DNA of 64,000 bases from Lepisosteus oculatus (Eukaryota; Chordata; Actinopteri; Semionotiformes; Lepisosteidae). Both the position numbers and the translations under genes were made by a program. Shown here piece by piece: positions 1 to 64,000 of the stretch. The notes beneath the pieces are model-generated. The model did not search any database. It had not been told where the DNA came from and saw nothing but the letters and a program-made list of their open reading frames with translations. The DNA lies in the NCBI RefSeq assembly GCF_040954835.1, contig NC_090723.1, positions 444,001 through 508,000 on the forward strand. The letters are read 5' to 3'. Position 1 is the stretch's first letter, and each line of letters begins with the position of its first letter.

Positions 1-21
1 GACTGTGTCGTGTGAGTGTAC

Positions 22-27
22 TTTAAT
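22..27 (-). terminator. Possible poly(A) signal of the Ig receptor gene
   Basis: An ATTAAA hexamer on the minus strand lies about 160 nt past the receptor stop codon. The cleavage site would be at or beyond the window edge, so it cannot be confirmed. Confidence 0.3.
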
Positions 28-184
28 GACACAGTATAGTAATTCTGGTGGGGTTAGGGGCGTCAATGTGGGAGGATTTAGAAATCCTGCTCGACATTTA
101 ACGTTTCCAGCCCCCCCACCACAGCGGTGGTACAGCCAGTAAGCACCAGGGCTTTGCTGAGCATGGCTCCTAGGTGGAGGGTCA

Positions 185-358
185 TCACTGATCTCCTTCC
201 CTCTGTGCTCCTGTCCGGACCTCACTGTACACAGCTTGCTCCGCATTCCGATGCACCAGGTTCACATACACAGGGTCTTCTTCTCTCCTGTCGGCCTCCG
301 TCGCCTCAGGGACAAGTGGCGGGGACACCCAGATCGTGGAGTACACAATCTGCCGAGT
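185..358 (-). CDS. Ig receptor exon 6: ITIM-bearing tail and stop
   Basis: The exon holds 57 codons plus TGA (187-185). It contains IVYSTI, a match to the ITIM pattern (I/V/L/S)xYxx(I/V/L), then PVYVNL with Asn at +2 (a Grb2-type YxN site, comparable to the Ig-tail-tyrosine motif of TIGIT), then AVYSEV. The intron before it is only about 99 nt. Confidence 0.7.
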   Translation of the reverse strand, partial: TRQIVYSTIWVSPPLVPEATEADRREEDPVYVNLVHRNAEQAVYSEVRTGAQREGDQ

Positions 359-3300
359 CTGAGGACACCAAGCACAAAGAATCCGGAACTAGAATGTTAT
401 TTATTTTTATAGAAAGCTCAATTATTTTTTTTTAGTTTGAGAGTTCTTGAAACTCACCTGAGTGACATCAATTCGGTACCTTATGGGCTGCTGACCAGCT
501 GTAAAAGAGATGCAGGAGTGAGACCTGGGTCAGCTCTGTGTGGACTTCTGCACACATGACAAGGAATGACACCCAGCTACATTCTGAGGCATAAAGGAAT
601 GTCCTCCTCACAAAAATTCAGTTCTGAAGGAACTAATGCTATTTTTTTAAATATACTTTATTCAAAGCATGATGATTATTTAAATAATAATGTCATAATG
701 TATCCATATTGTGACACAATTTCAGCTCATAATTTGAACTCACTTTTGTGAATTTCAGTAATAAGTGGGGAGGAATTTGTAGTACATCAGACTTTTCATA
801 CCAACCTAACTGCCCAGTACTGTTTCTGATTTGAGGCAGTTGCCTCCTGTGCTGGGGGCCACTGGGGAATGGAGACAGTGATGTAATCAATCACTGAGAA
901 GTGCAGGCAGTGTAAAGGAAGTCACTTTTAAAAAATGAATCCATTACAGTTATAAGTTACCCTTGTAAGGGATTCCTTTTGTAAATTAATAAGTTGCTTG
1001 TAAATTGATTTTAAATAGTTGTGTATTATTTACATAGTATGTCAGCTGGCTCACAGAGAGCTGGAAACTGGAATAAGTGTAGTGGATTTTCATGTTCCTG
1101 GTCTTCCACAGCCCAGTGTCAGAATGTAAAACAGGCCATGGGGACATGCACTTGCTGGCCAGAAAATTAGAAGCCTACCCAAATATATGTGAATTGAAAG
1201 AATTAGATTGAATAATATGTGGCAATTAAACATGTTCTGCTCAAACCAATGCTATCCTGTTAACGCCTGAGGGTGAGATAAGAATGACGGAGTGTGAAAT
1301 TGAACTTCATATTCCACTGGTTCCACCAGTTTGTCATGGGTCTGTTCTGGCCTGGAGCAGTGTTGTACAGTAAGTCTGACATTGACAGTGCCTCCCACTG
1401 AGAGGTTGGAAGATTTCATTAGAGGTTTCTAATGCTGGCTTAGAGCAGTGCAGAATCTCACGTACGCTGAGGGAGTTAACATGTTAATCTTGTTGTGTGG
1501 GATTTCTAAAAAAATGCATATTTCCTGCCAAAATAATACTTTCCCAGAAACACACTTGCAATGCAATGTTTACTGAGGTCCCCCCTAAAGCCCTGTTACT
1601 GAAAGGACTGAGCTGACTTGTAGTGGGGGTGCTGTAGTGAGCCCCAAACCAGCACTGCTGGCCATTACCCACAATGCCAATGACCTCTCCTGCTGCGAAT
1701 CACCAGTCCCAGCACAGCCAGCGCTATGGTGATGCCCAGCACAGCCAGGACCAGGGCTGTGGTGGCATGGCTGCGGTGATGCCTCTGGGCAGATTCTGTG
1801 GGGACAGAGAGAGGGAGTCCTGCAGCACTTAGAGGGAGCCAGGGGAAATATTTCTCATCTGCAGATGATCTCATGTCACATGCACAACACAGAAAGCCAA
1901 AAATCTAAATAAGATCCAGACAATGCTATTCTGTTCTGAGCAATCAGTGTGTTGTCTGTCGATTACTGTTAGCTGAGTTAGCATTTAACAGAATCCAACC
2001 AGGTGACTGAAGGTTTTCTGTGATGCAGAAGGGTAAAAGCTGGGTAAGGTTTAGTAAAGCACTGTGCATTCCTGGTGTGATCAATATCTAATGGTGTATG
2101 GGAAAGGATCAAGTAAGGAACAAGTAGTTTTAGTCCACGCTGAAGAATCTGCAGACTCAGCAGCAGAAATGCTGTATTTCTCCTTTCTGTTTTTCAGCGT
2201 GGAATTAACCCTTACTTGTTCCTTTTGAGCGAATGCACACTGACATACCTCCCCACTTGGATTCATGGAAAATCCTGGAAACGTTAAGGCTGGTATAAAC
2301 ATTTCACATCTACCTCTACCAGAAAACTGCCAATTCGGTGCTGAGCTTTTGCTAAGAAGAGGCACCATGGTCTAGCAGAGACAGAATAAGGGTGGAACCA
2401 CTGGTAGGAGGCTAAGCAGGGGACTGCATGCTGCAGGGAGACAAAGGGCTGAGAAACAGTAATCTTAAAACTAGTCAGGGCACTGCTCACGAGCTGAGCT
2501 CTGCAGGGTGCCCTGAATTCAGCAATGCAATATGAACAACACACCAAGAGATCTGACCTTTGACCTTGAGATGAAAAGTCCTGTGGAAGAGGTAGGTTCC
2601 GTTAGTCCACTCGCAACGGTACCGGCCTGCCTGAGCTGGAGAAGGAGTCCACATCGGGTGCTCATATCTCCTCGACCCTCTGGTCCCATTGGGGACCAGT
2701 TCCATAGTGCAGCCTGTTATGTGTGCTAGCAGATCTCCTCTGCACCAAGTCGAACTGCCCTCAAACTGGACCTCCAGAACCAGTTCCCTGTCAGACCCTG
2801 CAGGACCCAGCCTGTACCAGAGCACAGTTCTATGGGAGCTAGTGTTCCAGGCCCAGGTTCTGGTAGTGCTCCAGTCAGGATCCAGGCAGTCCAGTGATAA
2901 GGGCCGTGTTACAGGGATCTCCACCAGCTCTGTGAGAAAGAAACAGAAACCAAGTCCAATCAGCCCTGAAGCACCGCTGGGCACCCTGAGCTAAGTGATG
3001 ATGCTCCAAATACTCTTTCCAAAACCTGCAACTGTGTCCTTCAGACAGCTTGTCAAAATCTGAAAAGGTGCAACTAAAGAAGTACAGGATTTCAATGCGT
3101 TGTGCCCTGCAGACGAGACCTTCATCAGCAGCAGCTGGTCTACCACTAGGCCGCGTCTCACCTTCAATGGTCAGGGACACCTGCTCCTGAAGTGTCCCGT
3201 CAGGGAAGATGGTGAAGATGCAGCTGTAGTTGCCGCTGTCCCCGAGTCGGCTCCTGGCGATGGATAGCGAGGTCTCCCACAGCCCGCCGGACCTGTTCCA

Positions 3301-5378
3301 CAGCAACAGTCTCCCGCCCCAGTCGCCGGTGGGATAGCTGGTGCCAAAAATGGGGTTAAAAACAGCCACGGCTCTTCCCCCTCGCTCCCAGGATAGCTGG
3401 ACCACGGTCATGGGCTGCTCGGCCGCCCGCAGCGAGCAGCTGAGGGTGACATTCTGCCCCAGGTAACCCACAGCCTGGCTCTGTGCTGCCACATGAGGTG
3501 GGACGCCCCCTGTTGGAAAGAAAAAGCAGCTCAGGTAATCTAAAGGACCTCCACTTACAGTAACATGACAGGTGACTGCTGGAGCCTTTATCAAGACATC
3601 TCTCAAGGGATAAAGTTTAAAACATAGTCGTAAAATCAAAAAGTATCACATTGTACAGGACTCATGTTTGCTCTGGCTTACTGTTTTTAAATGCAGAAGC
3701 TCCCATCTGCACGGACAGGGATTCCCAACGATTCCTCCTTACAGGAGGCTTTCAGAATCCGCTAGGCCTTTGGGAAATCCGAGAGAACTCCACCCAATTT
3801 TCCAAAACTACTTAGGGGTGAAAAAAATTCAACAGCATGGCTGGGTAATTTGTTCCCAACACATACAATTTGTTGTGTAAAGATATGCTTTATACTTTTA
3901 CAATTACTTTCGGAAAATGTTTCAGAAATGTTTGCCCTGGAGGTTTTGATAGTCAACCTACGTTGTAATTTGGCCCTTGCACTTGTGATCACACTTGTGT
4001 TTCTGCTTCAGCTTCTAGCTGAAGGCATTCAAAGCCTGGTGGCCCACAGACATTTGTCCATTGCTGCAGACTAATCCAGTCACTTGTCTCAGAGTCAGTA
4101 GAGTGACTTTACTAGAAGTTATAAAAATAACTCTTTTGTCCTTGTCTAAGGGAGATAAAGGGTTTTCTGATATTGCTGTGTTAACCAAACACAAAAACTG
4201 TTCTCACCACAAGAGAAACTTTTTTTATTTATCTGGTAAAGAATGACTCATGCAGCTAGTCAGTTTTTTTCTTTGTTTCTTCCACAATTCAAACTTGAAA
4301 GTTTCATTTGTGTCACAGCACGAGATGGCTCTCCTGGATTCCTGTTATTTGGTCCTTATTTGGGTTTTTATCCTTTTCTTTATATTCAGGCTGTTTCTCC
4401 AGCCTGTGTTTTGTAGTGTTCTGGATCCAGACTGTAAATAGCCAAGCAGTGATTAAACCTGAACCGGTTTCACTTTCAGCTACTGTACATGGGAAAGGCT
4501 ATTTTCATGGCCAGCATAACCCTTTGCATTAGCATTGGAACTGAGACGGCAGAACGGTGCATCACCATGTGAGTCATGTGTGTCGGTGTCCAACCTGGAT
4601 CCCCAGGGATTCATTCTGGCCCAGGTCTCAGTTGCTTGACTGTGACAACAGTCCATTTGTTTTGTCCAATTCAATCTGGATCTCAAGCTCTTGACTAAAG
4701 ACATGACAGATTGCAGGTCTCAAGAGGGGGTGAGAACCGCATGCAAACATGATAGTGTCTGATCACCAGGCAGCACCAAACTCTTACTGTGCACACTGAC
4801 CGCGTGGCTCGCTCGCTCCCTGGGGGGGCTCTGTTTCTCCCGCTTCGCTCCCTGGCCGCGCCGGAGCAGGGCTGAGTGCGGTTCAGCTCGGTTTGGGCAG
4901 CACTTCGCCCTCTCTCGTGCTTCACTCTCGCCTTCAGACAGTTCTTCTCCTCTTTGCATGTTCATTTGCTTAAACCCTGGGCTGGGTGTTTTGACAACAG
5001 TGTTATTCCGTATTAACCTCTCCTGAGTGACGTGTTTACCTTGCATTGAGAATGTTTACTGTGGTAAATATGCAAGATATTTTAACAGTGGTTTGCCATT
5101 ATTAAAACATGCATTCCCTGCAATGCTTTCATAACTAGCAACTCCTCACTGTGCGCTGCATGCTTTTACTATCATTTTACCAGGTTTGACTATACTTTAC
5201 ATTGCTTTTACCTTGACATACAACCCTGGGTTTTGACCAGTCATCCATGTACATCTCAGGTGACCAGACAGTTTTCCCGATAGCGGCGCAGTTCGCTCTT
5301 TTGGGCAGCCGAAGCGAAGCAACGTCTCTTACCTGCTCTCAGCACACAGCACAGGGCCAGGAGAAAGCAGACAGCCAT
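185..5378 (-). CDS. PVR/nectin-family-like Ig receptor with ITIM tail (6 coding exons)
   Basis: I joined six minus-strand exons by GT-AG sites and phase: 5378-5333, 3509-3162, 2929-2558, 1795-1685, 498-458 and 358-185. Together they give 1092 nt, or 363 residues, ending in TGA. The product is a type I membrane receptor: signal peptide (1-15), V-type Ig domain (about 16-132), a second Ig-like domain (about 132-256), one transmembrane helix (about 267-288) and a 75-residue tail. The V domain shows AVFNPIFG (the AX6G motif), TIFPDG (TxFP) and VVQLSW, which is close to the third motif. These are the signature motifs of the PVR/nectin/TIGIT/CD226/CD96 group. The tail has IVYSTI (an ITIM, Tyr312), PVYVNL (YxN, Tyr337) and AVYSEV (Tyr350). 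Introns 1-4 are all phase 1, as usual for Ig genes. A role as a regulatory leukocyte receptor is inferred. Orthology to a named gene is not clear, and a fish-specific receptor family is an alternative. Confidence 0.78.
458..498 (-). CDS. Ig receptor exon 5: juxtamembrane cytoplasmic exon
   Basis: This 41-nt exon lies between a TTTTACAG acceptor and a strong CAG/GTGAGT donor. Only the phase-1 reading is open (AGQQPIRYRIDVTQ, residues 293-306). It takes the frame from phase 1 to phase 0 and so connects exactly to the final exon. The fit of phases is the main evidence that it is real. Confidence 0.65.
1685..1795 (-). CDS. Ig receptor exon 4: transmembrane segment
   Basis: The exon is 111 nt, phase 1-1. 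A basic stalk (QRHHRSH) leads into an uncharged helix ALVLAVLGITIALAVLGLVI and a basic stop-transfer RSRR. There is no charged residue in the membrane, so no ITAM adaptor pairing is expected. The chosen donor (GTCATT) is weak. If it is not used, the frame reads six more residues to a TAA at 1667-1665. Confidence 0.72.
2117..2265. repeat. Foldback repeat, copy A (diverged)
   Basis: GGAACAAGTA at 2117 and its inverse TACTTGTTCC ending at 2222 bracket arms that meet as CCACGCTGAA and TTCAGCGTGG. Flanking sequence to about 2265 resembles the outer flank of the other copies. It sits in the intron between the second Ig and transmembrane exons of the receptor. It is the most degraded of the four copies in the window. 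Confidence 0.65.
2558..2929 (-). CDS. Ig receptor exon 3: second Ig-like domain
   Basis: The exon is 372 nt, phase 1-1. It follows a good pyrimidine tract and CACAG acceptor and ends at a weaker GTCAGA donor. LSLDCLD and AGRYRCEW supply the B- and F-strand cysteines and LWYRL the core Trp. Two further cysteines (TWCRGD, ITGCTM) lie between them and may form an extra disulfide. Sequons NTS, NGT and NGT are present. The domain is too diverged to place in a named Ig subset. Confidence 0.75.
3162..3509 (-). CDS. Ig receptor exon 2: V-type Ig domain
   Basis: The exon is 348 nt with phase 1 at both ends, behind a CAACAG acceptor and before a GTGAGA donor. It carries the B-strand Cys (VTLSCSL), the C-strand Trp (LSWER) and the F-strand motif DSGNYSC. 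The AX6G and TxFP motifs of the PVR/nectin/TIGIT group are intact. N-glycosylation sequons are visible at NVT, NRS and NYS. Confidence 0.85.
3514..5332. other. Receptor intron 1, no further gene seen
   Basis: This intron separates the leader exon from the V-domain exon. It contains a GC-rich patch at about 4795-4935 with short open frames of biased composition. I see no Ig-like exon or RNA gene in it. Confidence 0.5.
5333..5378 (-). CDS. Ig receptor exon 1: signal peptide
   Basis: The ATG at 5378-5376 opens MAVCFLLALCCVLRA, a typical hydrophobic signal peptide. The exon ends in phase 1 at a strong GTAAGA donor. A longer reading in the same frame from 5456 exists, but it begins right after a stop codon and would bury the leader, so the inner Met is preferred. 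Confidence 0.75.
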
Positions 5379-5399
5379 GATCACACAGCTCAACACAAC

Positions 5400-7090
5400 T
5401 GTGTCTCCAAGCAGTAAGCTTGGCTTCTTAACATTCTTCCCACTTCTGCTTTCCATTCACACTGGGTTCAGCCTTGTGGAGTTTCACTTCTACAGCCCAC
5501 ATGAGCGAGACCTGGCCAGTACAACGTCTCTCCATGTTTTTACAGTGCTGGAGCAGATCTTGAGAACTGACAGAGAGATGTCTTCTTTGTTTGGCTTCCA
5601 GCACCTGCGTTGCTCCGGAGTCAGTGAGCTCTGAATGCTAGTCCAACAGTATATCAGTTTCTTTTGGATTCGATTTATTACATTGTGACGTTGAATATGT
5701 ACTGTGCAGTGTATGCCAGCCTTACTAGGTACCAGGAATCCTTTCTGTTGTGATGATTGTAATCAAACATGGTACCCAGCAATATTTTCCCTGTGTGAAA
5801 TTCTCCCGGCACAGTTTCATATAACAAGGTGGTGAAGAAATCTGGGACAAAATCAAACGTATATTTTTTAAAATATGTCACTAACTTCAAAGTCACTTTG
5901 TCATTCTGTCATGCTTTGTTGTGATAATATCCACCTGGAACCATTTATATACCTATACATTCATTTTAGCCAATGGAATCTGTGTTTTATACGGAAACTC
6001 CATACCACCTGAAAGCTTTTTTTGTGAGCTGCTTGTGATAACAGCATCTGTCAATAGTCAATAGTGAATCATCGCCCATGGCAGTTTCTGTCCAGGAGGG
6101 GGCGCCACCAGTTTAATATCAAAGGGAAATTGGAGCAGGCCATGTCCAGACCTCCTCAACCTTCTCCTGACGTGGGCAGTGAAGTACTTTGGGAATTTCT
6201 AACCCAGTACGAAGCTCAGATATGTCATTGAGACGACAATGGGTTAGAACAGTCTGTCAGTGATGTACCCAATATATCTGCAATGGATTACTTCTTAAAA
6301 GCAAGCCTTCACAAAACCGGAGCTCTTGTATGTTAAACACAAAAACATTCATTGCAAAGTCACAACCTCTGCTGCACTTTTTTTTTAAAGTCAGACCCGA
6401 TGAGTAGCGTACCAGAAAAACACGCTGTGACTTTCTATTAGAGGCCTGTAACGTCTACCTTCTGTGTGAATATTGTCTTACTAGACCTGTACTACCCAAG
6501 GCTTTACACAGCAAATTGTATTCTGGAGCAAAACCGCTGTAGTAAATAGAAAAGCCACGTGTTAATAGAAACGAGTTCTCCTTGGTTTACAGTAGCATTT
6601 GTGAGTGATTACAAACTGGTCGCTCATATCACCCGATGATGCCAAACATTCTGCTCCGCTGTTAGAAACAGGCTCCACTTTTACTACTTGGTCAAAAATC
6701 TGTAGCCCTGACCAGCGCTGATAATTATATAGATGATAAAACACTGGAGATGTGTTAACTTCACTGTAAGAATTACTTCCTGTATCGCAGCGAAGTCAGC
6801 GCTTCTGCAGCTGTGCCTGTGGTGTCCAGTTTCCTTCCACATTTCCACCTTTTTTTTCAGTTGATTTTCGCTGGTAATTTGACCGTTTTTTTCCCATCAA
6901 AGATAATCAAAGGACTGTAAAAACTGTTTGATTTTATAAGAACTGTATTTACTTGTCACAAATAAATACAGAATACAAAAATTATACAATATTATTTAAG
7001 ACCTTAAACAGTATATGTGCACACATGCTGAAAAGACTACAAAACCAACCCAAATCTGCGTCTTTTATCAAGACAACATTTTTAGCCAGA
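5400..7090. other. Intergenic, no gene recognised
   Basis: The stretch upstream of the receptor is AT-rich with short frames only. The one notable site is a CTCF-type motif at 6092-6106, listed separately. Confidence 0.5.
6092..6106 (+). promoter_or_regulatory. CTCF-like motif
   Basis: CCAGGAGGGGGCGCC matches the CTCF core except for one position. It lies between the Ig receptor and the U1/phb block. Binding is not shown by sequence alone. Confidence 0.4.
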
Positions 7091-7129
7091 CATTTTTTTT
7101 CTGTAACACTGACAAACCCGGACCGCTCC

Positions 7130-7310
7130 ACAACTGGGGCTCTGTTCCCAGAGAGCGCCGGGACCCGAGACAGCAGGAGCTACAGCAGGAGCTGCGTCAC
7201 TTCCTCTGGCGGTCACGCGCCGGCCGCGCCGCCGCCCTCCAGCGCCCGGAAGCGGCGCTCCTGCGGCCCCCGGACTTCCGGGTCCGCCCTCTGCCTTGAT
7301 CAGCTCGTCA
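7130..7310. promoter_or_regulatory. Small CpG island with ETS-type motifs
   Basis: About 180 bp is strongly GC- and CpG-rich within AT-rich surroundings. It carries GGAAG/CTTCC ETS-type cores (CCCGGAAGC and GGACTTCCGGG) and a TGCGTCACTTCC stretch. This looks like a promoter, but no gene can be attached to it. A pyrimidine tract and CAG at about 7151 could also be an acceptor for an open reading to TGA at about 7299 (ERRDPRQQELQQELRHFLW...). I do not recognise that peptide. Confidence 0.4.
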
Positions 7311-7827
7311 GATTCCCCTCTCCGGCCCCAGAGCTACACGGGTCTTCAGGGTTTGCGGTGCTTGTTGTCACCGGGCGATGCCCCAGGTTTACAGGCACTG
7401 TTTTCGTCAGCTGAGAGGCCAAGAAGCGCAATACTCCAGTAATTATTATTAATAAAAACAGAAAACACCCTGCACGCAGAGGGGCACATTATTCTTTGGG
7501 TTTTTTTTCTGAGATGTATGCAGGGTTCCATATATATATAAGAGAATTATGTTTCTGAACAAATAATGTACGGTTCATTTTGTTGGTTACCAACAAAGAT
7601 AATTTATTTTTAAAGACGTTTTATCAGGGTTATTACTGAATATAATTCAAATGAATACATTGAACATTCACATTTACATCGCTTTGTTACACACAACTAG
7701 TTAGTACTACAGTACTTTTACTGGTTAACTAGTAAAAGGAAATCCAAAATATATTCATCATGAATACAGCGTAAAATACGTTGAAAGGATTTGTTTAACA
7801 AAAATTTCGCAGCATATCCGTTCATTG

Positions 7828-7835
7828 TGACGTCA
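7828..7835 (+). promoter_or_regulatory. CRE-like palindrome upstream of U1
   Basis: A perfect TGACGTCA lies about 310 bp before the U1 start. A CCAAT box (GACCAATAG) follows near 7893. Both are plausible parts of the distal promoter. Confidence 0.4.
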
Positions 7836-7910
7836 ACGAACTTGCTTCCTAGCACCCCACACACACATGCGTAGTCGCAGGCTTGGGCTTTCGACCAATA
7901 GCGTCAGAGT

Positions 7911-7938
7911 ATGTAAATAGAAACGCATCATGGGTAAA
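7911..7938 (+). promoter_or_regulatory. U1 distal sequence element: octamer-like plus Staf/ZNF143 site
   Basis: ATGTAAAT is one base off the Oct-1 octamer. It is followed at once by a site that reads on the minus strand TTTACCCATGATGCGTTT, a good match to the Staf/ZNF143 consensus. At -230 to -203 from the U1 start, this is where vertebrate snRNA distal elements sit. Confidence 0.75.
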
Positions 7939-8078
7939 AGAAAGAGGATTTCTGTTTTAAAATAAAATTGTCTAATTATAAGGTCCATAATAATTTGAAA
8001 CATCATAAATGAAGTTATACGTATATAATATAATACGTATATTTATAAATTACTAAAATCGAAGGAGTGAATAATTCC

Positions 8079-8097
8079 TCACCGTAAACGGCAGTCA
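8079..8097 (+). promoter_or_regulatory. U1 proximal sequence element (PSE)
   Basis: TCACCGTAAACGGCAGT resembles the vertebrate PSE (TCACCNTNANNTG...). It lies at about -62 to -46, the correct spacing for SNAPc. There is no TATA box just after it, as expected for a Pol II snRNA gene. Confidence 0.75.
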
Positions 8098-8140
8098 TAC
8101 GTTTTGCAGGCTGGTGCCGAGCGGCGACCATATTCAAGTC

Positions 8141-8304
8141 ATACTTACCTGGCAGGGGAGACACCTTGATCATGAAGGAGGTTCACCCAGGGCGAGGCTC
8201 GGCCATTGCACTCCGGCTGTGCTGACCCCTGCGAATTCCCCAAATGTGGGAATCTCGACTGCATAATTTCTGGTAGTGGGGGACTGCGTTCGCGCTCTCC
8301 CCTG
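8141..8304 (+). ncRNA. U1 spliceosomal snRNA
   Basis: This is a full-length 164-nt U1 RNA of the U1 snRNP, which pairs with 5' splice sites. It starts ATACTTACCTGGCAG, the splice-site-pairing 5' end. Loop I has GATCATGAAG (U1-70K contact), loop II has CATTGCACTCC (U1A site), the Sm site is AATTTCTGG at 8264-8272, and the terminal stem-loop closes with CGCTCTCCCCTG. Differences from human U1 fall mainly in stems. The intact promoter (DSE, PSE) and 3' box argue for a functional gene rather than one of the common retro-pseudogenes. Confidence 0.95.
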
Positions 8305-8311
8305 GCGAGCT

Positions 8312-8325
8312 GGTGAAAAAACAGA
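8312..8325 (+). terminator. U1 3' box
   Basis: GGTGAAAAAACAGA begins 8 nt past the RNA end and fits the snRNA 3' box pattern GTTTN0-3AAARNNAGA recognised by the Integrator complex. Confidence 0.7.
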
Positions 8326-8527
8326 CTGATGCTGTATGAATACTTGTGGGTGTAGTTCTCGGCGGTGCCCGTCAGACGGCGCTTGCTGTAGTCTCGTACT
8401 GTGTCTGATCCTCGGGATGTACTTTCTCTATACGTTTAATAATTAAAATAAGATTAGTTGAGAGATTAACTTCTACAGGCGGGTTAGGGTCATCCTGTGT
8501 GGCTGCGGTGGCTAAGATACGCGTTGA

Positions 8528-8675
8528 GGAACAAGTAAAGGTTCATTCCATGCTGAAAATAGAAGAAACACAAATTTCGGCTGTGGAGACCGAAGAAGGC
8601 ACCTGAAGGAGCTCCACAGCCGACACGTTGCTACTTATCTTCTCCTTTCAGCAGGAACAAACCTTTACCTGTTCC
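8528..8675. repeat. Foldback repeat, copy B
   Basis: GGAACAAGTAAAGGTTCATT at the left and an imperfect inverse ending CCTGTTCC at the right form the outer arms. The inner part carries TTTCGGCTGTGGAG and its inverse CTCCACAGCCGA. Both outer flanks (about 8498-8527 and 8676-8712) resemble the conserved flanks of copies C and D. It lies about 200 bp after U1. Confidence 0.7.
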
Positions 8676-8712
8676 TTTGCAACCCGCGCCGGCTGCCGCA
8701 GCTCCGTCTGGA

Positions 8713-9300
8713 AATAGAGAGGCCTGTCTGAGCTGCTGCTCTTCACCACAGGGTGGCGCCGGCGGCCTGCCGGGCAGATAACTGCATAAGCGGTGCATTT
8801 ACTGGGAAACATCTGCGTGGAAAAACGAACTGTAACTTTTAAAGCCTGTATTATGGAAGCTTTTTCCTTTTTTAACCTTAACGAGATGTGGTCATCTATA
8901 CTGTTTTAGGTATATATAATAATGTAAAGTGGTATATTTTGCGATTCTGTTTTTTTGTTTGTTTGCTCTTAAAAATAAAATCGTATTATGGAAGCGTGTT
9001 TTGCAGCGATATCCACAGTGCCATGTGTAAATCATTTCATTAACAATATTATCCTCGTACAGTTAAAAGGGGGGATTTGTTTCTGTCCTTCTGATTTTCA
9101 TATTTTTTATGGCAGTCTACTACTTACTAGACTAGTTTTCCCTCTCCCAATGGTAATACCACCAGCCAGGCGAAGCAGGGTGTATGGACACCAACACAAG
9201 TGCCAAACAAATACATTTCCCACGAACCTCGGCGTTTCCCTCTCAGCCAATTGGAAAACACGATACTTCGAGGCCCGAGATACGTTCAAATGCGGTGTCG
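8713..9300. other. U1-phb intergenic spacer
   Basis: AT-rich spacer with a single GC-rich patch near 8745-8775. No gene is supported. Tiny frames here are chance. Confidence 0.5.
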
Positions 9301-9449
9301 AGGCTCTTAGAACTACAAGTCCCAGCTGCCCTCGCGGCTTAGGCTGGCCAATCAGGAAAGGGAATGTTAGGAAGCCGTCGAGGCTTGCGCACTGGGCTAC
9401 CTGGTTCACGCGTTTTGCTGTGGAGGTCATATGTTGTGCCTAGGAAAAG
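9247..9449 (+). promoter_or_regulatory. phb: phb promoter and non-coding exon 1
   Basis: ACTACAAGTCCCAGCTGCC at 9312-9330 is a near-match to the ZNF143/Staf promoter element. CCAAT boxes lie near 9247 and at 9347-9356. There is no TATA box. The first exon is inferred to start in roughly 9370-9420 and ends at 9449 before a strong GTGAGT donor. A non-coding first exon is also found in mammalian PHB. The start site itself cannot be fixed from sequence. Confidence 0.65.
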
Positions 9450-9559
9450 GTGAGTAGCGCGGTTTTAGGAAGAAGAAACGAAAAACGACTTTTAGAGTTG
9501 AAGATCTGTTGGTGCTGTATAGTCTAGACAGAAGATTTTTAGTGCTTAAACGGAGTTCA

Positions 9560-9760
9560 CATGGTGTTTATCCCCGCCACGCTGGTAAACGCGTGTGAGG
9601 CGAGCCCGGTACCGGGGCGGAGGCGGCGCTCGGTGTTATGACTGTTGTCCCGGCCGCCGCGGTGCGGACCGGCCCGGGGTCCGCTGCAGAGAGCAGCCGG
9701 GGCGGGCTCGCCAGGATCTCCGTTTCCCAAGTTCAAACCAGCCGGTGTGCTTTCGGAAAA
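9560..9760. promoter_or_regulatory. CpG-rich start of phb intron 1
   Basis: This GC-rich block just inside intron 1 extends the phb CpG island. The open frames in it reflect base composition. Confidence 0.5.
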
Positions 9761-10084
9761 ATGGATGAAAAACCTGCGAATGTTTGTTCGTTTATTTATG
9801 GCCTCCAGGCACCGCAATTTTATTGGGTCGTGAGATGTTAGTTTTTTTTTATAGATGTTAGTTTATAATTATTATTTTTCGAAGCATTACCGTTTTATGC
9901 TGATACTGCCGAAGAAGATGCGATTTCCGTGGCGCAAGACCTTGTAAGGCTTCAAGTGCACGGGCAGCCTCCGCCATCGTTACAAAATGCTGTTTAATTC
10001 TCGGATTCAATTAAATTACAGTGCCTGGACGTGTTGCTGGGGGTCCCTCTTGGCTGACTGGAGCCGATACCAGAACCGACACCA

Positions 10085-10200
10085 TTCGGCCTGTGTGACC
10101 CGTTCGGTAGTTAGTAGTTAATTGATCCCAGGATCTCACTTGTTCCACACTTTCACAGCCCTTAGTGTAAAATGCCTCCTGTTCTAGGTTTAAAGTGAGC
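10085..10200 (-). repeat. CR1/L2-like LINE 3' end fragment
   Basis: GGTAGTTAGTAGTTAATTGA and the following degraded text match, in reverse, the 3' tail seen in the other LINE fragments at 49.1, 54.3 and 62.2 kb. It is short, old and intronic (phb intron 1). Confidence 0.5.
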
Positions 10201-10541
10201 TGTACTTATTACACTTTTTAGGTCTTATGCTCTCAAAACATTTAGTGGTATTAATGTTCTGATTAGAGTTGATTCCTGCGTTTTTATTCTGAGTAAAACG
10301 GCATGCTTATATATTGACTTCAACCTTTGGCTGTCTTGTTTTGAAAATATAAACTCATCCCCACTGACACTGATGTCACCATTGTCTTTAGTGAATGTGG
10401 TTCTTCCAGACCAGCAGGCTGTAAGTACTGCTGCTGTAGCTGTAGTTCCTCTCCGGTCCTCTCTGATCCTCTCTTTTCTGGGCGGAGGGTCGTTCCTAAA
10501 CATCCCTGCCTTGTGTCCCCAAGGGCTCCTGAGATACCAGC

Positions 10542-10626
10542 ATGGCGAGAGTGTTTGAAGCTATCGGGAAGCTCGGCCTGGGACTGGCCATCGCAGGGGG
10601 GGTGGTGAACTCCGCCCTATATAATG
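10542..10626 (+). CDS. phb: phb coding exon 1
   Basis: Starts [20 protein letters not shown], carries the membrane anchor, and ends in phase 1 at GTGAGT. The N-terminus is one residue shorter than human. Confidence 0.95.
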
Positions 10627-13600
10627 GTGAGTCGGCTGTCATGGGCTGGACGTCCTGGGTTTTGTTTTCTACGCAGATGTAATTTTGTGGTGAAAAGCCA
10701 AATAACAGGTGGTAAGTGGAAGAAATCTCTGGGACATGCTGTGCTTATTTGCACATTTGTAACCAAGGATGCGAGAATACAATCCAGCCATTTCTGAAAA
10801 CATCACAGGGATTCAGCTTCAATTTCACAGCTGCTTTGTTTCCTTTCAGGCTCCCTTTTTTTAAAGATGTTTTCCTGTTAGTAATCCAAATGTATCTGGG
10901 ACAACACGGTGCTGTACTGGTCAGCATTGCAGCCTCACAGTGCTGGTGTGTGCAGTTCCTGCAGTGCTGTTTGTGTGTTCTGGGTGCAGAAAACGCTGTT
11001 TAACCCTCCCTGTACATGTGGCTCTCCTGTAGCTTTCTGAGCAGCTCTGAGTGAGTGACTAGTCAGTGTTGCGCAGACACAGGCAGTCATGACACTGTTC
11101 AACTCACTTCGTAAGCCTCTGTTCTTCTGCACAAGGGAAGTAAGCTGTCAAATGGAAGGTCCAAATGGGTAAAAATGTGATAATACCGAACACTACTAAT
11201 GGTTTTTATTAACGGTGGAATAAAGAAGTGTTGTCAGAAGGGTCCTTCAGAACCCAGGCTGCACGCCCTGGTCTCCTGGCAGTTCTCTCCAAGGTGACTG
11301 ATCGGTGTGATGGGAGACAGTTGTGCCTCTCGCTCCACACAGTGCAAAACGAGGTGAAAGGTGTCTTATCTCTGATCCGTGTTTGTTGCAGTGGACGCTG
11401 GCCACAGGGCGGTCATCTTCGACCGTTTCCGTGGCGTGCAGGACATAGTGGTGGGAGAGGGCACCCACTTCCTCGTCCCGTGGGTTCAGAAGCCCATCAT
11501 CTTCGACTGCCGGTCACGCCCCCGCAACGTGCCCGTCATCACAGGCAGCAAAGGTAACGCAGCCAGCCGCGCCGTGACCTCCACTTCTGTGAATCCGATA
11601 CACCCCCCTCATTTCTCCCCGCCCTCCTGTCCCTCTCTTCCTCCTGCAGACCTGCAGAACGTCAACATCACCCTGAGAATCCTCTTCAGGCCAGTGGCCA
11701 GCCAGCTGCCCCGCATCTTCACCAGCATCGGGGAGGACTACGACGAAAGGGTTCTGCCCTCCATCACCACCGAGGTGCTCAAGTCCGTGGTGGTAAGAGC
11801 CCGGCGCCGGGACCGAGCAGCCCCTCCTCCGCAGGGGACGGCCGAGGGAGCTGTCGAGTTGGGGTTCTGTTCCTTCGTTTCCTGATTTGTCGCTTTTGTG
11901 AGAAGTGGAGCTCAGCGAGTGCACGGGGCAGCAGTAAAGCAGCAAAGTAATCAGACTTCAGATCTAAAAAGTTAAAACAACACACAAACCAGTCAATACT
12001 CTCAGCAGCACACTCACACTGAGACCGTAGAGGTACTGGAATATGTGCAAAGGCCAAGTTTAAGTGCAGCCCATGGAAGAAGACCTGGAACAATGAGGAA
12101 ACAAACCTCTCTCTGACCGTGGCCACGGGCTTTCAGGGTGGGACACTGTCCCCTCATTGTGACTGGGACAGGAAAAGAGGTTTTCCAAAATCAGGTCCAC
12201 ATTTGTTAGCTAGTATGTCTTGAAAACCTCTTCGATATTGGCTGCATTCTCCATTAGGGCCCAAGGTAAGACTTGGGTTTTACCTCTTATCTCAGGGGTG
12301 GAGCACTGGGGGTTTGGTAACTTGTTCAGGCAAGCTCAGTGAGTCGGCATCAGACAGCTGAGCCTTTCAGTGATCATAGGAAATCAGGATAAAGGCTCTG
12401 GAAACCGGTCTGTTTGGTTTCCTCCAGCTGCAGCGTGCTGAGGGCTGCGCACTGACTCCCTGTTCGTCCCACAGGCACGGTTCGATGCTGGAGAGCTGAT
12501 CACGCAGCGAGAGATGGTGTCGCGGCAGGTCAGCGAGGACCTTATCGAGAGAGCCTCCACCTTCGGCCTGATTCTGGACGACGTCTCACTGGTACGGTGA
12601 GCCTCCAGCACACAGCACTGCCGGCGTCAGCGGTGTGTCAGCCCAGCGGACAGTCTGTCCAGCACACAGCACTGCCGGCGTCAGCGGTGTGTCAGCCCAG
12701 TGGACAGTCTGTCCAGCACACAGCACTGCCAGCGTCAGCGGTGTGTCAGCCCAGTGGACAGTCTGTCCAGCACACAGCACTGTCGGCGTCAGCGGTGTGT
12801 CAGCCCAGCGGACAGTCTGTCCAGGACCAGTCAACCTAGTGTAACTGCAGAACAGTTAGCCAGTACAAAAAAAATCTGAGTGACTGCAGGGATAGGTCAG
12901 TAACCCAACATCTTTGTTTCATCTGTTGTGAAATGTCTAATGTCACTTTCAGTCTGCAAAAAAAACTTCTCATAGCTAATTAAGTTATACCAGCTGCGCA
13001 CGTTCCGCAGTTTAAAGCTTGTATTCTTGGAAGACATTTCCTCCTGTATAGAGGAAATATCTCCTGGACATCAATACCTTTTCATTCTGTAATTGCATCT
13101 ACTTTAAGAACCTGAGATGGCCATATTCTGAGTAATGCAGACTAAGGCTCCAGCAACCAAGCTTGTAGTTGTGAGGTATCCTTTAATGACCCACAATCCG
13201 TACAGAACGTTGTTTGTTTCTTCAGTAGAAGTCTAAGCTCAAGCTGTGAGAGAGCAGCAGTGTGGTGATGTGATGTCTCTCTGACTCTCCCCACAGACGC
13301 ACCTGACCTTTGGTAAGGAGTTCACAGAGGCTGTAGAGATGAAGCAGGTGGCTCAGCAGGAGGCAGAACGGGCTCGCTTCGTCGTGGAAAAGGTGGGGTG
13401 CCTTTGTGCAGGCTGTAAGACCTGCTTCTGGAACATGTGCTCCATGAAGTGATCTGGTCTTGTGCATGCCTGTACTACCAGAGCCCATTACCTTGGACAG
13501 CTGCAGTACACAGCAGAGAGCTGCAGTGCAACTCGTGTTCCCCAGAGGGTGCTCACCACCATGGGCACACCTGGCAGTCTCACAGAGCCTGTACAGCACA

Positions 13601-14152
13601 ACCCCCCCCCCGACGCCTGCCCCCCTCTGGTTAAGTTGGAAATGATAAAATTCTTGTTTGTCTGCAGATGGTAACAAGCACTCGAGCACAAATAGAACAA
13701 GAATTCCTGTGACACATAAAAATTCAGTTGTGATTTTGTAATGGCACAGTTATGGTTCTGCTCCACTTTCTGCAACTCATTCTAAGTATTGGTATAGATA
13801 GAAATAGGATGGTAAAGTGGGTGAAATGTTCACCCCCCCTCTTGGACTTGTTCACGTCTCATTGTCTTCAGTATTGAATTGAAGTGGTTCTTCTGCGCAG
13901 CTTCTGACCGGCCTGCTGTCCTGTCTGCTTTCCCTCTAGGCGGAGCAGCAGAAGCAGGCGGCCATCATCTCCGCCGAGGGCGACTCCCAGGCTGCCCTGC
14001 TGATCGCCAACTCCCTGTCCATTGCCGGCGACGGGCTGGTCGAGCTCCGCAAGCTGGAGGCCGCCGAGGACATCGCCTTCCAGCTGTCCCGCTCCCGAAA
14101 CATCACCTACCTGCCCTCCGGACAGGGCACCCTGCTGCAGCTGCCCCAGTGA
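10542..14152 (+). CDS. phb: Prohibitin 1 (6 coding exons)
   Basis: Coding exons 10542-10626, 11392-11553, 11650-11792, 12475-12591, 13297-13392 and 13940-14152 give 816 nt, or 271 residues, one fewer than human PHB. Prohibitin forms ring-shaped complexes with PHB2 in the mitochondrial inner membrane, where it scaffolds proteases and supports cristae and assembly. The N-terminal hydrophobic anchor ([18 protein letters not shown]), the SPFH/PHB domain ([14 protein letters not shown] to DDVSLTHLTF), the C-terminal coiled coil ([20 protein letters not shown]) and the conserved end LLQLPQ are all present. Identity to other vertebrate prohibitins is very high, so the exon model is secure. All introns obey GT-AG, and the gene looks fully intact. 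Confidence 0.97.
11392..11553 (+). CDS. phb: phb coding exon 2
   Basis: Encodes [20 protein letters not shown] through to VITGSK, the first half of the SPFH domain. Phase 1-1. Confidence 0.96.
11650..11792 (+). CDS. phb: phb coding exon 3
   Basis: Encodes [16 protein letters not shown] through to TEVLKSVV. The intron before it is only 96 nt. It ends in phase 0 at GTAAGA. Confidence 0.96.
12475..12591 (+). CDS. phb: phb coding exon 4
   Basis: Encodes [20 protein letters not shown] through to LILDDVSL. Human has Leu where this reads Met in QREMV. A minisatellite begins 15 bp after the donor. Confidence 0.96.
12607..12822. repeat. 54-bp minisatellite, 4 copies, phb intron
   Basis: The unit beginning AGCACACAGCACTG repeats at 12607, 12661, 12715 and 12769, with only a few substitutions between copies. 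The period is a multiple of three, so long open frames appear on both strands. They are artefacts of the repeat. Confidence 0.93.
13297..13392 (+). CDS. phb: phb coding exon 5
   Basis: Encodes [20 protein letters not shown] through to RFVVEK, the start of the coiled coil. The donor is GTGGGG, weaker than the others. Confidence 0.95.
13940..14152 (+). CDS. phb: phb coding exon 6 and stop
   Basis: Encodes [20 protein letters not shown] through to GTLLQLPQ and a TGA stop. This is the end of the coiled coil and the conserved C-terminus. Confidence 0.96.
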
Positions 14153-15110
14153 CCCCTGACCGGGGCAGGACTGTAGCCTGGTGCCCAGGGCCGATCCCTC
14201 TGTGTGTGTACGTGCGTGTGACGACAAGAGCTGAAAGAGCCCAGAGACCCTCCAGGGACCGGTGACGTTATTATTTGAGCCCACCCCTGTAGAGAAATTC
14301 ATTTCAATCACATTTCCCTGTGCAGGCTGTCGTTCCTGAAGTCAGTCACTTGTCAGCTTTGGGCAGCAGCCTCTGGTCTTGACTGGGATTAAATTTTGTT
14401 GAAGGTGAGACTGTGTCATCTTGTTTGCACCCTGGTTCAGATTGTCCGCTGGCGTTTCCTCATGCCTAGCAACTTTCTGTGGTCCAGTGAAATGTTTCAT
14501 TTTGGTATCTCGGTCCGAGGTGACCACGATCTCATCCGTCTCGTTCCTCCAGTGCAGTACTTCAGTGCCGACAGTCTTTGTGATTATGCTTATACAGACA
14601 CTTACGTTCACTCCTGTTTTTATCTATCGAGTAGCTAAGGGTATATTTTGGAGGGGTCTGCAGAATGGTCGACACCTCTGTCAGGTAGCGTCCATATTGA
14701 ATGAAGTTTTACCTCGGACTAGCCCCCTTTCCTACTATTGTGTTGTTCAGCTTGTCCTTTCTTGAGTGTCATCAGTGGGCTCTGCACACCCTTCTCTGGT
14801 ATCAAGCTGCAGTTTCGATGCTCTGGGTGGTCCTGCCCATTGCTGGCTGATGAATTATTTACCTGAACTTCCTGAATATGAATATGTGCACCTGTGGTAA
14901 GGCCTCATGATCGCGAAATGCGTTGATCCCAGTCAAGCATCATCTTGTTCGTCACAAGCAGCTCTGTGTGAGTTGTTGTAGAAGGGAAAACAGCCTGTTA
15001 CGAGTTTCATCTTTCAGTAAAGAAACACCCTAGGATTGTAGACAGACAAGTCTTCAGTTGTTCCACCAGGTCTCTGTTAGCCAAATAAAACTATTTCTAA
15101 TACAATGTGA
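14153..15110 (+). other. phb: phb 3'UTR with two poly(A) signals
   Basis: ATTAAA at 14388-14393 and AATAAA at 15084-15089 would give a short (about 250 nt) or long (about 950 nt) 3'UTR. The choice cannot be made from sequence. Confidence 0.5.
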
Positions 15111-15286
15111 ACTTCATTTCTTCTGTTGGTATGCCTTGGTGTGTAAACATGTTTCGGTTCACACATGATTTACGTGAAACTTCTCTTTTCAGTAAAATTT
15201 TAAAGTGAAATCCATCAATACGTGATGCAGACCAGCCAGTATACTGGCCCTAAGCCACAGACACCTTCTTTAATTGATCTATGGAA

Positions 15287-15305
15287 GTGCCACCAGGGGG
15301 AGACT
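15287..15305 (+). promoter_or_regulatory. CTCF-like motif between phb and znf652
   Basis: GTGCCACCAGGGGGAGACT fits the CTCF core with one mismatch. It lies about 200 bp past the likely end of phb transcription, a natural place for a boundary. Confidence 0.5.
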
Positions 15306-15309
15306 GCTC

Positions 15310-16070
15310 TTCGGGCAAAATAATGTCTGTATTGAATGTTGTGGTGAAGCAAACTTTGACTACCGTTTCTGTTTCAATTTCTCTGTTGCATAAGTCTCAT
15401 TTATCAGTATTTTTAATGTCCAAAAAGGTTACTGATTAAAAGCAGCCTTTCAACTAAGAATTAAGACATTGCACAGAGGTAATTCTTTCTCCCCTGTGAT
15501 GGCAGTACTGCATGCCAGTGTGATGGTAATCAACCTTAGGTGGTTAATTGGTACCGACAGAATAAATGTTTGCTATACAGTCTCCATCACAGGAGCTTAA
15601 TGTATGCTGCACTATAAATGGGACAGTAAGGTTGCACAAATAATTATTTGAAATTTGAAAATCATCGCGTCATAAAGAAAAACTTGAGCTGAAGGGCTGG
15701 TTTTGTTGCCCCAATGAGTGTATTGTTGTGTAGCGGCTAATAGCTTTGTTGTTCGCTTTTCAATGGAGACATACAGTTAACACTCCTTTCTGTTCCAGTG
15801 CTATTCCTGCGTTTGTGTTATTCACAAAGTTTAACCAGATGCAAACTGCAAACAGAATATTTAATGGAACAAGCTATTTCAAACAAGATTACACCCTCCT
15901 TACAGAGAGAAAAATTACAAATACTAACGTATTTCTAGGTAATTGTGCTTTCTTCATTTTAAGTCCTTAAATGTGGGCAAAGCAGACAGAAATGGTGAAA
16001 CATTACATCTGTAAGTTTATTAGCACTTTCTGTATTATGATCTTTGATCAAAACACTCTTTTTTTCTTGG
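15310..16070. other. Intergenic, nothing recognised
   Basis: AT-rich spacer downstream of phb with only short chance frames. Confidence 0.5.
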
Positions 16071-16075
16071 AATTA

Positions 16076-16250
16076 ACATCCACTTTTCCCATCCACCCAT
16101 TTTGTAATGGCTTCATCCAGTTTAGGGTCATGGGAGCAGGATACACCCTGAGGAGACACCAGTCCAGCACAGGGCACATGAACATGCAAACTCCACACAA
16201 ACAGCACCCCAGGAGCTGAAACCGGGGCCCCAGCGCTGTGCCCCCATGCT
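16076..16250 (-). repeat. Fish-type dispersed repeat fragment
   Basis: The text runs from CATCCACCCATTTTGTAATG to AACATGCAAACTCCACACAA and ACAGCACCCCAGGAGCTGAA. It resembles the very common teleost repeat that contains 'catgcaaactccacacag' and 'caccccagg'. It is a truncated, old copy. The strand is a guess and the family name is left open. Confidence 0.55.
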
Positions 16251-16259
16251 GTTCTCCAG

Positions 16260-19200
16260 AGCCCCCCATCCCTCTTTCTTCTAGTGACCATGCCTGCCAT
16301 GGGAATGAAATTGAAACTTTCATGACAATTTTACATAGGTAAGTATATTTATAAAGTAATGGGCAGGAGATGTATTTTACTTTCAATAGGATGGTATAAT
16401 TGCACATAAATCTCATAAAATTACCAAACTAGAAGGCTTAAAAATTCCAAAATGGTTTTAAAAAATCACATCTTTGTTTCCATGAATTCCTTCCCAATTT
16501 ACTAAGTGGTTAGATTCTGTATTATAATTATAACTGATTTTTTCTGCAGACAGTTGAACATCTCTAAGCCTGATTAAAGATGGAGCTCTGATTCTGAGAT
16601 CCTCTTTCCTGCTACCCACATGAGTCAAGGTGAAACCGGAGATTAATCTAGTTAAACAGAAACCAGCCACCATTGAGCCAGTGGTCTATGGGCCTGGAGA
16701 AATGGCCTTGCTGTAGGATTAACTCTCAGAAGGATGAAGGTCACATCTCTCTGTGTTTGTTTAGATAGCAGTTCCCCTGGGGGCCACACCATACTGGACA
16801 GAAATCCGTTCACGTTGTGCACTGTACAAACAAAAGAGCTTCACTACTCTTTCCTCAAAAGAAATGAAGCTGATGTCTTTTTGGCTTTTGAAGTTTTTCC
16901 AGAAAAAGGCCACATTTTTATATTGAACCGTTGAATAAGAGTATGTGTCTTACTTCTAATGTCTAAATCAGCTGACCCTTTGATAGCAGTAAAGAGGCCC
17001 TTTATCTGACTAGAAATTAACTCACCAGAACAAATAAAATGTCACAAGAACATATGGTTTGTTCACTCACACCATCAGTTCACCAGTTTGACGCATTTAC
17101 TGAGCTGGACCAGAATGAAGCAGTGTTTTTCAAGGTTTTAAGCTGCTTGTGATTTTATCTTATTAAGAATAGGGTTACAAGAATAGGGTTGGCTTGGGTT
17201 GTGGGTAGCAGCTCAGTAGCATCTTGAAGCAGCAACTGCTCTTCCTTTTGGTATTTTTTGTATGCAAAACAATGTTACCCACAGTCCAGATGTCTTAAGG
17301 CTTCTTTGAGATATCCATTTTATCTTTTCTGTAGCATAGAATACGGCAAGAAATGCCAGGTCTGCTTCTACTTTACAGCTCTTGGGACTCATGGTACATA
17401 ATACACAGATATTTTCACTGCTTTGGAGAGTTTGAGTTCCTGTACAGAACGTGGCATTCACTAATACTTTGGAGAGGTAGTCTGCAAGTGTTGGGTCCCC
17501 CAGTTTGTTGAGAGATCGCCGAGTCGTGGCAGACTGGGGCATTCTCTGTTCCCTGAGATATAGCGTAATTGTACTGAAAGCGGGAGAAGGATATTGGGGT
17601 TCCATGCGGTGTGCGAGAGCCCCGGTCTTCAGCTTGTACTCAGCCGAGCCGATCTCTGGAGCCTGACCTCAGCGCTCAGCTGATGCACTGTGTCCTGCAG
17701 CCTGGACTGGGAGACTCACTTGGGAGACAAGCTTTCTCGTCTCACGCCGCGACGCAGTGAATTTGATTACTGATGTTTAATCTATCGTGCTTGTATCCCG
17801 GCTCTCCATTAATAGAGACTATTACTAGATTACTATGTGACTTTTTTACTCACATTTTTACTGTCCTGCCTGTGTAGTGTAGTACAGCTCTGTGACACCT
17901 GGCTGGGATCATGCGCTGCTGGAGTGTCAGTTGTAGCAGGACCTGTGTGTAACCTGTGTTCTAACGTTCACACTTCTGAAAGTGTGCTTTCACGCTGCTG
18001 CTCAGGGCACTCGCAGGGCGGGGAGCCGTCCCCACCCAGCCACCGCTGTCTTGCAGGTCCCAGCCCCGGGTGGGGTCCTGTTTCGCGTGTGACCCCCGGA
18101 CTCTGGGGTGACATGAATTCATAGTGAGACTCGGCAGCCCCACTGCAGCAGCTCACGCCCCCCGCCCTTTCCCCTTTCAGTCTGACTCCACCCCTGCCCC
18201 GCTGCCAGATCTCCTGTCTGCTCACTTGGGGGTTTCCTGCACCCCCTCTGTGCCTCACAATCAGCGGCCCGGGTCACCGCTGGCCCCCTGGGGTGCAGGT
18301 CTCCAGCCCGCAGGAGCAGTCCCCTCTCTCAGATTCCATCCAGCGGCACACTGCTGGTCAGGAACTGATATCTCATCTACCCAAGCCTGGAAGGTTCAGG
18401 CTGATTCTCAGTACTATTTTTATTCATAATACAGCTTCATAGGAGCCTCTATTTTTGACCAGTTAACTTTTGCACAGTTAAGGGATCTGAATAAAATTAG
18501 AGTTTACAACAGCATAGCCTTCATGATTAACTTAGAAGGGCTGGAAAGTAGCAAAAAATTGCAGATGTGTATAGATATTACATAACAGAACACAATTATA
18601 ACCTGTTGGCTTATGAGTGCAAAGAATGATTTGCAACGGAAGAGGTGAAAGATGAATCACAGGACACAGGTGCAAACTGCAGGGGAGTGCAAGTCTCGGA
18701 GCGATTCCTCTCAGGAGGAATTTACACAAAGTGTTGTGGGAGTTGCCTGCTCATTTTATTAAAGCAGATTCCCTGGGATCCTTTAAAAAATGACCAGACA
18801 AGACCTTAATCATTTTATTAACTAGTAACCAAACAATTAGATTAGATCCACTTGTTTATAATCTTTCTTATGGTCTTAAATTTGAACTCTAGATTTATAA
18901 GTGCTCAAATCCCATGTAGAGTTTGTGTAGAATTGAGTATGTGAATGTCTGCATACAGACCTGTGTGGTAAGACTCTTGTGACGTTACCTGTCTCTGTCA
19001 TTGTCCCTGGCTCATGGCGGTTGTGCTTGTGTCTGTATGACAGTTAGTCTCTGAGAAGGCAAGTTAACCACCTGACCTGAGACACACCTGTTACAGGCTC
19101 TCTCTGCGCCACACACAGGAAATCACTTACAGCATCCTGTTGATGTTTTTTTCTTTACACACTAGAAGTCCTCTGGGCCGTTAGTGGGCACTTTTCTTAT

Positions 19201-20480
19201 CACAGACACTTCAGTCACTGCCTCAGAGAGACGACCAGTTAATGCACTAAACACAGTTATAGTCTTGAAATCTGCCCTTCAATCATATTATACCTCTCCA
19301 CTCTTCTATTACGAGGCTGGAATGAAGGCGAAGGTGTTGTTTCAGAAGAGCGAAGTTCTGTCTGCTCAGAACTCCACTCACCCTGGGCAGGACCTCGTCT
19401 GCAGGCACTGGGCGACCTGCACAAGGGTGTGGAGCTAGTGTCTCGAGATCCCAGACTCTTCTCAAGTCTAGCACAGCGCTGGCTTGCAATATGTCTCTCT
19501 TTACAGATTTCCAGACTGTGTACAGTATGTTTTTGCACAATAAAAGCGCAGCCTGTTCCTCAGGGAGGTATTTTACTAGGGTATCTACATGGGCTCTTGC
19601 AGGGATCAGTGCGGGAAGCAGTGAGCAGCCCTGTCCAGGTGTTCGTGGGTGTGCGCGTTTCATACCGTTTCTGTGATCCTGACATGAGCTGCCATTACCC
19701 CGGGTCCCCCTCAGGTGCTGTGGACAAGCCTAGAGAAAGCAGCTACTCCCCTGCTGGGCTGAGGATGAGAAATGAAACAGAGTCCTTGACAACGTTCCTC
19801 CTCCAGGATGTCAAGAGCTGCCAAACTCACTCACAAGCACTCCAAAAAAAGAGCTAAAAATTAAAAGCTTTATTAATATGACTGTTATTCCTAAAAGCTC
19901 TGTATTTTTAAGAGCTATATCTGTCTACTAACATCAATGATCGCTTTTTCTGTTCAGTGACCATGTGTTTTTCAGGGAATACTTCCAACCACAGCTGTGT
20001 GGATTGTATATAATTAGCTATGCATATCTACGCGCCCACTCAGGCACATGAAGGCCTTCAGATGCCTCATTTGAAAAAAAATGACTTGACAGCGCGTTTC
20101 CTTAAATGTGACTCAATGGAGTCTGACGCTATTCAGCGCCGCCCGTGACTCTGGGAAAGATCGATTCCAAGTCAGTATCCTCTGGAAATCTGCCCCCGAC
20201 GCACGCACGCAAAACCTTCCAGGATAGTTAAGAATACAGGCAGGGACTGCGTACGTTTGTCTTGGCTTGTTGCAGAATGGATAAAAAGCCCTCCGTGCGC
20301 GAGTTTATATCGGTTTCTCTGTGTATTTAATGTGTTTGGTAGGGATTACGGTAATGTGAAACCATGTACTGCTAACTGGCGAATGAAAGCTGAAGTTATC
20401 TTTACACAAGACAAGGAACTCAGAGGCTGTGCGCTGTGCGCCTCTTATGGGCTTAGGCGTGACATTTAAATCATTTTACA
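16260..20480. other. Intergenic, no gene supported
   Basis: No spliced or RNA gene is recognised. The longest open frame is 130 codons on the minus strand (17213-17605). It has mixed composition and no family resemblance I can name. GC rises around 18000-18370. Confidence 0.45.
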
Positions 20481-20499
20481 TGTGGGAGAAGAGAAATCT

Positions 20500-20740
20500 C
20501 GTGAGTCCCGGAGAAGGAAGGGGGAAAGGTTGTAACGGCGGGTTCGCGTTTCTGAGGGGGACACAGATTTCCGGGGACGCTGAGTTGGAGAGGTTCGCCT
20601 CTGCAGCTCCCGGCGCCTCCAGGGAAGCTGACGGGAGGCGAGGCCGCGCTGTGATGTGGGCGCTGCAGGGCGGGGGGCGCGCAGATGAAGCTACTCCGAA
20701 GAGCCGGGCGCCGGGCGAGAAACAGGAAGGATGTGCCTGG
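20500..20740. promoter_or_regulatory. GC-rich block, possible promoter
   Basis: A CpG-rich block is followed by an AT-rich GATATATTTAG and, at about 20820, an octamer ATTTGCAT. No transcript can be assigned. Confidence 0.3.
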
Positions 20741-20829
20741 GTTTGCGAGAGCACCTAGCCGAGCGTGTGTGAGAGTGACTGAACAGCACCGCGGATATAT
20801 TTAGTTTGCGGCTTTCTGCTCATTTGCAT

Positions 20830-23800
20830 CAGATGTCTTACCGTGATGCTGAAGAGCAGCCCACGTTCACAGCGTCTGCATCAGACGGTATACAGACGTC
20901 TTCTTCAGTCAGTCTAGCGCCCAGAAGGAAGTCTTAGCGCCGGTCCTTAACGGATGTCCAGGTCAAGCTGTCGTGCAGCACACACCGAGAGACAGTTCTG
21001 AGTCAAACGTCTCCAGTCAAACTCAGTCAAAATTACTTTTGTCCTCTCCGGGCTCCTGCAGTTCTAGAGACGACCTGTCTGTAAACGGATAGCTCTGTAG
21101 CTTTACAGTATTGCATAGAGCTCCGAAACTCACCGACGTCTCTATCCATACTATTTCAGCTAGTTATAATCCGCAGTGTTGAATTCAATTAAGTACAAAC
21201 CTTGTAGCGATATTTAGGAAGGCGTTCATTAGGAGCTCAGTTCTGGTTACTGGTCTGTATTGGCAAAAAAAAGCTCTGATGTGTAAGCGTGTAGTTGTGT
21301 GAAAACGGCTGTTTCTTCCGTTGCTCAGTCTTATTTTAAGACCATTCATCGTTGTATATGATTGTACATTTCCACAAATTTCTTTCTGCTGACTTCTTTG
21401 AGCTGAGGTCAGTAAGCCTGATAAACATGAAAATGGGTCATTCTTTCATCCCCAGCTACCATCTCAGGGGTATGCTCACTTTTCGTGCAGCTCAACCAAC
21501 ACTGTATTTCCACTTCATTAAAATAAACTCTGATGGAAACTGTGCTCAAGGAACGTATCGGGGCCTGAGCTCATTGTGTGAGTCCATTGTGAAGTGTCTT
21601 TCCATTTACAAGCTGTTTAATCAGCTCTTTTTCCCTTCAGTTTTTTTCCTATGAGCTGACCTTTAACACTGCTGTGCTTTTCTGTACTTGTTGAATGTCT
21701 CTGTTTTTAAAGGTTTAAAAAATAGTTGTTATAAAAATTCTGTGGTTACCATGTTCACACCAAAACCAACTTCTATCCTGTAAAAGGGGTGTTTTTATTA
21801 TTTGCTGTCACTGCTGAGGTGAAATGGCTGCTTGGTTAGTTGGGAGTGATCATCACCAGCAGTGCTGCCTCAGTGCTTCTGTAGAACAGAAAACAACAGG
21901 TGATGTTGTGAACAACCCCAGGAGTTTAGAGATCAATTTGAAAACAGGACTCGGACAGAATATTATATAGGGTGTAACTAAACCCACGTTAGGTGACACA
22001 GTCATAATGAAACTATAACAAACATGTTGTGGTACTAAAGATCAATAGGTAGCCACTCCTTGGAGTGGTGTGTGTTTTTGTGTAGGGTCTAAGGTGTGTA
22101 GAGCACATTTTGGGCAGAATTCAACAGCAGAATGCTCTGGAGCACACTGCCCACTGCACACACCTCTGCTGTGAGCATTCTGAGAAGCTGAATGCTTTTC
22201 AGTCTCAGGAGCTGCTGGCTGGTTGTAGCCAGGGGGCTGACAGTGAAATCAAGCACCTTTGGACCCGAATGTCTGTTGAATCATCTCATTTAAAAGAGAA
22301 ATTGCTTTATCTGCTAAAGTTGCCTGAGCTCCTACAGCATTATTAAGAAGTGGGGACTGGTTAGCGCAAGGAGAATGCAAATTCTGGACTCTTAATGGGT
22401 TTAAAATGAGATTCCAGAGGAACAGGGTCTGAGCGCACCTAAACCAGCAGGCAGAAAATGTGCACCATCGATTCACCACACTCTGAGATCCACCCTGGAC
22501 AGTCGGGGTTTCATTTTCATTTGTCCATAAAACACCTTCTACTCGTGTTCCTCACAGGCCCATATTGCTTGGCTTCATAGGAAAGAAAGAACTTCCAAAA
22601 GCCTGGAATTTGTTTTTCTTCAGCTGAAGGGACTGGGCTGATTTTGTTGAAGTTGTACAGTACAAAACATGCTGAAACTAGTTGCAGGATTTTAGAAAGG
22701 TCATTTGACTAGATTATTAATTTCACATATTCAGGTTTTTTTTTAAGCTTAACCCATGCAGTCTTGGTGTGATGACGAAATGACTCAGCGGTGAGGGATA
22801 TGATCAAAGGCCATTTCCCTTTTTTTCGGCCTTCTCCACTGTGCAATCTGATATCAGCCGCTGTACTTTGCCCGAGACCGGAGCGTCCTCACTCATGCAG
22901 CACATGTGACGGCGGCTGGGCTGTGCAGTGACATCAGCTCTGTAGAAATGTGATGTGCGGCAGTGCCTCTGGGCAGCACATGACCCTCAGCTCAGTGTGC
23001 AGAAGGAGACAGAAGAATAATGGAGGTCTGTTGGCCTGTCTTGACTCCAGCACAGCACTGCATCTTTAAGCACTGAGTGGACGTTAAAACCACACTCCAG
23101 GTCTCGCATCCCCGGGCCAGTGCTGGGCGCGGAGCTTCGGGGGCTCTTGAGCACCTGCGCGGCCCCAGTGTCGTGCCACCCTGCCGTCCTTCCCAGCCGG
23201 TCTCCTCCTGCCTCCCCAGTACAACCCCCCCAAACCAGGCCTTGACCAGGAATCTTCAGAGACCTCCAACTACGGCGCTCCTTTTTCCTGGAAAAGGAAT
23301 CTGCTGCTTTTTCTCCACACAGATCTCCAAGCCTCTGTGCAATTCCTGGTCTGCTGGTGGATAGATTTGAACTGTTTGCTATTGTTTCCAAGAACAAATG
23401 GGAGATAAGACCATTTTGAAACAAAAGATAAACTTTCCTGCAAATTAATTATGACAATCCTTCCCTCCCTTAGATGGACACCAGGTTGAAATGTTGCACT
23501 GGTTCCAGTTTTGTCATAGAGAGAGCAATGCTGTTCTCTTCCCCTGGCTCAGACTTCAATCTGAACTAGAAGCTTGGAAAAGCGAAGAGCCTCCTGTCTT
23601 TCTCCGGCTAGCCTGCTGCAGTAAGACAAGCCTCAGATCCAGTGCGTCCCTGGCTCTCGGTCGGCGTGCTGGTGTGCACCTGTGCCAGCGCACAGCACTG
23701 CCGGCCTGCACGCGCATTCCCGCTGGGCAAGACACCCGGACTGCCCTTCTCCCTGCTTCCAGGTTTGGGCTGGTGTTCAGTGACGGGGGGCTTTTTAAGA

Positions 23801-24120
23801 GGAGGGAAATGGGAAGAAACCACACATTGGACCAAGTGGAAAAGCATTTGACTGCAGGGCTGTGAGGAGCACTGGCTCAGTGGACAAGAGACGCCTACAG
23901 AGGCCAAGCGGGCATCCAGTAGGGTTCGAGGGAGACGGGCACGTCAGGGAGACAGACCCTGGTGTCAAGGGGTGTCTGCAGGGAGTCACATGGATAAAGC
24001 GCTGGGATGCTGGGGCTGCACTGGGACTCTGGATCACGCTGGTCAGAAGGGGGCAGCAGAGAGCTCTCGCTCAACCCCGGCTAAATCTGGGAGATGCAAA
24101 CGTCTGATTATGTGGAGTGG
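20830..24120. other. Intergenic, no gene supported
   Basis: Mixed sequence with moderate GC at 23080-23260 and 23590-24050. Overlapping short frames on both strands in the GC-rich parts look like composition effects. Confidence 0.45.
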
Positions 24121-24149
24121 ATTTTATGGTTAGAACTAATGAATTAATA

Positions 24150-24325
24150 AATAATAGGTTTATTCCATGCTGAAAAAAAGAAGAAAGAGAACACAACGTT
24201 TCGGCCATGGAGCCTTCTTCAGGTGGAAAACGTTGTGTTCTCTTTCTTCTTTTTTTCAGCATGGAATAAACCTATTACTTGTTCCTTTGCAGCCTACACA
24301 TGCTGACGCAGCTACCCACCTGAAC
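24150..24325. repeat. Foldback repeat, copy C, with perfect 50-bp arms
   Basis: The left arm 24152-24201 (TAATAGGTTTATTCCATGCT...) is the exact reverse complement of the right arm 24228-24277, around a 26-bp loop CGGCCATGGAGC...GGTGGA. The right flank continues TTGTTCCTTTGCAGCC and GCTGACGCAGCTACCCACC, which is the inverse of the left flank of copy D. The perfect arms suggest a young insertion or gene-conversion-like repair. Confidence 0.92.
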
Positions 24326-24889
24326 TACTAATGAATTCATGTTGCTAATTGACAACACACCAAATTAGTATGCAAATTATCCTTAAATATTGGACATTTT
24401 CACACTATTTCCAAATTGTTGATCGATTGACAAATTAATAATGATTACAAAAATAATTCCTCGACAGGGGCTGGGTGCAAGAGAGTTTGAGGACATTCGG
24501 GAGCCAGGAGCTTGGGAGAGGAATTTGTATAAAACTGAGCTCTTCGGCTTCTCCTCAACAACAACAGGGAATGTTCCTCGCCAGTGAAGCTGTAAACTGT
24601 AAATATGCAGCCCTGCCCAGCGCATCAACACACACTGAGGGGTCCGACCGGCTCCGGCTCCTTCACTGTCACACAGGCTTTCCCTGCCGCTGTCGAAGTT
24701 CACACGCTTCAGACACAATAATATTTCGCACATTATAGTCTAACATTTAAGTATTAGCGACTATTAGTTTCTACTAATAATTTATTAATTTTTGTCATCA
24801 GTCAGATCTCCTGTGCGAAAATCAGACATCGTGTCAACTCCCTGCAACTGCGGTCACGACCTTTACCCCGGGATGTCTGAGTGAAACTG

Positions 24890-25610
24890 CACATTTCTCT
24901 TCGTGACAAAGCCGAGTCGCAGTCGCGCCGGGAGCTGCGGTACCCAGCCCACATCTGAGTGGAAAAGGCGCAGAGGAGGCGGGAGGGAGAAGGTCGCCGC
25001 AGCCCTGAGACACGGAGAGAGCCGTGCGCCCCTGCCCCTCACACAGGTGACCTGCGGAGAGGCCGAGCGCCGCCGGAGAGCGTCCCCGAGCAAGAACCCG
25101 CAACACCTGTGTTTGCATTTTGAGTTAGACTGCGGGGAACGCGCCTGCCGCGGGTTTCATCAGCGCGTCTGTCGCTAGATGTCAGATCCTGCGACCGGCG
25201 GGGCGGTGAGTCTGGATGTTTTACTCCAACTCGGGATTCCTGAGCTCCTGGGCTCCGTCTCCAGGAGAGGGAGAGCCGGGAATGCGGTGGGATGAGCACC
25301 GCCCCTCTCTGAATCCTCCAGGAAAAGGGGAGGAGAGAGGGGACGAGCAGGAATGTGCTGTCTCAGAAAGGCTGATAAGTTGTGCGATTTGGAGTTTGTT
25401 TCGGGGGGTCGGGTGTCGGGACGCGTTGCTGACTGGGGGGGGGGCTTCGTGCACGAGCGACGGCCGGGGGCTGGAGGCAGGAGCTGCGCGGGCGCGGCGC
25501 TTGAAGGCGAGACCACCCGTGACAGCGCCGGTCAGTGCGGTCCACGCCAGGCGGCGGCAGTGCGGAGTGGACATTCTGCACATCGCTGCCGGAATTCCCC
25601 AGGCATGGGC
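24890..25610. promoter_or_regulatory. CpG island, candidate alternative promoter
   Basis: About 700 bp is rich in CpG. A consensus donor GTGAGT begins at 25206 after GC-rich sequence, so a non-coding first exon ending at 25205 on the plus strand is possible. It could belong to znf652 or to an unknown transcript. The many open frames on both strands are typical of CpG islands. Confidence 0.4.
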
Positions 25611-25639
25611 AGTGTTGGCACAGCTGAATAGTGTGTCGT

Positions 25640-26480
25640 TTTTAAAACGCTAATGTGCTTGGTCTTGTTTTTGAGTGGGATTTTAATACCAAGCTTACAT
25701 CAACTAGTTGTTTCTGCAGCAGGATTACAAGTCCTGCGACGCCTTTCGTTATATTTTAACTGTATAGAGTTAACAGATCAAGAGAGCGCACCGCTCGCTG
25801 AAGCCCGGAAAATACCTTTTCACGGGAATATTTTAACAATGCACGATTTAAGATGATAAATCATTACTATTCATGATAATGTATGGGACATGTAAAGCTA
25901 ATTATAAAGGGTAAATAATATTCTAAGTATGAAACAAATCAAACGACAATAGTTATATTGAAGCCTCTGTGTAATATGAGTTTCCTCTTAAATTGTCACG
26001 CCGAAAGAAATCACAGATTATCACGCGATTGTAACACTTTTGTTATTTAAGAAATTCCCATGGGGAAACTAAGAATATTCTGAGTCATGTTAATGTACAT
26101 GTATCTAGGTAGATAGACCACAGAGTATCGCTTGAAACTGAAACATATTATTCTTGTTATGCGCTGCATTACAAGATAAATGATGTCTACAAAACTGCTC
26201 ATGCGTTTTCTTGTTTCGCACAGTATGTATGCAACTGCGTGTTGTTTCAACTTGAATTTAACGTTAAAAAATGAGACTACAGAGTCTATGTATGCAAAGA
26301 GAATATTACTATTATATATTAATAATTCCCTTTGACTAAAAAGGTCCACTCTTTCCAAGGTACTTAAAGTAATAAAGGAACAAATAACTGATAGTTTTGG
26401 CAGCAGATCAAAATGTCTAAAGAACTTATATATAAAATAAGACAGTTTGAAGACATTTCTGCCAGTACAGCCTGACTTGA
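25640..26480. other. AT-rich spacer between CpG islands
   Basis: No gene or recognisable repeat is seen. Confidence 0.5.
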
Positions 26481-26499
26481 GCGAAGTCGGTTCCTTTCG

Positions 26500-26948
26500 C
26501 TTTCAGATCAAGAGGGTTATTAAAGGGGGGGTCCGGCGGGCGCGAGCACGTACGCGCGCGCTCTCCTTCAGCTCGCGGAGGAAGAGGAGAGAGAGAGAAC
26601 AGCGCCGCCGGCGGCGGTGCGCGTGCACGCGCCCCAGACGGCGGCCCGGGCAGTCGGGCACGGGGACGAGCGCGGGACGGCGCGCGGAACCAGGCCGGCC
26701 ACGTAGCGCTGAAGCCGGAGGCGAGAGAGAGAGAGTCTGCGAGCAAAACACGGGCTTTCCGAAACCCAGGAATAAAAGATCCCGCACGGAACAGCGTGTC
26801 CCGGAAAAAAAACAAACAAAACAACAAAACCCACGGGCGGCAGCGCGCAGACGGGAGAGCCGAGATCTGTTTTCATGTGCACTGGTTTCCTTGTGCAACA
26901 TTTTCTCTGCATGAAGCAGAATGGGGGGAGAGGGCGCTATGGCCGTGG
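26500..26948 (+). promoter_or_regulatory. znf652: CpG island and likely znf652 non-coding exon 1
   Basis: This strong CpG island ends at a consensus donor, GTGAGT at 26949. Human ZNF652 has a non-coding first exon and a long first intron, which this position would reproduce (intron to 50795, about 24 kb). The assignment rests on position and donor only. The islands at 24.9-25.6 and 27.5-28.0 kb are rivals or alternative promoters. Confidence 0.45.
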
Positions 26949-27479
26949 GTGAGTAGAGAGCCACAAGTTTATTTATTTTTGCATTTAGCAAGATGGCAAG
27001 ATGACAACAAAGAGAAAGGGGCGCTGCGCCGTGGTCTGCGCGGCGGTCGCGGGTGGGGGCCGAGGCAGTGCGCTCGGGTCGTGCGGGAGGAGAGGTCTGT
27101 GGCGAAGTGTTTCTGTTTTTGTTTGGAAAAAGACAGGAATCCCTTTTCAGTACCCCTCCCACCCCCCTTCTCTTTTAAATGTTAAAAAGCAGCCCTGGGA
27201 TCGGTCCTCGTCTTGTCGGTTAATCTCCCAGAGCACTGCCGGCGGAGCCGGAGCTGCGGAGATCGAGACCGGGGTCTGAAACAAGTGGAAGTCGCTGCTC
27301 TGACCTGCGGGTGTATTTATTAATATTTAGTGGGGTAACACCTCTTTATGTGGAGAAACGCGCCCCTGCAGGGTGTCGAACGCTGATGGCGCGTATTCCT
27401 TATTCTGCAAACTCTTCTGCATTTAACTTCCACACTTAAAACAAAACGGCCTGGCTTGTTTCCCTTTTTAACCCTTTAT

Positions 27480-28020
27480 CTGCGCCGGTTTTCCCACTAA
27501 TTTGTGCGCCTTGGCAAAGCCGAGGGCGGCTTTCCGTTCCCGTGCAGCGCTGGTCCTGCCGTCTGCAGCAGAGCGAGTGTTCCGGCCCGAGCGGGTCTGG
27601 TCGTGCTGGGGAGGCGGCTGTGGGAGCGCTGGCGGTGCCCAGTGACGGCTGCAGCCGCCAGCTAGGCCACGGCATCCGTGTCCGTCTGCAGAACCGCACT
27701 GTTATTTTCTGCGGGACGAGGGTAGCTCGCTCAGCATTACTCTTGCTAGTTTGCCGTGCTTTTATTTCTTGAGCACACGTTTTTTTTCTTTAAATGATCT
27801 AATGCACTGGGGTGAAAGAGGCGCCGAACACAGCCTCCGCCGGAGCCGAGCCGCCTGCTGGGGCGCAGCGCTCCCGGCTCCCGGGCTCCCGCTGCCCCGC
27901 TGTCCCCCGGACCTGCCCGGCGTCCATTGTCTGGCGCTACGCGGTGTTCGTGATGGGCATGGTGGGGAAATACCCCCAGTATAGACGCGGCGGCGGCGGT
28001 GAGGAGGGGGTAGGACATCG
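27480..28020. promoter_or_regulatory. CpG island downstream of candidate exon 1
   Basis: A third CpG-rich block, about 550 bp, separated from the previous one by AT-richer sequence. No exon can be supported. Confidence 0.4.
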
Positions 28021-28029
28021 GTAGGCCAC

Positions 28030-31000
28030 GACATCTACCAAGTGTTTTGCAAAAGTGTTCGGGCTTGGGCTTTTTCGTTGTTTTATTCCCCCTACTCTTC
28101 CTCTGGTCGAAACCCAGCGCCGGTTTCACGGTCAGCTGTCGTTTGCTTTTTGGGGTTTGCACGGAGTGTTCTCGGGGTGCGCAGACCGACTGCAGGCGGG
28201 TGTAGAGGGACGCGCCGCGTACAGTACGTGTGTCAGCCCCTGGCAGACTGTACGCGTTCCCAGGCTGTCCTGAGGCCTCGCTGGCTGTGTCTGAGGCAAA
28301 CCGGTGAAGCCTGCCACAGTGTCGAGCAGCTAATCGCTAGCTGCACGCCAGCTGTCTGGGTCCCCCGAAAGTCGAGGTGAGAGCGCTGTCAGCCGGCCTG
28401 CGGTGGCAGAGTTTTTAGGGGACCCTGACGTTTTGTCGACATGACTTGAGCATGCTCCTGCTGCACTCGCAGACTTGCTCCAAAGTAGTTTCTCAAAACT
28501 TTTTTATGCCATGATTTTCATTACATCATTTTCAACCAAAACCGTAATTTAAAGATAACTCCTTAAATACGCAGTCTTCATAGTATTGCTTTTTTAAAAT
28601 AATACTACAGATTTTAATTGCTTCAGAGATCTGTAGTTGGGCACTGTTTGAGTAGGTGGACAGTGTCAGAGAGTGACAATATAATGACAATACACACTTT
28701 GGGGCTCTAGACTTGGGTGAAGTGTTTCATTTTGTTTCTGGGGGTACCCAGAGTCTTTGATGACCCCCCAGAGGACTTTACATGCTTGAGAGCACAGCTC
28801 CCAGAAAATGGCAAAATTCCGATGAATTTAAATATAATGGATCTTTTCAAAGTAATGCTAGTTCTTTGCCCCTAGCTTTTGTCTGCCTGTGTGTGATGTT
28901 TTCTCCTAAAGCGGTGATAATCTTTGACCTATTTTGCCGAGATCGTCAGGCTAGAGAGGGTGTGTGTTCATACCCGCCTCTCAGAGATTCCTCAGGTTTG
29001 AAGCCAGTTAACAGTCGCCCTCGTTAAACTTCCGACAGTGGCGTTCAGAAGCAGGACCCCAGTTTAATGTTTTATCTGAGGAGCTGGGGGGCGGCCTCTG
29101 GCAATGTTTAAGCTGGCCATAACCGACTAAACCCAGAAAGGGAAAGGACACACCTGCTGTATGAGAGTGGAGCCGAGGTCTTACTTCGTGTGGCTTTGAG
29201 ATTTCTGGAAGCCCCACCGGCCAGGCTGGAGATATTGCAGATATGTCCCAGCCAGTGGTCGGCACTCGCTTGGCTAAATTCGCACCGTTGGCACAGGTCT
29301 GTGGCCGTACTGTCCCGAGCCTAAAGCCCTGAATAATTCTCCTTGCCTCCTCGGTGTGGGACATCCAGTATCCTGACTCGTGTAAGTCAGGGCTGGAGTC
29401 GTGTGGAAACGTTTCGGACGTCCGGTGAAAGGCTGGGGTGATCCTCCGGTGTGTCCAGTTGTCTGACCAGAGTCGACCGTGAGGCTGGGGTCTGTGACTC
29501 AGCCTTCGGACCGCATGTCCTGGCACCTGTGGGTCTTCCACGTGCCAGCAGGTGACCCACGGAGTTTCCCTGGAGCTGCCCAGGACAGGTGGACGCTGGG
29601 GTGGTCAGTCACGGGGAGCTCTTTCACCTCACTTGTGAGTTTGTTCTTCTTGAGCCATGAAACCCTTGTTCCTCCGACATCATTCCAGAGCCCATCCTCC
29701 AGTAATCCCCCAGTCCATTACGGTCGCTCTACCTCATGAAAGTAACCAGAAAAGTCTCCGTCTCCCAAGCAAGCACAAGCAGGGACGAGATCTTCTTTCT
29801 TACTGGCACATGACAGGCTGTAGAAGCCCATGGAGCAGAGAAGTGTGATATTCCATACTGGCCACCAGTCTGTTTTCCCCAGTTTAAGGCAAGCCTGTTG
29901 TGTGCACACAGGGCGTCATGTCTCTGGTTTTTGTGCTCGTGTGGAGAAGAGGGGGTCTCGGGGGGGTTCCGCTACGTCAGAATGTTATATTTGGGGCTCC
30001 ACATCACCTCTGTGGCCCACATCCCTCAAGCAGAGGCCAGAGAGCCAGAGTGGGGTGTCCAGCAGTGCAGAACCCCACAATTACAGGGTGTCCCCCTAGA
30101 CTTCCCTTATAAATAAACTGTTAAATTAAAGAAAAGGCACCTCTTGTTGGTTTTGCTTCAAATAAAGCCACTTCTGTCCGAAAGCTGCAGGTGCAGCTGC
30201 ACATTGGCTGCCTTCAGCCCCTGGACCGGGTCAGTCACATGCGTTAAAAGGCAGGTCCTGGGCAAACATGTAACTCAGTTTGTGGTCCTTTTAAATGAAA
30301 GGCTTTCAGTGTTCTTTCTGCATGAGCATGCACTTGGCCCTTGAGTTATACTGTGTTCATCCTTATTCGGTCTTGTCTGCAGTTTTTTTGTCTAACCTTG
30401 GAGACTTCATACAGACTGTCCTCACTGGGCTCAGTGTATGTGTTGTGTTTTATAGCGTTGTTTTTAGGCTTTGTGTTTTGAAAGTATTGCACTTCTGCTC
30501 TTTGGTGGTCACCTGGCCTGTGTGTTTAGCTGGTGTCCTCTCTAGCAGCACAGACATTCGCAGGGCGCTGGCCTGGACACCTGCAGTGTCCCCGAGCTCC
30601 TCCTCTTCATCAGATATAGGGAGTCCCCCACTAACACCAGGACAGTCAGGCATGTGTCCAGGCCCTTCTGAAACCAACACGTTAATAAACCTTGCTAATA
30701 AATCTGACTATATTTGGGTTATTGCTTTTAGATTTTTGCCTTTTTTATGCAGACGTTACATTGGAGTACAAGTTACAGAGAAAAGGAAATAATGACAGCG
30801 GTCACTAACAGAAGTGTGGCCCTGTGAGCTCTGGGAGTGGCCAAGCACCAGGCTTGTTTCTCCGAGAAACTGAGGTTTTATACAATTGTTAGAGCTTCTA
30901 TATTTGTAAATTTCTCTTCCTCTCCTTGTTTCTCTGAAGCCGGGAGCGCAGTCAGTGTCGTGTAAGGGTTAGGGTGAGTGCTCGGTCGCACGCGGCCCGG

Positions 31001-34000
31001 CCCACTGGTGATGGATTCACAGCACAGCGCCCGAGGGACTTGAGCCGGTCGAGACGTCGGCCGCAGGGCTCCGGAGGTATCAAGCCCTCAGGACAGAGGG
31101 CTGAGTCCTTGATCTGGGAAGTTCCAGCCCAGCGGTCCGTGTGGCAGGCAGAGCAGTGAATTCGTAGTTGTACAGTAGCAGCACGAGATTCATGCACTGA
31201 AGCAGAGATTGTGACACTCGTGTTTGAACATTGCAGCAGAAATACCGATTTGAAGAGCTGTGTATCGATGTGTTGTGTGAAAAACTGCTGTAATTTGTGA
31301 CAGGTCATTTTTAACCTTTGCTCCAGCGATGCCAACATTTGATTATTTGATTTTAGTGCTGCAAGAAAAATGCTTCATTCTCGAGAATGAATGTGTGCAA
31401 CTTTGTTTTGCAAACAGATTTTTATTCCAGATGGGTTTATCATTATTTTGGCTAAAGCAGAAGTTTCTAAACCGTGTCAGCGATGCAGAGATGGCTGGAG
31501 CCAGAACCGGCATGTGAATGTTAACCTGAGGTTTCTCGGCTCGCGAGGCTTCTGTGAAACAACCTGAGGGTCTGGAAAGAGTGTGGGGGTGCCGCCGCCC
31601 CCGAGCCTCGCCTCGCCGCGCGCTCTGCGCTGTTCCAGCGTGGGCGGAGACCCGCCCTGGCGCCCCCTCCTGCCTGTCGGGTGGAAACCCCTGGCTTCAC
31701 GGTAGAGTGGCAGGGCTGTATCTCGAAGGCAGCATGCCTTGGAATGTGCAGATTCAGGGCAAACCATTTCAAGGAAATAGGACCACACTGACCTTACACT
31801 ACTGGTCTCGTATTCATGCCTACAGTTAAAGTTCTTCAAAGACAATTGTACATTAGCTGTGCACAGTGTTGGCTTAGAGGCCCGCCTTCTGAATGACAGA
31901 AAGAGGGACGCAAGCAGGTCTCGGTGTTGGCTGCCTGTTCGCTCTGAGGCTGGTTTTATTCAAGCTAGACGAGCTGAGATCCGACAGCACCCCCGTGCAG
32001 GAGGAAGTGACAGCTCTGGCCTTCCTCTTGGCACGTGGGGTTTTCTAAAGGCAGGCAGGCCGACACTCTGAGCCTTGTACTGGCCTGTGAAGGTAGAAGA
32101 TCAGGGTCGAGGCGACAGGGTTCTTAGTGTTGCTGGAAATTTGACAGTAGACACGCAGGATGGACAGTTAAAGCTGGTTTGTGGGTTTCGTTGTGCTTGA
32201 ATAATTCAGACGAAGTTTCTGTATGATTCATCGTTGCAATATGAATTGCTTTCGCACTGAAGCAATCACGTCTTCTCGATGTGTGGTCTTCAATACTATA
32301 AGCTCATGGCTGGTTTTCACCCTCGCTATACCCCGACACCCTCGCTGTACCCCGACAGTGCTGTTTGGATTGTAACAACCAAATGAGCCCTGGAACTTCC
32401 TGTTTGGGATCTAGACGATTTTTCTCCTGATACCCCATATAAACCTCGGAGTAGCACAAGGACCAACAGTGTATTTAAAACAGTTATTTTGTAACAAGAT
32501 CTGCTGAATGCAGTTGCAGGAATTGGACAGGGTTGAATATTTCTTGTTTTTTATGTTCGCTGTCAGTTTAGTCCTGTTTTGCTGTAAAAGAAACAATGCT
32601 GTTTATTTTTCAAGTAATTTTGGAATTAGTTGTCAAATTCAGGCGTGCAATCAGATGAGTGAGTGCCGTGGGTGCCGTCTGAGACAGATGAATGTGAATA
32701 AGCCGTGCTGCGCTCGACCTGGAAGTGAAAAAGTTTACTTTTCCATATATGAATCGACAAAACAGAAGTGAAAGAAACGCCTCCTTAGGGAAGAAATTCA
32801 AATGGACCCAAAATGGCACCAGAAGAGGAGAGAGAGGGAGAAGAAATGCAGAAAAGGACCAAGTCAGTCAGTTCATGAGCGGGAATCATTTGCGAATTTG
32901 ATTTCAGTCCAGAAAATTTAACCAGAAGACACTGGTCCAGAGCGCACAGAGCCCTTCCCCCTGCTCCGGAGCGCGCACAGAGCTCCTTTCCATGTGGAAG
33001 TTTTCCCCAAATTTAGGTCCTACTGAGTGATTACATTCCTCAGTATTTATATTGTAATTCTTATAAAATTATCTATGAAATTCGTATGCAATATGCAATC
33101 TCATTTTTTTTTATTTCCAGTAAGTTATTACATTGTATTATTTAACTGCACTCCATGAAAGACATAGGTAAGCACAACAAGCATCATTTATTTGTTTATA
33201 TATTGTTTTCCATCAAGATAAAATAGCTCAGATGATAAAATGAAATGATAGATAAAATGTTTTCAAAAGAAATGTTTAAATTCACAGAATATCAGATCTT
33301 CAGCTCAGTAAGTGGAGGTAGTTCCAGCTGCTGTTTTGACAGCCCAGGCGGTGTGGACTGTGGTACGTGTCGAAGGCAGCTGGATGTTTCTTCCCCTGTG
33401 GCTGGTGTCGATTGTGGGACTGGGCCTGTAGTTGCAACACTAATCAAAAGGACTTGCAGCCTGATAGAAACAGCATTTGTGATCATTTAATTACTTTTGC
33501 TAACCACATGAAATAGAATGGCTCCCCACTTCAAAGTTAACGCTTCATAGCTACTGAAATGACATCTGACTCATTTCTTTTAAGAATGGATTTTGACTAA
33601 CGATGTTGCATAACCCTGCAGCCTGCTGTGGTCGAACAGGGCAGGTTGCTGTGATGTGTAGCATCGCAACGGTGTGCAGCCGCTCCCTGCGGTGGGGGGG
33701 CATCGGGGGGCTGCATTGCCTTTGGAAGGTGGGGGCAGCATGGGGGCGCTTGACCCTTGTCAACTATCTTGAGTCTCACCGGTGCCTGTACCTCACGGCG
33801 CTCGTTGTTCCTGTCACTTCTGCCCTGGGAGGCGAGGCCAGGGGACAGCCGTCGATACGTAGGCCTCACTCAGTGGAGAGAATATTTGGTTGAAAAAACT
33901 CGAGGGAACGAATCTGGGGATGTGTTAAAGAGCTGGCCTGTTCCAGCTCTCATACTGTGATAAGAACAGCGGGACTTACAGTATACATCCAGGAAAGCGC

Positions 34001-37000
34001 ATTGTGTTCTTATCAATATCACGCAACTGGTCGTATCGCCTTTTCAGGTTAATGTATGCAATGTGCTGTGTGTAGCAGCCTGCATTTAAACAAGGGCTGG
34101 GTGCAGTTGCTCAAGCCCTCGTTATAGTGGGGTGATGATACATCCTTTACTCCTGCCGAGTGGATGCATGTAGAACGACAGTGTTAGAACAGAATATGAG
34201 CAGAGAAGAAGAGCTTGGACAGTACCTCATCACTGCCACTGATGCTCTGAGAGGCTGCTTGAGAACACGGATGAGCTCTGGGGGGCCCTCGTCATCATGG
34301 GGGCAGGAGGCTTATTACCAGAGACGACTGATAGAGCAGCTGTAGTGTTGTTTTTTCACTTCCTTGTTTTTAGAGCCATTGTGAACAAAAGTTTTGGATC
34401 TTGGTGTTTGGTTACGTAAAATGGTTAAATGGTTTCAGTGTTCTTATTGTGATATTTTAGTTCTGTAAGTAAGAAGATAACCTGGAAGTGTGGGGAAGTG
34501 TCATGCAAATGCAGTTTAACTTTGCAGGAAGGTGTTATGACAAGATGGAGGCCAGGTAAATATCACCTTCATGGGTCGTTGCACTGAGGGATGCTGGGCA
34601 GGTCTGGGGAAATTCAGTAACGTTTATATTGTGTTGCAGTTTTATGCCACTTATTAAGAAAATGATAATCTCATCTTCAGATTGCAGCGGTGTTCCGAGA
34701 AAGCCCCTGCCCCCCTGCTCTGTGTGCAGTGGTTTGTAGTGACCCCTGAGGTAGGGGGTGCTGGTGATCGCTTTCCCCTCTTGGGTGCCATGGTATCGGG
34801 ACCTCAGCAGCGCCCCCCTGTGGATTCCACTGACCTGCCCTGCTCCTTCAGCGTGCCGACAGGCGGCAGGGAAGCTTGGCGAAGACATGGAGCCCCTCTG
34901 AGCTGAGCTACCGCACAGGGCGAGGACAGAACCCCCTCCCTCTGAGGGAGAGCAGGAGTCTGTTGTCTCTCCCTCATCCCCCCGTTTTTTCAGACGTGTG
35001 TTAAGGAATATGTTGTCCAGAGGATTGTGTGCTTGTTTGTTTAAAGTTCTCTTTTTCCTCTTGCTTATCAGATGCGCTTGGAACCCTGTTTTGTGTTCGT
35101 GTGGCTGTGACAGGCTTTTCTGTAGAGCAAGGCCACGTGCCTCCGTTCGCAAGCTCTCGCTCTGCCCCGCTGTGTCGCCCCGTCGGGACCAGCTGAGAGC
35201 AGACCTCTGCCCAGGCTGGCTCTTCAAAAACAGCGCTCCCAGTCACAACGTCTTCCGCTAATGACATTAAAAAGTCATTCATGAAGACTTAAATAGTGAT
35301 TTAGTTAATGAAACCGTTTTCAAAGTGGTCTATGACTTTTGCTGATGGCTGCCACAAGAAATACACAAGGTCAAAATGATCTTCCTAAATTACGATCTGA
35401 ACAGCTCTGAAAAATTCCAAAAGGATTATTAATCTGCTAGAATATCGTACCATAAAAAAATTAGGTCAATTGATGTTTGTGTTCGTTGTAGAGGCATAAT
35501 TGTCGTGGTTCAAAGGGGGCTCATTTTAAAATGTAGAAAGGACAGGGCTAGGCTCAGCCGACTGCAGCCTGTCCTGAGATGTCCTCTGCTGTGAGAGTTC
35601 CCCAGACCTAGAGAGGCACTCCCTGGAGCCACTAGCTAAAGCGCAGTGGAGTCACAGCCCTCTGCTGTGCAGCTTGTCAGTCACGCGAGTTCAAACCTGC
35701 TCTGTTTGAGGAACTTTGAGAGCAAACAGCAGAAACCATGGGGAGAAATCTGCAGATCCTTGGTAAACACCGAGTGTGTTGTCATTGCCTCAAGTGCTGT
35801 GGCTTGGAAGCAGTGCCAGAGAAGAGGCTAGATTCTCTTGACTGAGACTCTCCTGCATGCTTCTTGTGCAAAAACGAATCTAGAAAATGAGTTTGCACCC
35901 TTTTGTGTATAGCGGCGCTTTGACTTTTGCGCACATTTGTCCTTGTGTCCTTGTGTGGAGGATTTAGCCTGTTCCGTGGGAGTTGTGTGATGCCGACAGC
36001 TTTTCAGTCATTCCCAGAGGACGCCCTCAGATGAACAGTGAAACAAGAACCAAAGGACACAAGTGGGAATTGTGCGGATGTGCATTTAAAACCGTTACAA
36101 AAGAACGGCAGGTTCTTCGGTACACACACGTCCAGAATGTGCAAGGAGTTGAGTGTCCAGTGGGAGCCCACGGCTGATTGGGAGTTTGCTCAAGCTGCAC
36201 ACCGAGCTGCCGGGCGCGAATCAGGGAACTGGCTGGGTGTGGGGTTTTCACATAGCGGCTTGAGAAGGTTCCAGTAGCACCCCTTCCTCATACAAGAAAT
36301 TGTGTATGGCCAATAAAGTGACCTGATCTTCTCTTCTCTTCAGACTGCACTGTCTTTGGCACAGCAGAGGTCAAGCAGCCCTGCGGTCTGGCCTCTGTGT
36401 GAGAGGTCACTGACTGGCCTGCGCGGGTCACCTGTGGCTGCGGGCAGGGCTGTGTCCAGGAGACGGCCTGGAGCAGAGAGCAGGGGGCTGGTCTCGTGGC
36501 TCTGGTGATGGCCACTGTCTTGGATTTGAGCGGGGGCCCAGTGTTCTCCAGGAGCGGCTCCTGCTGCTGTCCCTGGCCTGCCGGCCCTCGGGGGGCAGCT
36601 GCCTCGCTCGGATTTTGGTGTCCCCTTGTTTTCCCTGCTGGGAAAACTGACTTGAGTTTTCGGGGCGCTGACTGGGCGCTGGTGTGGGTGTTTCTCAGCT
36701 GAGTGCAGGAGGAGTGGATCGCCGTGAAGTGAGTGTCCCCCGATTCCACTCCTTCCCACGAGGCATCATGGGGAACTGTTGCCACCTCAGCGTCTTGCCT
36801 TTCCAGCGTCCAGAGGAGTGGATCTCTGGGCTGGGGGTCAATTGGATCAGTAGTCCGTATTTTGATCTTTTTGAAGCTGCTGGTCTTTTGTTCATGCTGA
36901 TGACCGGGGCTTCCCTGGGTGCAATGTCTGCCTTCAGGTGTGTTGAGAATTACTGCTCATGAGCAGCTTCCTGCCTTAACACAGCTTTGAAGTTTCATGT

Positions 37001-40000
37001 TGACATGTTGCTGTTGACCTGTTTTTTGTTTTGGTTGCTATTTCTAAACATGTTTACTTGCTTTTGGTAGGAACCAATACTTTCCGTTGATTTTGAAATG
37101 GAAGATGTCTTAATTGCAGGGCTCAGTCGGGTTGTGCCCGGTTACTTTCAGGTTCGTGTCAGACCTGTGGCAGTAGTGTTGCTCCAATCTGACCTTTGAC
37201 CTCGTGCCAGCTGTGAAACGTGTCCTGTGTCGGTGTGGGTATTCTGTACAGATCTGGTTTCCTGCTTCCACATGCCCCCCTCCCCAGAGCTAAACCAGCA
37301 CTGCCGAAGTGGACTTTCTAGTTCTGTAATGTGTTGCTCTTTTGGCTAGAAAAGCCTCTAGATAAAAAAAAAAGCCTCTGTAAGTCTTGCGCTGCATGTC
37401 TGTGGCCTGGTGTCTGCTGCGCTTGGCGACGGTGCCTGGTATCTAAACCAGTGTTTAAGTGTACTTAATGAGGAAGAAGCCGTGGACGTTTGGAGAGAGG
37501 GTGGGATGAAATTAACACACACCCCTCCTCTCCACACAGCCTGGGACGCTGTGCTGTCCGGAATGTAGTTCTGTCGGAGAAATCCTCAAGCCATGTCAGC
37601 CTCTGGATTATCTTTTCTCCTGGTCTTTCAGAGACCCGCTGCGGCGGCCCGGCTCGCACCAGCAGGTCAGCGGTCTGGAGCAGTCCGGGGGGCCGCTGTG
37701 TGTGCAGCTGGGCCCTCTTTCCCCTCCACGAACGGAGCTCTCGGCACTCGGCCCGGGCCTGCAGCCTTCCCTGGAAGAGCTGTGACATGACGGAAGAGAT
37801 TTGATTGTTTTCAAAGGTTCATAAAATTAAAAGTTTGTCCCACCCACCCCTTGCCAGTGGCAAACTCTGTGCTGCTCAGTGGCAATTAAATGAATATATA
37901 AGTTGCTGGATATTTAATTAGCCGTTGGAAAGACAGTTATTTTATTCATCTTTTCTAATAAAGCCAAGTAATTGCACACAGTCTGTGTGCTGCAGTTGGT
38001 GTGTAGTCATTAACGGATGATTGTAAAACTGGTAAAACACCCTACAGGAAGCAGACCTTGGGTTCAGGCTCAGTGGTTGTGCATAGAAAGGGTTAAACAT
38101 AATCTCACATCTTCAGCAGGATACAATATCATTCGCACATTGTGTAATGCTTAAACTGATATTTTCTCATTCCAGCATGCTGCGATATGTGAATACAAGT
38201 TAATAATCTCAGCTGGCAACAAAGTTATCTCCTCTTTGCAGTTCCCCTTTTCAGTTTTCAGTTTCATAACGGTGATGGGGGAGAAACTGAACATCTAAAA
38301 CCTTCAAAAAGTTCAATTCAAGTCGTGTGTGTGTGTAGATATAGAGACTTAAAGAGACTGATGAAGTTGCTTCTAAGTTGTTTCTACAGTTGTGTGAAGA
38401 GATGCCTTTCTTGTGCAAAGCAATATTAGTAACACAGAAGTGTTTTAAGTTTGAACCCGTAGTGCTTTAGCAGTATAAAGGGACTGAGTTCCTCCTTAGT
38501 CTGCTGCCTAGATTGGGGCAGAGGGCTTTGCAACATCTCCTGTTTCATCCCTGGAGCCTGAGCTCAGGCACAGAAACAGGAATTTGCACACAAGCTGTAA
38601 TAGACATTATTTCCAAAAAACATTTGAGAAATTGTCAGACCAGAAGTGCACACAGCTGCAGCAAAATACTTTTTGGTTATGTTGTCGGCAGCTGTTTCTG
38701 GTGCACTGTGGGGCTGAGAGTTACGCTAATTGCCATTTTGTTTCCTTTGTTGGATGTTTCTGTTGCAGAACGGACCGTTATTCTCTTACTGGCTTAAAAA
38801 ACTCTTAAAACCTTGAAAGGTTGCGGTTATTCTTTCAGAGGCTTGACAATTTTTTTTGTAGAACACAAAACGATTATTAAATCTTTGAAAGCCTCCCACG
38901 CGCAGAGCTTACCTTACGGTTATCTTACCTCCACGCAGAAATCTGTTTTTTTATTCTTTAAAAGGAAATAGTTGCACGGAGTTCTTTGAATTACTCATCA
39001 TGGTAGTTTCAGGTCTGCTTTCACCTGTGCTTGTGGTACACCTCTGACCCATAGGCCAACGACTGCTCTGTGAAATACTTCATCTCCAACCAGCCTTCTG
39101 TCTTATTTTATCTGAAGGGAAGAGGTTTTCATGGTAGGTATAAAGGAGCCCTATTGAAAGATTCTTGCGTACAGCTTTAATGATTCAGACACAGGATTGC
39201 AGAATTAGTAGATTTAATTTTTAGATGGAGCTGTTGTTTCTTTTGGTGTATAAAGGCTGGCTTGGAAGGAAGTTTTCTTGTGGGTTAGGTAGTTTGTCGA
39301 AAGGTTTCGAGCGCTGACTCCTGATGTTTGTCAGGTGTACAGGTATAAACCTTAACGGAGCTACACAGCTACAACATGTGCTACAGTGGGGGGCTCACTT
39401 GCTTGTGCTGGAGTCAGATTTGGAGAAGCACAGTCCCTTTTCCCCACTATCAAAGTAGGTATCCCGTTGATGTCCTCTAGGAGGAAGACGGGAAGAAAAT
39501 GCTTTTAAAACTCGGGACAGGAGGCGCTGCTTTACACCGAGGGCAGCGGGAGCGTGAGACAGTTGTTCGGCCATGTTCTTACAGGAAACCAGGGTGAGAT
39601 TTGATCAGAGGGTCTCATCCAGATAACTACCAAATGAGCCTGATGGGACAAGTGTTTCCTCTCCCTTGTAAACATTATGTTTTTAACCTAAGAACCAAGC
39701 ATCCCGATTCTGCTTCTTGGGCAGCACTCATAAAACAATGGAATATATAAAAATATCAGTTTGCTGCACCTCACTCCTGATAGCTGTGGACTTCCAAAAA
39801 AGAGAAAGCAGCATCCTCTGGCCACAACATTAGGAACCCCCCATTGCTGTGCCTCTGGGAGCAACATAAGACATTATGGGAATTTCACAGTGTTGTGAAA
39901 TATTTTCACCTCACATTTCATCCCCTTCCTCTAGCTGAGTCACTCTCAGCTGAATTGGTGATGAGGCTGATGGTGTGAGAGATCTAAGTGCACATTCTGT

Positions 40001-40020
40001 CAGTTCCAGACAGTTTTTAA
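28030..40020. other. Probable znf652 intron 1, part 1: no gene seen
   Basis: About 12 kb without a supportable exon. GC-rich patches occur at 30960-31090, 31560-31690 and 36400-36640. Long open frames (29008-29541 and 34535-35227, both minus) have no recognisable domain and arginine/proline/serine-rich composition, so they are left out. No tRNA or known RNA gene was noticed. Confidence 0.45.
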
Positions 40021-40029
40021 CAGTCCTGA

Positions 40030-40695
40030 GATCGGGGGATCGTTCTGGTCAAGTAGCCTAGTGAGGTTTGCAGAAGACGCCAAGACAGTAGTCTTCGTAG
40101 AGACTGTGGTGAAGTGGGATAGAAGCAGCAAAAGAACTTGAGAAAGCTTTAGAATCCAAGACGAATCAGGCACCTGACAGGTGAGGTTTAATGTACAAGA
40201 GCAGAGTGCACCATGCCAGTCGTAAAAACAAATTAGATACTAGATGGGAGTCGCCAAGCTTGAAGAAGCTGTTTGTGAAAGAGAAACGTTAACATCTTCC
40301 AGGCAATGTTGGAAAGGAATATAAAAGTTGTAGCCATACAGTATGTAGCTAAAAGTACAGAACTTAAAATCAAAGGATGTTATACTAAAACTGTACTCCA
40401 AAACGCCAGATATCTTTTATTTCTATTTATTCATTTAAAATCCTCAAATGACCTGAAAAACTAAAACCCGCAGACTTCTTCAAGACCAATACTGATGTAC
40501 CGACACAGAATAACAAGAATCATGATCTTCAGAACAGGTGAAACATGAACCAGAGCGCACAAGTCGAAACTGTTAGTCAGTCTCAAGCTGAAAACAGGAA
40601 GCGCTTCTTTACACAAAGGGCTGTGGGAGTGGGGAGTGTAGCTAGATGCTGAGCCACATACGCTAAATGGACCGAATGACCTCCTCTTGGTGAGA
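40030..40695 (+). repeat. Degenerate CR1/L2-like LINE, 3' part
   Basis: TTTGCAGAAGACGCCAAG at 40067-40084 reads FAEDAK, a decayed form of the reverse-transcriptase FADD box. AGGTTTAATGTACAAGAGCA about 110 bp later matches the next conserved RT block. TGGACCGAATGACCTCCTCT near 40668 matches the family's 3' end, the reverse of the tails at 54.2 and 62.2 kb. Many stops and indels make it dead. Confidence 0.7.
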
Positions 40696-40699
40696 GAAG

Positions 40700-43600
40700 G
40701 TCTGTCTCCTGATCTTCAGGCCCAGCATGCACTGCCTTCAAGCCTGCCTTTTGTGGAAAGGAGTCCCCGAGCGACTACCAGGTCTGCGCCACATCGTCGC
40801 ACTTCGACCCACGGCGGCCAGCCAGCTCGTGAGCGTCGTCTGCAGCAGCTCAGCTCCAGCGGGCACACACTGCAGGGCCCCCGTGCGAAAGTTGGGGGGA
40901 AAATAAAACAAAGCCTTATTTTGGCTTCCGTTCCAGCCGAAACATGTGAAAAGGATTTTTGGTCTGCGCTCAGAAGCTTGCAGCAGGAAGTCGTGAACGA
41001 TTGCAGAAGAGGTTGACGTGAGCAGCACTGGAGGTGCTGTCGGGGCTGGGATGTGGAGGCTGTGAGTGGGGCGGGGCGGGGCAGCGGCGATTTCCAGCCA
41101 GCGGTGCTGCGGACTCTGTGGTCAGGTGGTTACAGCTCACTGCCGGGAGAAAGTGCTGCTTTGGCGACTCAGCCAGTCTTGGGAGCTGCTCAGCAGGATG
41201 CAGCTCTACGAGTGTGGGGTCTCGAGGAGAGAGGAGGGGCTCTCTTATGATAATCAGCTTGTTTCCCACTTGTTTTCATCATTCAGGGAGTCGATTGAGC
41301 CTGAGGACTTGGGCTGACTTGTCAAGTTAGAGAGCTTTCGTGTGAAGCACAGAGTGTAGAGAGACAGATCGCTTTTTTAAGCACAGAGGAAATAATTGGA
41401 AGGACGGTGCAGAGGAGAGCAAAGGAAGTGTTTGCAGTTGCCCACGTACTGTAGAAAGCTGCGGTTCAGTGTGAGTGTAAACAACAGCAAACTGTGCACA
41501 AGTGCTGCTCTGCAAGAGCAAAGCTGAAGCAGACAAAATACCTTCACTAACCAGTAAAGCTTCAGGATAATCCCTGAACTCGATTTCCATCTTCAAGAAG
41601 CATGTCAGTCTTTGCAGGGTTTCAGAAACAAAGGTAAAGATCACCAAGTCCCACAGTGGAAAAAGAAACGAGATATTAATAATGACATATCCTTCCATGT
41701 GTGCTTTTAGGGTTTCTGAGTAGAGGTGTGCTAGAATATTTATCTAGCACAAATATTACTATTCATATATAATCATTTAGTGATGTTTGATTTTTTTATT
41801 TAATAATGCAGGAAAAAATGAAAGTTACTTCTGCACTGCAAACAAGAGCATATTCTATAACAAGGCTGGTCACTAGTCATGGTTGATGGGCTCTGTCTAA
41901 ATAGCCTGTAAGTGGTATTTTCAGCAAGGCATGACAGCAGTTACTGTGATATGTTCATTAAATCCTTTCTCAAATAATTTAGTCATAGCTGTATAGTTCA
42001 CAGAAATAACTATATGTGTAGAATTCACATCAACACTTTCTATTTTTAAAAGTGCTAATAATCATTCTTAATGAGAAATCGTGTTAACGTAATCTGTCCT
42101 CTGACTTGCAAGTATTATTTTCTTTAAATCAAGAGATTGATATTTGTAACTGAGTAGGTTGTTACACGTAGGCAGATTAGTAGTAACACTGTCAATTAAG
42201 TTTAGCTCCTTACCTCTGACAGGTTTTAGGTAGGTAGTCAATGTGAGTCAGTGCTCTTGGGGAAATATGGTCACTGAAATAGATCTGCCTACTTAACTTG
42301 AAAGTCTGTGTTCGAATTTGGTTCAGAAGTTTTCTTCATTCTGAACCACCAGTTTGTCATGCATACAATAAATAATTCCATGTATTATCAGCATCTTTAA
42401 ATTCAGCGACTGCTGAAGAATCTTTACAGCTGAATTTAGCTTTGCTTTCCTAAAATTTACTATATTCTTCTTAAAACTTTTGTCTGATTTCTGGTATTGT
42501 CCTGAGGCCGATACATGAAAGAAAACCTAAATAAAATTTCAAAATTGCACAGCCCTATTAGGTCATATTGTGCACAGCCTCATAAAAATACATTGATCAC
42601 CCTAACTTTCCAGCTTTATTTCATTGTGTTTTCTGAAGTAACAAGCAAAAAATGACTTATCATTCTGTTCCCCCTAAGGCAAGAGTTTAAAGTGTTGGCT
42701 GAACATTTGCTTGTTCCCTAAATATCATTGTATTCTCTTAAGTTTCCAAAGGGAGGGGGGTTGTATTGCTCTGTGAGCCAGTGTCATAACTGCAGTATCT
42801 CGGCGATCGCAATATGGAATTTCCTGTGCCACACTCTTACAATGACAAGTAGATGTGACATTACTGATTTAACACATTCAATAGTGAGACCAGAAGAGTA
42901 TTCACTAGTACTCCAGGGGTGAAATATATTTTCCTTTAATGATTCATCAGTATATTTAAACTTAGTGACAGCAAAACATTTCTCTTATGTTAAACCTCAG
43001 TATAAGTCATAATAGTGTTTTTATTCAATATTAACTTTTTTACTCTGCACTATAAGAATTAGAATTAGTTATGCTAAATTAATGCTAATTAGATCAGCTT
43101 AAAATAATCTTGAACCATGTCCTTACAATTTAAATTATCCTAATAAAATATTTATATTCTGTAGGTTTCAAAGGGAAAATTTCCAAGATACTTTGAGAAT
43201 GGGGTGTCAAGTCTTGGTGCAGGGCTGATGTTTCATTCATTCTGCTGTGTTTTCATTCCAACTCAAAATGATCAGCTTTATCAAACAGGTTGTGCTTTCT
43301 ATTTCTACATCTTAAGTTAGGTGTTTTGTGTCTGCATTTCAGTTTATGTCGGTGTGTCTCCTCTGTCCTGCACGGTCTCAGTGAGGGACTTTCACAAATG
43401 CAAATGCATACCTGCAGAACAAGCTCGATTCGTCTACAATGGGTGTCTCTAACTCTGTTTTGGAGAGCCTCGATCCAGCAGGGCTTGCATGCAGCAATAA
43501 GATTGCCAATTTCATCTGACTTGGAACAATTTAATTATGATCTTCTGATGCTGATTTGTTTAATTTAATCAAGAGAAAAATTGGAAAGTAAATTGAGAGC

Positions 43601-46600
43601 CCTCAAGGAGATGTTCCTTAACTTACCATGTAAATTGCTTAATTGATCAAAAGGGTATGAATGCAAATTATAACAAAACTTTTCAAACATGTGAGCTAGA
43701 AGAGTTCCTGGACTGAAGCTCTTCCCCCACATCTACACAAATATTAGTACAGTTTGTTTTATTATTTTTAATTCTAAGAGACATTTATCTGGGGTGTGAC
43801 ACTTATACAACAGCAGCATTGAACTTTCTAATCATATAGTTAATAATTATCAAGTGTGTAACAATACAAGCTCCAAATATGGGTGTGTGTATATATATAC
43901 AGTATGTGCACTGCACAGTTGGCTTGTTTTGATGGTTGCATGTAAAGGACATTATCTTCTGCTGCTTAGCATTTTTATGTTCTTCGGCCATCAGACAGAA
44001 ACTAGAAAGATGCAGGATATTTCTAGTCATTAACTTTCTACACAGCTACGCAGAAATGAATGGCAGCTGAGTGATTGAAGTGACCTGCCTGTGTTGCTCC
44101 TTCACCTTGAGCACCTGAGCTGGAGGCGGGTTGTGCAGAGTTACTGGAGCTGTGAACTGGAAATCTCATCTTGTGGAATATGGGCTCTCATGGAGGTCGA
44201 TACAGTTTTTGAAAAAAACATTTGAAAGATTTCTGAAGCTTTCCTCTAATTTTAAAGACGCATACAAACACTTAAGTTTAGAATTTGCAAATGCCAAGTG
44301 AGGATCTGCAGTGCCACACAGCTGCTGTGCCGGAATCCCCGTGCGGGATGTTGGTGCTGTGATGTGGCCACCCTCTCCGGTTTCCTCCTGCTCCAGCGGC
44401 TCGGCTTGGAGGGGCAGCCTGATCCAGCCAGTGCCTGGGTGCCTTCCGCTCGTTAGTGATCCTCTGCACTGTGCTCAAAGAGATATTAAGGGACTTTCAA
44501 ATGTTTTAATATCCCACGCCAGATCTGTGCTTTTATCCAACTTCAGTCCTCAGTTGTTTTGGAAACTCTTTGTTCTTCTTTGTTGACTCCTTGCTTGAAA
44601 TGCACAACCTGACTAAGAGACCTCCCAGAGTCAGGTGTATCTATTCTGCTCTATTGTGACTCTCTATTCTTGCGCGCAGTCAGAGGCCACTCAACTAATT
44701 GTGTGGCTCAAAAAGGTAATTTTGTGTTTTGAATACTTCTGTAATTGTGACTTTACAGTTTTTCTTTCATATGAATTGTCCTATTATTCCTACTACATTT
44801 TGGCTTTATCTTTGAAAGTGATGGTGAATATGAAGTATTAATTCCCCTTTCAAAGTCTCATGGACTGTAAGCTTTAATCAGCAGTGTGAAAGCTGCGACA
44901 GTCTAAATATGTTTGAAAGGTGCTGTATTTGCTGTTCCTGCTCAGGTGCTCTCTTGATCATCTGTTGGCACAGTCCTTCATTTTGAAAGAAGGTACTCTT
45001 TGGGAAATCGGTGGCTAAAAAACTGACCCTTTAGTTCTTTTCAACGTCTGCTTGTAATCGAGGTGGGGGTGTTTGAACCTGTGTTCCCTGCAGCTCATAT
45101 TTATGGCTCCACTTGCAAAAGCCTGAGTACTTTGTTCTGCTGGGAAGGAATGTTATGTCCTTCGTTGAAGTGAGAAGCAGGCACAGTTATTTGTACATCA
45201 CACTCCCTATATAATTTACAAGTGGGACAAGGCAGAGATCCCAAAATAGGTCCGAATTAAAGAATCGGAGTGCTTTCGCTTTGTCCTGCCTGTGAAAACG
45301 GTCAGCTTGTAGCACTCTCCGGGCATGTTTGAGAATGGGAAGCATGACTGCTCCTTCTGCAGGTGTCCCTGCCAGTCCCGATCGGATCTCGGTACCGAAA
45401 CGCCTGCTGTCGATGTGACGGTCAGGCTTTTCAGAGAAGGGTTTTCACTGTCACAAGCTCAAACCCGTTGCTTTGCGTGTGTGATGTCATTTGCCAGCAG
45501 GTGGCAGTCAGAGCTGTAGGGGAATGCAGTTTACAGTGGGACATAAGCTGAGAGCTCTTCGGGTTTTAATTCCCCCCCAAAATATTATATTTCCCTGATT
45601 GGAAGAGTGCATCTGTGAATATTCCTTTTTTATTCAAAGCAGTACTATAACATCATGACACTATTCTGCCAAAAGAGCAGCTCTGCAAAAAGTACCTGTT
45701 TTACCTGTTGCTAATCTTTTAAGTAATTGTTTTCCAAATTGTAAAAGCGGCAGAGGGAAACAAGGTGTCACAGCTGGAAAGCCAGCAGTGCAGCTGTTGG
45801 AGCAGCAGATCTGTTCCTGTGTTCTCCTCTGAAGTGCTCTGAGGTGCTGTTTTCACACTTTATAACGAAGAATGATTTGGCTGAATACATATATGTGTCT
45901 TCATATATCAGTGTTCTTTGTTATCCTGTGGTTTGTTGCTTTTCATGTTGTTAACTAAACCATTTCAACGGAGGCATGTAAATATCGTTTTAAACAGTCG
46001 GCTAGTGTACAGCTAAATGTTGGATTTGTTTGGAGCCGTACAAGGTTGTAGAAGCATTTTTCATCTGACTTGAATGCAGGTGATGGGACGTCTTGTCTGA
46101 GCGGTTCTGCTAGATCATTTGGCTAAAACCTGGTTCGTTGTGGCTCTTAAGCGCTGGAGTTCCTTGTTCCTGGGTCACGGTTGCCTTTTGCACCTCGCTG
46201 GACTAATCTGGTTGAGCGGGGAAGCAGCTGTATGGCCTGACGCTGTGCTGCTGTTTGGAGAGCTTCAGCTCAGCAGTCGTGCAGCCAGTGAGCCTCCGTC
46301 TGGTTTCCTCAGCGAGTCCGGGCTCAGCGGGCTCCGCTCGAGAGATTTGTGATGAAAAAGAGGAACTGGTTTCATTACTCATGGGTGTGTGACACTTAGT
46401 GTTTACGTACACGTGGGCCCGATCTTGGCAAAGGGAAGTGCTATAATTAGAGTTGTGTTCTGCCAGTGTCTCTTCCCCGATCTTTCAAGATGCCCCTTCT
46501 CCTTTCAGATAAATGATGGGGTTTTGAGGTCAGTGTGGCGTGGAAGGGAAACCAGACTAAGTGAGCAATGCCACGCTTCTCGGCTCATGCTGGTGTATTC

Positions 46601-49080
46601 CAGCGTGGCCAGACTGAGCCACAGAGATTGGCTTGACCTGTCTGGGAAGCAGGGCTGAGTTTCCATGCCTTTCTGTCGCCCCAGCCAGTTTGGAGTCCTC
46701 TCCGACGTACAGGGCTTCTATGGGCTGCTTAGCACTGGGAGTCTGATTTCCCTGCTACTCTTGCTTTGCACACATTTGACGCCAGTCTCCTGAGTAGGCG
46801 TGCAGCAGCTCCGTTCTCTCTGAGAGACTTGACTGCATTAAAGGTTTCTCGCGTGTGGGCACCTGAGGTGTGCATGTGTTTATATGGCAGGAGCTGCTGA
46901 CCACACTACACCATGTGGTGAGAGACAAGAGGCAACATCCGGGCCCATTTTATTCACTCTATAGTCTGTATTTGAATGGCAGGAATTGAGTTCAAGGCTC
47001 GTGCACATTGCATGGGTGCTCTGACTGCTGGTACATCTCTTAACCCGTCCTTTGTGTGCCCGCCTTAGGGAGCATTCATTCATTCAGTGTTTACTGTGCC
47101 TCATCACTGACACAGTAAGGGGCAAGACTGTATTTACTAGCTGAGCCCCATGCTGTAGCATCGTGCACTATCGTCTACAATACATAGATCTTGCCATGTT
47201 AACTTTCTGGCTTGAGCTGTGCGTGACTTTTCGGGAATATGCCGCGCTTTGATGCAGAACAGAAGACTCTCTTTGCATAGCAGTTTCCAGTTCATGTGCC
47301 TCCCCACGGTCTTGCGTAATCAGGTGCTGCATGTTTTCATCTCATTTGTGCAAGATCTTGCAGTTCAGAGAAGGTGGAGGCCGCTGGTGAGGTCTGGCAC
47401 TCGGCAGGTACTGGCCAGCTGGCTAGTCCGGAGCCGCAGGTTGAGCTGAGCTGTGGGAGCTCTGCCTGCTAAGCTACAGGGGGCTTTGACAGCATCAGCA
47501 GCCCCCCAGTCCTGCACTGCAATAGTGAGAAACGAAGTGAGATTCTCTTATCAGGAGTTTTGGAGGCAAAATCTGTATGATCCCCGTTATTGTCCCTGGA
47601 AACGGTCTTATCTGAAACATAGAAGTCCCTGTTTCTGAGGTTACCTGCTGCCAAGGCTTTACACATAAATAATACATTTATAAATTATTAAAGTAATAAA
47701 TGTTCTCAGTAGCTCCACACCATATATTATACAAAAACTGGAAGGCTGTGGGCTGTAAAAAACTTGAGGTAACATTTTAAGATGAGAAAGTCAGTTCAGA
47801 CACCAGCTTACCTAGGAAGCACATTTCTGAAAGATAACAGCACTTCCCCTACAGTCAGGAAGTGTCAAGAGCTGGTCATGTGGCTTCTCTGTTTCTTGGC
47901 ACAGCAGTGTTACTGAGCCAATAGGAGACTAGAAAACCAGCCAAATACAAAACACACAATTATTATTCGCAAATATTCACAATGAGTCTTACATACCCGA
48001 GTCCAGCCTATAACCAAGACCTAGTCTTTAGGAGGCAAGATTCCAGGCCCATCTGAGAGAAAAATCAGTATAAGAGAGACGATTTTATCAAACAAAAATA
48101 CAAAGTTCATGGTAAACTAGAGGGAAGCTTTCTCCAGTGCTAAATTAGTGTATCCGTACAACATAAAGAGGTTTCTCTTAGCTGGTGGACACCATTTAAG
48201 TGAAAACAACCCGCTTTTCTAAATTGAAAGATGGTCTCTTCAGATCTCAAATACCCGGTCAGTTTCTGCCCTTCAAGATGGATACTCTCTCACAGCGAGG
48301 CACCTCTGTGCTCAGGGAACAAGAGAAAAGCGAATGAGCACTGATTTGCTGAGCTGGAGGATCGTACTGGGCCTTGAGTTCTGAGCTGTTGTAGTATACC
48401 TCTCTCTTGAGCAGAGTGTCCAGTATGTGAGCAGCTGTCCCAGCCCTGGCTAGAGCTGTAGGAGCCATACTAGCGGTGTTTCAAACCCCCGTGACTCATC
48501 GCTACATATTCTAGATCGCAGAGATTTCTAAAAGAAAGGTGTGAGGTATTTTATTTACTTTTATTTACTTCAGTGGGCCTGACTTCAATCACATAAATAG
48601 CGACGCTTCTGTGGAAAAAGACACCAGTGGGGAGGTTTGTCACCTCACACGCACTCAGCTTGAGCAGAGTCAGGCTGTGGTTTAAGGTGCAACAGCGAGG
48701 CTGCGCAGTTTTATGCTTCTGCTTGGAAATCCTTCGGATATTCAGGGCCTGACATTTTGTTCTGCCCATGTCTGGCCTGCTGCTGCGAGAGAGAAGCCGG
48801 CTCTGGAAGCGGCGCTGCGCCCGGTCTGAGCTCGAGACGTGTGGCCGAGCCTGTTGTGTGAAGGATTGGTTTGGAGAGTCGGTGACAGGAAGGAGCTCTT
48901 GCAGGTCGTGTCTCACCGTGCTGCGTTTTGAACTGTGGTTGAGTGTTTAGTGTAAAGTACTCAATAGTACAAGTCCCTAAAAGCACGAAGTACAGTGAAG
49001 CCCAGTGCTGTGACAGTAGAGCTGTGGAGAGATACAGTACCTCAAATACTCCCAGCTTTGTTCCATAGAGCATTTTCGAA
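40700..49080. other. Probable znf652 intron 1, part 2: no gene seen
   Basis: No exon is supported. The block 41700-43850 is notably AT-rich with several TAATTA/ATTAG homeodomain-type cores around 43060-43150. A short TG/TA microsatellite lies near 43885. A CTCF-like motif at 45493-45508 is listed separately. Confidence 0.45.
45493..45508 (+). promoter_or_regulatory. CTCF-like motif in znf652 intron 1
   Basis: GCCAGCAGGTGGCAGT is a full match to the core pattern CCASYAGRKGGCR. Confidence 0.5.
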
Positions 49081-49084
49081 CACA

Positions 49085-49290
49085 AGCAAGAGGCACCCAT
49101 TCAGCTCACCTAACCTGCTTGGTAGGTAGTAGCTAATTGGTATAAGGATGGGTCTCATCCAGCCCTTTCTTGAGAACAGCCAGGGTATAGCCTTCTACAG
49201 CCTGCCTGGCAGCTTGTTCCATACTCCCACCATGCTTTGTGCAAGTGAAGTGCCCCCCCCAGTTTCTGCTCACTGGTGCGCAGGTGAAAC
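49085..49290 (-). repeat. CR1/L2-like LINE 3' end fragment
   Basis: TTGGTAGGTAGTAGCTAATT, TCATCCAGCCCTTTCTTGAG and GGCAGCTTGTTCCATACTCC match in order the copy at 54.3 kb. It is reversed and 5'-truncated like the others. Confidence 0.65.
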
Positions 49291-49299
49291 AAACCTCAT

Positions 49300-50790
49300 C
49301 AAGACCTGTAGCTGATCACAGGGTGATGATCTGGATGTATTGGTTGGATCACAGTTCTCATTACACCCTCTGGGTGATGATGCTAATAACTACTCAATCT
49401 TCCATTATCACCGAGGGATTGTAATGGGAACTGGGATATTAAGCTGTTTCTGTGACTAAATGTCAAATAATGTTGCATATAAATATTTTTTATGTAAATG
49501 TTTTCCCCAAAATATTTATTCACTCTGTGTTCTTCCAAGTCTGTAGTCCTTCTGATTCATATTTAGTGAATTAGAAATCTGAATCTGAATACTCCAGTCA
49601 CAATGCTTTAAGGATATTTGTTGGTTCATATTTAAAACTCCTAAACTACAAGGTTAATATGTAAGGGAGGATAGAAATGATTTGGTGTCTATACTTTGAT
49701 ACTAATGTAATCGATAATATTTATTCAAATTCATATTCTGTCCATTAATAATTTTGCCCTTCACCTGTAATTAATCATCTTTAAATCGGTCGAAATGGTG
49801 CTGGCGTGTGCTGTCTGGTCTGATGAAGATCCCCTGTGAGTAGAAGTGTTGACTGGTGGTTTGTATTTGTGTTCCTTTGAATTGGGAGGATTTCTGGAGC
49901 AGCAGCTCGCAGGGATGGACGTACCGCCTCCTGTTGCACAGCGCCCTGAGCCGTGTCTGGTTCCGCAGGCTGCAGGCTCCTTTCGGTCAGCCAGCAGCAG
50001 CTGATGGATATTTCAGATCTGGGTGGATGTATTCGTATGTTATTTGCAGGGTGTTGGATGGACTCAACCATAGAGCTGAAACATAATGGTAGCAAAGGAC
50101 TGTGTACACTCTCCAGCTTCATCAGTCCAGTTTACATCAACTTGCAGCTGATAAAACGTGAAATGGATGAAAAGGTTGTGGAATGGAAGCCGTGTCACAC
50201 CCCTTAGTCTGTAGATGCCTTAGACATTCACTTGAAGTTTCGGTGTTTTTTTCAGGAAACGGCGCGTATAGTCACAACCGCGCAACATCGTCCCTTCCTG
50301 CGCTCGGCACCGGGGGGGCGCTGCTGCACGTGCAGGAGCCCCCTTTTCACCGGGACCTGTGTGCCTGTTGGGCCGTATCGGCTTCTTCTCGCTGTGCGTG
50401 TGAGCGGGGCGAGGCCCGTCTTCGCAACGAGGAGAGTGCAGCTGCCCGTGCACTCGGGGTTTTGAAATAATTTTACTGTTAGAAAGAAATTCAAATCGAG
50501 AACAAAAAACAAACAGCCCTTCCCACAGCTTAGCAAGAGTGAGTGTGGTAACTGATTTGCAGCCTTCTGTATTGCCTGTGGTTTTATGTAGAAATTAAGG
50601 ACTGTGGTAAAGACTAGAAAGCATGTTGCAAAGATTGCATCTTACACCTAAGCTGGTGACTCGCATACAGGATGCTGTCATTTTGAAAGGAGAATCTGTC
50701 TTTTATAATTCAGAAATGCAGGTAGCGAAATGATTCAGTTGGCAGCGCGTGTACAGTTTTGATTTCTTACACCTTTTCTCTTTTTCCTTC
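49300..50790. other. End of znf652 intron 1, no gene seen
   Basis: AT-rich to 49780, then more mixed. Short frames only. The last bases form the pyrimidine tract of the exon 2 acceptor. Confidence 0.5.
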
Positions 50791-50795
50791 TTCAG

Positions 50796-51205
50796 GTGAA
50801 GCTTTGCCGATGGCTGCTAAAACGAGAGGGACAAATTCCTCGAGCTCCGACCAGCAACTAAGCTAAATTTAACCTTACTAGAAGAAAAGCAACTAAGAAA
50901 TGTCCTGCACGATGTCTGCCTTTTCCTGCTGCTACGTCTGCTGCTGCTAGATCTTCAAGGAATACAGTACACGTCTGAGGACCGTGGGAGAGCAAGGACC
51001 AGCGCAAAAGCCTGCTTTCATCCCCTGGACAGGATGGCTAGATGAAGTAGACCTCAAATCCTTGTTTCTTTTTGTGTTTCTGTGGGGTGTCGTTCCTGGT
51101 TCAAGCTAATGTAAGCCCCTTTGTGGACGAGCTTTCCCAAGGAGCAAGAAGGAGGAGTCGCAGAGCCCTGGTCACTGACCCACCCCTGCCCCGGGCCGTC
51201 CGGTC
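50796..51205 (+). other. znf652: znf652 5'UTR in exon 2 with upstream ORFs
   Basis: The exon follows a strong acceptor TTTTTCCTTCTTCAG. Before the main ATG, the 410-nt leader holds a uORF of 18 codons (50810-50866), one of 16 codons that is cysteine-rich (50900-50950) and a three-codon one near 51033. This suggests translation of znf652 is damped or regulated. Scanning past them or re-initiation would be needed. Confidence 0.7.

Positions 51206-64000
<12,795 letters not shown>

Follow-up and report, generated by a model that had tools for sequence, protein, structure and literature searches.

What kind of gene lies on the minus strand beside prohibitin in Lepisosteus oculatus, and does it belong to the nectin/PVR/TIGIT/CD226/CD96 group? 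Drugs are aimed at the CD226/TIGIT/CD96/PVRIG axis in humans, and how this axis evolved outside mammals is poorly documented. Based on our analysis of a 64,000-nucleotide stretch of DNA (the window), the gene likely encodes an inhibitory immune receptor of this group and a new relative of the known checkpoint receptors, a reading we hold with reasonable rather than full confidence.

The gene comprises six exons, for a leader, a V domain, a second Ig-like domain (D2), a transmembrane segment and two cytoplasmic segments (Table 1). The six exons, which the preliminary description took to be joinable, were spliced in silico and give 1092 nt with a single open frame of 363 aa; all introns are GT-AG, and the exon entry phases of 0, 1, 1, 1, 1 and 0 are mutually compatible. 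The predicted product is a type I membrane protein of 363 residues with six N-glycosylation sequons and nine cysteines, and the gene probably makes a cell-surface receptor. The ATG of exon 1 has A at -3 and G at +4, and a second in-frame ATG lies at 5456, 26 codons upstream. GC content is 0.51-0.63 in the receptor exons versus 0.31-0.49 in the introns, with a GC3 of 0.67; window-wide GC is 0.476 and the CpG observed/expected ratio 0.53, a value that argues against mammalian DNA. No other significant matches to the receptor exons were found within the window.

Table 1. Features of the candidate receptor gene, in positions of the window.
Feature	Positions	Strand	Evidence
Exon 1: start codon and signal peptide MAVCFLLALCCVLRA	5333..5378	-	donor CAG/GTAAGA
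Exon 2: nectin/PVR-type V domain, lock AVFNPIFG, partial key IFPDG	3162..3509	-	phmmer against PDB, group profile, Pfam V-set
Exon 3: second Ig-like domain (D2), four Cys, without recognised family	2558..2929	-	open frame, acceptor, donor, C-W-YxC pattern
Exon 4: short stalk and uncharged transmembrane helix; end at 1685 or 1673	1685..1795	-	Kyte-Doolittle; weak donors
Exon 5: first cytoplasmic exon, 41 nt	458..498	-	acceptor TTTTACAG, donor CAG/GTGAGT, score 12.48
Exon 6: ITIM IVYSTI, Grb2-type PVYVNL, ITIM/ITSM-like AVYSEV, stop TGA	185..358	-	motif scan, phase 0 entry
Possible poly(A) signal ATTAAA 3' of the stop codon; use not implied	22..27	-	pattern scan of 1-184

The weak point of the gene model is the donor of exon 4. 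Scored with a hand-entered matrix, the donors of exons 1, 2 and 5 are strong (10.98, 10.7 and 12.48) and that of exon 3 is moderate (6.79), while the two candidate donors of exon 4 score 3.46 (at 1685) and 4.21 (at 1673). Both suit the frame, the phase of the latter being derived from coordinates. Leaving exon 4 unspliced brings a stop six residues past RSRR, and thus a short-tailed form (ORF 1665..1904).

The neighbour named in the preliminary description is indeed phb: the first recognised coding exon of phb1 starts at about 11376 on the plus strand, 6 kb from receptor exon 1, and matches Prohibitin 1 (E 2.4e-57). Between the two genes, at 8141-8304 on the plus strand, lies a complete match to U1 snRNA (168.5 bits; gathering threshold 69.5) that keeps the 5' end AUACUUACCUG and the Sm-type site AUAAUUU, and may represent either a functional gene or a copy of recent origin. 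A 54-bp minisatellite (4.1 copies, 97% matches) is located at 12604-12824, inside the phb1 span. Further along, exons of a C2H2 multi-zinc-finger gene, which we take to be znf652, extend over 51179-64000 on the plus strand, and a 35-bp tandem array (57419-57533; 3.3 copies, 100% matches) stands just before a zinc-finger exon. Human PHB and ZNF652 are likewise neighbours, so this arrangement seems to be conserved here.

The kinship of the V domain was assessed by motif, search and profile. The group is marked by two motifs, the lock AX6G and the key T[F/Y]P (PMC9263721). The lock is intact, AVFNPIFG aligning with the 11 group members exactly as the preliminary description had it. The key claimed there, TxFP (TIFPDG), stands in part: FP and the G are present and the P-x-G columns of the key are preserved, and the aligned T is an I, so that IFPDG is not the published T[F/Y]P. 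The T is also absent elsewhere, being L in CD96, S in PVRIG and A in mouse CD226. A lock together with a [FY]PxG pattern is found in 10 of the 11 group rows and in none of the 21 others.

Pfam V-set scores the whole protein at 30.6 bits (cut-off 26) and the V exon alone at 24.6. Searched by phmmer against the PDB, in which V structures of fish novel immune-type receptors (NITRs) are present, the V domain finds PVR, nectin-1, -2 and -3, CD226 and TIGIT in all of the top 35 among the best 60 of 85 rows, with E-values from 8.3e-13 (PVR) to 4.1e-4; within the same 60 rows, the highest-ranking protein from outside the group is the beta-3 subunit of the sodium channel (E 0.0014), and CD96 comes later (0.017). 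In searches of a 32-member panel of V domains, 30 of them entered by hand, the nine best rows by phmmer and the ten best by BLAST are group members; by phmmer, MPZ outranks NECTIN4 and PVRIG comes 23rd. A profile of the 11 V domains of the nectin/PVR/TIGIT/CD226/CD96 group gives our V domain 67.1 bits, within the range of left-out members (55.7-99.5, PVRIG excepted at 23.8) and above all 21 non-group domains (12.6-58.0). It is not a clean divider, because the top outsider, CD200 (58.0), exceeds left-out TIGIT (55.7). With four rival profiles, built from 3-7 rows each, V scores 10.0-19.4 bits. The PDB rows, the panel and the profile thus agree with the group assignment made beforehand; the V domain fits this group, and the kinship is above chance. 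Viral contigs held 12 pattern stretches for V and one for D2, with no confirmed relatives among them.

Trees of the short V domain, about 120 columns, lean towards group membership; they do not prove the group, nor do they place V inside it. In a 33-row tree, V falls inside a 14-row set of the 11 group members, CD200, MPZ and V itself (90/97, not starred), and none of seven AU tests leads to a rejection (p 0.20-0.57); the one that puts V outside the 13-row set gives p 0.36. A 24-row tree was built by dropping nine long-branched rows (PVRIG, CD8A, PD1, CTLA4, CD47, TMIGD2, TREM1, PIGR and SIRPA). Here 10 members and V share one side of a branch (96/96, eight unlabelled rows uncounted). Forcing these 10 and V apart from the 13 others costs 6.7 log units (p 0.20), and forcing the 10 members together without V costs 10.1 (p 0.07). 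Alternative positions of V with MOG/PD-L1/B7-H4 (p 0.50), with CADM/CRTAM (0.31) or with CD200 and MPZ (0.21) are not rejected. For the placement proposed at the outset, this means that V is put firmly in no other Ig family, and not firmly inside the group either. As trees of this length do not decide, we base group membership on motifs and scores and assign V no position within the group.

The one real oddity of the gene is D2, which by sequence is an orphan. Its pattern LSLDC...LWYRL...AGRYRC is the Ig-type C-W-YxC, and it carries the Ig cysteine pair (protein Cys 146 and 237) together with a second pair (194 and 205). No Pfam family matched D2 at E up to 1. Its best row in the PDB is a nanobody-like chain at 20.1 bits; kinship to nanobodies was rejected, the matches resting on a generic WYR..P stretch. 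Seven small V profiles give D2 at most 2.5 bits, and a CD226 D2 profile made from two sequences gives it -0.2, the same profile scoring the V domain of NECTIN3 at 24.1. D2 and CD226 D2 have only AGRYRC in common. In Smith-Waterman comparisons with shuffles against 44 Ig domains, PD-1 (z 4.8), JAM1 (z 3.3) and CD96 D2 (hand-entered; z 2.6) rank highest. The PD-1 score is reached by a fraction of 0.0018 of 5000 shuffles; PD-1 kinship was discarded, as the Ig cysteines are not superposed in the alignment and the score would fail correction for 44 comparisons. Single-sequence AlphaFold models have a mean pLDDT of 51.8 for D2 and 50.1 for V, and since V, an Ig domain by sequence, folds no better than D2, these models carry no weight.

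The inhibitory tail claimed in the preliminary description is borne out by one strict ITIM ([SIVL]xYxx[ILV]), IVYSTI at 310, together with an uncharged transmembrane helix, a combination of the inhibitory type. The helix, ATTALVLAVLGITIALAVLGLVI, has no charged residue and a Kyte-Doolittle peak of 3.0 over 19 residues, and the cytoplasmic tail has about 70 residues. PVYVNL is a Grb2-type YxN with P at -2, and AVYSEV, with A at -2, is ITIM/ITSM-like and resembles the TVYSEV motif of PECAM-1. Like the gene model and the kinship of V, the presence of these motifs and of the uncharged helix is a result of computation. By chance, 8 others of the 1700 ORFs of at least 25 aa in the window hold at least three YxxPhi motifs and one ITIM within 58 aa; therefore, what speaks for the tail is that its exons have splice signals, keep the common frame and follow a transmembrane exon, and not the number of motifs.

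Other origins of such a gene have to be weighed. It is improbable that it is an orthologue or direct derivative of CD226, TIGIT, CD96 or PVRIG that lies beside phb1 with a different tail. Two Ig domains and a YVN as in CD226, and a Grb2-type motif with an ITIM as in TIGIT, would suit that origin, and none of the AU tests on the 33-row tree that pair V with CD226 (0.28), TIGIT (0.29), CD96 (0.55), PVRIG (0.57) or all the receptors (0.47) leads to a rejection. The profiles point the other way, since V scores 66.1 bits with nectins and PVR versus 42.4 with TIGIT/CD226/CD96/PVRIG; by profile V is nearer the nectins and PVR, a point that the trees do not resolve. Two features of D2 speak for such an origin: an extra cysteine pair is common to D2 and CD226 D2, and CD96 D2 is third of the 44 domains against D2, at a z of only 2.6. 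Against it, the extra cysteines are spaced differently, the profile of CD226 D2 does not recognise D2 as described above, and a zebrafish gene is already called cd226 in a T-lineage data set (PMC9365674).

The higher score with nectins and PVR, and best V matches to PVR and NECTIN3, also speak for a protein that is no lymphocyte receptor, but serves in adhesion or as a ligand in the manner of nectins and PVR and has an ITIM in its tail; PVR is described as carrying an ITIM (PMC7286890). We give this origin little credence. The ectodomains of nectins and PVR are V-C-C in the same account (PMC7286890), against V and one orphan domain here, and when five hand-entered nectin/PVR D2 and D3 domains are compared with D2, NECTIN1 D3 alone reaches the best 15 of 44 (z 2.0). 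A divergent NITR with a V domain, an I domain and an ITIM tail is very improbable: the exon layout, the uncharged transmembrane segment, the ITIM and ITIM-like motifs and FPDGT as a partial J-like FxxGT recall these bony-fish receptors (PMC2442602), whereas D2 has four cysteines against six conserved in NITR I domains (PMC2442602), V has the nectin spacing C-x4-FPxG without CDR3 or FGXGTXLXV, and no NITR is among the best 60 of 85 PDB rows for V.

For an inhibitory receptor of the nectin/PVR/TIGIT group, we infer expression, a ligand, phosphorylation and inhibition along the following lines. The docking partner of the V domain would be its counterpart in a nectin, or in a nectin-like molecule, of an adjacent cell; contact would run by way of the lock (AX6G) and key (FPxG) surfaces, and D2 would serve as a spacer or side contact. 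Upon receptor clustering, Src-family kinases may phosphorylate the tail tyrosines; IVYSTI and AVYSEV would then recruit SHP-1/SHP-2. The Grb2-binding motif of TIGIT is also a YxN. PVYVNL would bind Grb2 and, through it, SHIP1, in the way described for TIGIT, in which Y225, Grb2 and SHIP-1 are linked (PMC9152184). The outcome would be to damp activation of the lymphocyte or NK-like cell carrying the receptor.

A wider reading, which we regard as possible and put forward tentatively, is that a nectin-axis checkpoint receptor, combining a nectin-type V domain with an orphan Ig domain and a tail with ITIM, Grb2-type and ITSM-like motifs, stood beside PHB in early ray-finned fishes or more widely and was lost in mammals. 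It could show the receptor side before TIGIT, CD226, CD96 and PVRIG took their mammalian forms. Among the open-access matches listed, no paper was found that describes an ITIM receptor of the nectin family next to phb in fish. Bony fishes, amphibians and reptiles are reported to have several nectin-related proteins without a mammalian counterpart, so that an additional member here is not unexpected; in the same account, PVR occurs in placental mammals only, and nectin-2 in tetrapods only (PMC7286890). The receptor beside phb1 provides a gene with a fixed address at which to ask whether nectin-directed inhibition predates the mammalian members.

Among related systems, TIGIT and PVRIG have one Ig domain and CD96 three, and the tails of PVRIG and CD96 are inhibitory-type. 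PVRIG (CD112R) and CD96 share the nectin-type V domain, and their tails are otherwise different. PVR/CD155 and nectins 1-4 share the V sequence, the lock and the FPxG; in place of their two C domains, and of the PDZ-binding motif in which nectins are described as ending (PMC7286890), the gene has one orphan domain and three tail tyrosine motifs. Fish NITRs share the six-exon layout leader-V-I-TM-C1-C2 and the ITIM tail (PMC2442602). Two medaka NITRs are noted as lacking one of the six I-domain cysteines, and under the loose J-like definition of that paper FPDGT is a partial match (PMC2442602); the NITR J/J-like motif FGXGTXLXV, which closes the V domain, the I domain or both, agrees with FPDGTLQEQV here at F, G and T only. 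With the layout shared and the NITR cysteines and J motif missing, exon layout alone would mislead.

CD226 also has two Ig domains with a nectin-type V domain first and a YVN (Grb2) motif in its tail; to our knowledge, it is activating and without an ITIM. The preliminary view that V plus one Ig domain matches no known member exactly therefore needs qualifying: the domain count is that of CD226, with D2 showing no kinship by sequence to CD226 D2, whose two-sequence profile recognises nectin-type V domains instead. For CD226, an asparagine at +2 is described as required for Grb2, within the motif D/EIYV/MNY (PMC9263721), of which DPVYVNL here keeps YVN only. TIGIT likewise has a nectin-type V domain, and its tail, described as an ITT-like motif and an ITIM (PMC9263721), may find a parallel in PVYVNL and IVYSTI, the ITT-like (Grb2) motif being judged by YxN only; motif order and sequence differ, and a second Ig-like exon lies in frame here behind what in TIGIT is a single V domain.
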